Shown: positions 1 through 62,576 of the stretch, one piece after another | Position numbering within the stretch: the first letter of the stretch is position 1 | Layout of the letters: each line of letters opens with the position of its first letter | Assembly: GCA_937891825.1 (NCBI GenBank) | Contig: CALAHN010000082.1 | Location: 1 to 62,576 of the forward strand | Reading direction: 5' to 3' | DNA length: 62,576 nucleotides | Origin: an uncultured Alphaproteobacteria bacterium | GTDB lineage: Bacteria > Pseudomonadota > Alphaproteobacteria > Bin95 | The notes under the pieces: generated by a model | Told to the model about the DNA's origin: nothing | The model's input: the letters and a program-made list of their open reading frames with translations, nothing else | The model's database searches: none | Position numbers and translations under genes: made by a program

Positions 1-964
1 CGGGCCTGGAACCGGGCCTCGACTCGGGCGGCGCGGGCGCTGCCGGCGGCCGGATCGCCACGGCGGCCGACGACCCCGGCTGCGGCGTGGTTCGCGCCGA
101 TGGCGGCAGGGGCTGCGACGGGGCTTGCGGCCGCGCCCGACGGGCATAGTCCTCCAACGCCGCCAGTTCCTGCCGGCGCCGTTCCCGCAAAGCGGCGGCG
201 TCGCGAGCGGCCTTGGCCGCCCTGGCGGCCGCGATCGCGGATTCCCGGGCCGCCAGGGCGTTGATAAACGCATCCAGCGTCTTGGCCTCGCCCGCCAGTT
301 GGGAGACTTCGCGGGCCAGGGTCTTGTCGGTCGCTTGCGCGGCCGCGACCAGGCGCCGCTTGGCCGCGACGGTCCGGTCGAGCGCCTGCCGTTCCGCCTT
401 CATCGCCGCGACCGCGTCGGCCGCCGCCTCCCGGCGGGCCAATTGCTCGGCCTGCAGGTCCGCCGCCTCGCGGAGCGCCGTCCGCGCCTGCCCGATCCGC
501 CTGTCGATTTCCGGCAGCAAGGCCTTGAGCGCGAGGCTCGCCTTCGCCGCCTCGGCCGGCCCGTCCTTCAGTGCGGCGAGCGCTTCCGACGGCCGCAAGG
601 TCAGGCGCGCCATGGCGCCGAGCAAGCTCGCCAGTTCGCGCCGGCGGCGGGCGATGGCGTCGCTCGCCGCCTGGGCGGCGGCTTCGGCGGCCTCGGCGGC
701 CTGGGCCGCGGCCGCGACCTCGCGTCGGCGTTCGAGCATCGCCTCCCCGGCGCGCTTCAGCTCCGCCCGGAGCCGGGCGACTTCGGCCGAAAGCTTCTCG
801 GCCTGCTTCTGCGCCGCAATCCGCGCTTCGGCCGTCGTTTCGATCTTCTGGCCGACCGCGTCCCGCCGGGTTTCGGCGCTGTCGCGCTCAGTCTCCGCGC
901 GCGCCGCCGCCGCAGCCGTCAATCCGGCGGCGAGGCAGAGCAGCAGGGCGATGCGGCAGCGCAT
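1..964 (-). CDS. Murein hydrolase activator EnvC-like protein (N-terminal part, cut by window edge)
   Basis: Periplasmic coiled-coil protein expected to activate amidases during septal peptidoglycan splitting. The ATG at 964-962 opens a signal peptide (MRCRIALLLCLAAGLTAAAA, then ARA). About 230 residues rich in Ala, Arg and Glu with heptad spacing follow, then a Pro/Ala/Ser linker near residue 285. The stretch around LRPSEALAALKDGP and LKALLPEIDRR is typical of alphaproteobacterial EnvC/M23 proteins. The LytM/M23 domain that would settle the call lies beyond base 1. It starts 7 bases after the D-aminoacylase stop, so the two are probably co-transcribed. Confidence 0.8.
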   Translation of the reverse strand, partial: MRCRIALLLCLAAGLTAAAAARAETERDSAETRRDAVGQKIETTAEARIAAQKQAEKLSAEVARLRAELKRAGEAMLERRREVAAAAQAAEAAEAAAQAASDAIARRRRELASLLGAMARLTLRPSEALAALKDGPAEAAKASLALKALLPEIDRRIGQARTALREAADLQAEQLARREAAADAVAAMKAERQALDRTVAAKRRLVAAAQATDKTLAREVSQLAGEAKTLDAFINALAARESAIAAARAAKAARDAAALRERRRQELAALEDYARRARPQAPSQPLPPSARTTPQPGSSAAVAIRPPAAPAPPESRPGSRP

Positions 965-971
965 CCGCCCC

Positions 972-2438
972 TCAGCCCCGGGGCGCCAGGTCGGCGCCCC
1001 GGCGCAGCGCCCGCCCGGGCCGCGCGCCTGTCGATTTCCCGTCCCGCCAGACGATCGCGCCATTGGTCAGCACCGCATGGACGCCCGCAGCCGGCGTCAT
1101 CGGCGCTTCGAAGCTGGCGCTGTCGATGATGGTCTCGGGATCGAAGACGGCGATATCGGCATAGGCGCCTTCGCGGAGATAGCCCCGATCCTTCAGGCCG
1201 AACACATCCGCCGGCACGCCGGTCATCCGCCGGACCGCCGTTTCCAGCGAAAACAGCCCGACCTCGCGCACATAATGGCCGAGCACCCGCGGGAACGTGC
1301 CCCAAAGCCGGGGATGGGGCATCTCGTCATGGGGAATGCCGTCGGAGCCGATCATCGCATCCTCGAAGGCGAGCACTGCCTGGACGTCTTCTTCCGCCAT
1401 CGAGAAATAGATCGCGCCGGCCGGCTGCAGGCGCTCCACCATATCCTCTGGCTTGCACTGATGTTCCATCGCCAGTTCCGCCAGATCGCGCCCCGCGGCC
1501 GCCGGCATCGGCTCGGACCAGGTGATCAGCACCTTGGCGGCGTCCTGCAGCCGCTCGGCCAGCAGCACCGTCGAGCTTGCGATATAGGGGTAGACGTCAA
1601 GCGCGACCTTTTGCGTCTTCCGGGCTTCCCGGATCAGCGGCAGCGAGGCCAGGACCTTGCCGTGATGGGCGACGCCGGACGCCTTGTGATGGGAAAGCAG
1701 GACCGGCATGTCGGCCCGCCGGCCGATCTCCAGCGCTTCCTCGACCGATTCCAGCAGAAACGCGCCTTCGTTCCGGAGGTGGGTCGCATAGATGCCGCCG
1801 GCGGCGCCCGCGACCTCCGCCAATGCCACGACCTCGTCCGTCGAGGCGGCGCGCGCCGGGGGATAGAACAGGCCCGTCGAGAACCCGGCCGCGCCGGCCG
1901 CCATCGCTTCCGCGACGCCAGCCCGCATGACCGCGATTTCATCGCCGGTCGCGGTCCGGTTCAGGTCCTTCACCTCGGCGATCCGCAGGGTTTGATGGCC
2001 GACCAGGAAGGCCGCGTTGGCGGCGGCCGGCTGGCGGTCGACCTGGTCCAGAAACGCGGCGAAGGTCGGGAACCGGACCGGGTCGAGGCCGAAGATCAGG
2101 TCCAGCGGCGCCTTGGGCCGGCCCGGCGCCGAAAACGGCGCGAGGCTGACGCCGCAATTCCCGACGACGACTGTCGTCACGCCCTGGCTGGTCTTCGCCC
2201 GCATCGCCGGATCGACGAACAACAGGCGGTCGTCATGGGTGTGCACGTCGACGAATCCCGGCGCCACGATCTTGCCCGAGACGTCGATCCGTTCCTCGGC
2301 CTGCGCCGTGGCGAGATCGCCGATCGCGGCGATTCGGTCGCAAACGACGCCCACATCGGCGCGGCGACGCGGCCCGCCGGCGCCGTCGATGACCTCGCCG
2401 CCCTCCAGCACAAGGTCGAACTGCTGCGTTGCTTCCAT
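972..2438 (-). CDS. N-acyl-D-amino-acid deacylase (D-aminoacylase)
   Basis: Zinc amidohydrolase that releases D-amino acids from N-acyl-D-amino acids. It is 488 residues, the normal family length. Metal and active-site residues fall where the family has them: H66 and H68 in VDVHTHDD, C95 in GNCG, H220 in ATHLRNEG, H250 in LSHHKASG and D366 in GSDGIPHDE; in the Alcaligenes enzyme Cys96, His220, His250 and Asp366 have these roles. The C-terminal TPAAGVHAVLTNGAIVWRDG strand is the usual small beta domain. It sits just upstream of an EnvC-like gene, which suggests, but does not prove, use of D-amino acids from wall turnover. Confidence 0.93.
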   Translation of the reverse strand: MEATQQFDLVLEGGEVIDGAGGPRRRADVGVVCDRIAAIGDLATAQAEERIDVSGKIVAPGFVDVHTHDDRLLFVDPAMRAKTSQGVTTVVVGNCGVSLAPFSAPGRPKAPLDLIFGLDPVRFPTFAAFLDQVDRQPAAANAAFLVGHQTLRIAEVKDLNRTATGDEIAVMRAGVAEAMAAGAAGFSTGLFYPPARAASTDEVVALAEVAGAAGGIYATHLRNEGAFLLESVEEALEIGRRADMPVLLSHHKASGVAHHGKVLASLPLIREARKTQKVALDVYPYIASSTVLLAERLQDAAKVLITWSEPMPAAAGRDLAELAMEHQCKPEDMVERLQPAGAIYFSMAEEDVQAVLAFEDAMIGSDGIPHDEMPHPRLWGTFPRVLGHYVREVGLFSLETAVRRMTGVPADVFGLKDRGYLREGAYADIAVFDPETIIDSASFEAPMTPAAGVHAVLTNGAIVWRDGKSTGARPGRALRRGADLAPRG

Positions 2439-2443
2439 CGGCC

Positions 2444-2608
2444 CTACTCCACGATCCGCATGTCCTGAATAAGCTCATAGCTGGAGCCAAAGCGCACCAC
2501 GTCAAATGTCGCAAGGCCGAGCAAGCTCGACGACGCCCAGCAGGGCCGGCATTTCCGCAGGCCATGGCCGACCGCCAGATCGGCGATATGGCGGGAGTCT
2601 GCTGGCAT
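2444..2608 (-). CDS. Possible 54-residue small ORF between MFS exporter and D-aminoacylase
   Basis: This ATG-to-TAG frame of 54 codons fills the 185-base gap between the MFS gene and the D-aminoacylase and ends 5 bases before the latter's start. The product begins MPADSRHIADLAVGHGLRKC and ends SYELIQDMRIVE. An AAGGA lies about 12 bases upstream, slightly far for a ribosome site. No family is recognised. It may be a real small protein, the tail of a decayed gene, or chance in GC-rich DNA. Confidence 0.3.
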   Translation of the reverse strand: MPADSRHIADLAVGHGLRKCRPCWASSSLLGLATFDVVRFGSSYELIQDMRIVE

Positions 2609-2623
2609 GGGCGGAGGCGGTCC

Positions 2624-4036
2624 TTATTCCGAGCGGCGCATGGTCCAGGCCAGGATAGCGCCCGCCGCCGCCGCCGTCGCGGCGACCGTGAAGGCGAGGC
2701 CATAGGCCGCCTCGAAAGCTTGCTGCGCCCCCAGGCCGGCGGCGAGGCCGGCGCTCTCGGTCTGGCCGAAAAGCAGGGTCAGCATCGACGCGGCCGCGAC
2801 GACGCCGATGGTCCGGGTCGCCATGGCGAGCCCGCCCGCGACGCCGCGCTCCCGCTCCGGCAGGGCCGCCGTCACGCCGTCGAGATAGGCTGTCTGAAAC
2901 AGGCCGAGCCCGGCGCCCGCGAGCGCCAGCGTCAGGATCACCGCGAGCAAGCTGCTTGAAGCATCGACCCAGCCGATCAGGAACAGCCCGATCCCCGAAA
3001 GCGCCGCCCCCATGGCCGCGACGACGCCGCCCGAGAGCGGGCGGATCAGCCGCCCGGCCAGGGCCGCCGCCGCCGTCGTCCCGACAGCGCCGCTCGCCAG
3101 CGCCAGACCGCCGGTCGCGGCGTCGAAGCCGCCGAACTGGGTCAGCAGGAAGGGCGTGAACAGCAAGGGCGTGAACGAAGCGCTGGAGACGATGATATTC
3201 AGCCCGTTCAACAGCGCGAAGCGCGGCTGGCGGAACGCTTCCATGCGCAACACGGGATCGTCGGCCCGTCGCTCGGTTCGCACGAAAAGCGCCGTAGCGC
3301 CGGCGGCGAGCGCCGCCATGGCGAGGGCCGCCGCCCCCTCGCCCCGGCGCGCCAGGCTGAGCGAGACCGCGAGGCTGGCGAGCGCCAGCACCAGGAGGAA
3401 GGCGCCTTGGATGTCGAACGGCTTCTGGGGTCCCGTCGCCGGGCGGTCGGCCGGCAGGAGCCAGGCCAGCGCCAGCACCGTCGCCGCCAGCGGGATGCGG
3501 AACCAGAACACGGCCTGCCAGCCGAAGGCGTCCGAAAGCGCGCCGCCGACGACGGGGCCGATGGCGCCGGCGGCCGCGAACATCGCCGCGTAATAGCCGA
3601 CGATCCTCGGCCGTTCGGATTCGGGATAGAGCGAGGTCGCGAGCGCCGGACCGCAGGCGATGGCGAGCGCCGTGCCGAGGCCCTGGGCGACCCTGGCCGG
3701 CAATAGCCATTCGAACGACGGCGCCAGCGAGCAGGCGGCGAGGCCGATGCAACTGACGCTCAACCCGATCTTGAAGATGCGCCGCCGACCGTAGCGGTCG
3801 CCAAGCTTGCCGGCGACCAGCATCAGGCTGGAATAGGTCAGGACATAGCAAATGATGATCCACTGGATCATCTCCAGCGGCAGGCCGAAGGCCCCGACGA
3901 TCGCCGGAAAGGCGATGTTGACCGCGGTATCGAGCGGGCCGACAGCGACGCCGCAGCCGACGACCGCCAAACCGGCCGCGGCGCGCGCGGCTCCCGAAGA
4001 CTGGCTTTCCAACCGCGTGAGGCCTCCTCCGCCCAT
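2624..4036 (-). CDS. MFS transporter, DHA2 (EmrB/QacA-like) drug exporter family
   Basis: Inner-membrane proton-driven exporter of 470 residues. About fourteen hydrophobic segments run from residue 20 to the end. Motif A (GKLGDRYGRRR) lies in the loop after the second segment, and DTAVNIAFPAIVGAF in the first segment is the DHA2 signature. The product ends in a short basic tail (WTMRRSE). It is downstream of clpB with an 82-base gap holding a hairpin. Substrate cannot be read from sequence. Confidence 0.88.
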   Translation of the reverse strand: MGGGGLTRLESQSSGAARAAAGLAVVGCGVAVGPLDTAVNIAFPAIVGAFGLPLEMIQWIIICYVLTYSSLMLVAGKLGDRYGRRRIFKIGLSVSCIGLAACSLAPSFEWLLPARVAQGLGTALAIACGPALATSLYPESERPRIVGYYAAMFAAAGAIGPVVGGALSDAFGWQAVFWFRIPLAATVLALAWLLPADRPATGPQKPFDIQGAFLLVLALASLAVSLSLARRGEGAAALAMAALAAGATALFVRTERRADDPVLRMEAFRQPRFALLNGLNIIVSSASFTPLLFTPFLLTQFGGFDAATGGLALASGAVGTTAAAALAGRLIRPLSGGVVAAMGAALSGIGLFLIGWVDASSSLLAVILTLALAGAGLGLFQTAYLDGVTAALPERERGVAGGLAMATRTIGVVAAASMLTLLFGQTESAGLAAGLGAQQAFEAAYGLAFTVAATAAAAGAILAWTMRRSE

Positions 4037-4074
4037 AACCGCCGGATCCTTGATCGGCGGCTATGGTCGGCGGT

Positions 4075-4102
4075 TTCGGGCGCGGCGCCAACCGCGCCCG
4101 AA
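4075..4102 (-). terminator. Hairpin between clpB and MFS gene, possible terminator
   Basis: Perfect 10-base-pair inverted repeat TTCGGGCGCG / CGCGCCCGAA with an 8-base loop, 17 bases after the clpB stop on the minus strand. There is no U-run after it, so it may be a weak or Rho-assisted terminator or only an RNA stabiliser. Confidence 0.4.
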
Positions 4103-4118
4103 GTGAGGCCCTTGGCGG

Positions 4119-6707
<2,589 letters not shown>

Positions 6708-6797
6708 GTTCGTTCTCCTTTAGGCGATCGGCAGATCCGGCCCCGCTCAGCGGCGACCTGGCTCCCGTAGCGGAGGCGCCAATCCCTTGCTTCCAGC

Positions 6798-6825
6798 ATA
6801 TAGTGTTGTAAATTTGCCACACAAG
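6798..6825 (-). promoter_or_regulatory. Sigma-32 (RpoH) heat-shock promoter of clpB
   Basis: On the minus strand CTTG (6825-6822) is separated by exactly 17 bases from ACTATAT (6804-6798). This fits the alphaproteobacterial heat-shock consensus CTTG-N17/18-CYTATNT with one mismatch. It is about 90 bases upstream of the clpB start, a gene normally under RpoH control. Confidence 0.7.
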
Positions 6826-6874
6826 CTGCCCCGGCGACTTTCGGGCATGCCGCTCCACAGTTCTAAGAAAAACG

Positions 6875-6903
6875 TTGCCCTCTTGGCGGAGACCGGCTAT
6901 TTT
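6875..6903 (+). promoter_or_regulatory. Candidate housekeeping promoter of the leu leader
   Basis: TTGCCC (6875-6880), a 17-base spacer, then TATTTT (6898-6903). Each hexamer matches four of six sigma-70 positions. Predicted transcription would begin near 6910, about 60 to 90 bases before the leader peptide. Confidence 0.45.
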
Positions 6904-7001
6904 GGAGCTGTTAACCGTGTGTCGGCGACGCTCCGATTGCTAGCGTCATCGCCGACGACAGCGAAATGAATGGAACCCTGAGCGTGTCGCGCAAGCCCGA
7001 C

Positions 7002-7079
7002 ATGAGCACCGTGTTTCACCCGGCCCCTTCGGCGCCGGCGCTTTCGCTTGGTCTTCTCCTTCGACTTATCCGCCCCTGA
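7002..7079 (+). CDS. leuL: leuA leader peptide (leucine attenuation)
   Basis: A 25-residue frame beginning MSTVFHPAPSAPA and ending LSLGLLLRLIRP, followed by TGA. Six Leu codons lie within eleven codons just before a terminator hairpin, the hallmark of a leu attenuator. An in-frame ATG at 6966 would give a 37-residue version; neither start has a strong ribosome site. The stop overlaps the first arm of the downstream hairpin, so ribosome position would decide whether that arm is free. Confidence 0.8.
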   Translation: MSTVFHPAPSAPALSLGLLLRLIRP

Positions 7080-7127
7080 ACGGGTCGGCAGGGCGTTTTC
7101 GTCCGTCAGCGTTCAGGGGAGGTTTTT
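7073..7127 (+). terminator. Attenuator terminator upstream of leuA
   Basis: CCCCTGAACG (7073-7082) pairs perfectly with CGTTCAGGGG (7110-7119). The 27-base loop contains an inner helix GGGCG-TTTT-CGTCC, and AGG plus five Ts (7123-7127) follows. This is a Rho-independent terminator in the leuA leader that should form when leucyl-tRNA is plentiful and the ribosome clears the Leu codons. Confidence 0.85.
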
Positions 7128-7200
7128 GATTTAGTCCGACAAGCGCGCAGGCGCTGGCCGGCTCTCCCGACATATCCATCAGTCCAAGGACGAAGATCCC

Positions 7201-8742
7201 ATGAGCGACGACAAGGTCTACATTTTCGACACAACCATGCGTGACGGCGAGCAATCGCCGGGCGCCTCGATGAACCTGGACGAGAAGCTGCGCATCGCCG
7301 AAGTCCTGGAATCCATGAAAGTCGATATCATCGAAGCCGGTTTCGCCATCGCCTCGGAAGGCGATTTCGAAGCGATCAACGAAGTTTCGAAGATCATCAA
7401 GAACTCGACGATCTGCAGCCTCTCCCGCTCCGGGCGCGAGGACATCGAGCGGAGCGCCGAAGCTCTGAAGCCCGCGGCCCGCAAGCGCATCCATACCTTC
7501 ATCGCGGTCTCGCCCATTCACATGGAGCACAAGCTGCTGATGAAGCCGGAGGACGTGCATGCCGCCGTCATCGATAGCGTGACCCATGCCCGGAACTTCT
7601 GCGACGACGTCGAATGGTCCGGCGAGGACGCGACCCGCGCCGAACGCGACTTCCTGTTCAAATGCATCGAGTCGGCGATCAAGGCCGGCGCGACGACGAT
7701 CAACATCCCCGACACCGTGGGCTACACCGTGCCCGCCGAATACCGCAGCCTGATCCAGGATATCCGGAATTCCGTGCCGAACATCGACAAGGCGCGGCTC
7801 TCGGTGCATTGCCACAACGACCTGGGCCTGGCGGTCGCGAACTCCCTCGCGGCCCTGGACGCCGGCGCCCGGCAGATCGAATGCACGATCAACGGCCTCG
7901 GCGAGCGGGCGGGCAATTGTTCCCTGGAAGAAATCGTGATGGCGCTGAAGACCCGGTCCGACGCAATGCCCTACACGACCGACATCGAAACCAGGCAGAT
8001 CATGAAGGCCTCGCGGCTGGTGTCGACGGTGACCGGGTTCGCCGTGCAGCCGAACAAGGCGATCGTCGGCGCCAACGCCTTCGCCCATGAAGCCGGCATC
8101 CACCAGGACGGCATGCTGAAGAACAAGAGCACCTACGAGATCATGCTGCCGGAAGATGTCGGCCTGGTCGAAAGCAAGCTCGTCATGGGCAAGCATTCCG
8201 GCCGGCATGCCTTCCGCGAGAAGCTGAAGGAAATGGGCTACGAGATGGGCCAGAACGCCCTGAACGACGTCTTCCGCCGCTTCAAGGCCTTGGCCGACCA
8301 GAAGAAGGACGTCTACGACGAGGACATCATCGCGCTCGTCGACGATGAGATCGTGCGCGAGCATGACCGGGTGCAATTCGTATCGCTGCGTGTTGTCGCA
8401 GGCTCCTTCGGCCCGCAGCAGGCGACCCTCGAACTGGACATCGACGGCGTGGTGAAACAGGCGGAATCGACCGGCAACGGTCCCGTCGACGCGATCTTCA
8501 ATGGCATCACGTCCCTGGTGCCGCATACCGCCCGCCTGCAGCTCTTTCAGGTGCATGCGGTCACCCAGGGCACGGATGCGCAAGCGGAAGTGACAGTCCG
8601 CCTGGAAGAAAACGGCAAGACCGTGAACGGCCAGGGCGCCGACGCCGATACGCTCGTTGCTGCCGCCCGCGCCTATCTGCATGCCCTGAACAAGCTGATG
8701 ACCAAACGCGAGAAGACAGCGCCGGCCGCCATGACCGCCTGA
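7201..8742 (+). CDS. leuA: 2-isopropylmalate synthase
   Basis: Condenses acetyl-CoA with 2-oxoisovalerate, the first committed step of leucine synthesis. It is 513 residues. The catalytic TIM barrel opens with IFDTTMRDGEQSPG and has the HCHNDLGLAVANSLAA metal motif and NGLGERAGNCSLEE. HEAGIHQDGMLK follows in the linker. The last about 125 residues form the regulatory LeuA dimer domain that binds leucine. It is preceded by a complete leucine attenuator, so control acts at both transcript and enzyme level. Confidence 0.97.
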   Translation: MSDDKVYIFDTTMRDGEQSPGASMNLDEKLRIAEVLESMKVDIIEAGFAIASEGDFEAINEVSKIIKNSTICSLSRSGREDIERSAEALKPAARKRIHTFIAVSPIHMEHKLLMKPEDVHAAVIDSVTHARNFCDDVEWSGEDATRAERDFLFKCIESAIKAGATTINIPDTVGYTVPAEYRSLIQDIRNSVPNIDKARLSVHCHNDLGLAVANSLAALDAGARQIECTINGLGERAGNCSLEEIVMALKTRSDAMPYTTDIETRQIMKASRLVSTVTGFAVQPNKAIVGANAFAHEAGIHQDGMLKNKSTYEIMLPEDVGLVESKLVMGKHSGRHAFREKLKEMGYEMGQNALNDVFRRFKALADQKKDVYDEDIIALVDDEIVREHDRVQFVSLRVVAGSFGPQQATLELDIDGVVKQAESTGNGPVDAIFNGITSLVPHTARLQLFQVHAVTQGTDAQAEVTVRLEENGKTVNGQGADADTLVAAARAYLHALNKLMTKREKTAPAAMTA

Positions 8743-8777
8743 ACGGGCGACCGGCCCCTGACGGGGTTAAGTCAAAC

Positions 8778-8804
8778 GGCGCCTATCGCAGGATCGAAGG
8801 CGCC
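8778..8804 (+). other. Hairpin after leuA
   Basis: Perfect 7-base-pair inverted repeat GGCGCCT / AGGCGCC with a 13-base loop, 36 bases after the leuA stop. It is followed by GCTATAAAAG rather than a T-run, so it is not a classical terminator. Confidence 0.45.
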
Positions 8805-8812
8805 GCTATAAA

Positions 8813-9922
<1,110 letters not shown>

Positions 9923-9983
9923 CCGCCCCGGGGATCGCCCGCTTGCGGGCCGCCCTGGGCCGGCGTGGAGGCTGAGAGCCTGA

Positions 9984-10907
9984 ATGGCGCGAGAGCCGGG
10001 ACTGATACCGATCGATGAACTGGTCGATGCATCGCGCCCGATCAAGGCGCTGCTGCGCCGCTTTGCCTATCTGCTGCTGATCGGCGCCGCGGTCGCGCTG
10101 ATCCTGATCGGCAAGATCGAAACCGTCCTGATCGAGCGCGTGCGCAGCCATTTCTCCGACGGCGTCGCCCCGATCCTGGAAGTGCTGTCGGAGCCGATCC
10201 GGCTGGCCCGCGCCGGCGCCGAGCATATCGCCGATCTGGCCGATCTGATCGAGGAGAACGAACGCCTGAGCCAGGAAAACGCGCGGCTGCTGCAATGGCG
10301 CGTCTTCGCCAAGAAGCTCGAGGCCGATAATCAGGCCTTGAAGGAATTGCTGCGCTTCGATCCCGGCCCCGCCGCCCGCTTCATTTCTGCCCGCGCGATC
10401 GCGGATGTCGGCGGCGCCTTCGCCCGGTCGGTCCTGATCAATGTCGGCGCCGGCAAGGGCGTCGGCGCCGGCCTGCCCGTGATGACCGGCGACGGCCTCG
10501 TCGGACGGGTCATCCAGGTCGGCGAGCGGTCGGCGCGGGTTCTGCTGCTGACCGATATCAAGGCGCGCACGCCCGTCATCGTCGGCGACCCGCCGATCCG
10601 GGCGATCCTGGCCGGCGACAACGGCGACAATCCCAAGCTGAAATTCATCGACGGCGAAGGCGCGCTTGAGCCAGGCGCCCTGATCGTGACGTCCGGCCAT
10701 GGCGGGGTATTTCCGCCCGGCCTGCCGATCGGCGTCGTCGCGGGCGATGTCGCCGGCGAGACCTGGGCGCAGACCTTCGTCGACTGGCGCAATCTGAATT
10801 ACCTCCGCGTCGTCGATTTCGGCGACCAGCCGGATCCTGCGGCGCTGGCGCCGCCGCCCCCTCCGCCGCCGCAGCCGAATACCGAGAGTCGCGCCAATGG
10901 CGGTTGA
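9984..10907 (+). CDS. mreC: Rod shape-determining protein MreC
   Basis: Periplasmic scaffold that activates PBP2/RodA. It is 307 residues: a short cytoplasmic N-terminus, one membrane helix (about 28-45), a coiled coil (about 75-115) and the double beta-barrel domain (about 120-275), with the typical GLVGRVIQVGERSARVLLLTD. The tail has a run of prolines (APPPPPPPQP). It overlaps mreD by 11 bases. Confidence 0.94.
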   Translation: MAREPGLIPIDELVDASRPIKALLRRFAYLLLIGAAVALILIGKIETVLIERVRSHFSDGVAPILEVLSEPIRLARAGAEHIADLADLIEENERLSQENARLLQWRVFAKKLEADNQALKELLRFDPGPAARFISARAIADVGGAFARSVLINVGAGKGVGAGLPVMTGDGLVGRVIQVGERSARVLLLTDIKARTPVIVGDPPIRAILAGDNGDNPKLKFIDGEGALEPGALIVTSGHGGVFPPGLPIGVVAGDVAGETWAQTFVDWRNLNYLRVVDFGDQPDPAALAPPPPPPPQPNTESRANGG

Positions 10908-11436
10908 GACGCGCCATCCCGCGCGTCAGGCGCCCCGCAGCGCCTGGACGCGCCTCGCCGCCGGGTTCGGCCTGACGGCGCTGGCGATCCTGCTGGCGGC
11001 CGCGCCCTGGCCGTTCGCGCTCGCGGCGCTCGCGCCGCCGGCCGTCGCCCATGCCGTGGTCTTCGACTGGAGCCTGCGCCGGCCCGACGCGCTGCCGGCG
11101 CCCCTCGCCTTCATCATCGGCCTGTTGCTGGACGTGCTCTCCGGCTCGGTCTTCGGTCTCGGCGCGGTCACCTGCCTGGCGGCCCATGGCTCCGCGGCGG
11201 CGCAACGGCGCTTCCTCAGCCCGCGCGGCATCGGCCATGCCTGGATCGGCCTGGCGCTGACGGCGGTCGCCATCGCCGGCATCGGCTGGACGATCGCGTC
11301 GGCCTATTCGGTACTGTTGCAGCCCGTCGGCCCGTCCCTGGCCCAGGCCGCGTTGACGGTCGCCCTGTACCCGCCCCTCGCGATCTTGCTACAAACGGCC
11401 CGCCTTGCATGCGGCCTGACATTGAGGAAGGCATGA
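10897..11436 (+). CDS. mreD: Rod shape-determining protein MreD
   Basis: Integral membrane partner of the elongasome. It is 179 residues with five to six hydrophobic segments; PLAFIIGLLLDVLSGSVFGLG is the conserved MreD core. The start overlaps the end of mreC, and the stop overlaps the mrdA start as ATGA, so translation is coupled on both sides. It was identified by position as well as by the core motif. Confidence 0.88.
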   Translation: MAVETRHPARQAPRSAWTRLAAGFGLTALAILLAAAPWPFALAALAPPAVAHAVVFDWSLRRPDALPAPLAFIIGLLLDVLSGSVFGLGAVTCLAAHGSAAAQRRFLSPRGIGHAWIGLALTAVAIAGIGWTIASAYSVLLQPVGPSLAQAALTVALYPPLAILLQTARLACGLTLRKA

Positions 11437-13340
11437 CGTCTCCCCAGGAAGATCGGCAGAGATTTACGCGGCGGGCGCTGTTGATCGGCGGCGTCAAGGC
11501 GGCGCTGTTCGCGGGGCTTGGCGCGCGGATGTATCAATTGCAGGTCCTGAAAGGCGAGCGTTACCAGATGCTCGCCGACGACAACCGCGTCAATGTGCAG
11601 TTTCTGGCGCCCCGCCGCGGCGTCATCCTGGACCGGTTCGGCCGGCCGCTCGCGCTCAACCGGCGGACATACCGGGTGCTGATCACGCCGGAGGCGGCGA
11701 AGGATCTGGACGCCGCGCTCGACAAGCTGCACGCCATCGTTCCGATCGCGCCGGAGGAGCGGGAGCGCATCCTGCGCCAGGCCGGCCGCAATGCGAAATT
11801 CGTCGCGGTCACGACCCACGAACATCTGGAATGGGAAGCGATCGCCCGGGTTTCCGCCCATATGCCGACCCTGCCCGGCGTCGATGTCGTCGAGATCAGC
11901 CAGCGGATCTATCCCGAAGCTGCGGCTTCGGCCCATCCCATCGGCTATGTCGGCCCGGTCGCCAAGGAGGAGCTGACGGGCGCGCCGGTTTTGAGCTTGC
12001 CCGATCTCAGGATCGGCAAGGCCGGCGTCGAGCGCGCCCACGATCTCGCGCTCAGGGGCGTCGCGGCCCAGTCGAAGGTGGAGGTCAATGCCGTCGGCCG
12101 CGTCGTCCGCGAGCTGGAGCGCGACCCCGGCGCCAGCGGCGAAACGCTGGTCTCCACGATCGACGCCAGACTGCAGCAATTCGTGCAGAACCGGATGGGC
12201 GAAGATACCGGCGGCGCCGTCGTCATGGACGTGGAGACCGGCGACGTGCTGGCGCTCGCCTCGAACCCGTCCTACGACCCGAACATCTTCACCCAGGGCC
12301 TGGACGAGGCTGCATGGACCGCGCTTTCGACCGACCCGGCGGCGCCGCTCAACAACAAGGCGATCGCCGGCCAGTACGCGCCTGGGTCCACCTTCAAGAT
12401 GATGGTGGCGCTGGCGGCGCTGGAGACAGGCGTCATCACGCCGCGGAAAGCGTTTCACTGCAATGGCGTCCACAAACTGGGCGCCGGGCGGTTCCATTGC
12501 TGGCGCCGGGGCGGGCACGGCTGGGTGGCGCTGCATGACGCCATCGCCCAATCCTGCGATGTGTTCTTCTACGAGATTTCCCGGAAAGTCGGCATCGACA
12601 AGATCGCGGAGATGTCCCGGCGCTTCGGTTTCGGCGCGCCGACAGGCATCGACCTGCCGTCGGAATCCAGCGGCCTGATGCCGACGAAGGACTGGAAGCG
12701 CGCGCGCTACAAGCAGGCGTGGCATATCGGCGAGACCCTGATCGCAGGCATCGGCCAGGGCTTCGTGCTCGCGACCCCCTTGCAGCTCGCCGTCATGACA
12801 GCCCGCCTGGCGAACGGCGGGCTGGCGGTCGAGCCGCGGGTGCTGCGGATGCAGGGCGACGCCGAATTGGCGACCCAGGCCCCGCGCATGGATGTGGCGG
12901 CCAGCCATCTCGCAGCCATCCGGGACGCGATGCGCGGCGTCATGACCGATTACGAAGGGACCGCGCGCAAGGCCCAGATCCCGGACCGCGCCTTGCGGAT
13001 GGGCGGCAAGACCGGCACCTCGCAGGTCCGGCGCATTACCCGGGAGGAGCGCCGGCGCGGCGTCATCAAAAACGAGGACCTGCCACGGAAGGAGCGGGAC
13101 CATTCGCTATTCGTCGGCTATGCGCCGCTCGACCGGCCGCGCTATGCCTGCGCCGTCGTGGTCGAGCATGGCGGCAGCGGCTCCCAGGTCGCGGCGCCGA
13201 TGGCCCGGGATATCCTGCTGGAAGCGCAGACGCGCCGTTCGGCCGATTGGCTGAAGGGCGCCGCCAATGACGGCGCCAGGGCGGAAGCGCCGTCCCACGC
13301 GCCCGACGCCGGATCGCGCCTCTTCCGGAGGCGCGGCTGA
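11433..13340 (+). CDS. mrdA: Penicillin-binding protein 2, peptidoglycan D,D-transpeptidase
   Basis: Class B PBP that cross-links lateral-wall peptidoglycan with RodA. The start chosen is the ATG at 11433, which forms ATGA with the mreD stop and follows GAGGAAGG; an ATG 24 bases earlier is possible. One N-terminal membrane anchor is present. In the 635-residue form the nucleophile is S319 in APGSTFK with K322, the SxD motif is SCD near 374, and KTGTSQVRR is the third motif. The periplasmic dimerisation domain begins VNVQFLAPRRGVILDR. Confidence 0.97.
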   Translation: MTSPQEDRQRFTRRALLIGGVKAALFAGLGARMYQLQVLKGERYQMLADDNRVNVQFLAPRRGVILDRFGRPLALNRRTYRVLITPEAAKDLDAALDKLHAIVPIAPEERERILRQAGRNAKFVAVTTHEHLEWEAIARVSAHMPTLPGVDVVEISQRIYPEAAASAHPIGYVGPVAKEELTGAPVLSLPDLRIGKAGVERAHDLALRGVAAQSKVEVNAVGRVVRELERDPGASGETLVSTIDARLQQFVQNRMGEDTGGAVVMDVETGDVLALASNPSYDPNIFTQGLDEAAWTALSTDPAAPLNNKAIAGQYAPGSTFKMMVALAALETGVITPRKAFHCNGVHKLGAGRFHCWRRGGHGWVALHDAIAQSCDVFFYEISRKVGIDKIAEMSRRFGFGAPTGIDLPSESSGLMPTKDWKRARYKQAWHIGETLIAGIGQGFVLATPLQLAVMTARLANGGLAVEPRVLRMQGDAELATQAPRMDVAASHLAAIRDAMRGVMTDYEGTARKAQIPDRALRMGGKTGTSQVRRITREERRRGVIKNEDLPRKERDHSLFVGYAPLDRPRYACAVVVEHGGSGSQVAAPMARDILLEAQTRRSADWLKGAANDGARAEAPSHAPDAGSRLFRRRG

Positions 13341-14512
13341 TGCAACGCTGGCGCGGCTCGGTCGCCGCCAATCGCCCGCTCGCCATCCCGCCGCCGCGCG
13401 CCGAAGAGGTCATCCTGCGCTTCATGCGGATCGACTGGCTGCTGGTGGCGGCGATCACGATGATCATGCTGATCGGCGCGGCCATGCTGTATTCGGCGGC
13501 CGGCGGCAGCGCCTCGCCCTGGGCGGGGCGGCACATCATCCGCTATTGCGTCGGTCTGATCGTCATGTTGAGCGTCGCCATGATTGGCGCGCGCCGCTGC
13601 TTCGCGCTCGCGTATCCAGGCTACGCGATCTGCTTCCTCCTGCTGATCGGCGTCGAGATTGCCGGCTCCGGCGCTGGCGCGACCCGCTGGATCGACCTTG
13701 GCTTCATGCGCTTGCAGCCGTCGGAACTGATGAAGATCGCGCTCGTCCTGGCGCTCGCCCGGCTGCTGCATGGCGCCGGACCGGATTCGACCGACCGCCT
13801 GTATGTGCTGGGCCCCGCCTTGCTGCTGATCCTGGCGCCGGCCGCGCTTGTCCTGAAGCAACCGGACCTTGGGACGGCCGTGCTGATCGTCGGCGGCGGC
13901 ACGGCGATTCTGTTCTTCGCGGGCGTCGCCTGGTGGAAATTCGGCCTGGCGGGCGCCGCCGGCGCGGCGATCCTGCCGGTGGCGTGGTCGCTGCTGCATG
14001 AGTATCAGCGGAACCGCATCCTCACCTTTCTCGAACCGGAGCGGGACCCCCTGGGGGCGGGATATCACATCCTGCAATCGATGATCGCGATGGGCTCCGG
14101 CGGGGCTTTCGGCAAAGGCTGGATGCAAGGCACCCAGGCGCATCTGTCCTTCCTGCCAGAAAAGCATACGGACTTCGTTTTCACCATGCTCGGCGAAGAG
14201 CTTGGGCTGGCGGGCGGCATTTTCGTGCTGATCCTGTTCGCCATTGTCATCGGCCGGCTTTACCGGATCGGCCTGAAGGCCGAATCCCGCTTTGGCCGGC
14301 TGACGGCGCTTGGCGTCGCCACGACGCTGTTCCTCTATGTCTTCATCAATATCGCCATGGTGATGGGCCTGGCGCCGGTGGTCGGCGTTCCCCTGCCCTT
14401 TGTCTCCTATGGCGGCACGGCGATGCTCACCCTGCAGATCGGCCTCGGCCTCGCGCTCGCCGTCGCGGTCGATCGGCGGGACCCGCTCGACGGACCGCGC
14501 CGGCTCAGTTGA
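13340..14512 (+). CDS. rodA: Rod shape-determining protein RodA (peptidoglycan glycosyltransferase)
   Basis: SEDS-family polymerase of lipid II in the elongasome. It is 390 residues with about ten membrane helices. Signature segments include [49 protein letters not shown] and [12 protein letters not shown]. Its ATG shares a base with the mrdA stop (TGATG), ending the operon. Confidence 0.97.
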
Positions 14513-14565
14513 TCTCGATCGGGAAGGTAGAGCATGATGGGCCTCTTCGGGGGAGGCTCAAACAT

Positions 14566-16194
14566 ATGAGCGACAAGACGTTCGACTTTATCGTCATAGG
14601 CGCAGGCTCTGCTGGATGCGCGATCGCAAACCGGCTTTCGGAAAGCGGCAAGCATCAGGTGCTCGTGCTGGAGGCCGGCGGCAAGGACAGGAATATCTGG
14701 ATCCATATTCCGGTGGGCTACGCCAAGACGCTGGATATGCCCGGCCTGAACTGGCGGTTCGATTCCGAGCCGGAAGCCCGCACCCATAACCGCAAGATCC
14801 CGATCCCCCGCGGCAAGGTGATCGGCGGCTCGTCCTCGATCAATGGCTTGCTCTATGTTCGCGGCCAGCATCAGGACTACGACCACTGGGCCCAGCTTGG
14901 CTGCTCCGGATGGTCGTTCGAGCAATGCCTGCCCTATTTCCGGAAATCGGAGAATTTCGAGCGCGGCGGCGATGCATTGCGCGGCGCCGGCGGCCCCTTG
15001 AACGTCATGGACATGCCGAGCCATCACGTCCTGCTCGACGCCTGGATCGACGCTGGCGAGCAGGCAGGCTATCCGCGCAATCCCGATTACAACGGCGCCA
15101 CCCAGGAAGGCTTCGGCTATTATCAGGTGACCCAGAAGAAGGGCCGCCGCTGGTCCGCCGCCAAGGCCTATCTGGCGCCGGCCCTGCAGCGCCCGAACGT
15201 GCGGCTGGAGACCGAAGCCCATGTCACGCGCCTGCTGTTCGAGGGCAAGCGCTGCATCGGCGTCGAGGTCAACCAGAAGGGCCAGATCCACCAGTTCAAG
15301 GCCGGGCGCGAGGTCGTGCTCTCGGCCGGCGCCATCCAGTCTCCGCAAATCCTGGAGCTTTCGGGCGTCGGCCAGGCCGACCTGCTGAAGGGCCTTGGCG
15401 TCGATGTCATCCATGACCTGCCGGGCGTCGGCGAGAACCATCACGACCATTATCTGTCCCGGCCGATGTGGCGGCTGACCAAGAACCTGTCGATCAACAA
15501 CGACAGCCGCGGCATTCGCCTCGTCGGCGAGGTGATGAAATATGCGTTCGCCCGGCGCGGCCTGCTGACCTTTCCCGCGGGCGTCGTCCACGGCTTCGTC
15601 AAGACCCGGCCGGAGCTCGAGACGCCGGATGTGCAGTTCCACATCGCCCATGCCTCGATCACCGACATCAAGACCCGCGCCCTGGAGAAGGAGCCGGGCA
15701 TGACCTGCGCGCCCTGCCAGTTGCGCCCGCAAAGCCGGGGCTTCGTCCACATCAAGTCGGCGGACCCGATGGCGCCGCCCCGGATCGTCTGTAATTTCCT
15801 GAAGGAATACGAGGATCAGCAGGCGATGATCGGCGGCCTGAAGATCGCGCGCGAGCTGGTGATGCAGCCGGCGCTCGCGCCCTATGTGAAATTCGAGATC
15901 ACGCCCGGCGACGACTGCCAGAGCGACGACGAACTGCTGGATTTCGCGCTACGCACCGGCGCGACGGTCTATCATCCCGTCGGCGCCTGCAAGATGGGAC
16001 CGGACGGCGACCGCATGGCTGTCGTCGATCCGCGCCTCCGGGTGCGCGGCATCGAGGGGCTGCGCGTCGCCGACGGCTCGATCATGCCGCAACTGGTCTC
16101 GGGCAACACCAACGCCCCGATCATCATGATCGGCGAAAAGGCCGCCGCCATGATGCTGGAGGATGCCGCAGCGACGAGCCGGGCCGCCGCCTAG
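14566..16194 (+). CDS. GMC-family FAD oxidoreductase (choline/alcohol dehydrogenase-like)
   Basis: Flavoprotein that oxidises an alcohol; substrate unknown. The ATG at 14566 is chosen because GGGGGAGG lies 9 bases upstream and the dinucleotide fold begins at once ([20 protein letters not shown]); an upstream ATG at 14509 overlaps rodA but lacks this. The 542-residue chain has the GMC signature [15 protein letters not shown], the C-terminal catalytic HPVGACKMG and the SGNTNAP loop. The TAG stop is the first codon of a dispersed palindromic repeat. Confidence 0.93.
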
Positions 16195-16243
16195 ATCAAA
16201 CCAATCTTAGTGCATGGCGCGTCCACTTGGACGCGCCATGCTC
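16192..16243 (+). repeat. Dispersed palindromic repeat, copy A (short form)
   Basis: TAGATCAAACCAATCTTAG is followed by a perfect 14-base-pair hairpin GCATGGCGCGTCCA / TGGACGCGCCATGC with a CT loop. It matches the reverse complement of copy B with the central portion deleted. It lies between two convergent genes, and its leading TAG is the stop codon of the GMC oxidoreductase. It probably also serves as a bidirectional terminator. Confidence 0.8.
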
Positions 16244-16252
16244 AAGCAAGCG

Positions 16253-17443
16253 TCAGGCGGCGGGCGGCCGCTTTTCGCTTCGCCGCACGGCTTCCGCGAC
16301 CGCCAGCGCGGCGGCCACGTCGCTGGCGTCATTGAAGAGATGGAATGCGAAGCGGAGGGCGCCGCGCCGGGCCGAATGCCGGACGCCCGCTTCGTCCAGC
16401 GCCGCGGAGAGCCGCTGCAACGCCGGATCGCCGACGGCATAGAGATCGCCGTCCGCGATCGCGCCCAGCGTCACGAGTTGGCTTTGGGGCTGGCCGAAGG
16501 GGTCCCGGTTGACCGGCCAGGCGAGCGCGCTGAGGCCCCGCGCCAGATCGTCCGCCAAGTGCATGACATGGGCCTCGATCGCTGCCGGACCGGCGGCGAG
16601 CAGCAGGTCGAGCGACGCGGCCGCAATCGCCGATGAGGCGAAGGCATGGCCCGTTTCGAACCGGCGCGCGCCCACGGTCTCGGCCCAGTCGAAGCCGGAC
16701 GCCGCCGGATGCGCGCCCGGGTCCCGATACCCGGCCGTCGCGACGAAGGTCGCAGCCAACCGATCGGCCCATTTGGGCGCTAGATACAGAAAGCCCTGAC
16801 CGTAGACGCCGAGCAGATATTTGTGGGTCGAGGTCGCCAGCGCGTCGACGCCCATCGCGCCGACATCGGTCTGGAGCACGCCGACGGACTGGGTCGCGTC
16901 GACCAGCAGCAGCGCGTTATGGCGCTTCGCGGCGGCGGCGATCGGGGCGAGGTCGGTGCGGAAGCCCGGCATGAAAGTGACGGTCGAGACCGCGACGGCG
17001 CGCGTCCGGCTATCGACCGCCGCAGCGACGGCGTCGGCGTCGATCGCTTGGCGGTCGGGCGCGATCAGCCGGAGTTCGACGCCCTTCGCCCGGAGCGCCA
17101 GCCAGGGCGTGATGTTCGCCGGATGCTCCAGCACGCCGCAGAGCACGACATTGTCGCCCGGCGCCGCGCCCAATCCGGCGGCGACGATGTTGACGCCCTC
17201 GGTCGCATTCTTGGTGAAGGCGATGTCGGAGACGTCGGCCCGGATCAGCGCCGCGAACCCGGCCCGCGCCCGGTCCAGCCCATCCCGCCAAAGCGCGTTC
17301 GAGCGGGCATTGACCTCCGCATCCGCCAGAAACGCCTGGGCGGCCTGGCTGCTCGACCGCGGCAGCGGCCCGGTCGACGCCGTGTCGAGATAGGTCCAGC
17401 GCGCCGTCGCCGGAAAATTCTGGCGGATCCGGGCCGTATCCAT
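16253..17443 (-). CDS. Class V aminotransferase-fold PLP enzyme (kynureninase/cysteine-desulfurase-like)
   Basis: Fold-type I PLP enzyme of 396 residues; reaction not determined. The PLP lysine is K208 in STHKYLLGVYGQGF, the ring-binding aspartate is D182 in LLLVDATQSVG, and FTKNATEGVNIVA forms the phosphate cup. It resembles the isopenicillin-N-epimerase/kynureninase branch more than IscS, because the desulfurase Cys loop is absent. Last gene of a five-gene operon, 2 bases after a RidA-like gene; PLP enzymes that release enamines often sit beside Rid proteins. Confidence 0.85.
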   Translation of the reverse strand: MDTARIRQNFPATARWTYLDTASTGPLPRSSSQAAQAFLADAEVNARSNALWRDGLDRARAGFAALIRADVSDIAFTKNATEGVNIVAAGLGAAPGDNVVLCGVLEHPANITPWLALRAKGVELRLIAPDRQAIDADAVAAAVDSRTRAVAVSTVTFMPGFRTDLAPIAAAAKRHNALLLVDATQSVGVLQTDVGAMGVDALATSTHKYLLGVYGQGFLYLAPKWADRLAATFVATAGYRDPGAHPAASGFDWAETVGARRFETGHAFASSAIAAASLDLLLAAGPAAIEAHVMHLADDLARGLSALAWPVNRDPFGQPQSQLVTLGAIADGDLYAVGDPALQRLSAALDEAGVRHSARRGALRFAFHLFNDASDVAAALAVAEAVRRSEKRPPAA

Positions 17444-17444
17444 A

Positions 17445-17843
17445 TCAGCCCTTGGAGGCGCCGATATGGGCGACAGCCTCGATCTCGACGGTCAATGCCG
17501 GCTCGGCGAGCTTCGAGATCTCGACCAGGGTCGAGGCCGGGAAGTCGCCGGAGAAGAACTCCGCCCGGGCGCGCCAGACCTGTTCGCGCCGACGGATGTC
17601 GGTCACGAAGATCGTCACCTTCACGACATCGGACATCTGGCCGCCGGCCGCTTCAACGAGGCCCTTGATCTTGCCGAAGATGATCCTGGCCTGCTGGTAA
17701 TCGTCGAGCGGGCCTTCAGCTTCGGGCACGCGGGCGACCTGGCCCGCGATATAGGCGATGCCACCCGCGACGAGGCAGTTCGACCAGGTTTTCGGCTGAG
17801 GCTCCGGCGCCGCCGGCGATGTCGCCCGTTTGATGCCAGTCAT
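17445..17843 (-). CDS. RidA/YjgF family protein
   Basis: Small trimeric protein, 132 residues, of the reactive-intermediate deaminase superfamily. Family features are SGQVAR-like AGQVARVPEAEGPLDDY and VVKVTIFVTDI. In canonical RidA an arginine follows the Pro-Ala step before the last strands; here the segment is FPASTLVEIS with Ser104 there. It may therefore not be an imine deaminase and could act as a Rid-fold enzyme of another subfamily within this operon. Confidence 0.85.
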   Translation of the reverse strand: MTGIKRATSPAAPEPQPKTWSNCLVAGGIAYIAGQVARVPEAEGPLDDYQQARIIFGKIKGLVEAAGGQMSDVVKVTIFVTDIRRREQVWRARAEFFSGDFPASTLVEISKLAEPALTVEIEAVAHIGASKG

Positions 17844-17859
17844 GATGGTTTCTCCCTTG

Positions 17860-18618
17860 TCAGATCACGAGGTTGATGATGGTCGTCTGCTCCAGCGTAT
17901 CGCCGTACCAGGCGGAAATCGCAGCTTCGCGCTCGCCCAGATATTTCGGCTTGCCCCGATCGTCGAGCGCCATCGGCAAATCATGGCCCGGCACGACGAT
18001 GCCGCCGGGCCGGGCGGTCCAGAGGTCCCAGATCATTGCGATCGACGCCCTGCTGATCGCCGCGTCATAGGTCATGTCGGTTTCGCGGCTGATCAATTCG
18101 ACCCGGTTCTTGGCGGCGTCGCCTGTGAAGATCACGTCATGCTCCGGCCCCGCCAGCTTGAAGGCGACGCAGCCGGGCGTGTGGCCGGGGGCCAGATGCA
18201 TGGTGATCCCGGGAAAGACTTCGTCGCCATCCTCGGCGCGCGCCAGGCTCGGCATCAGGTTCAGTTCCCTGACATAGAGCTCCGGCACCGGCGTTTCGCC
18301 CCAGGGCACGGTCAGGGCCCAGTCCATCTCGACCTTCGCGATGACGGTCCTCGCCTTGGGGAACAGCACCCAGTTGAGCGCATGGTCGTAGTGGGAATGG
18401 GTCAACAGCACGTCGGTCACGTCGCCGGGCTTCAGACCACGCTCCGCCAATGCGGCGAGCAACAGCTTCCTGTGGCCGAAGGCGCCGACGTCGATCAATG
18501 CCAACCGGTCGCCGTGGCGGATCAGCACGATGGAGCTCCACCCAAGCGCCCCATGGCAGACGGACTTGCCGGGAAAGCCGGTCACCAGAATGTCGATTGC
18601 GTAGCCGCTGACCTGCAT
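17860..18618 (-). CDS. Metallo-beta-lactamase-fold hydrolase (lactonase-like)
   Basis: Dinuclear-metal hydrolase of 252 residues. The metal motif HSHYDH is at 74-79, with a further His in LAPGHTPG, Asp in FTGDAAKN and His in VVPGHD. General layout is close to N-acyl-homoserine-lactone lactonases, but the context is catabolic, so another lactone or thioester is as likely. It sits between cyclase (8-base gap) and RidA-like genes. Confidence 0.86.
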   Translation of the reverse strand: MQVSGYAIDILVTGFPGKSVCHGALGWSSIVLIRHGDRLALIDVGAFGHRKLLLAALAERGLKPGDVTDVLLTHSHYDHALNWVLFPKARTVIAKVEMDWALTVPWGETPVPELYVRELNLMPSLARAEDGDEVFPGITMHLAPGHTPGCVAFKLAGPEHDVIFTGDAAKNRVELISRETDMTYDAAISRASIAMIWDLWTARPGGIVVPGHDLPMALDDRGKPKYLGEREAAISAWYGDTLEQTTIINLVI

Positions 18619-18625
18619 GCCCGGA

Positions 18626-19300
18626 TCAATCCTCTTCGATGGCGATGATGCGCGACGGCGCGCCGTCGGCGTCCGGCACCTTGAGCGGCAGCGCGTAGAC
18701 CATGCAGCGGGCGCCCTGGATGGCGCTCATGTTGCAGAGATATTCCATCATGATGACGCCGCGCTTCAAGAGGATCATGTGGGTCACGTTTTCCTCGACA
18801 GCCGGCGTGCGGTCGCCGAGCACGAGATTGCGGATGCAATAATCCTGCGGAAAATCGTAGCCGATCGCCTTGATGCCGCGCCCGTAGAGCCATTCGGCCG
18901 CGTCCGCCTCGACCCAGGGCGCGCGCGTCCAGAATTCCGGCGTCTCGATGCTTTCCTGAAGGTCCCAGCGGGCGCGCAGCAGCACGATATCGCCTTCGCG
19001 GATATGCGCCCCCGCCGCCGCTACATCCGCCTCCCGGATCGGCGCATTCGCGCCTACGCCGGAGATATCGACCACGGCGGCCGGGCCGATGGTCTGCTCC
19101 AGCTTCAAACTGTCGGTCGTGTAGCCTTCGGGATCGAAATGCCGGGGCGCGTCCATGTGGGTGAAGGCATGGCAGGAGACGCTGATCCGCGTCGCCTGGG
19201 CGAAGTCGCCCCTGGCGAAGCTTTTGGACAGGGTCTGCTCCGTCGGCCAGCGGAAATGGCCGGCGCGGATCGGCGTCGAAAGGTCGATGATGCGCGGCAT
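18626..19300 (-). CDS. Cyclase family protein (kynurenine formamidase-like)
   Basis: Metal-dependent amide/ester hydrolase of 224 residues. The cyclase motif is H44-x3-H48-x-D50-A-P-x-H54 in SCHAFTHMDAPRHF; the usual Gly before Thr is Phe here. GGGAGG lies at good spacing before the ATG. With a PLP enzyme of the kynureninase type in the same operon, hydrolysis of an N-formyl or lactone group followed by PLP cleavage is an attractive inference, but no tryptophan dioxygenase is present. Confidence 0.86.
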   Translation of the reverse strand: MPRIIDLSTPIRAGHFRWPTEQTLSKSFARGDFAQATRISVSCHAFTHMDAPRHFDPEGYTTDSLKLEQTIGPAAVVDISGVGANAPIREADVAAAGAHIREGDIVLLRARWDLQESIETPEFWTRAPWVEADAAEWLYGRGIKAIGYDFPQDYCIRNLVLGDRTPAVEENVTHMILLKRGVIMMEYLCNMSAIQGARCMVYALPLKVPDADGAPSRIIAIEED

Positions 19301-19327
19301 AGGCGCCTCCCGCTGATAGGCCGGGCG

Positions 19328-20185
19328 CTAGGCGCGGCCGTAGATCACGGCTTCCTGGTCGGGCGGCACATAGAAGAAATCGCCCGGCCGCCAATCATGG
19401 CCGAGGTCGCCGAGGAGGCGGCGCTGGCGCGGCGTGCAGCGGTCGAAATACTGCGTCGGCGTCGCGCCGAAATCATAGGCGCGCAGGAAAAGCTGGCAGT
19501 AATTGTAGAGCAGCGTCTTCCGCGCCTTGCCGGAATGGTTCGGGGCCGGCCCATGCCAGAGGGCGTGCGGAAAGAGGAAACAATCGCCGGCCTTGCCCTT
19601 CAACTGCACGCAGCCGGGGCTATGCGGACCGAGCGGCGGATCGCGGTCGGCTGGAAACGGCCGAAAATGGCTGCCGGGATAGACCGTGAAGGCGCCGGCG
19701 TCGTCGTCCGTCACGTCAGACAGGAGATACAGCGCCTTCATGGCGAGCGGCCGGCTGGTCTCGGTCACGCGAATGCGCCGGAGCGCCTCGCCGCCGTCCG
19801 TATGGGTGTAGCCCGGGAAATCCCGGGTCGACGGGCGCACGATCGCCTGGGACATGCTGAACAGGATATCCGGCCCCATGATATCGACGACGAGATCGAA
19901 GACCTCTGGCCGGTCGATCAGGTCGATGAAGCGCTGGCCGTAGGGCAGCACATCGCGCCGGTCCATGAAAGCTTCCGGGTCGAGGTCCGGGTTCCGCTCG
20001 ACCCACCCGTAATGCCCGCGCGGCAGCATGCCCGACATCGGCTCCCAGCCGGGCCTGGCGCGAAGCGCGTCGATATCGCCCGCGAGGGCTGCGACCTCGT
20101 CCGCGTCGAAGATGCCGGGCAGATGCAGATAGCCGTCGATGGCCCAGCAGTCCTTCTGGTCCTGGGTCAGCTTGCGCATGTTCAT
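19328..20185 (-). CDS. Phytanoyl-CoA dioxygenase (PhyH) family protein
   Basis: Fe(II)/2-oxoglutarate-dependent oxygenase, 285 residues, first gene of the minus-strand operon. Iron ligands are expected from the HxD in YTHTDGG and the distal His in FPHALWHGPAP; SGKARKTLLYNY would supply the 2-oxoglutarate arginine. GGAGG sits 9 bases before the first ATG. Members hydroxylate many small molecules, so the substrate cannot be named. Confidence 0.88.
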   Translation of the reverse strand: MNMRKLTQDQKDCWAIDGYLHLPGIFDADEVAALAGDIDALRARPGWEPMSGMLPRGHYGWVERNPDLDPEAFMDRRDVLPYGQRFIDLIDRPEVFDLVVDIMGPDILFSMSQAIVRPSTRDFPGYTHTDGGEALRRIRVTETSRPLAMKALYLLSDVTDDDAGAFTVYPGSHFRPFPADRDPPLGPHSPGCVQLKGKAGDCFLFPHALWHGPAPNHSGKARKTLLYNYCQLFLRAYDFGATPTQYFDRCTPRQRRLLGDLGHDWRPGDFFYVPPDQEAVIYGRA

Positions 20186-20507
20186 GGGCGCGATCCTCCA
20201 TCTCGGCGCTGTCTATGCCGCACCGTTTCAGCGTTCAGCCTAATCGGCCCGCGCGCGCTGCGCCAGCCCTTGCCGCGCCGTCGATCTGGCGTCGAAAACT
20301 CGCACAAATTCGCCGTTTTTCTAATGTTTCAGGGCTGGCTATTTTTCCGCTTGCAGATTATTCTGAAGTTGCTCATATAGCGTTCGCCCCAAGGGGCTGG
20401 AGCGCAAGACCGGCTGAGCCGTCTCCCCAACCTCCTATCCGAAAGGCGTGTTGCGGCTCGCCGCACACCTCGATTTCGCATTTCAACGGGAGGAGGATCC
20501 ATCCCCG
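20186..20507 (+). promoter_or_regulatory. Divergent intergenic region and structured leader of the AdoMetDC-like gene
   Basis: 322 bases between divergent genes. The part near 20290-20385 is AT-richer than its surroundings and includes TTGCAG (20351-20356) followed 17 bases later by CATATAG, a weak promoter candidate. After it the leader has short helices, best at 20444-20470, where AGGCGTGTTGCGGC folds back on GCCGCACACCT with two bulges. GGGAGGAGG precedes the ATG at 20508. No known riboswitch was recognised. Confidence 0.4.
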
Positions 20508-20885
20508 ATGCCTTACAAGAGAATTCTGGTCGACGGCGTCAAGCATTACGGCAAGCACGTTATTCTCACCGCAGGCGGCTGTAACCCGGCCCTGCTGGAA
20601 AAGTCGAAGATCGCCGAGTTCTGCAAGGACATGGTCGTTCGCATCGACATGGTTCCCTTTGGCGAGCCCTTCGTCGAACGCTTTGGCGGCGGCGACGAGG
20701 TCGGCATCTCGGCCGTGCAGCTCATCCAGACGAGCGCCATCACGATTCACACCAATGACGAAGCGCGCGACATGTATCTCGACGTGTTCTCGTGCAAGGA
20801 CTTCGACGCCGCGACCGTGATCAAGACGGTCGAGGACTGGTTCTCCCCGAAGTCCATCGTCAGCGAAACGCTGCTGCGCAAGTGA
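20508..20885 (+). CDS. S-adenosylmethionine decarboxylase-like (SpeH-fold) protein
   Basis: 125-residue protein of the bacterial AdoMetDC size and fold. Enzymes of this family self-cleave at a Ser to make a pyruvoyl group. Here the segment is T75-S76-A77 followed by ITIHT, where classical SpeH has Glu-Ser-His. The processing His (H81) and the catalytic Cys (C96 in DVFSCKDF) are kept. It may thus process but use a different substrate, or be non-catalytic; some SpeH homologues are known to have become arginine or ornithine decarboxylases. No spermidine synthase is nearby. The start at MPYKRILVDG follows GGGAGGAGG. Its stop overlaps the next gene's GTG. Confidence 0.8.
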   Translation: MPYKRILVDGVKHYGKHVILTAGGCNPALLEKSKIAEFCKDMVVRIDMVPFGEPFVERFGGGDEVGISAVQLIQTSAITIHTNDEARDMYLDVFSCKDFDAATVIKTVEDWFSPKSIVSETLLRK

Positions 20886-21382
20886 CGCGATTCTATCCGG
20901 AGGCCGTGCCCTCCTTTGAGCACGAACCAACCCGTGAGCGTTTCGACATCAAGGCCATCGGCGACAATGTCGGCGAAGGCGTCGTCGCGCTCACGCCCTT
21001 CTCCCCCGGCGATATCGTGTTCCGCTTCACCGGATTTTACAGCGCGGAGATAACGCTGTTCACGCTCCAGGTGGAGCCCGGCCTCTATCTGCACGACCCA
21101 TTCTTCATGGGCAAGATCCTGCATCGGTGCGACGCGAACTGCGACGTCGATATGGCGACGCGCACGTTTACGGCGCGGCTGCCGATTGCGCCGGGCGACT
21201 GGGTCACCATGAACTACGAGCAAACGGAAGACGAACTGTTCCGGCCATTCACCTGCGTTTGCGGCCCGGTCAAGTGCGAAGGCTTTACCGCGGAACGCCA
21301 GATCCGCGGCCGCCGCTTCCTGCAGGAAAACGCCGAACCCGGCGAGCGCGTGGAGCCTATGCGCCGCCGTCGCACCCGCTGA
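20882..21382 (+). CDS. SET-domain protein (protein-lysine methyltransferase-like)
   Basis: 166-residue protein with GTG start overlapping the previous stop as GTGA. It has the SET cofactor loop NVGEGVVA (29-36), the pseudoknot-like H81-R-C-D-A-N86-C segment, Y112 in TMNYEQ as likely catalytic Tyr, and a post-SET zinc motif C125-x-C127-x4-C132. These are the hallmarks of SAM-dependent lysine methyltransferases, though the usual NHS is HRC here. A basic tail follows. Tight coupling with an AdoMetDC-like protein suggests a shared substrate, either the protein itself or SAM. Confidence 0.82.
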   Translation: MTRFYPEAVPSFEHEPTRERFDIKAIGDNVGEGVVALTPFSPGDIVFRFTGFYSAEITLFTLQVEPGLYLHDPFFMGKILHRCDANCDVDMATRTFTARLPIAPGDWVTMNYEQTEDELFRPFTCVCGPVKCEGFTAERQIRGRRFLQENAEPGERVEPMRRRRTR

Positions 21383-21423
21383 CGCCGAGCCCTGGCGACC
21401 GCCAGGGAGCCGGTCCCGACAGA

Positions 21424-21457
21424 ACGCCCTGGAAGCGAAAGCTTCCGGGGCGTTTTT
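21424..21457 (+). terminator. Rho-independent terminator of the AdoMetDC-SET bicistron
   Basis: ACGCCCTGGAAGC (21424-21436) pairs with GCTTCCGGGGCGT (21441-21453) through 13 pairs, one of them G-U, around a GAAA tetraloop, and a run of five Ts ends at 21457. It lies 42 bases after the SET stop and in the gap before the convergent isomerase. Confidence 0.9.
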
Positions 21458-21469
21458 CATTGCGCGCGC

Positions 21470-22255
21470 TCAGCCAAGCCCGTAGGCGGCGCCCCAGCGC
21501 TTCAATCCGGGCAGGGTTTCGCCTGCCGGCCGGTATTCGCAGCCGATCCAGCCTTCGTAGCCAAGGGCGTCCAGGAGTTGGAAGATAAAGGGATAGTTGA
21601 TCTCCCCGACGTCCGGTTCATGGCGTTCGGGCACGCCGGCGATCTGGATATGGCCGACGCCGCCGATATGCGCCCGGGCGCGGATCGCCAGATCGCCTTC
21701 GACGATCTGGATATGGTAGAAATCCATCTGCACCTTGACGTTGGCCGCGCCGACATCCGCCACGACATCGTGGGCTTCCTGCTGGCGGTTGATGAAGTAT
21801 CCGGGAATGTCGCGGGTGTTGATCGGTTCGATCAGCGCATCGATGCCGAGCGGCGCGAGACGCGCTGCGGCATGTTTCAGGTTCGCGACATATGCGGACC
21901 GGCAGAGGGCGCGGTCGGCCGTCGCGGCCGGAATGCCCGCCATGCAATGCAGGCGCTTGCACTCGAGCGCTTCGGCAAAGGGGATCGCTGTCTCCAGGGC
22001 CGCCTGAAATTCCGGCGAGCGGCCGGGCAGGGCCGCGAACCCGCGTTCGCCCTTGGTCCAGTCGCCGGGCGGGAGATTGAAGAGCACGACTTCGACGCCC
22101 GCGCCGGCCGCCGCGCCCACGACCTCATCGACCGGAAACTCATAGGGGAACAGAAACTCGACGCCCTTGAAGCCGGCGGCGGCGGCGGCGGCGAAGCGGT
22201 CCAGGAACGGCATCTCCTGAAACATCATGGAAAGGTTGGCGGCGAAACGGGGCAT
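21470..22255 (-). CDS. Hydroxypyruvate isomerase / 2-oxo-tetronate isomerase family
   Basis: TIM-barrel isomerase of 261 residues that interconverts hydroxypyruvate and tartronate semialdehyde or a related four-carbon acid. The two glutamates of the active site fall at E143 (LIEPINTRDIPGYF) and E240 (GCEYRPAG), as in E. coli Hyi. NLPPGDWTKGERG and MDFYHIQIVEGD are family motifs. No glyoxylate carboligase or reductase is adjacent, so hydroxypyruvate versus 2-oxo-tetronate cannot be chosen. Confidence 0.9.
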   Translation of the reverse strand: MPRFAANLSMMFQEMPFLDRFAAAAAAGFKGVEFLFPYEFPVDEVVGAAAGAGVEVVLFNLPPGDWTKGERGFAALPGRSPEFQAALETAIPFAEALECKRLHCMAGIPAATADRALCRSAYVANLKHAAARLAPLGIDALIEPINTRDIPGYFINRQQEAHDVVADVGAANVKVQMDFYHIQIVEGDLAIRARAHIGGVGHIQIAGVPERHEPDVGEINYPFIFQLLDALGYEGWIGCEYRPAGETLPGLKRWGAAYGLG

Positions 22256-22436
22256 GGCGGCGCAATCCTCTGATTGATCGGGCCAACGATAGGCGGAGCG
22301 GCCGCATTTGCCAAAGCCGATTTACCGCCACGCTTTATGGACCTGTTTTAGCCGCATTTTAAGGGGAGCTGGGCATCATTGTGTTCGTATGAATGCATGA
22401 ACCTGGGCCGAACTGCCCAACAATCGATGGACAGGC

Positions 22437-24974
22437 ATGACCGACGCCGCCCTGACAGACGCCGATCCTGCAGCTGCTCCAAGCGCTCCGCTGACTCTCG
22501 GCTTGCCGCGCCGGCGGCCGCCCGCGGAGCGGCGTCAAATTCGGGCCAGCACCATCGCGCTCGCGCTGATGAGCATCTTCTTCTGCAGCGCCATTGGCGC
22601 GGCCGCGGCGCCCAGCGTCGCCGCCTGGCTCGGGTTTCTGCCCGTGCCGCCCGACGCCATCCAAGCCTTGGCCGCGAGCATCGTCGCCGTCAGCTTGAGC
22701 TGGATCGTGACGTTCTATCTGCTGGTCCGGCGGGCGGAAGCGGCGAAGCAGCCGTTCATCAAGTTGCGCGACGACCTGGTCGCGGCGAATTCGGTCGCCT
22801 ATCCCCAGTTGGGGCGCTATGGATCGGGCGCCGCGGACGAAGTCGCGGCCGCGGTCAACCGGCTCTCCGGCGATCTTCGCCAACGGGATATCGAGCTTGA
22901 AAGCCGCCGCTACCGCTTCGATCAGGAAGCGGAAACGCGGCTCGCTGAAATCAGAACCTCCTTCAAGAAGATGGAGAAGGCGCTGGCCGAGGCCGAGCGC
23001 GTCCGCGCCGAAGCCGTCCGGGCAAGCGAAGCGAAGTCCGACTTCCTCGCCAAGATGAGCCATGAGATCCGGACGCCGTTGAACGGCATTCTGGGCGCCA
23101 TGGACATGCTCCTGGGCATGGGCCTTTCGATCCGCCAATCGCAGTATGCGCACACGATCCGGGCGTCCGGCGAAGTGCTGCTCGACATCCTGAACGGCAT
23201 TCTCGACCTCGCGAAGATCGAAGCCGGCCGCATGGATGTGGCGTCCGAGCCGTTCGATCCGACGCGCGTCGTCGACGATGTGGCGGTCGCCTTCGGACCG
23301 GCCGCGCACAGCAAGAAACTGCGCCTGGCGAGCGCGCCGTCCCCGGACCTGCCGCGCCTGGCGCTGGGCGACGCGGCTCGCGTCCGCCAGATCCTGGTCA
23401 ATCTTGTCGGCAACGCGATCAAGTTCACGGATCAGAGCGGCGTCCACATCAGCGCCGAATGGGCGCCTGCATCGGCGAAGGACGGCGAAACGGCCGGCCG
23501 CTTCATCGTCGATATCCGGGATTCGGGGCCTGGCGTCGCGCCAGAGGCCCAAAGCCGGATTTTCCGTCGTTTCGAGCAAGGCGACGGCTCCATGAGCCGG
23601 CGCTTCGGCGGCGTCGGCCTGGGCCTTGCGATCGCGCGCGATCTGGCGCGCCGCATGGGCGGCGACGTCGAACTGGCGCAGACCAGCCGGGAAGGCTCGA
23701 CCTTCCGCTTCTGGATCGCGACGAGCGCGCAATCGGTCGTCGACGCGCCGCATTTCCCCGAAGCCCGCACCCTGATCGCCATGCATCCCGGCTCCGACCG
23801 GACCAGCCTCGCGGAGCGGCTCGCCCGCCTTGGCGTGCCGGTCGCCATCGTCGATCATCCCGATGCGGCGGCGGCGGCGCTCAGGGATCGCACATTCCCG
23901 GACCTGACCCTGATCATGGCCGAAGCCCAGACGGCCGATGCGCTGACCGCGCTCGGCGCGGCCCTGACGGAACTCCCGGATCGGCCGCGCCTCGCGGTGG
24001 TCTCCGCCTTCGGCGGGCCCGCATTGCCGCAGTCGATCGAAAACATGGCGGAATGGGCCCTGCTTCGGCCGGTTCGCGAAATCGACCTTTTGACCATGCT
24101 GCGGCAGGCGACCGGGCAGGCGAGCGAAGCTGTCGAGGTCAGCGCCGATCTCGGCCTGAAGGTGCTGCTGGCCGAGGACAACCCCGTCAACATCGAAATC
24201 ACGCGCGGCATGCTCGAGAAGCTCGGCTGCACGGTCGAAGTGGCGGTAAACGGCCTGGCGGCCGCCGACAAGGCCGGAGCCGAACGCTTCGACATGATCC
24301 TGATGGATTGCCAGATGCCGATCATGGACGGCTATGAGGCGACCCGTCAGATCCGGGAGCAGGAAGATGCGGTCGGCGAGATCCCGATCATCGCCTTGAC
24401 CGCGAACGCCTTCGATGAGGACCAGCGCGCCTGCCGCGCGGCCGGGATGAACGGCTTCCTGGCGAAGCCCGTGACCCTCGAAGCGCTGCTCGCCGAATTG
24501 CGCCGTCATGGCGACGATGCGGAGGACGATGCGCCCGTCCAGAAAGCGCCGACCGTTCAGCCGAAGCCAGAGCCGACCGTCCGCAGCAAACCGGCGCCGG
24601 CGCCGGTCCGGCCTGCCGACGCGCGCCGGATCGTCGATGAAGCGACGCTCGCGGCCATCCGCAAGCTCAGCAAGGACGGCGAAGGCATGGTCCAGCGGGT
24701 CGTCGGGATTTATTTGCAGTCGTCGCCCGACCTGGCGGCGAAGCTGCAGGCCGCCGTCGAAGACGGCGACATCGAAGCTGCGCGCCGCCATGCCCACGCG
24801 CTCAAGTCCGCCAGCCGCAATGTCGGCTCGGCGGAACTGCCGGGCATGCTCGCAGATGTCGAAGCGCTGGCGCGCGCGGGCGATATCGGCGGCGCGCGCG
24901 CCGCCGCAAGCGACCTCAACCGCGCGTTCAAAGATCTGACGCTCGCGCTCGAAACGCTACAGGCTCGCGGGTGA
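22437..24974 (+). CDS. Hybrid sensor histidine kinase with receiver and Hpt domains
   Basis: 845-residue membrane kinase of BarA/LuxQ layout. Two membrane helices (about 38-58 and 78-97) enclose only about 20 periplasmic residues, so sensing is probably in the membrane or cytosol. A coiled coil (150-200) leads to HisKA with H209 in [10 protein letters not shown], then HATPase_c (NAIKFT, GLGLAI). A degenerate receiver-like segment without clear Asp spans about 440-560. A true receiver has D624 in [14 protein letters not shown], and a Pro-rich linker leads to Hpt with H787 in [10 protein letters not shown]. Paired 3 bases upstream of a second kinase. Confidence 0.94.
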
Positions 24975-24977
24975 CCC

Positions 24978-26138
24978 ATGCCATTTAACACCCTGATCCT
25001 CGTCGCCGACGACGACCCGGTCCAACGCCTGCTGACGAGCGAGGCGCTGGGCAACGAAGGATATGCCGTCATCGAAGCCGAGGATGGCGACGCGGCGATC
25101 GCCTTGTTCCAGGAGAAGCGCCCGGCGCTGGTCATTCTGGACGTGATGATGCCGGGCCTGAACGGCTTTGAGGTCTGCGCGCGGATCCGTCGGAAACCGG
25201 ACATCGATCTGGCGGCGACGCCGGTCCTGATGGCGACGGGACTGGAGGATGAAGCTTCGATCCAGACCGCGTTCGAGGTCGGCGCGACGTCGTTCGTGCC
25301 AAAGCCCGTGCAATGGTCGCTGCTGGGCCACCAGGTGCGCTATCTCCTGCGGTCCTCGGCCATCGAGCAACAACTGCGCGCCGCCAAGGCGGAAGTCGAG
25401 GCGGCGAGCTTGGTGAAAAGCCAGTTGTTCGCGACGCTGTGCCATGAATTGCGCACGCCCTTGAACGGCGTCATCGGCTTCGCCGACGCAATCACCAGCG
25501 AACTCCTCGGCCCGATCGGCGCCAAGGGCTATCTGGAATTCGCCAGGGACATCCGGCAATCGGGCGACGAGCTGCTGGATCAGGTGAACCAGATGCTGCT
25601 GCTGTCCCGCCTGGAAGCCAACCTGCGGCCCCTGAAGCCCAGCCATGCCTCGATCGAGCGCTTGCTTGAGGACGCGGCGAAGCGCTTCCGCAAGACCGCC
25701 GACGCCCGCGCCATCGCGATCAATGTCCGCCCCCTCAACGCGCCGATCCGCATCCCGTTCGATACCGAGGTGATGCGATCGGCTCTGGCGGCGCTGGTCG
25801 CCAACGCCGTCAAATTCTCCCCCTTCGGCGGCGTCGTCGAACTTTTTGCGGCGACCGATGACGACATGATCGCGATCTCGATTTCGGACCAGGGGCCGGG
25901 CGCGCTCGAACAGGACCTGCCCCGGCTGATGCAGCCCTTCAGCCAGGCGGAGAACGGCCTGGACCGCGCCCATGGCGGCCTCGGCCTCGGCCTGCCGATC
26001 GCCCGGCTCGCAGCGGACCGCCATGGCGGCGATCTGCAACTGGCCAATCGCAACGGCGGCGGCTTCGTCGCGACCTTGCGCCTGCCGGTCAATCTCGCCA
26101 TCAAACCGCCGCAGCGCGCTGGCGTCCGCGCCGCCTGA
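24978..26138 (+). CDS. Receiver-histidine kinase hybrid protein
   Basis: 386-residue soluble protein with the receiver domain first (DDD at 11-13, phospho-acceptor D55 in VILDVMMPG, Lys in VPKPVQ) and a histidine kinase after it: H156 in CHELRTPLNGVIG, N-box NAVKFSP, G-boxes DQGPGA and GGLGLGLPIA. No membrane segment and no DNA-binding output. It can plausibly take phosphate from the Hpt of the preceding kinase; the final output of the pathway is not encoded here. Confidence 0.92.
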   Translation: MPFNTLILVADDDPVQRLLTSEALGNEGYAVIEAEDGDAAIALFQEKRPALVILDVMMPGLNGFEVCARIRRKPDIDLAATPVLMATGLEDEASIQTAFEVGATSFVPKPVQWSLLGHQVRYLLRSSAIEQQLRAAKAEVEAASLVKSQLFATLCHELRTPLNGVIGFADAITSELLGPIGAKGYLEFARDIRQSGDELLDQVNQMLLLSRLEANLRPLKPSHASIERLLEDAAKRFRKTADARAIAINVRPLNAPIRIPFDTEVMRSALAALVANAVKFSPFGGVVELFAATDDDMIAISISDQGPGALEQDLPRLMQPFSQAENGLDRAHGGLGLGLPIARLAADRHGGDLQLANRNGGGFVATLRLPVNLAIKPPQRAGVRAA

Positions 26139-26215
26139 AACCGGGGCAGCGCTTGCTCTCAGCCGCATGACGCGGCACTCTCCGAAGGCTTTACCCTTGC
26201 CGGAGGACCGCCCGC

Positions 26216-28306
26216 GTGCCCGATTCCGCCCCCCAATCGATCGAGATCCGCAACAGCGCCTGCCCGCACGATTGCCCATCGACCTGCGCGCTGGAAATCG
26301 AGCGCCTGGACGGCTCGACCATCGGCCGGGTCCGGGGCGCGGCCGGCAACAGCTATACCGATGGCGTGATCTGCGCCAAGGTCGCCCGCTATGCCGAACG
26401 CGCCCATCACCCGGACCGCCTGCTGCATCCGCTCATCCGCGTCGGGCCGAAGGGCGGCGGCGAGTTCCGGCAGGCCAGTTGGGACGAGGCGCTCGACCTG
26501 ATCGCCGAGCGTTTCCTGGCGATCGAGGCGAAGTCCGGCCCGGAAGCGATCTGGCCCTATTACTATGCCGGCACCATGGGTCTGGTCATGCGTGACGGGA
26601 TCAACCGCCTGCGCCATGCCAAGCGCTATTCCGGCCAGCATTCGACCGTGTGCACCGCGCTTGCATTCACGGGCTTCATCGCCGGGACGGGCGCGCTGCG
26701 GGGCGCCGATCCGCGCGAGATGGCGAAGTCCGACCTCGTCGTGATCTGGGGCACCAATCCGGTCAATACCCAGGTCAACGTGATGACCCATGCGATCAAG
26801 GCGCGAAAGGACCGGGGCGCGCGCATCGCCGTCGTCGATGTCTATGAAACAGGCACAGCGAAGCAAGCCGATATTTTCCTGCGCGTGAACCCAGGCACCG
26901 ACGCCGCGCTCGCCTGCGCCGTCATGCATGTGCTGTTCCGCGACGGCTTTGCCGACTGGGACTATCTGAACCGGTTCACCGATGCGCCGAAGGCGCTGGA
27001 AGCGCATCTGCAAACCCGCGATCCCGCCTGGGCCAGCCGGATCACCGGCGCCCCTGTCGCCGATATCGAAGCGTTCGCCCGCGCGATCGGCGAAACCCGG
27101 CGGACCTTCTTCCGCCTGGGCTATGGCTTCACGCGCCAGCGCAACGGCGCGGTCGCCATGCATGCGGCAAGCTGCATCCCCGCCGTCACCGGGGCATGGC
27201 GCCATGAAGGCGGCGGCGCCTTCCACAATAACGGCGCCATCTTCGCCTGGGACAAGACCCTGATCGAAGGCCTGGACGTCCGCGACCCGACGGTCCGGCT
27301 GATGGACCAGGCCCGGATCGGAGAAATCCTGACCGGCGACGCGGGCGCCTTGAAGGGCGGCCCGCCGGTCGAAGCGCTGTTCATCCAGAACACCAACCCC
27401 ATGATGATCGCCCCGGACCATACCCGCGTCCGGCAAGGCTTCCTCCGGGAAGACCTGTTCACCGTGGTCCACGAACAGTTCCTGACCGAGACCGCCCAGA
27501 TGGCGGACGTCGTGCTGCCGGCGACCATGTTCACGGAGCATGACGACCTCTACCAGGGCGGCGGCCACCAGCACATCCTCCATGGCCTGCAGGTCGTGAC
27601 GCCGCCGGGCGAATGCCGCTCCAACCACGAGGTGATCGTGGCGCTCGCGGCGCGCCTCGGCGCCCGGCACCCGGGCTTCGAGATGAGCCCGCGCGCGCTC
27701 ATCGAGGCGACGCTGCAAGCTTCGAACCGCAAGGGCCTCGACCGCCTGGAGGCGGAGAACTGGTTCGACGTGCAGCCGCCGTTCGAGCGGGCGCACTATC
27801 TGGACGGGTTCGCCCATGCCGACGGGAAATTCCACTTCCGCGCCGACTGGTCCCTGCCCGGCCCCAAAGGCTTCGGCGGCCATGCGCCGGACGACATGCC
27901 GACCCTGCCAGACCATTGGGACGTGATCGACAACGCGAACGTCGCTAAGCCTTTCCGCATGGCGACCAGCCCGGCGCGTAGCTTCCTGAACTCCAGCTTC
28001 ACCGAAACGCCGACGTCCAAGGCCCGGGAGGGGCGGCCGACGCTGCAAATGCGCGCCGACGACGCAGCGCGCCTTGGCCTGAGCGACGGCCAGCGCATCC
28101 GGGTCGGCAACGAGCGCGGCGAGACGGTGCTGCGCCTGAAGGTGACGGAAGCGACCAATGCCGGCGTCGTGATCGTCGAATCCATCTGGCCGAACGCCGC
28201 GTTCGAAACCGGCGTCGGCATCAATGTGCTGACCTCCGCGGAGCCCGGCAGCCCGGTCGGCGGCGCGGTCTATCACGACACGGCGGTCTGGATCAGGGCT
28301 GCGTAG
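26216..28306 (+). CDS. Molybdopterin oxidoreductase, DMSO-reductase superfamily
   Basis: Cytoplasmic bis-MGD enzyme of 696 residues; start is GTG after CGGAGGACC. A [4Fe-4S] cluster is expected from C16-x3-C20-x3-C24 and C53. VIWGTNPVNTQVNV and ALFIQNTNPMMIAPDH are the nucleotide-binding segments of the cofactor, and the C-terminal beta barrel starts near PTLQMRADDAARLGLSDG. There is no Tat signal and no electron-transfer or membrane subunit beside it. It resembles orphan assimilatory-type or thiosulfate/polysulfide-like catalytic subunits; substrate unknown. Confidence 0.9.
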   Translation: MPDSAPQSIEIRNSACPHDCPSTCALEIERLDGSTIGRVRGAAGNSYTDGVICAKVARYAERAHHPDRLLHPLIRVGPKGGGEFRQASWDEALDLIAERFLAIEAKSGPEAIWPYYYAGTMGLVMRDGINRLRHAKRYSGQHSTVCTALAFTGFIAGTGALRGADPREMAKSDLVVIWGTNPVNTQVNVMTHAIKARKDRGARIAVVDVYETGTAKQADIFLRVNPGTDAALACAVMHVLFRDGFADWDYLNRFTDAPKALEAHLQTRDPAWASRITGAPVADIEAFARAIGETRRTFFRLGYGFTRQRNGAVAMHAASCIPAVTGAWRHEGGGAFHNNGAIFAWDKTLIEGLDVRDPTVRLMDQARIGEILTGDAGALKGGPPVEALFIQNTNPMMIAPDHTRVRQGFLREDLFTVVHEQFLTETAQMADVVLPATMFTEHDDLYQGGGHQHILHGLQVVTPPGECRSNHEVIVALAARLGARHPGFEMSPRALIEATLQASNRKGLDRLEAENWFDVQPPFERAHYLDGFAHADGKFHFRADWSLPGPKGFGGHAPDDMPTLPDHWDVIDNANVAKPFRMATSPARSFLNSSFTETPTSKAREGRPTLQMRADDAARLGLSDGQRIRVGNERGETVLRLKVTEATNAGVVIVESIWPNAAFETGVGINVLTSAEPGSPVGGAVYHDTAVWIRAA

Positions 28307-28324
28307 TCGCTCTCATCATGAAAA

Positions 28325-28421
28325 AGCGAGGCGCATCCGGGCGGACGCGCCTCGCTCCAACTTCAGAGATCGATCCAGTCATCCAGTCTCAGGCGTTTCC
28401 GCCCGAGGCTGGTTCGATCTA
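28325..28421 (+). repeat. Dispersed palindromic repeat, copy C (diverged)
   Basis: Two hairpins in the same order as copy B. AGCGAGGCGC / GCGCCTCGCT is at 28325-28356 and CCAGTCTCAGGCG-TTTC-CGCCCGAGGCTGG is at 28383-28412; the outer bases differ from copy B while pairing is kept. The final CTA is the minus-strand TAG stop of the lipoprotein gene. The copy fills a gap between convergent genes. Confidence 0.75.
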
Positions 28422-28691
28422 GGCGCTTTTCGCGACGCAGGCGTATTGCGACAGGTTCGTGTCCGGGAAGGAAGTTTCGAGCGCGCGGCTCGTCAGCTTC
28501 GCCATGCGATAGCCGCAGTGCTTCTGCGCCATGGACTGCGCGCCGCCGCTGTCGACCACATGGTGCCGGATGGTGATTTGGTCGGGCGACGACATGTCGG
28601 CGATGGTCGCGCTCGGATACATGGCCGAGGCGCAGGCGCCCAGCATCAACGGGGCGATGGCGCCGATTGCGATTTTGGCGAATAAATTCAT
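28419..28691 (-). CDS. Small putative lipoprotein
   Basis: 90-residue protein beginning MNLFAKIAIGAIAPLMLGAC, with a lipobox LGAC placing the lipidated residue at C20. The mature part has no recognised domain; it contains DQITIRHHVVDSGGAQSM and three further cysteine/histidine-containing segments. GGAG lies 7 bases before this ATG, so it is preferred over one 45 bases upstream. Its TAG stop is contributed by repeat copy C. Confidence 0.72.
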   Translation of the reverse strand: MNLFAKIAIGAIAPLMLGACASAMYPSATIADMSSPDQITIRHHVVDSGGAQSMAQKHCGYRMAKLTSRALETSFPDTNLSQYACVAKSA

Positions 28692-28929
28692 GATACGCTC
28701 CAGTTCCAGGTGTCTGAGCGCCTGCCTGCAATGCACAGCCAGCGCTGCTCCTCAAGTGCGACAACGCAGAGATCGCTGGAATGTTCCCGGATAATTGCAT
28801 GAACGCGATTTTATTTTGAGCGGGCCGGCGCAGGCGCTGATGGCTCCGGGCGGCGGGCGCGCGCGGCTGGACACCCGCGCCGCCAGCGCTTCCAATGGCT
28901 TCCGGCCAGCAAGCGAAGGAGGCGGCGCC

Positions 28930-29772
28930 ATGGCGATCATCGATTCACAGGTTCACGCATATGCGGCCAATACGCCGGCGCGGCCCTGGGCCAACACGCC
29001 GAACTGGCCGGATCACGTCACGGGCGACGAGATGGTCCAGGCGATGGACCGGGTCGGCGTCGATGGCGCGATCCTGATTTCGGCGTTCTCCATGTACCAG
29101 TTCGACGCCTCCTATGCCGTCCTGGTCCAGCAAGCGCATCCGGGCCGCTTCGGCCTGATCAAGCCAGTCGATCCGACGGACCCGGCCGTCGGCGACATCG
29201 TCGCAGACTGGAAACAGACGCCCGGCGCTGTCGGCGTCCGCATCATGATGACCCACGGGACGCCGCGCCCGCCGGATTATCCGGGCCACGGCATTATCGC
29301 CGCCGCCGCGGCGCGCCACGGCCTACCGGTCAATCTCCAGTGCTGGGGCATATTGGAGGACGCCGCCGCGATCATCGACGGCAACCCGAACACGCGCTTC
29401 GTCATCGACCATCTCGGCCTGAAGCAGCCCTATACGCCGCCGCCGCCGGACGCGCCCTTCGCGGACCTGCCGCGGGCGCTCGACCTTGCCCGGCGCGCGA
29501 ATGTCGCGATCAAGATCAGCGGCGCCTGCACGCTCTCCAAGCAGCCCTACCCCTATCCCGATATCTGGGACCCGATCACCCGCATCGTCGACGCCTGGGG
29601 CGTCGACCGCTGCCTCTGGGGCACGGACTGGACCCGGACTTCGGCGCTTCTGACCTATGAGCAAGGCGTCGAGCCGTTCCGCCAGACCGACCGCTTCTCG
29701 GCGAGCGATCGCGCCATGCTGATGGGCGGCGCATGCGCCAAGGCCTACGATTGGTCGCCGTCGAACGGCTGA
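28930..29772 (+). CDS. Amidohydrolase-2 family metal-dependent hydrolase (2-pyrone-4,6-dicarboxylate lactonase-like)
   Basis: 280-residue TIM-barrel hydrolase. The metal-site start is MAIIDSQVHAYA (D5, H9), with later FVIDHLGLK and WGTDWTRT carrying the conserved His and Asp. GAAGGAGG precedes this ATG; an earlier ATG at 28795 is in-frame but lacks a ribosome site. Family members hydrolyse lactones or decarboxylate aromatic acids; with an adjacent convergent FAD monooxygenase, an aromatic route is possible but unproven. Confidence 0.86.
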   Translation: MAIIDSQVHAYAANTPARPWANTPNWPDHVTGDEMVQAMDRVGVDGAILISAFSMYQFDASYAVLVQQAHPGRFGLIKPVDPTDPAVGDIVADWKQTPGAVGVRIMMTHGTPRPPDYPGHGIIAAAAARHGLPVNLQCWGILEDAAAIIDGNPNTRFVIDHLGLKQPYTPPPPDAPFADLPRALDLARRANVAIKISGACTLSKQPYPYPDIWDPITRIVDAWGVDRCLWGTDWTRTSALLTYEQGVEPFRQTDRFSASDRAMLMGGACAKAYDWSPSNG

Positions 29773-29789
29773 GAAACGGCCGCCTTGCC

Positions 29790-30938
29790 CTATTGGGCGA
29801 CCGCCGGGGCGCCGGGGGTTCCTGTCGGTTCCCGCATTGCGGCGGCGCGAACGGTGTTGCGTTTCAAGACATCGCTGGCGCTCAAGGCCTTTAGGGCCAG
29901 CATCCGATACCATTCCGGCGCGAGCGCCAAACGGCCATAGGAATAGGAGACCTGCTGAATCCACTGGCAGAACCGCTTCTCCCGCGCTTCCCAGGCAGCC
30001 AGTCCCGCCTCGACCGAAGACGCAGCCTCAAGGTGGCAGGCGAGCGAGAGCGCCATCATCATCGCCAGCCCGCCGCCCTGACCGAGAAACGGCGGTTGCG
30101 CCGTCGCGGCGTCGCCCAAGACCGCGACAGCGCCCTTCGACCAGCCATGCAGGCGCACCCATTCGAACCAGTCACCGCGGCCATCGGCCGGGATACGATC
30201 GATGATCCAGTCCAGGTGCGGAAAGGTTTCCAGCCAGGCGTCGCGGTTATAGGCGGCGCCTGCCGACGCGTCGCCCTTGACCGATGTCAGCTGCACATAT
30301 GCAAGGTCCGCCGTCGCCGGCGCATAGAGCAGGCGACGCGACCCGTTCCAGTGCTCGCAGATGCTGGCGCCTGCCTGGGTCATGAGTTCCTCCGGCCGAC
30401 GCTGGATCATGATGCGATAGCCGTACTGATCCGCCGGACGGCGCCATTTCAGCAGGCCGAGGCTGTCGCGCACCGGGGAGCCGACGCCATCGGCGCCGAT
30501 CACCAGATCAGCTTGCGCCGTACGTCCATCGGCAAAGCGCGCGACGCCATTCGCTTCGGCGCTGGCTATTCTGGAGCCGAAGACAATCTCTCCACCCGCG
30601 CGCGCCAGGCCATCCGCGAGCGCATGCAACAGGGTCGCCCGCAGCGGCACGTAGAGACGCGCGCCGGGGCCGCCGAACGGTTCCGCGCCAATCAAGGCGT
30701 TGGACCGGTCCCGGCGCTCCCGGCGGAGGACCGGGAGCGCGCCCGCGGTGACGGCGTCATAGAGGCCCAGAGCCTCCAGGACCTTCAGTCCATTTTCCCA
30801 GATGTAAATTCCGGCGCCGAGAATGCGGAGCGCTTCGTCCTGCTCGTGCACCCGAACGCGCCACCCGCGCTGCGCCAGCGCGACCCCTGCCGCCAGTCCG
30901 GCGATGCCGCCGCCCGCGATCTCGGCGGTCCCCTTCAT
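29790..30938 (-). CDS. FAD-dependent monooxygenase (salicylate/3-hydroxybenzoate hydroxylase-like)
   Basis: Class A flavin hydroxylase of 382 residues. The N-terminal nucleotide fold is AEIAGGGIAGLAAGVALAQ, the middle ADLVIGADGVGSPVR matches the DG motif, and GAVAVLGDAATAQPPFLGQG is the GD motif with the loop binding FAD ribityl. Its start overlaps a 61-codon ORF upstream (ATGA), so the two are likely translated together. Confidence 0.9.
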   Translation of the reverse strand: MKGTAEIAGGGIAGLAAGVALAQRGWRVRVHEQDEALRILGAGIYIWENGLKVLEALGLYDAVTAGALPVLRRERRDRSNALIGAEPFGGPGARLYVPLRATLLHALADGLARAGGEIVFGSRIASAEANGVARFADGRTAQADLVIGADGVGSPVRDSLGLLKWRRPADQYGYRIMIQRRPEELMTQAGASICEHWNGSRRLLYAPATADLAYVQLTSVKGDASAGAAYNRDAWLETFPHLDWIIDRIPADGRGDWFEWVRLHGWSKGAVAVLGDAATAQPPFLGQGGGLAMMMALSLACHLEAASSVEAGLAAWEAREKRFCQWIQQVSYSYGRLALAPEWYRMLALKALSASDVLKRNTVRAAAMREPTGTPGAPAVAQ

Positions 30939-31120
30939 GCCGAACGCCCCAGGCGCCGCGGGGAAGGGACGAGCGCGCCGTAATCGGGCGCCGTGTCCTT
31001 CCGCTTTTCGCCAGTCCGATCCGAGACTTTCACGCGCGCATATATCCGTCCGCCGAATGACAGGATTGTCCGCAACTGCCTTTCATATGCCTCGCGTTCG
31101 CTGACGGGTCGAGGCGACAT
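30935..31120 (-). CDS. Possible 61-residue protein coupled to the FAD monooxygenase
   Basis: ATG with GGAAGA 6 bases upstream, 61 codons, and a TGA that overlaps the monooxygenase ATG. The product is basic, starts MSPRPVSEREAYERQLRTIL and has no cysteine or membrane segment. Translational coupling is good evidence that it is made; function unknown. The rest of the 313-base gap to 31251 shows only a strong AGGAGGGGG ribosome site for the plus-strand gene. Confidence 0.5.
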   Translation of the reverse strand: MSPRPVSEREAYERQLRTILSFGGRIYARVKVSDRTGEKRKDTAPDYGALVPSPRRLGRSA

Positions 31121-31251
31121 TCTGTCTTCCAGGCGCCGGACGCCGGCCCGGCACGCGACCCAGCAACCGGTCGACGCGGGCGGACGGCGCCGGTAGGCTT
31201 GCCCGCAAAGCAAAACCGGCGGCCCATGCCGCCTCAGGAGGGGGAAAGTCC

Positions 31252-32307
31252 ATGACGGCGGAAACCATTCGGGTCGGCGTGATCGGCGCTGGCGGCAACA
31301 CGACGAAATTGCACATTCCAGGGCTGCAGAAGCAAAAGGGCGTCGAGATCGTCGCCGTGGTCAACCGCACGCCTGCGTCAGGCAGGCGGGTCGCGGAGGC
31401 GCACGGCATCCCGACCGTCCATGACGACTGGCGGAGCCTCTTGGCGGACGGCGCCATCGACGCCGTCTGCATCGGCACCTGGCCCTATACCCACGCGGCC
31501 ATGACGATCGCGGCGCTCGCTGCCGGCAAACATGTGCTCTGCGAAGCGCGCATGGCGATGAACCATGATGAGGCGAAGGCGATGCTGGCGGCCGCCCGCG
31601 CGGCGCCGCACCTGACGGCCCAGATCGTGCCCGCGCCCCATACGCTCGCGTTCGACCGCACGATCGTCGAGATGATCGCCGGCGGCCATATCGGCGAACT
31701 GATCGCCATCGACGCCCGCGTCGCGGCCGCCCGATCCTACCCCAATGGCTCCGGCCCGCAGCACTGGCGCCAGAACCGGACGCTATCCGGCGACAACATC
31801 ATGAACATGGGCATCTGGTATGAGGCGATGATGCGCTGGGTCGGGCCGGCGAAATCCGTCGCGGCGGTCGGCCAGTCGGTCGTGCGCCATCGCCTGAACG
31901 AGGCCGGCGCGCGCACGGCCATGGCCATCCCCGACCATATCGACGTGATCGGCGAGATGGCGCAGGGCGGGCAGATGCGCTTCAACGTCTCCGCCGTGCT
32001 TGGCCATGCGCCGGACCTGGCGGACGTGCACATTTTCGGGACCGAAGGCACGTTGCGCTTGCGCCAACCTGTCGGCGGGCAGATGGCCCTATCGGCCGGC
32101 AAGCGCGGCGACGCTGACCTCGCCCCGGTCGAGATCGCGCCCGACAAGCGCGGCGGCTGGCGCGTCGAGGAGGAATTCATCAACGCGATCCGCGGGCTTG
32201 AGGCGGTTACCCACACAGATTTCGCGACCGGCGTCGCCTATATGGAATGGACCAGCGCCGTCTCCCGTTCGCTCAGCAGCCGACAGACCGTAACTTTGCC
32301 GCTCTGA
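31252..32307 (+). CDS. Gfo/Idh/MocA-family oxidoreductase
   Basis: NAD(P)-dependent sugar or cyclitol dehydrogenase-like protein, 351 residues. The nucleotide-binding start is RVGVIGAGGNTTKLHIPG. Where most members have a Glu-Lys-Pro motif that helps catalysis, this one reads CEARMAMN, so the lysine is Arg. The C-terminal beta-sheet domain includes HWRQNRTLSGDNIMNMG. Substrate unknown; the missing Lys may mean altered chemistry. Confidence 0.88.
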   Translation: MTAETIRVGVIGAGGNTTKLHIPGLQKQKGVEIVAVVNRTPASGRRVAEAHGIPTVHDDWRSLLADGAIDAVCIGTWPYTHAAMTIAALAAGKHVLCEARMAMNHDEAKAMLAAARAAPHLTAQIVPAPHTLAFDRTIVEMIAGGHIGELIAIDARVAAARSYPNGSGPQHWRQNRTLSGDNIMNMGIWYEAMMRWVGPAKSVAAVGQSVVRHRLNEAGARTAMAIPDHIDVIGEMAQGGQMRFNVSAVLGHAPDLADVHIFGTEGTLRLRQPVGGQMALSAGKRGDADLAPVEIAPDKRGGWRVEEEFINAIRGLEAVTHTDFATGVAYMEWTSAVSRSLSSRQTVTLPL

Positions 32308-32310
32308 TCG

Positions 32311-32784
32311 TCAGTCGGATATCTCGCAGGAGATGCGCAAAGTCACCTGATTGTTGGCGGCGAGCTTGTCGTAGTTCAGGCGCTGTTTTTTGGCCTGCCG
32401 GCGGAACAGGTCTTCCAGCCGCGCGCGGAGATCGGCGTCGAGGGCGTCGGCGTCGAGCTCCAGGGTGACCGGCAGGGCTGGGCCGCGTTTGCCGACGGCC
32501 GCCTTCGGCGCGGCGTCAGCATCCTTCTTGCCGAAGATTTCCGCCCAGCCCTGGCGATATTCCGGCGTCGAGACGCTGGAGAAATAGCTGATCGGCCGGC
32601 TCGCGCCCGCGGCTTTCTTGGGCGCGGCGGCGTCGGCTGCGGCGCCCGCGGCTTCCGGGGCGGCCGCCGCTGGCGTCGGGGCGGCGCTTTCCGGCGCGGC
32701 GGCTTTCGCTTCCTTCGGCTGGACAGGCGCCTTGGCGGCAGGCGTTTTGGCGGCGGGAGCGGGCGCGGCGGGCGTTTTAGCCAT
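32311..32784 (-). CDS. Hypothetical protein with Ala/Pro/Lys-rich N-terminus
   Basis: 157 residues. The first about 60 are low-complexity Ala/Pro/Lys sequence resembling a flexible tether; the rest (ISYFSSVSTPEYRQGWAEIF, and a C-terminal helix LRARLEDLFRRQAKKQR) looks folded and charged. No signal peptide and no recognised family. It is the last gene of a minus-strand group with the MFS carrier and the quinone-oxidoreductase-like gene, and converges with the Gfo/Idh gene 3 bases away. Confidence 0.7.
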   Translation of the reverse strand: MAKTPAAPAPAAKTPAAKAPVQPKEAKAAAPESAAPTPAAAAPEAAGAAADAAAPKKAAGASRPISYFSSVSTPEYRQGWAEIFGKKDADAAPKAAVGKRGPALPVTLELDADALDADLRARLEDLFRRQAKKQRLNYDKLAANNQVTLRISCEISD

Positions 32785-32878
32785 GGTTATGCTGTTCCGA
32801 ACTGCGGGGGTGAATGGCAGGGGCGCGCGATCGAGATCGACCGGACGCCGGGGGCATATAATACCACGCGCCGGAGAT

Positions 32879-34105
32879 TCAAAGCCGTCGCGGCATTGCG
32901 GCGATCAGTGCGAGGCCGATGATGGCCAGAACCAGCAGGATCAGGAAGGCCAGGGCGTAGCTGCCGGTCCGATCGTAGATGAAGCCGGTCATGATCGGGC
33001 CGGATGCGGCGCCAAACGCGCCGAAGAACAGGACCGTGCCGAAGAGCGCCCCGTGCGACGCGAGGCCGAAATATTCCGCAACCGTCGGCGAGACCACCGT
33101 GAACAGGCCGCCATGGCCGAACCCATAGATCGCCATCGCCGCAAACAGCGGCCAGGGCGTGTCGATCGCGAGCAGCGCCAGCAAGCTGAGGGCGAGCGGC
33201 GTCAGGCCGAGCAGGTAGGCCCGCCGCCCGCCGATCCGGTCCAGCATGCCGCCGACCGTCAGCCGCCCGGCGATGCTCGCCGCGCCGATCGTCGAGACGA
33301 GGCCCGCCGTCTCGGCGCCGTCGAGGCCGAGATCGGCGCCGTGGGCGACGATATGCAGGGGCACGGCGCCCAGGATCGGAAAACACAAGAACTGGACCGC
33401 GCAGAGCATCCAGAAGACCCGTGTCCGGACCGCCGTACTGTAGGGTACGGAATCGGGCGCGGCCGCCACGGGGGGACCGCCTTGCGCCGGCGCTGCGGCT
33501 TCCGGCGGCAGGTCCATGGTCAGCGCCGCCAACAGCAGCAGGGCCGACGCCGCGAAGCCGATCGCCATGATCCCGTCGCGCCAGCCGAGCGCCCCGATCA
33601 CGACAGCGACGAGCGCCGGCAGGCAGATTTGCCCGATCGCGGTCGAAACCTTGACGATCCCCGTCATCGCGCCCCGTCGACGGGCGAACCAGCGGGCGAT
33701 GGTCGAGAGCGTCACCACGTCATGGGTCGCCATGCCGAGGCCGATAAAGCCGCTGAACAACAGGAACAGGTGCCAGGGCTCGCTGACCTGGGAGATCGCC
33801 GCGACGCCGCAGCCATAGAGCACGCCGGACACGCTCAACACGATCCGGGGGCCGTAAAGATCGCTGAGGCGCCCGGCCAGGGCCGCCAGAAGCCCCATAG
33901 AGAGCAAAGTCAGGGAGATCGAGCCCGACAGCACGGCGCGCGGCCAGCCGAACTCCTTTTCGAATATCGCGAAGAACAGGCCGTAGGCGAAGAGCATCCC
34001 GACGATGATGAACTGCGTCAGGCACGCGCCGAACACAATCCGGTAGCGCGGATCGAACTTATGGGCCACGGCGTCGCTCACGCCGGAAACGCGCGGGCGC
34101 CTCAA
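32879..34105 (-). CDS. MFS transporter (monocarboxylate/oxalate-formate antiporter-like)
   Basis: 408-residue carrier with twelve hydrophobic segments. Motif A-like GRLSDLYGPRIVL follows the second segment, and GMLDRIGGRRAYLLG sits in the second half. The frame opens with TTG overlapping the upstream stop as TTGA; a GTG 24 bases inside is an alternative, so the exact start is uncertain. Likely substrate class is organic acids. Confidence 0.85.
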   Translation of the reverse strand: MRRPRVSGVSDAVAHKFDPRYRIVFGACLTQFIIVGMLFAYGLFFAIFEKEFGWPRAVLSGSISLTLLSMGLLAALAGRLSDLYGPRIVLSVSGVLYGCGVAAISQVSEPWHLFLLFSGFIGLGMATHDVVTLSTIARWFARRRGAMTGIVKVSTAIGQICLPALVAVVIGALGWRDGIMAIGFAASALLLLAALTMDLPPEAAAPAQGGPPVAAAPDSVPYSTAVRTRVFWMLCAVQFLCFPILGAVPLHIVAHGADLGLDGAETAGLVSTIGAASIAGRLTVGGMLDRIGGRRAYLLGLTPLALSLLALLAIDTPWPLFAAMAIYGFGHGGLFTVVSPTVAEYFGLASHGALFGTVLFFGAFGAASGPIMTGFIYDRTGSYALAFLILLVLAIIGLALIAAMPRRL

Positions 34106-35040
34106 AATTCGAGGACAAGCCGTCCGCGCGTGCCGCCGGCTTCAAGCCGCCGGTGCGCCTCCGCCGCCTGGGCCGCCGGGTAGGTCTGGGCGACCCGCAG
34201 GGTCAGGATGCCCGCCTCGGCCTGCTCGCGCAGCCGGTCGAGCTTCTCGAACTCGCCGTCATAGGAGCGCACGAACGTGGTCGTGAACCGGATGCCTCGT
34301 TCCGGCGCCCCTTTGTACCCGCGGACGGCCGTGAACGCGCCGCCGTCGCGGACGGCGGGAACCGCAAGCGCGTTCAGCACCGCTCCATCCGCCAGGCCGT
34401 CGACGCCGTCCGGAAAATGCTCGCGGATGCGCGCCGCCACATCGTCGCCGCGCGGCACGACGATATCCGCGCCGAGCTGCTTCACCAGATCGCGGTCCGC
34501 GTCGGATGCATCAGCGATCACGGTCAGGCCGTCGGCTTTCGCCAGTTGGATCATGTAGCCGCCATAGGCCCCCGCCGCGCCGGTGACCGCCAGCGACTGG
34601 CCGGGCGCCAGCTCAAGCAGGTCGAGCGACAGCCGCGCGGTCAGGCCGTTCATCGGCAAGGTCGCCGCTTCGACCAGGGTCGCGCCGGCGGGGATCGGCG
34701 CGACCGATCGCGCGTTCAGCACGATCTGTTCCCGGTAGGCGCCGTGGCTGGCGTTCGGCACGACCATCGCCATGACCGTGTCGCCGACCTTGACGCCGGT
34801 CGTGACGCCGGGGCCGACTTCATCGACGATCCCGGCGGCATCCATGCCCGGCACATAGGGCGGCGGGTCGGCCTGCTGTTGCGCCGCCCGCGAGCCATTA
34901 CGGGCCATCAGATCGGTTGGGTTGACCGCGGCCGCATGCACCCGAAGGCGCACCTGGCCCGGTCCGGCATGAACCTCCGGCAGATCGACGATCTCCAGAA
35001 CTTCCGGCCCGCCATGAACTCGCAATCCGACTGCACGCAT
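34102..35040 (-). CDS. Zinc-free quinone oxidoreductase-like MDR dehydrogenase
   Basis: NADP-dependent medium-chain dehydrogenase/reductase, 312 residues. It lacks the catalytic zinc cysteines. The Rossmann motif is [19 protein letters not shown], and [10 protein letters not shown] near the start is the quinone-reductase form. It overlaps the following MFS gene by 4 bases, so both are likely one operon. Confidence 0.9.
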
Positions 35041-35193
35041 CTCGTCGATCTCCCTTCAGGCCGAGGCGATGCTTCAGTCGGCGTCGCTCCCGGCGTCGAG
35101 GCGGCAGCATAAGCCAGCGGGACGCGCCTCACTACTGCCTGCCGGGTCCCTGTCGCGGGCATGACGCCATGCCGGCGAAATCCCGGCGGCTAC

Positions 35194-35207
35194 TTGATCT
35201 CAATCAA
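35194..35207 (+). promoter_or_regulatory. Perfect FNR/FixK-type operator
   Basis: TTGAT-CTCA-ATCAA matches the CRP/FNR-family anaerobic consensus TTGAT-N4-ATCAA at all ten positions, and the palindrome extends to ACTTGAT / ATCAAGT. It is 84 to 97 bases upstream of the DUF2892 start, consistent with activation under low oxygen. Confidence 0.75.
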
Positions 35208-35290
35208 GTCGGATCGCGGCCTGCGGTCCCATCTTCAGTCGGGCCGACCGCCGCTCAGACGGTCGCCGCGCCTGAAGGAGGCCAAGCGCC

Positions 35291-35491
35291 ATGAAGAATG
35301 TTGGAACCATCGACCGGGTCTTCCGCCTGATCCTGGGCATCGCCCTGATCGCCGTCGCGCTCGGCGCGGGCTTGCCGTTCTTCGCCGATCCGATTTTCAT
35401 GTATGGCGCGGTCGCGGTCGGCGGCGTGCTGATCCTGACTGCGCTCGTCCGAATCTGTCCGCTCTATAGCCTCCTCGGAATTCGCACCTGA
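35291..35491 (+). CDS. DUF2892 (YgaP-type transmembrane) protein
   Basis: 66-residue membrane protein with two helices; NVGTIDRVFRLILGIALIAV and ALVRICPLYSLLGI are diagnostic, including the conserved C-P-L-Y. Related domains are fused to rhodaneses, so a sulfur role is expected. GGAGG precedes the ATG by 10 bases. First gene of a three-gene operon behind the FNR-type box. Confidence 0.9.
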   Translation: MKNVGTIDRVFRLILGIALIAVALGAGLPFFADPIFMYGAVAVGGVLILTALVRICPLYSLLGIRT

Positions 35492-35505
35492 AGGGACCGA
35501 AGCCG

Positions 35506-35937
35506 ATGCCGACCGAATTCGAACCCCTGCGCGCCCTGGCCGGCGGCGGCCTGATCGGCCTCGCGGCCGTGCTGCTGATGTTGGGCTTCGGCCGCATTCT
35601 CGGCGCGACGGGAATCCTCGCCGGATTTCTCACGCCCGCGAGCTTGCAGGATTGGTCATGGCGCGCCGCCTTGTTGCTCGGCATGGCGTCGGGGCCGCTC
35701 GCCTATGCCGCCGTGACGGGCGCGATGCCGACGATCGCCGTTCCGGTAGGGACGCCCATGCTGCTGGCAGGCGGCGTCCTGGTCGGCCTCGGCGTGACGT
35801 TCGGTTCGGGCTGCACGTCGGGACACGGCGTCTGCGGCCTCGCCCGGCTCTCGCCCCGGTCGCTCGCGGCGACGCTGACGTTCATGGCGACCGCAGGCGC
35901 GGCCGTGTATGCCGTCCGCCACGTGTTCGGCGGCTGA
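35506..35937 (+). CDS. YeeE/YedE family sulfur-compound transporter half (first)
   Basis: 143-residue membrane protein with four or more helices. The motif GSGCTSGHGVCGLARLSPRS carries the two cysteines seen in thiosulfate-uptake YeeE proteins. It is half the length of full YeeE and is followed by a partner with the other half-motif, so they likely form one channel. Confidence 0.92.
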   Translation: MPTEFEPLRALAGGGLIGLAAVLLMLGFGRILGATGILAGFLTPASLQDWSWRAALLLGMASGPLAYAAVTGAMPTIAVPVGTPMLLAGGVLVGLGVTFGSGCTSGHGVCGLARLSPRSLAATLTFMATAGAAVYAVRHVFGG

Positions 35938-35941
35938 ACCC

Positions 35942-36361
35942 ATGCGCTTTGTCCTGTTCTACGGCATCGGGTTGATCTTCGGCTTCGGCATCGCGCTTTC
36001 CGGCATGATCAATCCGGCGAAGGTGCTGAACTTCTTCGATATCGCCGGGACCTGGGACCCGAGCCTGGCGTTTGTCATGGGCGGGGCGCTGGCGGTGACG
36101 TTCGTCGGCTACCGCATCGTCCTGGCGCGGCCCGCGCCCCTGGCGGAACCGCGGTTTCAACTGCCGGCCAATCGCCGGATCGACGCCCGCCTGATCGGCG
36201 GCGCGGCGCTCTTCGGCGTCGGCTGGGGCATCGCCGGCTTCTGCCCCGGCGGCGCCTTGCCCGCCCTGGGCGCCGGGGTCGCCGCCGTCTACTGGTTCGT
36301 CGGCGCGCTCATCGCCGGGATCTTCGCCGCGAAAGCCATCCTGAAAGCCTTCGCCGACTGA
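35942..36361 (+). CDS. YeeE/YedE family sulfur-compound transporter half (second)
   Basis: 139-residue membrane protein; GIALSGMINPAKVLNFFDI and GWGIAGFCPGGALPALGAG are the family signatures, the latter with the conserved Cys. The ATG follows the previous stop by 4 bases. DUF2892 plus two YeeE halves is a common sulfur-uptake trio. Confidence 0.92.
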   Translation: MRFVLFYGIGLIFGFGIALSGMINPAKVLNFFDIAGTWDPSLAFVMGGALAVTFVGYRIVLARPAPLAEPRFQLPANRRIDARLIGGAALFGVGWGIAGFCPGGALPALGAGVAAVYWFVGALIAGIFAAKAILKAFAD

Positions 36362-36375
36362 ATGAATTCAGCCGG

Positions 36376-36405
36376 TTGACAACTGAAATTTCCTGCGCCT
36401 GAATT
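36376..36405 (+). promoter_or_regulatory. Promoter of the acyl-CoA operon
   Basis: TTGACA (36376-36381) is a perfect -35, with TGAATT 18 bases on as a partial -10 (four of six). The -10 lies inside the TetR-type operator, so repressor and polymerase should compete. Confidence 0.6.
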
Positions 36406-36425
36406 GAATGAACAGTCATTCAATT
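36402..36425 (+). promoter_or_regulatory. TetR-type operator of the acyl-CoA operon
   Basis: Perfect 10-base inverted repeat AATTGAATGA / TCATTCAATT around ACAG. Its core TGAATGA-N4-TCATTCA is the form bound by acyl-CoA-responsive TetR regulators. A TetR gene is encoded in the same operon at 41931, implying autoregulation. Confidence 0.8.
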
Positions 36426-36448
36426 GACGGAATGGGGGGAAACTAGGC

Positions 36449-37699
36449 ATGTCAGCGCCATCATTGCCGCCGCAACGGAAGCGGCCCGAAGGCGCCGAAA
36501 CCGCGCTTGGCGGCCTGCGCATTCTGGATTTCACCCATTTCATCGCCGGCCCGATGGCGACGATGTTTCTGGCTGACATGGGCGCCGAGGTCATCAAGAT
36601 CGAGAAGCTGGGGCGCGGCGACGACTTTCGCGGCTTCGGCCCGCAAAAGGACGGCATGGGACCGCCCTTCGTCTGGACCAACCGCAACAAGCAAAGCGTA
36701 GCGCTCGACCTGACGAAGCCCGAGGGCCAGGAGATCGCCCGCGCGCTCGCCGCGACCGCGGATGTGGTCGTCGAGAATTTTTCGGCCGGCGTGATGGCGC
36801 GGTTCGGCCTGGATTACGAAACCCTGCGCGCCGCGAACCCCCGGCTCGTCTATTGCGCCGTGTCCGCCTATGGCCGGGTCGGGCCGCTGGCCGCCCGCCT
36901 TGGCTTCGACCCGATCGCCCAGGCCGAAAGCGGCTTCATGAGCTTGACCGGCGAGCCCGATCGCGATCCGCTCAGGTCCGGCCCGGCGATCATGGACATG
37001 AGCACGGCGATGATGGCGTCAAACGTCATCCTGGGCGCGCTGCTGGCCCGTGAGCGGCTTGGCGTCGGGCAATATGTCGAGGCGTCGCTGTTCGACACGG
37101 CGGTCCAGATGTCCGGCTTCCATGCCATGAATTACCTGATGAGCGGCGTCGTGCCGGACCGCTTCGGCAATTCCAGCCGGGATAGCGCGCCGACGGATGT
37201 GTTCTATGCGGCCGACGGCCCGTTCTATCTGGCTTGCGCCAACGACCGGTCGTTCCATCGCCTCGCCCGGGACGTGCTCGGACGGCCCGATCTCGCCGAG
37301 CACCCCGACTATGCCGAGAGCCGGCAGCGCACGGCCAACAAGGACGCCTTGAAGGCGATCATGCAGCCGATCTTCCAGACGAAGACCCGCGCCGCCTGGC
37401 TTGCCAAGATGCAGCCGCTCGGCGTGCCGGCGGGCGAAGTTCGCAGTCTCGATGAAGTGTTCGCCGCGCCCGAAATCCGCGAGCGCGGCCGCCTGAGCGG
37501 CATCCCGGCCGCAAGCGGCGACGGCACGGTCCCCAATATTGCGCCGCCCTTCGATTTCCGCGACACCCCCATCGTTGATCCCGTGGCCGCGCCCATGCTC
37601 GGCCAGCATACCGGCGCCGTGCTGAGCCAGGCTCTCGGCCTCGACCAGGCCGCGCTCGAAGCGCTGAAACGCGCTGGCGTCATCGACGGAAGGATTTAG
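36449..37699 (+). CDS. Class III CoA-transferase (CaiB/BaiF family)
   Basis: Moves CoA between carboxylic acids, probably activating the pathway substrate. It is 416 residues with LGGLRILDFTHFIAGPMATM at the start, IKIEKLGRGDD, and the nucleophilic Asp expected at D183 in SGPAIMDMSTAMM. First gene behind the TetR operator. Confidence 0.93.
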   Translation: MSAPSLPPQRKRPEGAETALGGLRILDFTHFIAGPMATMFLADMGAEVIKIEKLGRGDDFRGFGPQKDGMGPPFVWTNRNKQSVALDLTKPEGQEIARALAATADVVVENFSAGVMARFGLDYETLRAANPRLVYCAVSAYGRVGPLAARLGFDPIAQAESGFMSLTGEPDRDPLRSGPAIMDMSTAMMASNVILGALLARERLGVGQYVEASLFDTAVQMSGFHAMNYLMSGVVPDRFGNSSRDSAPTDVFYAADGPFYLACANDRSFHRLARDVLGRPDLAEHPDYAESRQRTANKDALKAIMQPIFQTKTRAAWLAKMQPLGVPAGEVRSLDEVFAAPEIRERGRLSGIPAASGDGTVPNIAPPFDFRDTPIVDPVAAPMLGQHTGAVLSQALGLDQAALEALKRAGVIDGRI

Positions 37700-37703
37700 G
37701 CCA

Positions 37704-38693
37704 ATGGCGCTCCCGCTCGAACCCGCTCTGAAGATCGGCGTCAACACCATGCACCGGCGGAGCGAGCCGGCCGAAGGCCCCTGGCTGCCCCGGATCGACG
37801 AACTGGTCGAGATGGTGCAGCAGGTCGACCGCCTGGGCTTCGACAGCTTCTGGTGCGGCGATCATATCTCCATGCCGATCCCGTTTCTGGACCCGCTGCA
37901 ACAGATCGCCCAGGCGGCGGTCATCAGCCGCCGGCTGACCTTCGGCGTCGGGGTTTACCTGTTGCCGCTCCGGAATTTCGCGCCGGTGGCCAAGCAGGTC
38001 TCGACCCTCGATCTTCTGACGGAAGGCCGCCTGATCTTCGGCGTCGGCGTCGGCGGGGAGTTTCCCAAGGAATACGCTGTCTCCGGCATTCCACGGGAGG
38101 AGCGCGGCGCCCGGCTATCCGACGGCATCCGCGTCCTGAAGAAGCTCTGGTCCGGGGAAAAGGTCAGCCATGCGAGCCGGTTCCTGACCTTCGACGAGGT
38201 CGACATGCGCCCGGCCCCCGCCCAGCCGGGCGGACCGCCGGTCTGGTGCGGCGGCCGGTCGAAGCCGGCGCTCCGCCGGGCGGCGCGCATCGGCGACGGC
38301 TGGCATTCCTATGCGATCACCGCCGACATGTACCGGGACGGCATCCGGACGATCGCCGAAACGGTCGAGGAGACCGGCCGCGCGCTGGAGACCTTCGGGA
38401 CGGGCCATCTCCTGTTCGCGCGCGTCTCGGACAATTACGAGCAGGCGCTCGACGAGGCCGCCGGGCACCTCTCCACCCGCTACAACATGGACATGCGCCC
38501 GGCCGCCAAGCGCTACGGCGCCATCGGGGCGCCGGATGACGTGGCCGCGACGATCCACGACTTCTTCGACGCGGGCGTGCGCCACATCACCCTAGATCTC
38601 GCCGGCCCCTATGAGCGGCGAGGCGAGCAACTGGAGCGGTTCGCCGCCGACGTCATGCCGCGCTTGCGCGACATCACCCATCCGAAAGCTTGA
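37704..38693 (+). CDS. LLM-class flavin- or F420-dependent oxidoreductase
   Basis: Luciferase-like TIM-barrel protein of 329 residues (DSFWCGDHISMP, GVGVGGEFPKEYAVSGIP, WCGGRSKPALRRAARIGDGW). Such enzymes are monooxygenases with reduced FMN or F420-dependent dehydrogenases. Four bases after the CoA-transferase, it could oxidise the acyl chain or a ring. Confidence 0.9.
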   Translation: MALPLEPALKIGVNTMHRRSEPAEGPWLPRIDELVEMVQQVDRLGFDSFWCGDHISMPIPFLDPLQQIAQAAVISRRLTFGVGVYLLPLRNFAPVAKQVSTLDLLTEGRLIFGVGVGGEFPKEYAVSGIPREERGARLSDGIRVLKKLWSGEKVSHASRFLTFDEVDMRPAPAQPGGPPVWCGGRSKPALRRAARIGDGWHSYAITADMYRDGIRTIAETVEETGRALETFGTGHLLFARVSDNYEQALDEAAGHLSTRYNMDMRPAAKRYGAIGAPDDVAATIHDFFDAGVRHITLDLAGPYERRGEQLERFAADVMPRLRDITHPKA

Positions 38694-38697
38694 ACTC

Positions 38698-39852
38698 ATG
38701 ACCGATCCGCATCTGACTTTCGGCTTCACCGACGAGCAGAAACTGCTACGGGAAAGCGTGCTCGGCACGCTGGCCCGCGTCCTGCCGCCGGAGAAGATCC
38801 GCGCGCTCGACGCGGCGGGCGAGTATCCGGCAGATGCATGCAAGGCGCTGGCGGAGGCAGGGATCAACGGGATCGTCTACCCGGAAGCTTACGGCGGGCT
38901 CGGCGGCTCGTTCATGGATCTGGCGGTGCTGGGGGAGGCGCTCGGCTACCACTACGGCGGCATCGCCCAAGCCTGGAGCATCACCTGCATCTATGCCGGC
39001 ATGCATATCGCCATGCATGGCTCGGACGCGATGAAGCGCGAAGTTCTGCCCAAGGTGATCGCCGGCGACATGCGCCTCGCGCTTTGCCTGTCGGAGCCGG
39101 ACCATGGCTCCGACGTCGCGGGCATCGAATGCTTCGCGAAGCGGGACGGCGACAGCTACGTGCTGAACGGCCAGAAAATTTATAACTCGGCGGCCCATGT
39201 GGCGCAAAATCTGGTCGTCGTCGCCAAGACGAAGCCGGGGCGCGGCTATGACGGCATCAGCATGTTCCTGGTTGATACGACGCTGCCCGGCGTCACGATC
39301 CAGCGGCTCTCCGCCCTCGGACGCCATACGACCGAGGCCAACCACTGCTTCTTCGAGGACGTGCGCCTGCCCGCCGACCGGATCATCGGGCCGGAGAACG
39401 ACGGCTGGCATGGCCTGATGAAATGTCTGAACGTCGAGCGGCTGAACCTCGCCGCCAACGGCGTCGGCAACACGCTGAAGATCATGGAGCACGCGCTGGA
39501 CTACGCCAAGACGCGGGAGCAGTTCGGCCGTCCGATCGGGAAATTCCAGGCCGTCAGCCACAAGTTCGCCGACATGCAGATCATGTATCAGACCGCGCGC
39601 GCCCAGATGTTCCGGGTCGCCCAGATGCTGGACGCCGGCCTCGACCCGATCATGGAGAACGCCGTCGCGAAGGCCTACGTCACCGAGGTCAACTGGAAGG
39701 TCGCCGACATGGCGATGCAGATCATGGCCGGCGCCGGCTACATCGTCGACCAGGATATGCAGATGATGTTCCGCGACGCCCGGGTCGGCCCCATCGGCGG
39801 CGGCACATCGGAAATTCAACGCAACGTCATCGCCCGCCGGATGGGCTTATAG
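38698..39852 (+). CDS. Acyl-CoA dehydrogenase
   Basis: FAD enzyme, 384 residues, that introduces a 2,3 double bond in an acyl-CoA. LCLSEPDHGSDVAG and NGQKIYNSAAHVAQN form the flavin/substrate sites, and GGGTSEIQRNVIARRMGL closes the chain. The Glu used as base in medium-chain enzymes is Gly here (IGGGTSE), so the base must lie elsewhere, as in several FadE subfamilies. The start at MTDPHLTFGF fits the family better than an ATG 87 bases upstream inside the previous gene. Confidence 0.95.
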   Translation: MTDPHLTFGFTDEQKLLRESVLGTLARVLPPEKIRALDAAGEYPADACKALAEAGINGIVYPEAYGGLGGSFMDLAVLGEALGYHYGGIAQAWSITCIYAGMHIAMHGSDAMKREVLPKVIAGDMRLALCLSEPDHGSDVAGIECFAKRDGDSYVLNGQKIYNSAAHVAQNLVVVAKTKPGRGYDGISMFLVDTTLPGVTIQRLSALGRHTTEANHCFFEDVRLPADRIIGPENDGWHGLMKCLNVERLNLAANGVGNTLKIMEHALDYAKTREQFGRPIGKFQAVSHKFADMQIMYQTARAQMFRVAQMLDAGLDPIMENAVAKAYVTEVNWKVADMAMQIMAGAGYIVDQDMQMMFRDARVGPIGGGTSEIQRNVIARRMGL

Positions 39853-39863
39853 GGAGACGCATC

Positions 39864-40331
39864 ATGTCTGAACGCGAGGCCCAGGGCCTGTTCTTCGAAG
39901 ACTGGGAAATCGGCAAGACCTACCTGACGCCCCGGCGGACGGTCACGAACACGGATATCGTCAATTTCGCCTGCTTGTCGGGCGACTTCAACGCGCCCCA
40001 TGTCGATTGGGAGTTCTGCAAGCAGCAGCCCTACGGCGAACCCATCGCCCACGGCCCCCTCGTCCTCGCGATCGCCGGCGGGCTGATGTGCCAGTCCGGC
40101 GTCAATGACGGCACCATCGTCGCCATGCTCGGCACGGACGCCTGGCGCATCAACAAGCCGGTGAAGCACGGCGACACCCTGCATGTCGCCATGACGCCGA
40201 CCGAAAAGCGGGTCACCAGCAAAGGCGACACCGGCGTCGTCAGCTTCGACCGGGAAATCCGCAACCAGCGGGGCGAGGCGGTTCACGTGATGAAATCCAC
40301 CAGCCTCTATCGCTGCCGGCCGCGCCCATGA
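39864..40331 (+). CDS. MaoC-like hot-dog enoyl-CoA hydratase
   Basis: 155-residue hot-dog protein (FEDWEIGKTYLTPRRTVT, SGDFNAPHVDWEF, IAHGPLVLAIAGGL). The hydratase 2 motif with Asp and His is in GDFNAPHVD. It should hydrate the enoyl-CoA made by the preceding dehydrogenase. AGGGAG precedes the start; its end overlaps the next gene as ATGA. Confidence 0.92.
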   Translation: MSEREAQGLFFEDWEIGKTYLTPRRTVTNTDIVNFACLSGDFNAPHVDWEFCKQQPYGEPIAHGPLVLAIAGGLMCQSGVNDGTIVAMLGTDAWRINKPVKHGDTLHVAMTPTEKRVTSKGDTGVVSFDREIRNQRGEAVHVMKSTSLYRCRPRP

Positions 40332-41524
40332 GCCTCCGCAAGGTCGCCATTGTCGGCGGGGCGGCGACGCCCAACGGCAAGTTTCAAACGCCGGCGGGCG
40401 AGCCGATCCAGACCGTCGAGCACGAAGTCCTGGCGCCGATGGTGATCGACGCCATGGCCGCCGCCGGGTTGCCGAAGGAATCGGTCGACGCGATCAGCTT
40501 GGCGCTCTGCCGCCCCTACACCCTGCAGAAGTATTTCGCGACATTCATGGCGAACTACATGCGCATGCCGCTCAAGGGCGGCATCATGGAAGTGCTGGGC
40601 AACGGCATGACCGGCGGCCTCGCCTTCGATCAGGCGGTCAACGCCGTCGCCATCGGCCATGCGGATGTGGCGCTGGCGCTTGGCGTGAACTTCGAAAGCG
40701 CCGCATCCTCCGCCGACCACATGATGGGGTCGATGCGCGCCGTCGGCGATATCGACTTCCATTCGATCTTCGGCTTCAGTCCGATCGCCTGGTACGCCAT
40801 GGACGCGGTCCGCTACATGCACGAACACGGAGTCCCCCGGGCGGAGTTGGCGGGCATCGCGGTCAAGGATCGTCGTCACGCGGCGCTCAATCCGATCGCG
40901 CAATTCAAGAAGCCGCTGACCCTGGAAGAGGTGCTGGCGGCCCGGCCGATCGTCGAGCCGCTCGGCCTGTTCGAAGTGCCGCCGCGCGGCGACGGCGCCT
41001 GCTGCCTCGTCGTCGCGACGGAGGATGTCGCCAAGGAAACCGGGCGGCCCTATGTGCTGGTCCGCAGCCGCGGCTTCTTCCACGAAGGCGCCCACCAGAT
41101 CAACGAAGTCCCGAACGACATGACGGCGTTCATCGCCGCCCGGGAAGCGTCGAGCAAGGCCTACGCCGCCGCGGGCGTCACGGCGGCCGACCTCGATCTG
41201 GCGGAGCTCTACGCCCCCTGCACCATCGTCCAGGCGCTGGTTTCCGAAGCCATGGACCTTGTGCCGCGGGGCCAGGCCGGCCGGGCGGCGACCGACGGCG
41301 AAACCGCCCTTGGCGGGCGGCTGCCGATTTGCACCTCCGGCGGCTGCCTGTCGCGCGGCCATCCCTCCTACATTACCGGCCTCCTCACGATCTTCGAACT
41401 CTGGGAGCAACTGACCCACAGGGCCGGCGAACGCCAGGTGAAGGACGCGGCGCTGGCGGCCGCAAGCTGCGAACTCGGCAATTACAACGCCGCCCTGATC
41501 CACATCCTGGAGGCCAAGGCATGA
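40328..41524 (+). CDS. Thiolase-like protein, candidate Ltp2-type retro-aldolase
   Basis: 398-residue thiolase-fold protein. At the position of the thiolase nucleophile the sequence is VLGNGMTGGLAF, with Met94 where Cys should be, so it cannot be a normal thiolase. The C-terminal CTSGGCLSRGHPSYITG keeps the His loop. Non-thiolytic members paired with a DUF35 protein split beta-hydroxyacyl-CoA of steroid side chains by retro-aldol cleavage. The DUF35 gene follows immediately (ATGA overlap). Confidence 0.87.
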   Translation: MSLRKVAIVGGAATPNGKFQTPAGEPIQTVEHEVLAPMVIDAMAAAGLPKESVDAISLALCRPYTLQKYFATFMANYMRMPLKGGIMEVLGNGMTGGLAFDQAVNAVAIGHADVALALGVNFESAASSADHMMGSMRAVGDIDFHSIFGFSPIAWYAMDAVRYMHEHGVPRAELAGIAVKDRRHAALNPIAQFKKPLTLEEVLAARPIVEPLGLFEVPPRGDGACCLVVATEDVAKETGRPYVLVRSRGFFHEGAHQINEVPNDMTAFIAAREASSKAYAAAGVTAADLDLAELYAPCTIVQALVSEAMDLVPRGQAGRAATDGETALGGRLPICTSGGCLSRGHPSYITGLLTIFELWEQLTHRAGERQVKDAALAAASCELGNYNAALIHILEAKA

Positions 41525-41934
41525 CCCTTCCCCGCATCCGGATGACGGGCGCCCGCCCCTGGCCGCCCCGCGTCACCAGCCACACCAGGACGTTCTGGGA
41601 AGCCCTGAGCGAAGGCCGCCTGACCACGACCCGCGGCCGGACATCCGGCCGCCTGACCTTTCCCCCGAAACCCTTCTGCCCCTACGACTGGGGCCGGGAT
41701 GTGGAATGGGTCGAGCTTTCGGGCCGAGGCGCCTTGTATTCCCAAACGGTGATCCATGCGGTTCCCGCCGCCTTCCAGGCGGAAGCGCCGATCCGGAACG
41801 GCATCGTCGATCTCGACGAAGGCCTCCGGGTCGCCGCGCGCATTCTCGGCGAACCCAGCCTCGACGCTGCGATGGAATGCGTCGTGCTCGATTATGACGA
41901 CGGCCCCTTGTTCGCCTTCAGGGCCGCATCATGA
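41521..41934 (+). CDS. DUF35 OB-fold protein, partner of the thiolase-like protein
   Basis: 137 residues. The N-terminal helix TSHTRTFWEALSEGRLTT and the FPPKPFCPYDW segment mark a DUF35 protein, followed by the OB domain (SGRGALYSQTVIHAVPAAF). Most members have a four-Cys zinc ribbon; only C in FCPYD remains, so the ribbon cannot bind zinc. It probably completes the active site or binds the CoA tail of the thiolase-like subunit. Confidence 0.86.
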   Translation: MTLPRIRMTGARPWPPRVTSHTRTFWEALSEGRLTTTRGRTSGRLTFPPKPFCPYDWGRDVEWVELSGRGALYSQTVIHAVPAAFQAEAPIRNGIVDLDEGLRVAARILGEPSLDAAMECVVLDYDDGPLFAFRAAS

Positions 41935-42596
41935 CCGCCCTCGGCGCCAATGACATCGTCGAAGCTCAGGTCGAGAACCCCGAGCTGATCGACCGGCGGC
42001 GCGGCCAGATCGTCGCCGCCGCGATCAAGCTCTTCGGCGCGCGCGGCTACTACACCGTCACGATCAAGGACATCGCCAGGGAAGCGGGCATCAGCCCCGG
42101 CCTGATCTACCAGTACTTCAAGAACAAGGAGGACGTGCTGCTGCTCGTCCTGCTGGAACGGCTCGACCGATATTGGCGGGACGTGCAAGCAGCGGCGGAC
42201 AAGGAGAAGCGCCCGGTTCGACGCCTTTTCGCCGCATACGCGGCGTATTGCGGCGTCGTGGACGCCAACAAGGAAGCGACGATCCTGGCCTATCGGTCGT
42301 TCCGGTCGCTCGACGCGGACCGCCGCAAGCATGTCCTGAAGCGCGAACGCGACATCCATAATCTGATGGCGGGCTATGTCGAGGCCTGCCGGGCGGCGGG
42401 CTTGCTCCGGGAGGTCGATATCGACCTCGTCTGCGCGCAACTGGCCTCGATGGCGCACGCCTGGGCGCTGCAGTCCTGGCGCTTCGACCAGAGCACCGAC
42501 CTCAAGGCCTATGTCAGCCAGTCCTTCGACCTGCTTGCGGGCGGTTTCCTGACCGGCGCCGGCAAGCGCAAGGCGGCGAAGCTCAATCCGGAATAA
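41931..42596 (+). CDS. TetR-family transcriptional regulator
   Basis: 221-residue repressor with DNA-binding helices at about 35-65 (VTIKDIAREAGISPGLIYQY then FKNKED). The ligand domain is of the acyl-CoA-responsive kind by context. Encoded within the operon, overlapping the DUF35 gene by 4 bases; the perfect palindrome at 36402-36425 is its likely site. Confidence 0.92.
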   Translation: MTALGANDIVEAQVENPELIDRRRGQIVAAAIKLFGARGYYTVTIKDIAREAGISPGLIYQYFKNKEDVLLLVLLERLDRYWRDVQAAADKEKRPVRRLFAAYAAYCGVVDANKEATILAYRSFRSLDADRRKHVLKRERDIHNLMAGYVEACRAAGLLREVDIDLVCAQLASMAHAWALQSWRFDQSTDLKAYVSQSFDLLAGGFLTGAGKRKAAKLNPE

Positions 42597-42610
42597 GGAA
42601 GACCCCCGGC

Positions 42611-43927
42611 ATGATGACCGCGGAAGACAACGAAACCCTCACCCGCGTCGGCCCCGGCACGGCGATGGGGGCATGGATGCGCCTGTTCTGGATCCCCTTC
42701 TACCCAAGCGGCGGCCTCAGCCCCGACAGCCAGCCGAAGCGGGTGAAGCTGCTGGGGGAGGACCTGGTCGCCTTCCGGGATAGCGACGGCAAGCCCGGCC
42801 TGGTCGCCAACGCCTGCCCCCATCGCGGCGCGCCCCTGATGTTCGGCCGGAATGAGGAATGCGGCATCCGCTGCGTCTATCACGGCTGGAAGTTCGACAT
42901 CTCCGGCAAGGTCATGGACATGCCGGCAGAGCCCGAACAAAGCCGGATGCGCGAGCGCGTCCGTCTGAAGGCCTATCCCTGCCAGGAGCGGAACGGCGTG
43001 CTCTGGACCTATATGGGCGACGCGGCCGAACCGCCGGCGTTGCCCGAAATCGAGTTCAATCTGGTCCCGGCAGAGAACGTCCACATCTCGTTCCGGGTGC
43101 AGGAATGCAACTGGCTGCAGGCGCTTGAAGGCGAGATCGACAGCGCCCATGCGCCGATCCTGCATGGCCGCATCGACGGCGGCGGCGCGATCAATCAATG
43201 GGTCGCGGGCCAGGATCTCCGCCCGAAGTTCGAGTGCAAGCGCCGGGATTTCGGCGTCAGCATCGCGTCGCGCCGGATCGTCGACGCGGAGACGCATTAT
43301 TGGCGGGTCAACCAGTATATGGCGCCCTTCTGGACCCTGGTGCCGCCGCAATCGAAATTCCCGGAGCTGTCGGGCCACGCATGGGTTCCGATCGACGACG
43401 AGACTACGCTTTGCCTGATGTTCTCCTACACGCCCGCGACGCCGCTTTACCCGAAAACCCGCGAGGTCCTCGCCAACGGCCATCGCGGCCGCGAGACCGG
43501 GCACGCCAGCGTCAACGCCTTCGAGCCGCAGCCGCCGACGACGCCCTATGGCGATTTCCGCACCCGGTTCCGCCCCGATACCGGCTACGGCTTCGACTAC
43601 CAGAGCCAGCAGACAAGCTGGTTCTCGGGCTTGCCCGGCTTGTGGATTCAGGACGCCGCCTGCCAATCGGGCGTCGCGCCGATCTTTGACCGGACCCAGG
43701 AAAACCTCTGCGCCTCCGATACCGGGATTGTCATGACCCGGCGCATGCTGCTGGAAAGCGTCAAGGCCCACCGGGACGGCGGCGCGCGTCCGGCCGGCGC
43801 GGACAAGCCGGAAACCTTCATGGTCCGCGCCATTTCCATGCATCTTCCGGCCGGCGCGGACTGGGAGACCGCCGGGAGCGGCCCGATGACCGCCAGGGTC
43901 GGCGCTGACTTCGGCTACGTCCTCTGA
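42611..43927 (+). CDS. Rieske non-heme iron oxygenase, alpha subunit
   Basis: Oxygenase component, 438 residues. Rieske ligands are C69-x-H71 and C88-x2-H91. The bridging Asp and the mononuclear-iron histidines are D177, H180 and H185 in EIDSAHAPILH. The layout is that of one-protein phthalate-type or ketosteroid-type oxygenases without a beta subunit. Its stop overlaps the reductase start (TGATG), so they form a two-component system. Confidence 0.93.
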   Translation: MMTAEDNETLTRVGPGTAMGAWMRLFWIPFYPSGGLSPDSQPKRVKLLGEDLVAFRDSDGKPGLVANACPHRGAPLMFGRNEECGIRCVYHGWKFDISGKVMDMPAEPEQSRMRERVRLKAYPCQERNGVLWTYMGDAAEPPALPEIEFNLVPAENVHISFRVQECNWLQALEGEIDSAHAPILHGRIDGGGAINQWVAGQDLRPKFECKRRDFGVSIASRRIVDAETHYWRVNQYMAPFWTLVPPQSKFPELSGHAWVPIDDETTLCLMFSYTPATPLYPKTREVLANGHRGRETGHASVNAFEPQPPTTPYGDFRTRFRPDTGYGFDYQSQQTSWFSGLPGLWIQDAACQSGVAPIFDRTQENLCASDTGIVMTRRMLLESVKAHRDGGARPAGADKPETFMVRAISMHLPAGADWETAGSGPMTARVGADFGYVL

Positions 43928-44859
43928 TGCAGGTCCGGCTTCGCGCCATGCGCTACGAAGCCGAGGGCGCAAATTCCTACGAGCTGGAGGCGCTGCCGGG
44001 CGCGAGCTTGCCGCCGTTCACGGCCGGCGCCCATATAGACGTGACGCTCGCCCCTGGCCTGACGCGCAGCTACTCGCTCGCCAACAATCCGGCCGAGCGC
44101 AGCCGCTATCGGCTTGGCGTGCTGCTGGAGACCGAGAGCCGCGGCGGCTCCCGCCATGTCCATGAGCGCTGGCGCGTCGGCGATATCCTGGAAGTCACGC
44201 CGCCGATCAACGATTTCCCCCTGCATGCGCGGGCGGCGCATTCGGTGCTGATCGCAGGCGGCATCGGCATCACGCCGATCCTGGCGATGGCGGAGGAACT
44301 GGCGGCGTCCGGACGATCCTGGACGATGCATTACGTCTGCCGCACCCGTGCGCGCGCCGCCTTCCTCGAGCGGGTCGAGGCCTTCCCGGAAGCGGCCGTC
44401 TATTTCGACGCGGAACCGGGCGGCGGCGCGCTCGACCTCGCAGGTTTGATCGGCAGGGCGCCCGCCGGCAGCCATCTCTACTGCTGCGGTCCCGCCGGCC
44501 TGCTCGCCGCCTTCGAAACCGCCATGCAGGCCCGGCCCGACTGCGCCGGCCACATCGAGCGCTTCGCCTCAGCCGAAACGCCTGCAGCCCAGGGCGGCTT
44601 TCGCCTCATCCTCAGGCGGAGCGGCCGCACGATCGATGTCCTGCCCGGCCAGACCATGCTGGACGCCCTCCTCGACGCCGGCGTCGACGCCGCGTTCGCC
44701 TGCACGAACGGCATCTGCGGGACCTGCGAAACCAAAGTCCTCGCCGGCGTGCCGGATCACCGCGACGACTTCCTGACCGACGCCGAAAAAGCCGCGAACG
44801 CCAAAGTCATGGTGTGCTGTTCCGGCGCCAGGACCCCGACCCTCGAACTGGACCTTTGA
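43927..44859 (+). CDS. Phthalate dioxygenase-reductase-type (VanB-like) reductase
   Basis: 310-residue reductase: FMN/NAD module first (RSYSLANNP, IAGGIGITPILAM, CCGPAGLL) and plant-type [2Fe-2S] ferredoxin last with C259, C264, C267 and C297. Passes NADH electrons to the Rieske oxygenase. Last gene of the operon. Confidence 0.94.
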   Translation: MQVRLRAMRYEAEGANSYELEALPGASLPPFTAGAHIDVTLAPGLTRSYSLANNPAERSRYRLGVLLETESRGGSRHVHERWRVGDILEVTPPINDFPLHARAAHSVLIAGGIGITPILAMAEELAASGRSWTMHYVCRTRARAAFLERVEAFPEAAVYFDAEPGGGALDLAGLIGRAPAGSHLYCCGPAGLLAAFETAMQARPDCAGHIERFASAETPAAQGGFRLILRRSGRTIDVLPGQTMLDALLDAGVDAAFACTNGICGTCETKVLAGVPDHRDDFLTDAEKAANAKVMVCCSGARTPTLELDL

Positions 44860-44980
44860 CGCCCGTCGCCGGCATGGGCGCGGCCCTGCTAAAGCGTATC
44901 GATAGGGGTTAATGCGCCCGGCCGGTCATTCAAAGCGCCGGCGATTTCGCTGGGAGATCGATAGCTCTAAGCTTCCGGCC

Positions 44981-45763
44981 ATGAAAACCATCCTTCGCGT
45001 CTTCGGCGCCATTGTGCTGCTCTGTCTCGTCGCCCTGGCCGCCCTGAAATGGGGCACGGCGCCGCTCGACTGGCGGCAGAGTTTCGCGGGGGAGGCCTGC
45101 TGCGTCGACATCACCCACGCGGGCGGTCTGCTGGACGGCGCGGCCTATACCAATTCGCTGGAGGCGCTGGACCAGAATTACCGATCCGGGCGGCGCATCT
45201 TCGAGGTCGATCTGGCTCTGACCGCGGACGGCGCCATCGTCCTGGCCCACGACTGGGAGGCGTATGGCGGCGCCGCGCCCGACCGCACGGCCTTTCTGGC
45301 GGGCGGCGACCTGACGCGGCTGGATTTCAAGGCGTTCGTCGCCTGGATTGCCGGAACTTGCGCCGACTGTCGCATCGTAACTGACGTAAAATTCGACTTC
45401 TGGCGCTTCTGGGACGCCTACAGGGCGACCGTTCCTGCAGCGATGCAAGAAGCCCAGTTCGTGCTCCAGACCTACGATTTCGCGACCGCCCATGCCATGG
45501 CGGCGCGGGCGCCGCGGCAACCGCAAATCCTGACGCTGTATCTTCTGGAAAGCGTCACGACAGAGGATTTCACAGCCCTCGCCCCGCTCAACAGCCTGCT
45601 CGCCGTCACGATGCCGCTGGACCGCGTCCCTTTCCTGGCAGGCGCGGCCCGCGCGACGGCTGGCAAGCCGGTCTTCGCCCACGGCTATCCCTGGACCATG
45701 CGGTCGGACCTGATCTTGCGCCTTGCCCGCGCCTTTGGCGTGACCGGCTTCTACAAAGACTGA
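44981..45763 (+). CDS. Membrane-anchored glycerophosphodiester phosphodiesterase-like protein
   Basis: 260 residues with one N-terminal membrane helix (TILRVFGAIVLLCLVALAAL). GDPD-like residues: H46 in ITHAGG, N58 in YTNSLEAL, E75/D77 in FEVDLALTADG and H90-D91 in VLAHDWEA. The domain is shorter and more diverged than UgpQ, and HRG is HAG, so activity is likely but the substrate is not certain. Start chosen at the last ATG before the helix; no strong ribosome site. Confidence 0.78.
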   Translation: MKTILRVFGAIVLLCLVALAALKWGTAPLDWRQSFAGEACCVDITHAGGLLDGAAYTNSLEALDQNYRSGRRIFEVDLALTADGAIVLAHDWEAYGGAAPDRTAFLAGGDLTRLDFKAFVAWIAGTCADCRIVTDVKFDFWRFWDAYRATVPAAMQEAQFVLQTYDFATAHAMAARAPRQPQILTLYLLESVTTEDFTALAPLNSLLAVTMPLDRVPFLAGAARATAGKPVFAHGYPWTMRSDLILRLARAFGVTGFYKD

Positions 45764-45938
45764 GACCGATGCCAGTTCGCGGCGCGCAGGCTTCCGCGAC
45801 GACTTGCCACAGGACCTGAATGCCTGTCACACTGCCGGCGCCGGCGGGATGAACCATGCCGGGCGGGGGTGAGGGCGCTTGAGACGCCGCGCCCGCCTCG
45901 CCTCCGAGAATGAACGCTTGTTCTGAGGAGGAAACGCC

Positions 45939-47939
45939 ATGCCAGCCCAATCTCGCGTCGCCGCGATCGTCGGTCCCCGGCTCTCCGGCAAAACCACCCT
46001 ACTCGAAGCCCTGCTCGCGGCGACCGACGCCATCCCGCGCAAGGGCTCGGTCAAGGATGGAACCTCTGTCGGCGATGCGGCGAAGGAAGCGCGCGCCCGC
46101 CAGATGACCACCGAAGTCGCCGTCGTCGCGACCGAATATCTGGGCGACCGCTGGACCTTTCTGGACTGCCCCGGCACCCTGGAGTTCGCCGCCGCCGCCG
46201 AAGCCGCCGCCCTGGCCGCCGACATCGCCATCGTCGTGGCCGAGCCCGACCCGGCGCGGGCGCCCGCCGTCGCCCCGATCCTGCATTTCCTGAACGAACG
46301 CCGCGTGCCCTATCTGCTGTTCATCAACAAGCTCGACGTGGCCGAGGCCGCCGTCCGGGATATCGTCGACGCCTATCAGGCCGTGTCCGCCCGCCCGCTG
46401 GTGTTGCGCCAGGTGCCGGTCGAGGACGGCGATAAGGTCGCCGGATATGTCGACCTCGTCAGCAACCGCGTCTACGCCTACAAGCCCGGCGCGCCTTCCG
46501 AGCTGATCTCCGCCCCGGCCGCAGACGGCGCCGAGGATCGTCAGGGCATGCTGGAGGCGCTTGCCGATTTCGACGACGACATCCTGGAGAAACTGCTGGA
46601 AGACGTGACCCCGGCCCCGGCGGAAATCTACGCCTCGATCGCCCGCGACGTCCGGGAGGGGATCGCCGCCCCGGTGCTGATCGGCTCCGGCGAGACCGAT
46701 GGCGGCGTGCGCCGGCTCCTGAAATCCCTCCGGCACGATGCGCCGGGCGTCGCCGCAACGGCGGCCAGGCGCGGCCTGGAGACCGGCGACATGACGGCCC
46801 AGGTCTTCCGCACCTATCACGCGCCCCATGTCGGCAAGCTCTCCTATGTGCGCGTGATGGCGGGCGCGCTTGGCCCGGACAGCACGATCGGCGGCGTGCG
46901 CATCGGCTCGATCCTGACGCCGCTTGCCTCGGGCCTGGAGAAAGCCGGGCGCGCGGCCGCCGGCGATGTCGTGGCGCTCGGCCGGCTGGATGTGCTGCAA
47001 ACCGGCGATATCGCGACCGCCAGCGAGCGCGCGCGCGCGGCTGACTGGCCGGCCGTCTATCCCCGCGCCCATGCGATCGCTGTCCGCGCCGAGAACCGCA
47101 ATGACGACGTGAAGCTGAACGGCGCGCTCGCCAGGCTCGTCGAGGAAGATGCCGGCCTCTCGGTCGAGCAGCAGCCGGAAACCCGGCAATTGCTGCTCTG
47201 GGGCCAGGGCGACCAGCATGTCGCGGTCGCACTGGAGCGGCTCGGCTCGCGCTTCAACCTCGCCGTTGCGGCCGAAGCGCCGGCGACCGCCTACCGCGAG
47301 ACCATCAAGAAATCGGCCGAGCAGCATGCCCGCTTCAAGCGGCAGACCGGCGGGCACGGCCAGTTCGGCGATGTGCTGATCGAGATCGGGCCGGCCAAGC
47401 GCGGCCAGGGCTTCGCGTTCGAGAACGCCGTCGTCGGCGGGGCCGTGCCGAAACAATATATCCCTTCGGTCGAAGCCGGGGTGCAGGATGCGCTCTCGGC
47501 GGGGCCGCTGGGCTTTCTCGTGGTCGATGTCAGGGTCAAGCTGAAGGACGGCAAGCACCATGCCGTCGACAGCTCCGAGCAGGCGTTCCGCACCGCCGGC
47601 CGCATGGCGATGGCGGACGCGCTCGCCGCCTCCGCGCCGATCCTGCTGGAGCCGATCTGCCGGGTGACGCTGTTTGCGCCGACGGAGCATACGTCCGCGC
47701 TGCAACGGCTCGCGACCGGGCGACGAGGCCAGATTCTGGGTCTCGACGCCCGGGAAGGCTGGCCCGGATGGGAGCGGCTCGACGCCTATCTGCCGGAAGC
47801 GGAGCTGCACGGCCTGATCCAGGAATTGCGCTCCCAGACCATGGGCCTCGGCTGCTTCGACTGGACGCCCGACCATCTGTCGGAGATCGCCGGCCGCGTC
47901 GCCGACGACATCATCGAAGCGCGCAAGCAGGCAAGCTGA
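45939..47939 (+). CDS. EF-G-like translational GTPase paralogue
   Basis: 666-residue protein with EF-G domain order. P-loop G12-P-R-L-S-G-K-T19, NKLD at 130-133 and the domain IV segment GGHGQFGDVLIEIGP are clear. G3 reads D76-C-P-G-T where EF-G has DTPGH, so the GTPase-activating His is Thr80. Domain IV keeps EAGVQDALSAGPLGF. It is not the main elongation factor; EF-G paralogues of this type have roles in recycling or stress that cannot be read here. AGGAGGAAAC precedes the ATG. Confidence 0.88.
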   Translation: MPAQSRVAAIVGPRLSGKTTLLEALLAATDAIPRKGSVKDGTSVGDAAKEARARQMTTEVAVVATEYLGDRWTFLDCPGTLEFAAAAEAAALAADIAIVVAEPDPARAPAVAPILHFLNERRVPYLLFINKLDVAEAAVRDIVDAYQAVSARPLVLRQVPVEDGDKVAGYVDLVSNRVYAYKPGAPSELISAPAADGAEDRQGMLEALADFDDDILEKLLEDVTPAPAEIYASIARDVREGIAAPVLIGSGETDGGVRRLLKSLRHDAPGVAATAARRGLETGDMTAQVFRTYHAPHVGKLSYVRVMAGALGPDSTIGGVRIGSILTPLASGLEKAGRAAAGDVVALGRLDVLQTGDIATASERARAADWPAVYPRAHAIAVRAENRNDDVKLNGALARLVEEDAGLSVEQQPETRQLLLWGQGDQHVAVALERLGSRFNLAVAAEAPATAYRETIKKSAEQHARFKRQTGGHGQFGDVLIEIGPAKRGQGFAFENAVVGGAVPKQYIPSVEAGVQDALSAGPLGFLVVDVRVKLKDGKHHAVDSSEQAFRTAGRMAMADALAASAPILLEPICRVTLFAPTEHTSALQRLATGRRGQILGLDAREGWPGWERLDAYLPEAELHGLIQELRSQTMGLGCFDWTPDHLSEIAGRVADDIIEARKQAS

Positions 47940-47950
47940 ACCGAGCGCCG

Positions 47951-47982
47951 CCCGCGCCCGCCGGATTCGGGCTGGGCGCGGG
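47951..47982 (+). terminator. Hairpin after the EF-G-like gene
   Basis: CCCGCGCCC (47951-47959) pairs with GGGCGCGGG (47974-47982) over a 14-base loop, 12 bases after the stop; TT follows but no long T-run. A probable but weak terminator. Confidence 0.45.
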
Positions 47983-48054
47983 TTGGCGGCGGCGGCTTGC
48001 GGGATTGCAAGATTGCGGGATTGCGAGAGCCGGGCTTCCTGCCTACCGTTGTCG

Positions 48055-49749
48055 ATGCGCCCGCACAGGACCTTGCCGCCGGAGCCAGCCGCAGCCTTGA
48101 TCGACATCGCCGAAAGCCCCTGGACGCCCGAGACGACCGATCCGCGCATCCCGCCGCGCGACCATGTCGTCAGCCGTTATCTGATCGACCGCTGGGCAGA
48201 GTCGCAGCCCGACAAGGTCTTCCTGAAATTCGATGACCCAGATTGCCCGAACGGCGGCGAGGAATGGACCTACAAGGCCTTCCGGGAGCGCGCGATCCGG
48301 GCCGGCCTCGGCTTCCAGCAGCTTGGCGTCCGCCAGGGCGATCACGTGGCGGTCTGGGGGCCGCCGGGGCGGGAGCACACGCTGGCCTATCTCGGGCTGC
48401 ACTATATCGGGGCCGTTTATGTGCCGATCAACACCGCCTATCGCGGGAACCTGCTGGCCCACGTGCTGGCGATTTCCGACGCCAAAGTCGCCGTCGTGCA
48501 TGCGGAGCTTTGCCCGCGCCTGACAGGCGTCGACCTCGCCCAGTTGGAGCGGATCGTGACCTTCGGCGGCGACGCCGACACCCCGCTCCCGACCGTCGCC
48601 TACGCCGACGCGCTCTTGCCGGAAGCTGGGACGCTCGCCCCGCTGGAGCGGCCGATCGAGCCCTGGGACCCGATGGCGATCATCTTCACATCGGGCACGA
48701 CCGGGCCGTCCAAGGGCGTGCTCGCCTCATATCTGCACCTTTATACCAACGCCGGCCCGGTCACCTGGCCGATGGTGACGGGCGAGGACCGCTGGCTGCA
48801 GAACTTCCCGATGTTCCATATCGCCGGCATGGCGACGATGTACGTGATGCTGACGCGCGGCGGCTCGGTCGGCATGGTCGAGCGGTTCGATACAAGCACG
48901 TTCTGGGACTCCGTCCGCCGCACCGGCTGCACCGCGGGGTTCCTGCTCGGCGCCATGGCGACCTTCCTGGAGAAAGCCCCGCCCGCCGACGACGACGCCA
49001 GGAGCCCCATGCGGCTCCTGTTCATGGTGCCGCTCTCCGGCGATATCGCGGCCTTTTCGAGGCGCTTCGGGGTCGATGTCTACACGATCTTCAACATGAC
49101 CGAGATCTCGACGCCGATCATCTCCGAGGCCAATCCGCTCCGTCGCGGCGTCTGCGGCAAGCAGCGCGAGGGCGTCGAGGTGCGCCTGACGGACGCCAAC
49201 GATTGCGAAGTGCCGCTGGGCCAGGTCGGCGAAATGCTCGTCCGCACGGACCGGCCCTGGGGCATGAACTCCGGCTATTACAAGAACCCGGAAGCGACGG
49301 CGAAAGCCTGGCGCAATGGCTGGTTCCACACCGGCGACGCCTTCACCCGGGACGCCGACGGCTACTACTATTTCGTCGACCGCATGAAGGACGCCATCCG
49401 CCGGCGGGGCGAGAACATCTCCTCCCTGGAGGTCGAAGCGGAAGTCCAGGCGCACCCCGATGTCCGGGAGGCCGCCGCTATCGCCGTGCCGAGCGTGCAT
49501 GGCGAGGACGAGGTGTTGGTCTGCGTGGCGCCCCAGCCCGGCCGCCGGATCGACCCGCCCGACCTGATCGCCTTCCTCAAGCCACGCATGGCCTATTTCA
49601 TGATCCCCCGCTACGTCCGCATCCTCCCCGAACTGCCGAAGACGCCGACGACCAAGGTGATGAAGCACGAGCTCCGCGCCGAGGGCATCACCCAGGACAC
49701 CTGGGACCGCGAAGCCGCAGGCATCGTCGTCAAGGGCGAGCGGTTCTAG
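48055..49749 (+). CDS. AMP-dependent acyl-CoA synthetase/ligase
   Basis: 564-residue ligase that makes acyl-AMP then acyl-CoA. P-loop IIFTSGTTGPSKGVLAS, NMTEISTP and the hinge YYFVDRMKDAIRRRGENIS are present; Lys near TKVMKHELR is catalytic. The start is uncertain: the ATG at 48055 lacks a ribosome site and 47983 is another option. Similar to crotonobetaine/carnitine ligases by length and motif; substrate unknown. Confidence 0.9.
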   Translation: MRPHRTLPPEPAAALIDIAESPWTPETTDPRIPPRDHVVSRYLIDRWAESQPDKVFLKFDDPDCPNGGEEWTYKAFRERAIRAGLGFQQLGVRQGDHVAVWGPPGREHTLAYLGLHYIGAVYVPINTAYRGNLLAHVLAISDAKVAVVHAELCPRLTGVDLAQLERIVTFGGDADTPLPTVAYADALLPEAGTLAPLERPIEPWDPMAIIFTSGTTGPSKGVLASYLHLYTNAGPVTWPMVTGEDRWLQNFPMFHIAGMATMYVMLTRGGSVGMVERFDTSTFWDSVRRTGCTAGFLLGAMATFLEKAPPADDDARSPMRLLFMVPLSGDIAAFSRRFGVDVYTIFNMTEISTPIISEANPLRRGVCGKQREGVEVRLTDANDCEVPLGQVGEMLVRTDRPWGMNSGYYKNPEATAKAWRNGWFHTGDAFTRDADGYYYFVDRMKDAIRRRGENISSLEVEAEVQAHPDVREAAAIAVPSVHGEDEVLVCVAPQPGRRIDPPDLIAFLKPRMAYFMIPRYVRILPELPKTPTTKVMKHELRAEGITQDTWDREAAGIVVKGERF

Positions 49750-49788
49750 GCGGTCTCAGGCTGCGTAGGGCAGAGAGAGGATCGCACG

Positions 49789-50094
49789 ATGACCGCGCCC
49801 AACACGCCGCCCGACGCCGCGCCCCGCCTCCCGCCGCCGCAAACCGCGTCCTATCGGCGGACGCCGGTCTTCGACGCCGACAGCATTCCGGCGGCCTTGA
49901 AGGGCGATCACAGCACGAAGGCCGGCGTCTGGGCATTGATCCACGTGGAGCGCGGCGCGCTTCGCTACCGACAGGATGCGCCGCCGGTCGATGTGATCCT
50001 GACCGCAGGCGAAACCCTCGCCGTCCCGCCGCAGGCGGTCCATCGGGTCGAGCCGCATGCCGACATGGCGTTCTTCGTCGAATTCTGGCGCTAA
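49789..50094 (+). CDS. DUF1971 cupin protein
   Basis: 101-residue single cupin. ALKGDHSTKAGVWALIHVERG, GETLAVPPQAVHRVEP and FFVEFWR are the DUF1971 signature, found as N-terminal part of TehB proteins and alone. A small-ligand or metal sensor or isomerase role is possible. AGAGAGG precedes the ATG. Confidence 0.88.
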   Translation: MTAPNTPPDAAPRLPPPQTASYRRTPVFDADSIPAALKGDHSTKAGVWALIHVERGALRYRQDAPPVDVILTAGETLAVPPQAVHRVEPHADMAFFVEFWR

Positions 50095-50125
50095 GCAAAG
50101 CGGGAGCGCCGCCTCACCCCGCAAC

Positions 50126-52042
50126 CTAAAGCCGCGGCACGTCGAAGGCTTCGGGCGGGAGGCCGGCGCGGGCGCGGGCGGCCATGCGGGCGAGGGCCGC
50201 CTCGAACTCCCGGACATAGCGGACGCCGCTGAAGACGCCTGTCCGCGCCGCTTCGGCCGCGAGCGTCGCCCGGGCCTGGCGCCGCGCCTCCGGGTCCCGA
50301 GCGAGGGCGACGGCGCGGGCCACATAGCTTTCCGGCGTCGTCGCGATCAGCGCCGAAAGGCCGACCCTCGCCAGCAAGCTGGCGGCGACGCGCGAGGGAT
50401 ACGTGCGTCCGGCAAGCGTGACGCCCGGCAGCCCCATGAAGAGCGCGTCGTGGGTCATGGTGTGGCCGTTGTAGGGGAACGTATCCAGGAAGAAATCGGC
50501 GAACCGGAGACGGCAGAGGTGATCCGCCGTCGGCAGCGACGGCGCCCTGATTACCCGGTCCGAGGCGACGCCGCGACGGCCCAATTCCGCAACGATGCCG
50601 TCGCCCGAAACCCGGTTGATCTGCCAGACCCACAGCACCGCGGTTTCCGCCTGGCGAAGCACGGCCGCCCACATATCCAGCGTCGCCGGACCGATCTTCC
50701 GGGCCTGATTGAACGCCGCCATCACCACACGATCCTCGGGCAAGCCGAGATCGGCGCGCGTCTTGAAGCGGTCGGACACGGCGCGCCGGCTATCGCTCGG
50801 CATGAAGCCGCCCGGAAGGCGCACGACCTGCTCATCGAACGCTGCGCGCGAACCGTCGGGCACGGTCAGATTGTCTGCTATGATGTAGTCGATCGCGGGC
50901 GAACCCATCGTCGCGAGGAAGCCCAGCCAGTTCACCTGAACGGGCGCCGCGCGCGCTGCGGTAATGATGCTGCGCCCATCGTTCCCGTAGCCGTCGATGT
51001 CGATCAGAACATCCAATCGATCCCTGCGGATCCGCTCCAAGGCCGCCCCATCGTCGAGCGGCGCGAGGTCGACCGCATGTTCGGCGCTCGCCAGCAGCGC
51101 CGTCTCGAAGGCGTCGCGCGGTCCGTCGGCATAGGGATAAAGGAAAATCTCGAACCGCGCTCGGTCATGGGCCGCAAGCATTTCCCGGACGAGATGGCCC
51201 GTCGCATGGTCGCGGAGCGTGCGCGAAAAGTACCCGACGCGTATCCGCCCCTTGTTCGCGTCCGCGGGCGCCTTCCAGGCCGGCAAGGCCGCCGCGGCTT
51301 TGGCGAGATGGCGGGCGTGATTGCGGCTCGCGGCGCGAAACGCCTCGGGATCGAGGCATATAAAAAGCAGGACGTAGGGATTGAACGGCTGGCCCGCTCG
51401 AACCATCGCCTGCGCTTGTCGCGCCAGGGCGTCGATTCCATCCCACTTCAGCATGTCGAGCTTCAGATAGAGCACGGTCGCGAGCTTATTCCGGTAAAGC
51501 TCGGGCGCAAGCGTCAACGCGCGCTCCATGGCGGCGAGCGCCGCCACATGCCGGCCGTCGCGCGAGAACGAGGCCGCCATGTTCGCCCAGGCCCGGTGGT
51601 GGCCCCTTTCGCCCGCCACGCAAGCCCGGAAGGCCGCGATGGCTTCCCGATCCCGGCCCTGATGTTGCAGGGCGAGGCCCAGCGTGTTGAAGGCATTAGC
51701 GCTATCGGGGTCGGCCGCGAGCGCCGACCGCGCCTGGCGCTCCGCCTCCGGAAACTGCCCCTTGGCGAAAGCGATGGTCGCGAGATTGTTCAGGATATCG
51801 GCCCGCGGCGCGGCCGGATCGGCAAGCGCGGCTTCATAAAGCGCCCGCGCCGCCTCAAGCTCGCCGCGCCCATGGGCGGCGACGGCGTTCTGAAACACAG
51901 ACGGCAATCCGGACCCCACAAGCGTTTCGGGCAATGCGTTGCGACGAGCACGCCGCCAAGCCGCGCGCCCATGCTCCGAGCTTCTGCGGCCAAGATCAAG
52001 CGGGCTGGGCGGGGCGCGGCGAATATCGCCCGTATTCGCCAC
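50126..52042 (-). CDS. TPR-containing GT41 glycosyltransferase (O-GlcNAc transferase/SPY-like)
   Basis: 638-residue protein with about four TPR units (55-190) and the GT41 catalytic domain: RIRVGYFSRTLRDHATGHLV, YIIADNLTVPDGS, FNQARKIGPATLDMWAAVLR, FADFFLDTFPYNGHTMTHDAL and GLPGVTLAGRTYPSRVAAS. Cytoplasmic; transfers a sugar from UDP-sugar to Ser/Thr. The frame opens with GTG at 52042 without a clear ribosome site; the true start could be further in. Divergent from a Fic gene 71 bases away. Confidence 0.92.
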   Translation of the reverse strand: MANTGDIRRAPPSPLDLGRRSSEHGRAAWRRARRNALPETLVGSGLPSVFQNAVAAHGRGELEAARALYEAALADPAAPRADILNNLATIAFAKGQFPEAERQARSALAADPDSANAFNTLGLALQHQGRDREAIAAFRACVAGERGHHRAWANMAASFSRDGRHVAALAAMERALTLAPELYRNKLATVLYLKLDMLKWDGIDALARQAQAMVRAGQPFNPYVLLFICLDPEAFRAASRNHARHLAKAAAALPAWKAPADANKGRIRVGYFSRTLRDHATGHLVREMLAAHDRARFEIFLYPYADGPRDAFETALLASAEHAVDLAPLDDGAALERIRRDRLDVLIDIDGYGNDGRSIITAARAAPVQVNWLGFLATMGSPAIDYIIADNLTVPDGSRAAFDEQVVRLPGGFMPSDSRRAVSDRFKTRADLGLPEDRVVMAAFNQARKIGPATLDMWAAVLRQAETAVLWVWQINRVSGDGIVAELGRRGVASDRVIRAPSLPTADHLCRLRFADFFLDTFPYNGHTMTHDALFMGLPGVTLAGRTYPSRVAASLLARVGLSALIATTPESYVARAVALARDPEARRQARATLAAEAARTGVFSGVRYVREFEAALARMAARARAGLPPEAFDVPRL

Positions 52043-52048
52043 ATACTG

Positions 52049-52112
52049 TGCGGAGAATACGGTTGCTTATGCGGCGAAAAACTGGCCTAATCCCCGCAAG
52101 AGGTGCGGAGAA
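52049..52112. promoter_or_regulatory. Repeated TGCGGAGAA motif in the GT41-Fic divergent gap
   Basis: TGCGGAGAA at 52049-52057, TGCGGCGAA at 52070-52078 and TGCGGAGAA at 52104-52112, all in one orientation. The first two are 21 bases apart, two helical turns. The last includes the Fic ribosome site. A regulator binding site is possible. Confidence 0.35.
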
Positions 52113-52113
52113 A

Positions 52114-53232
52114 ATGCCCGACTATATCCATGAGCGTGATGACTGGCCGGCGTTTCGCTGGGACCACAAGGTCCTGGGCGCGCGTCTTGCGGCCGTCCGC
52201 CACAAGCAGGGCCGTCTGCTTGGCCGCATGGAAGGGCTCGGCTTCGCGCTGCGCGATGAAGCACGCCTGCAGACGCTGACAGACGACGTTCTCAAATCCA
52301 GCGAAATCGAAGGCGAGATACTGGACCGGGAGCAGGTGCGATCGTCAATCGCCCGACGGCTCGGGATCGAGATCGGCGCTCTGACGCCGGGCGACCGCGA
52401 TGTCGAGGGCGTCGTCGAGATGATGCTCGATGCGACCCAGCGTTTCGACGCGCCGCTCACCGCCGAGCGCTTGCACGGCTGGCATGCAGCGCTCTTTCCA
52501 ACCGGGCGCCGCGGTTTGAGCCAGATCATCGTCGGCGCATGGCGCGACGATAGCGGCGGGCCGATGCAAGTCGTCTCTGGCCCCTACGGCAAGGAACGGG
52601 TGCATTACGAAGCCCCGGCTGCGGCGCGCCTCGCGGCGGAGATGCAGGCCTTCCTCGCCTGGTTCGGCGGCGAGCAGGCGCTGGACCCGGTGCTGATCGC
52701 CGCCCTGGCGCATTTGCGGTTTGTCACGATCCATCCCTTCGACGACGGCAATGGCCGCATCGCGCGGGCGATCGCCGACATGCAGCTTGCCCGCTCCGAA
52801 GGCAGTTCCGAGCGCTTCTACAGCATGTCCTCGCAGATCCGGGCCGAGCGCAACGCCTATTACGACATCCTGGAAGCGACGCAGAAAGGCGACATGGAGA
52901 TCACCGACTGGCTGCTCTGGTTCCTCTCTCGCCTGGAGCAGGCGATCAACGGCGCCGAAGCGCTTCTCGCCGGCGTCATGCAGAAGGCGCGGTTCTGGGA
53001 AGCGCATCGGAGCGCCGGCCTGAACGACCGCCAGCAGGACATGCTCAACCGGCTGCTGAACGGCTTTCGCGGCAATCTCACGTCATCGAAATGGGCAAAG
53101 ATCCAGAAATGCTCGCCGGACACGGCGCTCCGCGACATCACCGATCTGATCGAGCGCGGCATTCTCCGGAGAAACGAGGCCGGCGGCCGCAGCACCAGCT
53201 ATGCGCTCAGCGACGCCGATGGCGATGTCTGA
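52114..53232 (+). CDS. Fic-domain protein, class II, with C-terminal winged helix (DUF4172 type)
   Basis: 372-residue Fic enzyme expected to transfer AMP from ATP to a protein. The Fic loop is H207-PFDDGNG-R215. The self-inhibitory helix S62-S-E-I-E66-G67 lies N-terminal, so the enzyme is normally restrained. WPAFRWDHKVLG marks DUF4172, and the C-terminal helices (TSSKWAKIQKCSPDTALRDI) form a winged helix that may bind DNA. GGAGAAA precedes the ATG; no antitoxin gene is adjacent. Confidence 0.92.
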   Translation: MPDYIHERDDWPAFRWDHKVLGARLAAVRHKQGRLLGRMEGLGFALRDEARLQTLTDDVLKSSEIEGEILDREQVRSSIARRLGIEIGALTPGDRDVEGVVEMMLDATQRFDAPLTAERLHGWHAALFPTGRRGLSQIIVGAWRDDSGGPMQVVSGPYGKERVHYEAPAAARLAAEMQAFLAWFGGEQALDPVLIAALAHLRFVTIHPFDDGNGRIARAIADMQLARSEGSSERFYSMSSQIRAERNAYYDILEATQKGDMEITDWLLWFLSRLEQAINGAEALLAGVMQKARFWEAHRSAGLNDRQQDMLNRLLNGFRGNLTSSKWAKIQKCSPDTALRDITDLIERGILRRNEAGGRSTSYALSDADGDV

Positions 53233-53374
53233 CGACTCTGGGCGATCGAGGTTGGTCACGCCGCCGCCCGCGTTGCTACGCGCCGGGGCAAAGGTCTGTT
53301 AAAGCAAACGCCTTAAGCTGGAGCGATGGCGCGGCGTTGCGCCGTGCCTTGCCGATGAATGAGTGGAAGACGCC

Positions 53375-54085
53375 ATGGTCGATGACGCCGCCGCCCGCTA
53401 TGAAAGCGGGGCCTATCTGGCCGCCAATCCCGATTGGCATATGGAGGATTCGCCCTGGAAGGCGGCGAATATCGCGCGGCTGCTCGAAGAGACGGCGCCA
53501 GCGTTCGCGACGGCCGTCGAGGTCGGCTGCGGCGCCGGGTTGATCCTGCAGGAACTGGCGCGCCGCATGCCGGACCGGCAATGGGCGGGCTATGACATCT
53601 CGCCCGACGCCGAGGCGTTCTGGGCGCGCTGGGCCGATGGCCCCGTGCGCTATGCCCGCGCCGATTTCCTTGAGGCCGGCGAGCCTGTCGACCTGGCGCT
53701 CGCGATCGACGTCTTCGAGCATGTCGAGGATTATATCGGCTTTCTGAAGCGTCTCCGCGCCAAGGCGAAGACCTTTGTCTTCCACATACCGCTCGACATG
53801 AACGCCCAGGGCCTGATCCGGGGCAGCATGCTGAAATCCCGCGCCGCGGTCGGTCACCTGCATTATTTCTCGAAGCCGACGGCGCTCGCGACCCTCCAGG
53901 ACGCGGGATACCGCATCCTGGAGGCCCGCTTCACCGCAAGCTCCCAGCATGCCGGCCGGTCGAGCCGACCGCTGCGCACCCGGATCGCCAACCTGCCCCG
54001 CCGCCTGCTGTTCCCGGTCATGCCCGACCGGACGGCGCTGCTGTTCGGCGGCTACAGCTTGCTCGTGCTGGCGGAAGCAGAGTAA
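53375..54085 (+). CDS. Class I SAM-dependent methyltransferase
   Basis: 236 residues. Motif I is VEVGCGAGLILQELA; D in the second strand (WAGYDISPDAEAFW) binds the ribose, and LALAIDVFEHVEDY is motif IV. The C-terminal HYFSKPTALATLQDAGY is common in small-molecule or lipid methyltransferases. GGAAGA precedes the ATG; a GTG 12 bases earlier is possible. Substrate unknown. Confidence 0.88.
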   Translation: MVDDAAARYESGAYLAANPDWHMEDSPWKAANIARLLEETAPAFATAVEVGCGAGLILQELARRMPDRQWAGYDISPDAEAFWARWADGPVRYARADFLEAGEPVDLALAIDVFEHVEDYIGFLKRLRAKAKTFVFHIPLDMNAQGLIRGSMLKSRAAVGHLHYFSKPTALATLQDAGYRILEARFTASSQHAGRSSRPLRTRIANLPRRLLFPVMPDRTALLFGGYSLLVLAEAE

Positions 54086-54122
54086 CGGTTACGCGCGAGC
54101 GCGCCCGCTCCAGGAGCTTCCA

Positions 54123-55022
54123 GTGACATCGACGCCGATCAACCGCCCAATCGTCGGGGGTCTCTGGATGCTCGGCGCGGTCGCCAGCTTCGCCGGCATG
54201 CAGATCGCCGGCCGGGAGCTTTCCGGCGGCTATGACGCCGTCGCCATTCTGGTCTACCGCAGCCTGGTCGGCCTTGTCCTGATCGCGCCGATCGCGCTGG
54301 CGTTCGGCGGCCTGACGAACTTCCGCACCCGCCGGCCGTTCGGGCATCTGACCCGCAATATCGTGCATTTCGCCGGCCAGTACGGCTGGTTCTACGGGAT
54401 CGCGCATCTGACGATGGCGGACGTGACGGCTCTGTCCAGCGTCACCCCGATCTTCGGCGTCCTCATGGCGGTCGCTTTCCTGGGGGAGCGGCTGACCTGG
54501 CCGCGCGCCATGGTGATCGGCTGCGGGTTTCTGGGCGTCCTGATCGTCGTCCGGCCGGGCGTCATTCCGCTTGAAGCAGCGGCCGGGATTACCGTGTTCG
54601 GCGCGCTTTGCTATGCGATCTCGATCACGATGGTGAAAGCGCTGACCGCGTCCGAGCCGCCCTTGCGCATCGTCTTCTTCATGATGGCGCTGCAAACCGT
54701 CATCGCCGTCGCCCTGACCGGCGGCGACCTCCCGATGCCGAGCGACGGCGACTGGCCCTGGATCGTCCTGGTCGGCGTCGGCGGGCTTGCCGCCCATTAT
54801 TGCATGGCCCGCGCCGTCAGCGTCGCCGACGCCAGCGTCGTCATGCCAGTCAACTTCCTGCAATTGCCCGCCATGGCGCTCGCCGGACTGCTGCTCTATG
54901 CCGAACATATCGACCCCTACACGCTGGCCGGCGGGGCGCTCATCCTGGCGGCCACCTATCTGAACATCGCCTGGTCCCGGCGCCGCGCCCAGGCGGCGGC
55001 TCGAGCGAAGCCTGGCGGTTGA
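54123..55022 (+). CDS. EamA/DMT-family permease
   Basis: 299-residue membrane protein with ten helices in two EamA repeats (GLWMLGAVASFAGMQIAG, LSSVTPIFGVLMAVAFLGER). GTG start, 6 bases after CAGGAGC. A metabolite exporter; 38 bases after the methyltransferase and probably co-transcribed. Confidence 0.9.
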   Translation: MTSTPINRPIVGGLWMLGAVASFAGMQIAGRELSGGYDAVAILVYRSLVGLVLIAPIALAFGGLTNFRTRRPFGHLTRNIVHFAGQYGWFYGIAHLTMADVTALSSVTPIFGVLMAVAFLGERLTWPRAMVIGCGFLGVLIVVRPGVIPLEAAAGITVFGALCYAISITMVKALTASEPPLRIVFFMMALQTVIAVALTGGDLPMPSDGDWPWIVLVGVGGLAAHYCMARAVSVADASVVMPVNFLQLPAMALAGLLLYAEHIDPYTLAGGALILAATYLNIAWSRRRAQAAARAKPGG

Positions 55023-55044
55023 GAGGCACAGCCGTCGCGCGATC

Positions 55045-55150
55045 TAGAGCATGGCGCGTCCAGTTGGACGCGCGGTCCATGCTCTATCTTATTGATAGCG
55101 ATCAAATTATCCAACCTTAGGCGATTCCGCCTAAGGTTGGTTTGATCTAA
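55045..55150 (+). repeat. Dispersed palindromic repeat, copy B (complete)
   Basis: Three parts. A first hairpin has TAGAGCATGG / CCATGCTCTA outside and CGCGTCCA / TGGACGCG inside (55045-55086). The spacer holds TTGATAGCGATCAA. A perfect 13-base-pair hairpin CCAACCTTAGGCG-ATTC-CGCCTAAGGTTGG follows (55111-55140), and TTTGATCTAA ends the copy. It lies between convergent genes, and the CTA at 55147-55149 is the minus-strand stop of the CoA ligase. Confidence 0.88.
55092..55105. promoter_or_regulatory. FNR/FixK consensus inside repeat copy B
   Basis: TTGAT-AGCG-ATCAA is a perfect FNR-family half-site pair within the repeat spacer. It lies between convergent gene ends, so it has no obvious target promoter here. 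Confidence 0.45.
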
Positions 55151-56766
55151 CGCTGCTTCAGGCTGCGCATGTCGAAGGCGTTCGCCAAGGCGCGCGGGTC
55201 CTCGCCGTCCTTGAAGATCATGTGCTTCTGGACCTTCTGGGTGCCGGTCACGGGCAAGGCGTCGACGAACACGATCCAGCCGGGAGCCTTGAAGTAGGCG
55301 AGCTCCGCGAAGCAATGGTCGAACAGCCGCCGCGCAAGGGCGGCGCTTGGGGCGGCGCGCCTTGGGACGATGCAGGCCATCACCTCTTCGTCGCGGAGCG
55401 CGTCCTCGACCGCCAGCACGGCGACCTGCTCGACCGCATCCAGGGGCTGCAGGCAGGCTTCGACCTCGGCGGCGGCGATGTTTTCGCCGGACCGGCGGAT
55501 GATGTTCTTCTTGCGGTCGACGAAGATCAGCAAGCCCGACGCATCCTGGATCACGGTGTCGCCGGTATGCAGCCAACCGCCCTGCCATGCGGCCTCGGTC
55601 GCTTCCGGCAGGTTGAGATAGCCTGAGAACGCGCCGCGCCTGGGCGTCGCCGCCGAGTGGCGGACCAGCAATTCCCCTGGCTCGCCGGCGGGAACCGGCC
55701 GGTCGTCCCGATCGACGACGCGCGCCTCCAGTCCGGGGCGCGGCCGGCCGAAAGCGCGGGTATCGATGCTGCGCGGCTCTTCGGCGTCGGCGAAGATGCG
55801 GCACATCTCGGTCATCCCCCAAAGCTCGATCAGCGGGAAGCCGAAGCGCGCCTCGAACGCCCCATGCAAGGATGGTTCGACGCCCGCCCCCGCGCCCCAA
55901 CGCACGGTATGGGCCCGGTCGTCCGGGCCTGGATCCGCCTTCATGAGCGCCGGAATGACGATGCCGAGATAGTGGACGCCCGTCGCCTGCGTCTCGCGGA
56001 TTTCGGCCCACCATTTCTGGCGGCTGAAGCGTTCGGTCGCGATCTGGCAATTGCCGGTCAGGAGCATGCCGAAGAACAGCACGATGCCGGCGTTCACATG
56101 AAACAGCGGCAGCGGGTTGTAGACGCGCTCGACCCCCTCGCCCAGCGTCATGCGGCCGCCGACCGTCGCGTACCAGGCGCCGACCTCAAGCTCATAGGCA
56201 TGGGAGAGCATGCAGCCCTTGGGCCGCCCGGTCGTCCCGGAGGTGTAGAGCAAGCTCGCCTCGCTCGCGGGCGTCGGCGGCCCCAGCAGCGGCGGCGGCG
56301 TCGGGGCCTCCGGCGCGACGAAGCCGGAGGCGGACAGCGTCACGAGCGCCAGGTCCCGGCCGGACGCCGCGATCCCCGCCTCGGCCAGTGCCGCCAGCTC
56401 CGGGCCGGCGAGCAGGAATTCGGCGCCGGAATCCTTCAGGAGAAAGCCGATTTCCGCCGCCCGGTAGTCCGGATTGACCGGCGTCCACGAAATCCCGAGG
56501 GCGTTCGCCGCGAGCTTGAACAGCAGCATCTCCGGCCGGTTCGCGAGCAGGCAGGCGATCCTGTGCCCGTGGCCATAGCCCGCCGCCTGGAGCGTTGACG
56601 TGTAGTCAGCGACGACGGCGGCGCAGTCGCCATAGGTCATCGCGAAGCCGCCCGCATGATAAGGCCGCCCAGCATCCGAGGGCATGACGAGCAAGGCGTT
56701 CTCTGAATATTTCGTCACTGCGGCTGCAAAAACTTCGCCGACTGTCAAACCGTCACATTGGATCAT
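55147..56766 (-). CDS. AMP-binding acyl-CoA ligase
   Basis: 539-residue adenylate-forming enzyme. Motifs: LLYTSGTTGRPKGCMLSH, LIELWGMTEM, and WLHTGDTVIQDASG with RKKNIIRRSGENIA; the catalytic Lys is in GTQKVQKHMIF. Start set at MIQCDGLTVGEVF; the frame continues 31 codons upstream without further domain sequence. Divergent from the TauD-like gene, whose start it nearly meets. TAG stop supplied by repeat copy B. Confidence 0.92.
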   Translation of the reverse strand: MIQCDGLTVGEVFAAAVTKYSENALLVMPSDAGRPYHAGGFAMTYGDCAAVVADYTSTLQAAGYGHGHRIACLLANRPEMLLFKLAANALGISWTPVNPDYRAAEIGFLLKDSGAEFLLAGPELAALAEAGIAASGRDLALVTLSASGFVAPEAPTPPPLLGPPTPASEASLLYTSGTTGRPKGCMLSHAYELEVGAWYATVGGRMTLGEGVERVYNPLPLFHVNAGIVLFFGMLLTGNCQIATERFSRQKWWAEIRETQATGVHYLGIVIPALMKADPGPDDRAHTVRWGAGAGVEPSLHGAFEARFGFPLIELWGMTEMCRIFADAEEPRSIDTRAFGRPRPGLEARVVDRDDRPVPAGEPGELLVRHSAATPRRGAFSGYLNLPEATEAAWQGGWLHTGDTVIQDASGLLIFVDRKKNIIRRSGENIAAAEVEACLQPLDAVEQVAVLAVEDALRDEEVMACIVPRRAAPSAALARRLFDHCFAELAYFKAPGWIVFVDALPVTGTQKVQKHMIFKDGEDPRALANAFDMRSLKQR

Positions 56767-56840
56767 GGTTTCGCTGGCCGTCCTGCCCCTGACGCCCCTA
56801 CACTGTCGCGCAGGGCATATGACTGTGGCAAGGATCGACC

Positions 56841-57665
56841 ATGCGCATCGAATGGGCAAGCGAGCATATCGGCGCGCTCATCACCGATATCGACCTCGCC
56901 GCCATCAATCCGGTCGAATGGGCGACGCTCTATCACACATGGCTCGACCGCCATGTGCTGATCGTCCGCGGGCAGGACCTGTCGATTGCGGATTTCCTGG
57001 CGTTCGGCAGGCGTTTCGGCCGGGTGCAGCCGCATCCGGTCATCAAGTCCCGGCATCCGGAAGTCCCGGAACTGACGGTCATGGGCCTTGGCGCCCGGAA
57101 GGACGACGGCTCCGTCGACCCGTCCATCTACAATCGCGGGCTGGGCTGGCATACGGATGGGCCGTGGGACCGGAATGTCTGCAAGGCGACGCAGCTTCTG
57201 GGCCGCGAAATCCCATCCTCCGGCGGCGACACGCTGTTCGCCAACATGCATCGCGCCCTCGACGCGCTGCCGTCGCCGCTCGCGGCGCGGATCGCCGGCC
57301 TCGACGCGCTCTATGTCTATGGCGGCAAGGCGCGGACCGGGATCGATCTCCTGCCGGCGGCGGCCCAGGACCGCCCGCCTGCCCGATATCCCCTGATCCG
57401 AACCCATGGCGAGACCGGCCGGCGGACGCTGTATTTCAACCCCTACCACATCCTGGAAATCGCCGATGTCAGCCCGGCCGAGAGCGACGAGCTGATCGCC
57501 CTACTGACCGAGCATATGATCGCGCCCAATGCGGACTATCGCCACGCCTGGCAGGTCGGCGACCTGGTGACCTGGGACAATCGCTGCACCCTGCATGCCG
57601 CGACCGGCGGCTATCCGGTCAATGAGCCGCGCATCCATTGGCGCTGCACGATCATGGCTGAATAA
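56841..57665 (+). CDS. TauD/TfdA-family 2-oxoglutarate dioxygenase
   Basis: 274-residue Fe(II)/2-oxoglutarate enzyme. Iron ligands H104, D106 (GWHTDGPW) and H252 (CTLHAATGG); R268 in HWRCTIM should bind 2-oxoglutarate. AAGGA precedes the ATG. The substrate is not defined; taurine and 2,4-D enzymes have the same motifs. Confidence 0.92.
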   Translation: MRIEWASEHIGALITDIDLAAINPVEWATLYHTWLDRHVLIVRGQDLSIADFLAFGRRFGRVQPHPVIKSRHPEVPELTVMGLGARKDDGSVDPSIYNRGLGWHTDGPWDRNVCKATQLLGREIPSSGGDTLFANMHRALDALPSPLAARIAGLDALYVYGGKARTGIDLLPAAAQDRPPARYPLIRTHGETGRRTLYFNPYHILEIADVSPAESDELIALLTEHMIAPNADYRHAWQVGDLVTWDNRCTLHAATGGYPVNEPRIHWRCTIMAE

Positions 57666-57829
57666 GCGATCAACGCCGCCGCCCGGCCCGACCGGCCCGA
57701 ACCTGTAGTAGCAGTCACACCCGGCCGCTCCCGGCCTGCGACGCCCGTCACACCTGCCGCGCAAGCCGCTGGCGCCGCCGCCGCGCCCGCCCATGTGCTC
57801 AAGCAAGCGCAGAAGCAGGAGAGCGGACA

Positions 57830-59236
57830 ATGACAAATTTCTGGAAGTTGTTTCACACCGCGGCGACGATCGATATCGATAGCCTCGAAGAGTTGATCGC
57901 GCTTCGCGACGCCGAGCTTTCGAGAGTGCTCCGGGACGAAGGGACCAACGACCGCCTCGAAGGCGACGACCGGGCGAACACGTTCTACGGCCTGTCCGGC
58001 GACGATGCGCTGCATGGCGGCGGCGGCGACGATTTCCTGTTCGGCGGCGCCGGCAAGGACGCGCTCGACGGCGGCGCCGGCGACGACGTCCTGCTGGGCG
58101 GCGACGACAACGACCGCCTGGTCGGCGGCGACGGCCGCGACTACCTGAACGGCGAGGCCGGCGACGACGAGATCTTTGGCGGCGCCGGCAACGACTCGCT
58201 CTACGGCTATGACGGCGAGGACAAGATGAACGGCGGCGAGGGCGACGACACGATCGTCGGCGGCGCCGGCGACGACACGATCGAGGGCGACCTCGGCGAC
58301 GACCGCCTGTTCGGCGACGACGGCGACGACACGATCGACGGCGACCGCGGCCGCGACGACATCCGGGGCGGCGCCGGCGACGATATTCTCGACGGCGGCC
58401 GCGACAACGACGTGCTGCGCGGCGAAGCGGGCGACGACACGCTCAAGGGCGATATCGGCGATGACGATCTGATCGGCGGCGCCGGCCGCGACTTCATCCT
58501 CGGCGAGGACGGCGATGACCGCATCTGGGGCGACGACGGCGACGACACGGCCGATGGCGGCCTTGGGAACGACCGTATCCTCGGCGGCGCCGGCGCCGAC
58601 GAACTCCGGGGCGACAACGGCGACGACCAGCTCTACGGCGAGGCGGGCGACGACCGGCTATTCGGCGGCGCCGGGCGCGACAGCATGCAGGGCGACGACG
58701 GCGACGACGAACTGCATGGCGGCGACGACGACGACGTGCTCTCCGGCCGCGACGGGGCGGACGTGCTGCACGGCGACGCCGGCGACGACTATCTGACCGG
58801 CGGCTTCGACGGCAGCGTCGACCTGCTCTTCGGCGGCGACGGCGACGACCTGCTCGCCTCCCATGGCGGCGTCGACCGCCTGGAAGGCGGCGCCGGCTCC
58901 GATGTGCTGGCGGTGTTCATGAGCGGCGCCGGCGACGTCCGCCTCAATGGCGGCGAAGGGGCCGACTTCTTCGACATCCACCTGTCGGAAGCCGGCGGCC
59001 GCGTCATCGTCGAGGACTTCTCCGAAGCCGACATGCTGCGCGTCTTCAAGGGCGGCGAGCCCTGGGCGGTGATCCTCGACGAGCGCGAAGACCACGTCCT
59101 GGTCGCCGGCGAGCACGCGGTCAACGGCGACGGCAAGTTCTCGCTGAACGGCGACGACCCGATCGTGCTGCTGCATTTCGTCGGGGGCCTTTCGGCGAAG
59201 ACCTTCGACTACGACGATTTCGGCGTCTATGGCTGA
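57830..59236 (+). CDS. RTX-repeat calcium-binding protein, nearly pure beta-roll
   Basis: 468 residues. After 35 helical residues (MTNFWKLFHTAATIDIDSLE) the chain is about 35 nonapeptides of GGxGxDxLx type up to about residue 360, then about 100 residues with VIVEDFSEADMLRVF and FGVYG at the end, a likely type I secretion region. There is no enzymatic domain. It should be exported without a signal peptide and fold on binding Ca2+. AGGAGAGC precedes the ATG. A broken HlyD gene lies 3 kb on. Confidence 0.92.
   Translation: MTNFWKLFHTAATIDIDSLEELIALRDAELSRVLRDEGTNDRLEGDDRANTFYGLSGDDALHGGGGDDFLFGGAGKDALDGGAGDDVLLGGDDNDRLVGGDGRDYLNGEAGDDEIFGGAGNDSLYGYDGEDKMNGGEGDDTIVGGAGDDTIEGDLGDDRLFGDDGDDTIDGDRGRDDIRGGAGDDILDGGRDNDVLRGEAGDDTLKGDIGDDDLIGGAGRDFILGEDGDDRIWGDDGDDTADGGLGNDRILGGAGADELRGDNGDDQLYGEAGDDRLFGGAGRDSMQGDDGDDELHGGDDDDVLSGRDGADVLHGDAGDDYLTGGFDGSVDLLFGGDGDDLLASHGGVDRLEGGAGSDVLAVFMSGAGDVRLNGGEGADFFDIHLSEAGGRVIVEDFSEADMLRVFKGGEPWAVILDEREDHVLVAGEHAVNGDGKFSLNGDDPIVLLHFVGGLSAKTFDYDDFGVYG
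57950..58920 (+). repeat. Tandem 27-base repeats coding the RTX array
   Basis: The DNA repeats in units of 27 bases with a core GGCGGCGCCGGCGACGAC. About 32 units follow each other in register before the first 11-residue unit (near 58800). Low complexity at this level may cause assembly or recombination length changes. Confidence 0.85.
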
Positions 59237-59245
59237 TCCTGCCGA

Positions 59246-60136
59246 TCAGCCTCGCCTGGCCAGCGCCTCCAGGTAAATCTGGACGGACGCCGCCACAGGC
59301 CGGTCGCGGTCCCAGGTGGCGCGGGTTTCCGTCCGGAGCGGCGTCTCGTCCAGCAGGTCGTAGGTCCAGCGGGCGCCCTGGTGGAAATGCGGCGTCACCC
59401 CGGCCGCGGCCATCGTCTCCGCGATTTCATCCATCTCCGGCCCGAAGCGATGGGCGTCGGCCGCCAGGAACCCGACCCAGGTCTGCATGGTCTTGAAGGC
59501 GGGCGCGTTGTTCGCCTCCAGTTCCGCCAGGAAGGCCGGCAGCAGCTCGAACTTCGCCGCCGCCATGGCGACAGACGCCATCATCGCCCAATAGCCCTTG
59601 TTGAGGCCGGCATAGAGCATCTTCATGATCGACGCCTGCCCGATATTCGGTCCAAGCGGGATGGTCCGCATGTCGGGCCGCGCCAGGAGCGGAGCGAGCG
59701 CCGCAGCGTCGGGGCCGGAAAGGTAAAGCCTGGGGCAGCCCTTGTCCGGCGACGGGCCGATGATGCCGCCATCCAGAACCGCGCCGCCGCCGCCTTCGAT
59801 CGCGCGCTGGATCTCGGCCATGGTCGCGGGCGAAATGGCGTTCAGATCCCCGAACAGCGGCGGCGCGCGCAAGCTCGGGTAGATCGCAGCCGCCGATTTG
59901 GCGAACGCCAGCGCATTGCCGGGCGGCATGACCGAAAGCGCCAGATCGGCCCCCTCCAACGCCGCCGTCAGCGAGCCGGCGTCGGCGATGCCGGCCGCCT
60001 TGGCGCGCGCTTGGGTTTCCGGACTGCGGCCCGAAAGGTCGCTCCAGACGGCGAAGCCAGCTTCGACCAGCGTGCGGCCGACGCCGGCGCCCATATCGCC
60101 GACCCCGAAGAGCGCGATTGTCCTGATCTCGACCAT
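59246..60136 (-). CDS. NAD(P)-dependent dehydrogenase with DUF1932 domain (6-phosphogluconate/3-hydroxyisobutyrate dehydrogenase-like)
   Basis: 296 residues. The Rossmann start is IALFGVGDMGAGVGRTLVEAG, LALSVMPPGNA follows, and the catalytic Lys is expected near ASIMKMLYAGLNKGYWAM. The C-terminal helical part is DUF1932. Its ATG shares one base with the upstream cupin's stop, so both form an operon. Confidence 0.9.
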   Translation of the reverse strand: MVEIRTIALFGVGDMGAGVGRTLVEAGFAVWSDLSGRSPETQARAKAAGIADAGSLTAALEGADLALSVMPPGNALAFAKSAAAIYPSLRAPPLFGDLNAISPATMAEIQRAIEGGGGAVLDGGIIGPSPDKGCPRLYLSGPDAAALAPLLARPDMRTIPLGPNIGQASIMKMLYAGLNKGYWAMMASVAMAAAKFELLPAFLAELEANNAPAFKTMQTWVGFLAADAHRFGPEMDEIAETMAAAGVTPHFHQGARWTYDLLDETPLRTETRATWDRDRPVAASVQIYLEALARRG

Positions 60137-60576
60137 CAGGCGCCGCCCGTCCCGGCCGGCTGATCCAGGACCGGATAGCCATCCTTGCCCGATGCCCGGT
60201 CCCGGTAATTGACGATGCGTTCCGGCGAATGATGGATGCCCAGCAGCTTCAGGGTCCGGTCGCCGGCCGTCGCGAAGCTATGGGCCTTGCCCGGCGGCAA
60301 GGCGACAGAGTCCCCGGCTTTCAGACGGCGCTTGGCGTTCTCCTCGCCTTCCATCCAGACGTCCGCTTCGCCTTCGAGGATGAACAGCATCTCCACATAG
60401 GGATGCGCATGCATCGCCGCGACATAACCCGGCTCGGCGACCTGAATGCCCGTGCGCATCGGCGTCGTGCCATCGGCCATCAACGGCCGATAGTGCGAAA
60501 GCGGCCCGAACTCGACCCGATCCGCGCTTGCCAGCGTCGCGATCTTGGCGCCGCTCGGCAGGTGTTCCACAGTCAT
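60136..60576 (-). CDS. Cupin-domain protein
   Basis: 146 residues, single cupin with metal motif AMHAHPYVEMLFILEGEADV and PPGKAHSFA. A perfect AGGAGGT stands before the ATG at 60576, so upstream ATGs in frame are rejected. First gene of a two-gene operon with the DUF1932 dehydrogenase; it may isomerise or sense that enzyme's substrate. Confidence 0.88.
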   Translation of the reverse strand: MTVEHLPSGAKIATLASADRVEFGPLSHYRPLMADGTTPMRTGIQVAEPGYVAAMHAHPYVEMLFILEGEADVWMEGEENAKRRLKAGDSVALPPGKAHSFATAGDRTLKLLGIHHSPERIVNYRDRASGKDGYPVLDQPAGTGGA

Positions 60577-60622
60577 GGCTGACCTCCTATGGTGATCCCT
60601 CACTATAATCGGGGGTAGGTTC

Positions 60623-61558
60623 ATGCGCATAGCAGTGATTGGCGCAGGCGGCGTCGGCGGTCCGTTCGGCTCGGCGCTCGCCCGCGCGGGCAACGATGTC
60701 ACGTTTCTGGCGCGCGGCGCCCATCTGGCGGCGATGCAGAAGGACGGGCTTCGGGTCGAGGGCGCGCTTGGGAACTTTCATCTGAGCCCGACTCAGGCGA
60801 CCGACGATGCGGCCGCCATCGGCAAGGTCGATTTCGTGCTCTTCACCGTGAAGCTCTGGGATGTGGAGACGGCGGGCGCCGCATTGGCGCCCCTGCTGGA
60901 CAGCCATACCGCAGTCGTGACGCTACAGAACGGCATCGACGCGCCGGACCGGCTGGCGAGCGTCATCGGTCGGGATGCGGTGATGGGCGGGGTCGCTGTC
61001 ATCAACGCCGCCATCGCCGGGCCCGGCCGGATCGCCCAGATGGGCGAGTATCAGACCCTGACCTTCGGCGAACTCGACGGCGGCGCCAGCGCCCGCGGCC
61101 AGGCCTTGCTGGCGGCCTGCACGGCGGCCGGCATCCAGGCGCGGCTGTCCTCGGACATCCTGAAGGACCTCTGGGAGAAGTTCGTGTTCCTCGCGTCCGT
61201 CAGCGCGCTGACCGCGGCGTCCCGCCAGCGCATGGCCTATATCCGGACCGATCCCGACGCCCGCGCGACCCTGGTTCGCCTGCTCGAGGAGGTGACGGCC
61301 GTCGGCCGCGCCGCCGGCGTCGCGCTCGACCCGGACCTGCCCAAACAGCGGCTCGCCATGATCGACGGCCAGAACGGCGAAAGCATCGCCTCGATGGCGA
61401 TCGACCTGCTGCGCGGCAACCGGATGGAGCTGCCCTGGCTCGCGGCGAAGGCGGTGAAGCTCGGCCAGCGGCACAAGGTCGAAACCCCGGCGCTCCAGGC
61501 CCTGACCGCAGCCCTTCGCCCCTTTGAAATGGGCGCGCCGGACCTGCCGAAGGTGTAG
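60623..61558 (+). CDS. Ketopantoate reductase family protein (ApbA/PanE)
   Basis: 311 residues. RIAVIGAGGVGGPFGSALARAG binds NADPH; KLWDVE holds the catalytic-region Lys, and LWEKFVFLASVSALTA and NGESIASMAIDLL carry the conserved Lys and Glu. As no other pantothenate genes are adjacent, it may act on another 2-oxo acid. The TAG stop begins degenerate repeat copy D. Confidence 0.9.
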   Translation: MRIAVIGAGGVGGPFGSALARAGNDVTFLARGAHLAAMQKDGLRVEGALGNFHLSPTQATDDAAAIGKVDFVLFTVKLWDVETAGAALAPLLDSHTAVVTLQNGIDAPDRLASVIGRDAVMGGVAVINAAIAGPGRIAQMGEYQTLTFGELDGGASARGQALLAACTAAGIQARLSSDILKDLWEKFVFLASVSALTAASRQRMAYIRTDPDARATLVRLLEEVTAVGRAAGVALDPDLPKQRLAMIDGQNGESIASMAIDLLRGNRMELPWLAAKAVKLGQRHKVETPALQALTAALRPFEMGAPDLPKV

Positions 61559-61586
61559 AGCATGGACCGCCCGTCCAGGGGCGTCG
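61556..61586 (+). repeat. Dispersed palindromic repeat, copy D (degenerate)
   Basis: TAGAGCATGGACCGC-CCGTCCA matches the reverse-complement edge of copy B with one change, then diverges (GGGGCG). The first TAG is the stop codon of the ketopantoate-reductase-like gene. Confidence 0.55.
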
Positions 61587-61676
61587 CCAAAATGACCGCC
61601 GCATGCTCCGGGCTTATTGCTTTCGGCGGCTGTTCGAGCTTTACCCCTTCGACGATGCGTGAGGTGCAAATCCGGC

Positions 61677-61796
61677 ATGAGGATAACCAGCCAGGACATC
61701 CGCCGCGCCTTCGGCGAACCGACCTTTAGCCGGGGCAAGGATTATTTTGCCCGCGGCAAGGTCCGCGCCGTAAAAATTGCCGAAGATTTGGATTAG
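61677..61796 (+). pseudogene. N-terminal fragment of a SWIM/SNF2-helicase-type protein
   Basis: 39 codons beginning MRITSQDIRRAFGEPTFSRG and continuing KDYFARGKVRAVKI before TAG. The pattern F-x-RG-x2-Y-x3-G-x-V is typical of the first residues of SWIM zinc-finger and SWIM-SNF2 helicase proteins. It ends where the AT-rich segment begins, so it looks truncated by a rearrangement or insertion. Confidence 0.5.
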
Positions 61797-61818
61797 CCAT
61801 TTCAATCTCCAGGCGAGC

Positions 61819-62235
61819 TTATTGCATGTTGTGTCGCAAAACTCCGAAAAATAAAAATGCCGCGCAAAAGGTGAAGACATAACGTTCGTATGCATACGAT
61901 TTGTTAAGGTAAACTAATACACGAGAATCAATATTTGTCAACGCATTTATCATTATAATCTTTTCTTTACAGCCCTGTTCTCCGCAAATCTTTCTTGATA
62001 CTTCAATATCACTTAAGTTTCGGAAAATCTTTCCCTCATATTCGGGAAAAAACTCTCGCACTAATCTCTCCTGACAATCGCCTAAACTCGATCTATATCT
62101 TGTGTACACTACAGCATATCGCACAGTATTATACGCTGCCCCCATAAGGGAAAACAGAAAAATGTAACCACATATGCTTTCTAATGGTAGAAAAATCGAG
62201 CTCAACTCACCGCTCCCGCAGGCTCTCATCAGCAT
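61819..62235 (-). CDS. AT-rich ORF for a small two-helix membrane protein
   Basis: Up to 138 residues. A helix SICGYIFLFSLMGAA, a soluble middle with five cysteines/charged stretches (FFPEYEGKIFRNLSDIEVSR), and a C-terminal helix YVFTFCAAFLFFGVL. Base composition and codon use (AGA, ATA, TTA) differ sharply from all neighbours, so it was probably acquired. The ATG at 62235 lies inside the HlyD remnant; TTG at 62205, just after the HlyD stop with GGGAG upstream, is a better start. No family recognised. Confidence 0.6.
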   Translation of the reverse strand: MLMRACGSGELSSIFLPLESICGYIFLFSLMGAAYNTVRYAVVYTRYRSSLGDCQERLVREFFPEYEGKIFRNLSDIEVSRKICGEQGCKEKIIMINALTNIDSRVLVYLNKSYAYERYVFTFCAAFLFFGVLRHNMQ

Positions 62236-62576
62236 ACCGCAAAAGTGGCGAGAGGAAATAGGACATTGCGCGGCGGTCGCCGGCTTTTACCTCTGCCGCA
62301 ACCGATAAGCCTGGGCGTGAGGCGGATGAGGCGGTCGCCGACGGGCACCGTGGTCTGCTCCATAGAGATGCGCGCTTCGTAGACTAGGCCGCGTTTTTTC
62401 ATCCTGGATCGCATCCGCCGAGACGCGCAGGACCTTGCCGCTCAACAGGCTGTAACGGGCGAGGGGAAGCTTTCCACCTTGATCGCGACGTCCTGCCCGA
62501 CGGTCACGAAGCCGGCATCCTTGTTCTGCACGAACGCCTCGATCTCCAGGCCGCCATCCGCCGGCACGATCAGCAA
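62207..62576 (-). pseudogene. C-terminal part of a HlyD-family type I secretion adaptor, frame-broken
   Basis: Read with three single-base corrections, the minus strand gives a HlyD C-terminus: LLIVPADGGLEIEAFVQNKD, then YSLLSGKVLRVSADAIQDEK, then RGLVYEARISMEQ and VAAEVKAGDRRAMSYFLSP, ending LLRYADESLRER-stop at 62207. One base is missing after ESFP (C-run), one A is extra after QDEK (A-run), and one A is extra after RLTP. The 5' end lies beyond the window. This is a true pseudogene or a set of sequence errors. Confidence 0.8.

What the first reader, a model, noticed from the sequence alone, without database searches (positions are those of the whole stretch)
20508..21457. Coupled AdoMet-decarboxylase-like and SET-domain genes as a self-contained bicistron
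Seen: a SpeH-size protein with Thr-Ser-Ala in place of the Glu-Ser-His processing site but with the His and Cys of the active centre kept, overlapping by GTGA a SET-domain gene with cofactor loop, Tyr and post-SET cysteines, closed by a strong terminator. Known: SpeH makes decarboxylated SAM for spermidine; some homologues turned into other pyruvoyl decarboxylases; SET proteins methylate lysine with SAM. Inference: the pair may be a new SAM-linked module, for example methylation of the decarboxylase by its partner, or sequential decarboxylation and methylation of one substrate. No spermidine synthase is near.
Basis: partly seen in the sequence, partly recalled or inferred. Interest (0 to 1): 0.75.

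Follow-up and report, generated by a model that had tools for sequence, protein, structure and literature searches.

The report
Two-gene sulfonium-amine module: decarboxylase plus SET enzyme
Two overlapping bacterial genes, also carried by phages, probably make a sulfur-based charged amine (the precursor of the marine compound DMSP) from methionine, using a relative of the polyamine enzyme SAM decarboxylase in a job previously known only for an unrelated vitamin-B6 enzyme.

Summary
The bicistron is real: a 125-aa AdoMet_dc-fold protein (20508-20885) overlaps by GTGA a 166-aa SET protein (20882-21382), ended by a strong hairpin terminator. The pair is conserved: I found 21 loci with both genes touching, in four bacterial phyla and in phage contigs, in both gene orders. 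The SET protein is not a typical lysine methyltransferase. Its only PDB sequence relative and best structural match is BurB, the SET enzyme that S-methylates free methionine to S-methylmethionine (SMM) for DMSP synthesis. In 40 of 80 other BurB-like loci a BurI-family PLP decarboxylase sits beside the SET gene; BurI is the enzyme that consumes SMM. The SpeH-like gene occupies that place where BurI is missing. Its Thr-Ser site is not odd: it marks the neofunctionalised branch that includes pyruvoyl ornithine decarboxylases. The SET-linked proteins have their own fingerprint (TS[AQS]...H[TS]ND, 24/24), unlike SAM, arginine or ornithine decarboxylases. Best reading: methionine -> SMM (SET) -> 3-dimethylsulfoniopropylamine (pyruvoyl decarboxylase), a DMSP-type module with a replaced decarboxylase. 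The substrates are inferred; no assay exists.

The parts
20488..20496 (+). Shine-Dalgarno GGGAGGAGG for the decarboxylase gene
   Evidence: read directly
20508..20885 (+). SpeH/AdoMet_dc-fold pyruvoyl decarboxylase homologue, proposed S-methylmethionine decarboxylase (125 aa)
   Evidence: Pfam AdoMet_dc 63.5 bits; below NCBIfam equivalog cut-off for AdoMetDC (43 vs 75.65 bits); model pLDDT 94.8, best PDB hits T. maritima AdoMetDC TM 0.80-0.81; start codon supported by the conserved N-terminus
20730..20738 (+). Codons of T75-S76-A77; S76 is the predicted pyruvoyl-forming serine
   Evidence: aligned to Ser63 of T. maritima AdoMetDC by family alignment; S invariant, T in 24/24 SET-linked members
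20748..20759 (+). Codons of H81-T82-N83-D84, the fingerprint HTND of the SET-linked decarboxylases
   Evidence: H[TS]ND in 24/24 SET-linked, H[TS]WP in canonical AdoMetDC, HF in ODC-type
20882..20885 (+). GTGA overlap of start (GTG) and stop (TGA): likely translational coupling
20882..21382 (+). BurB-like SET-domain methyltransferase, proposed methionine S-methyltransferase (166 aa)
   Evidence: phmmer vs PDB: only BurB 9l4t/9l4v, E=1.1e-19; Foldseek: 9l4v TM 0.75, rmsd 1.9; trees
21215..21217 (+). Codon of Tyr112, equivalent of BurB Tyr124 between SMM and SAM
   Evidence: invariant in 31 BurB-like SETs; role in BurB from PMC12542666
21421..21458 (+). Intrinsic terminator hairpin with U-tract closing the operon
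   Evidence: -30.7 kcal/mol, z -6.0

Best explanation
The pair is a minimal two-step pathway. The SET protein transfers a methyl group from SAM to the sulfur of free methionine, giving S-methylmethionine (SMM), as its relative BurB does. The SpeH-like protein cleaves itself at Ser76 to make a pyruvoyl cofactor and decarboxylates SMM to 3-dimethylsulfoniopropylamine (DMSP-amine). Housekeeping aminotransferases or oxidases and aldehyde dehydrogenases can then turn the amine into DMSP, or the dicationic amine may itself be the product. Shown here by sequence: conserved pairing in both gene orders, BurB kinship and fold, retention of the pyruvoyl machinery, a class-specific decarboxylase fingerprint, and replacement of the BurI-type decarboxylase. 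Inferred: both substrates and the fate of the amine.
For: SET: only PDB sequence relative is BurB; best fold match is the BurB-SMM-SAM complex, TM 0.75 vs at most 0.59 for lysine SETs in the listed hits; BurB's site landmarks H93, Y124, T127-E128 and R133 are H81, Y112, T115-E116 and R121 here; BurB makes SMM (PMC12542666, PMC7496086). Decarboxylase step: 40 of 80 BurB-like SET loci have a PLP decarboxylase beside the SET gene, abutting downstream in 38. It is orthologous (52% id, ~440 bits) to the one ~18 kb from burB in the B. ubonensis and B. multivorans bur clusters; loss of burI accumulates SMM (PMC7496086). Seven SpeH-pair genomes tested have no such gene (best hit 160 bits or less), and in the window's genome the best hit is LysA. 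No locus has both. Pairing: 21 loci with both genes touching, from Pseudomonadota, Spirochaetota, Omnitrophota, Bacillota and phages. Rhizobial phage-plasmid/viral SETs on the BurB side of the tree (100/97) are also paired with this SpeH type, in reverse order, so the association arose at least twice. SpeH: Ser76, Ser68, His81 and Cys96 kept; all 24 SET-linked members have TS[AQS]/H[TS]ND. They lack the W-P of AdoMetDC and the Phe diagnostic of ODC, but keep Gln, Thr and Tyr of the ODC branch (PMC10407285). The genome already has PLP ODC, SpeD and SpeE.
Against: No biochemical data on either protein. The window's SET clade sits on a long stem apart from BurB (36% id), and several BurB side chains at the SAM site differ (R42, H72, H138; also S88->M), so a shifted substrate is possible. 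Sinorhizobium phage phiN3 SpeD, 35% identical and also without W-P, is a bona fide AdoMetDC (PMC9992855), so SAM is not excluded. About half of the other BurB-like SETs have no recognisable decarboxylase next door. No aminotransferase or dehydrogenase is evidently linked in the window (an aldehyde dehydrogenase-like gene lies near the pair in G006). No SAM or methionine riboswitch was found. Why phages would carry a DMSP-type module is unclear.
Confidence: 0.6

Rival explanations
1. Same product, other order: the SpeH-like enzyme decarboxylates methionine to 3-methylthiopropylamine, and the SET enzyme then S-methylates the amine.
For: Decarboxylase gene comes first in most loci; a methionine decarboxylation route to DMSP is known in a dinoflagellate (PMC12542666, PMC9135737).
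Against: BurB methylates free Met and rejected the two other thioethers tested (PMC12542666); gene order is reversed in L187/L193; a cationic side chain suits an enzyme from the SAM/ornithine branch better than neutral Met (inference).
Confidence: 0.1
2. The SpeH-like enzyme is an ordinary SAM or ornithine decarboxylase for polyamines and the SET protein acts on an unrelated or regulatory target.
For: Nearest phage relative phiN3 is a real AdoMetDC (PMC9992855); the sister branch holds ornithine decarboxylases (PMC10407285).
Against: No speE or polyamine gene is seen next to the pairs inspected; own genome already has ODC, SpeD and SpeE; fingerprint differs from all three known specificities; the SET link is exclusive to this subclade: 77 viral sequences outside it have no SET.
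Confidence: 0.13
3. The pair methylates and decarboxylates another cationic amino acid (for example ornithine or lysine side-chain N-methylation followed by decarboxylation).
For: Spirochaetes carry a separate fusion of a lysine-type SET with an ODC-type AdoMet_dc domain, so SET and this decarboxylase fold met independently.
Against: The window's SET is BurB-type, not lysine-type (LHxC instead of NHxC; TED motif).
Confidence: 0.09
4. The SET protein methylates its decarboxylase partner.
For: Overlapping genes and constant pairing.
Against: BurB fold and small-molecule pocket kinship; BurB homologues pair instead with an unrelated PLP decarboxylase, which shared protein targeting does not explain.
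Confidence: 0.03

Closest known systems
BurB-BurI DMSP branch of the bur (malleicyprol) cluster, Burkholderia thailandensis (PMC7496086, PMC12542666)
   Same: BurB-like SET methyltransferase plus an amino-acid decarboxylase; same proposed intermediates Met -> SMM -> DMSP-amine
   Different: BurI is a PLP enzyme of the diaminopimelate decarboxylase type; here the decarboxylase is a pyruvoyl AdoMetDC-fold protein. No NRPS-PKS, aminotransferase or dehydrogenase is linked; the module is free-standing and also phage-borne
MSMT/SMMDC of Streptomyces mobaraensis (described in PMC12542666 as homologous to BurB/BurI)
   Same: Met methylation route to DMSP
   Different: PLP decarboxylase in a larger cluster
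SpeDC/SpeDA neofunctionalised AdoMetDC homologues (PMC10407285, PMC9992855)
   Same: Same fold and the Gln/Thr/Tyr marks and Thr-Ser site of the ODC branch; spread by horizontal transfer and by phages
   Different: Linked to a SET gene, not to polyamine genes; diagnostic Phe replaced by Thr/Ser, motif H[TS]ND; substrate proposed to be SMM
Canonical SpeH/SpeD class 1b AdoMet decarboxylase (T. maritima 1vr7/1tlu)
   Same: Fold (TM 0.8) and catalytic Ser/His/Cys
   Different: 21-22% identity, ESH -> TSA, WPE -> NDE; 43 bits against an equivalog cut-off of 75.65
SET-domain protein-lysine methyltransferases
   Same: SET fold, Tyr, post-SET Cys
   Different: LHxC instead of NHxC, TED motif; structure closer to BurB by a wide margin

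Membership tests
BurB-type methionine S-methyltransferases (SET) | Sequence and fold closest to BurB rather than to lysine SETs | tested here: met
BurB-type methionine S-methyltransferases (SET) | Active-site Tyr and SAM-contact His/Arg (BurB Y124, H93, R133) | tested here: met
   Y112, H81, R121; H138, H72 and R42 of BurB not kept
BurB-type methionine S-methyltransferases (SET) | Converts Met + SAM to SMM | not testable with these tools
   needs enzyme assay
Bona fide AdoMet decarboxylase (SpeH/SpeD class 1b) | Passes the curated equivalog threshold | tested here: not met
   43 vs 75.65 bits
Bona fide AdoMet decarboxylase (SpeH/SpeD class 1b) | Glu-Ser-His site and the conserved Pro after His-Thr-Trp | tested here: not met
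   TSA and HTND; but phiN3 AdoMetDC also lacks the W-P
Pyruvoyl (AdoMetDC-fold) decarboxylases in general | Pyruvoyl Ser, processing/catalytic His and Cys, fold | tested here: met
   S76, S68, H81, C96 kept in all SET-linked members; TM 0.80-0.81 to T. maritima AdoMetDC
SpeDC ornithine decarboxylase | Four diagnostic residues Gln, Thr, Phe, Tyr (Li et al. 2023) | tested here: not met
   Gln71, Thr75, Tyr90 present; Phe is Thr82; position mapping inferred from my alignment because the figure is not held
BurI (PLP SMM decarboxylase) | Orn/DAP/Arg PLP-decarboxylase fold | tested here: not met
   non-homologous; functional replacement proposed from genomic context
Protein-lysine SET methyltransferase | NHxC motif and kinship with lysine SETs | tested here: not met
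   LHRC

The most novel reading that the evidence does not exclude
The module makes 3-dimethylsulfoniopropylamine as an end product: a dication that resembles a diamine and is decarboxylated SAM without the adenosine. Cells and phages would use it as a sulfonium polyamine substitute, or as an adenosine-free aminopropyl donor, rather than as a step to DMSP.
Probability: 0.15. Interest if true: 0.88.

Novelty: new variant of a known kind. Interest (0 to 1): 0.68.

Why it matters
If true, a further use of the AdoMetDC fold beyond SAM and basic amino acids is found (SMM), with a clear sequence fingerprint, and two unrelated decarboxylase folds have converged on the same partner. It would place SMM/DMSP-amine synthesis in phyla and phages where it has not been reported in the papers I could search; a 2026 review still says BurB was reported only from B. 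thailandensis (PMC13360808). It also gives a two-gene, cheaply testable system and a way to find producers in genomes.

Tried and rejected
(1) Loss of Trp/Pro/Glu of canonical AdoMetDC as proof of non-SAM activity: rejected as decisive, because phiN3 AdoMetDC also lacks them. (2) TSA as a dead processing site: rejected. (3) Riboswitch upstream: none in Rfam for the window or 14 paired loci. (4) Conserved downstream enzymes: flanks differ from lineage to lineage; the GNAT/CN-hydrolase gene next to SET in G002 is in the opposite orientation in G006 and absent in the window, so not part of the module. (5) First alignment A1 used wrong strands for two loci and was redone. (6) BurB-like SETs in isolated phages (INPHARED): none for the rhizobial SET query. 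(8) Chance neighbours: excluded by taxonomic spread and order reversal.

Full report
WHAT IS THERE. The window holds a tight bicistron on the + strand. ORF 1, 20508-20885, is a 125-residue AdoMet_dc-fold protein; ORF 2, 20882-21382, is a 166-residue SET protein that starts with a GTG inside the GTGA overlap. A GGGAGGAGG Shine-Dalgarno stands 11 bases before the ATG, and a hairpin at about 21421-21458 ending in a U-tract closes the unit (-30.7 kcal/mol, z = -6). ORF 1 scores 63.5 bits to Pfam AdoMet_dc but only 43 bits to the AdoMetDC equivalog model, whose cut-off is 75.65. ORF 2 scores below the Pfam SET cut-off yet is plainly a SET protein by structure.

WHAT THE SET PROTEIN IS. Against all PDB sequences the SET protein finds one protein only, BurB, at E = 1.1e-19. 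An AlphaFold model built on 31 relatives (mean pLDDT 82.6; most of residues 1-120 above 90, C-terminal part weak) matches the BurB-SMM-SAM complex 9l4v with TM 0.75 and 1.9 A rmsd; lysine SETs in the listed hits reach 0.59. BurB is a SET enzyme that methylates free methionine to S-methylmethionine (PMC12542666, PMC7496086). Landmarks shared with BurB are DPxFxGxxLHxCxxN, the TED motif, Tyr112 (BurB Tyr124), His81 (His93) and Arg121 (Arg133). Differences: S88 of BurB is Met76; H72, R42 and H138 are not kept. BurB binds methionine through main-chain atoms (PMC12542666), so these do not rule methionine in or out.

WHAT THE PARTNER IS. The AdoMet_dc model is confident (pLDDT 94.8) and matches T. 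maritima AdoMetDC at TM 0.80-0.81. The pyruvoyl Ser76, Ser68, His81 and Cys96 are kept. In Omnitrophota the second AdoMet_dc gene of speD1-speE-speD2 clusters has Thr-Ser too, which is the kind of context in which Li et al. (PMC10407285) proved pyruvoyl ornithine decarboxylases. In trees, the Thr-Ser proteins split from canonical ESH proteins (100/99; when added, the arginine decarboxylase of phage HTVC201P falls on the canonical side). Within them the SET-linked proteins form one group (99/99; 77/82 when phage members and phiN3 are added). Their fingerprint is constant in 24 of 24: Gln71, Thr75-Ser76-[AQS]77, His81-[TS]82-Asn83-Asp84, Tyr90. Canonical enzymes have ESH and H[TS]WP; the ODC-type ones have TS and HF. 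Of the four residues that Li et al. call diagnostic for ODC (Gln, Thr, Phe, Tyr), the SET-linked family keeps three and replaces Phe by Thr/Ser; it lacks the proline of AdoMetDC. (I mapped these four positions from my alignment, as the figure itself is not held.) So it fits none of the known specificities.

CONSERVED PAIRING. A scan of 84,980 genomes with the SET profile gave 80 BurB-like loci. The AdoMet_dc gene abuts the SET gene in an alphaproteobacterium, a Brevinematales spirochaete, an Omnitrophota MAG and Paenibacillus contaminans. Genome searches added a second alphaproteobacterial genus and nine more spirochaete genomes. Viral contigs L191, L192, L194 and L196 carry the pair in the same order; in L191, L192 and L196 it lies beside ParB-like, PAPS-reductase-like and terminase-like genes. 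Viral contig L193 and a Rhizobium bangladeshense plasmid with phage-like genes (L187) carry it in the reverse order. In all, 21 loci have both genes touching or nearly so. The exceptions within the clade are a second copy in G722, phage contig L190/L195, and Verrucomicrobia G400, where both genes exist on different contigs. Outside the clade, 77 viral relatives (131 bits or less to the profile, against 134-240 inside) have no SET neighbour on the DNA held. Flanking genes differ from lineage to lineage, so the pair moves as a unit.

THE KEY ARGUMENT. In 40 of the 80 BurB-like SET loci, a PLP decarboxylase of the Orn/DAP/Arg family lies beside the SET gene; 38 of the 40 are directly downstream, touching or overlapping. 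Its orthologue (52% identity, about 440 bits) lies about 18 kb from burB in the bur clusters of B. ubonensis and B. multivorans, as expected of BurI, whose loss makes cells accumulate SMM (PMC7496086) and which is DAPDC-like (PMC11464771). Seven genomes with the SpeH-type gene have no such gene; their best hits are at most 160 bits, and in the window's own genome the best hit is LysA. No locus has both. The rhizobial phage SETs lie on the BurB side of the SET tree (100/97) but are paired with the SpeH type, so the pairing arose at least twice. The simplest reading is non-orthologous displacement: the SpeH-like protein does BurI's job on the SET enzyme's product. Chemistry fits (inference): SMM is a sulfonium amino acid like SAM, with a side-chain charge placed much as in ornithine, the substrates of the two neighbouring branches.

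MECHANISM, MARKED BY CERTAINTY. Shown: coupled genes, conserved pairing, kinship, kept catalytic residues, exclusive fingerprint. Inferred: Met + SAM -> SMM + SAH by the SET protein (about 0.75); Ser76 self-cleavage and SMM -> 3-dimethylsulfoniopropylamine + CO2 by the SpeH-like protein (about 0.65). Unknown: the fate of the amine. In B. thailandensis, burD and burE mutants still make the end product, so the later steps may be done by housekeeping enzymes (PMC7496086); a two-gene unit could therefore suffice for DMSP. The genome has its own PLP decarboxylase closest to lysine/ornithine decarboxylases and speD-speE, so the pair is not needed for polyamines.

LIMITS. No assay exists. The phiN3 AdoMetDC, 35% identical, warns that SAM activity cannot be excluded from sequence alone (PMC9992855). 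The SET clade is on a long branch. Half of the other BurB-like SETs have no visible partner. No riboswitch or pathway gene in the window supports the sulfur assignment directly.

NOVELTY. I found no paper linking SET proteins and AdoMetDC homologues and none on a pyruvoyl SMM decarboxylase (one search returned two papers; the one I read concerns plant PLP-type enzymes, and the other is on tomato volatiles). A 2026 review lists BurB from B. thailandensis only (PMC13360808). The library holds open-access papers only. I rate it a new variant of the BurB-BurI type of module, not a new category.

Noticed in passing
L164-L168, L171-L173 (Spirochaetota genomes): Single-ORF fusion of a lysine-type SET domain (NHSC) to an ODC-type AdoMet_dc domain, preceded by a canonical speD; an independent meeting of the two folds, function unknown.
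   Followed up: partly
40 loci between L038 and L100, listed: BurB-like SET gene beside a BurI-family PLP decarboxylase in Desulfobulbaceae, Phenylobacterium, Sphingopyxis, Thiorhodococcus, Myxococcales and others, far beyond Burkholderia; some (L059, L069, L088) also have a class III-type aminotransferase nearby.
   Followed up: partly
L191:4400-7964, L192, L196:3409-6955: Phage gene block ParB-like, decarboxylase, SET (with a C-terminal extension), PAPS-reductase/DUF3440, ParB-like, terminase; L187/L193 have an Asn-synthase-like gene upstream. Might mean the amine is attached to something in phages.
   Followed up: partly
L184:9584-11140 (G002), L186:396-1994 (G006): GNAT-carbon-nitrogen hydrolase fusion next to the SET gene in two relatives, in different orientations; absent next to the window pair.
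   Followed up: partly
L175:5330-6379 (G722 second copy): SET-linked-type decarboxylase without SET, directly downstream of what reads like a class I methyltransferase gene; could be another methyltransferase replacement or chance.
   Followed up: no
L029:8675-9376: PNP_UDP (nucleoside phosphorylase-like) gene just upstream of the pair in Omnitrophota, possibly for SAH or MTA disposal.
   Followed up: no
L012:1498-1872 (G010, same family as the window genome): Another divergent AdoMet_dc protein (LTSSIVIHT) without SET; unknown specificity.
   Followed up: no
window 16253-20185 (- strand): Catabolic-looking block next to the pair: class V aminotransferase, a small RidA-like ORF (from reading), MBL-fold hydrolase, putative cyclase, PhyH dioxygenase.
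   Followed up: no
L183:103-573 (Verrucomicrobia G400): HTH protein with a possible SET-like C-terminal part next to the decarboxylase gene (reading only).
   Followed up: no
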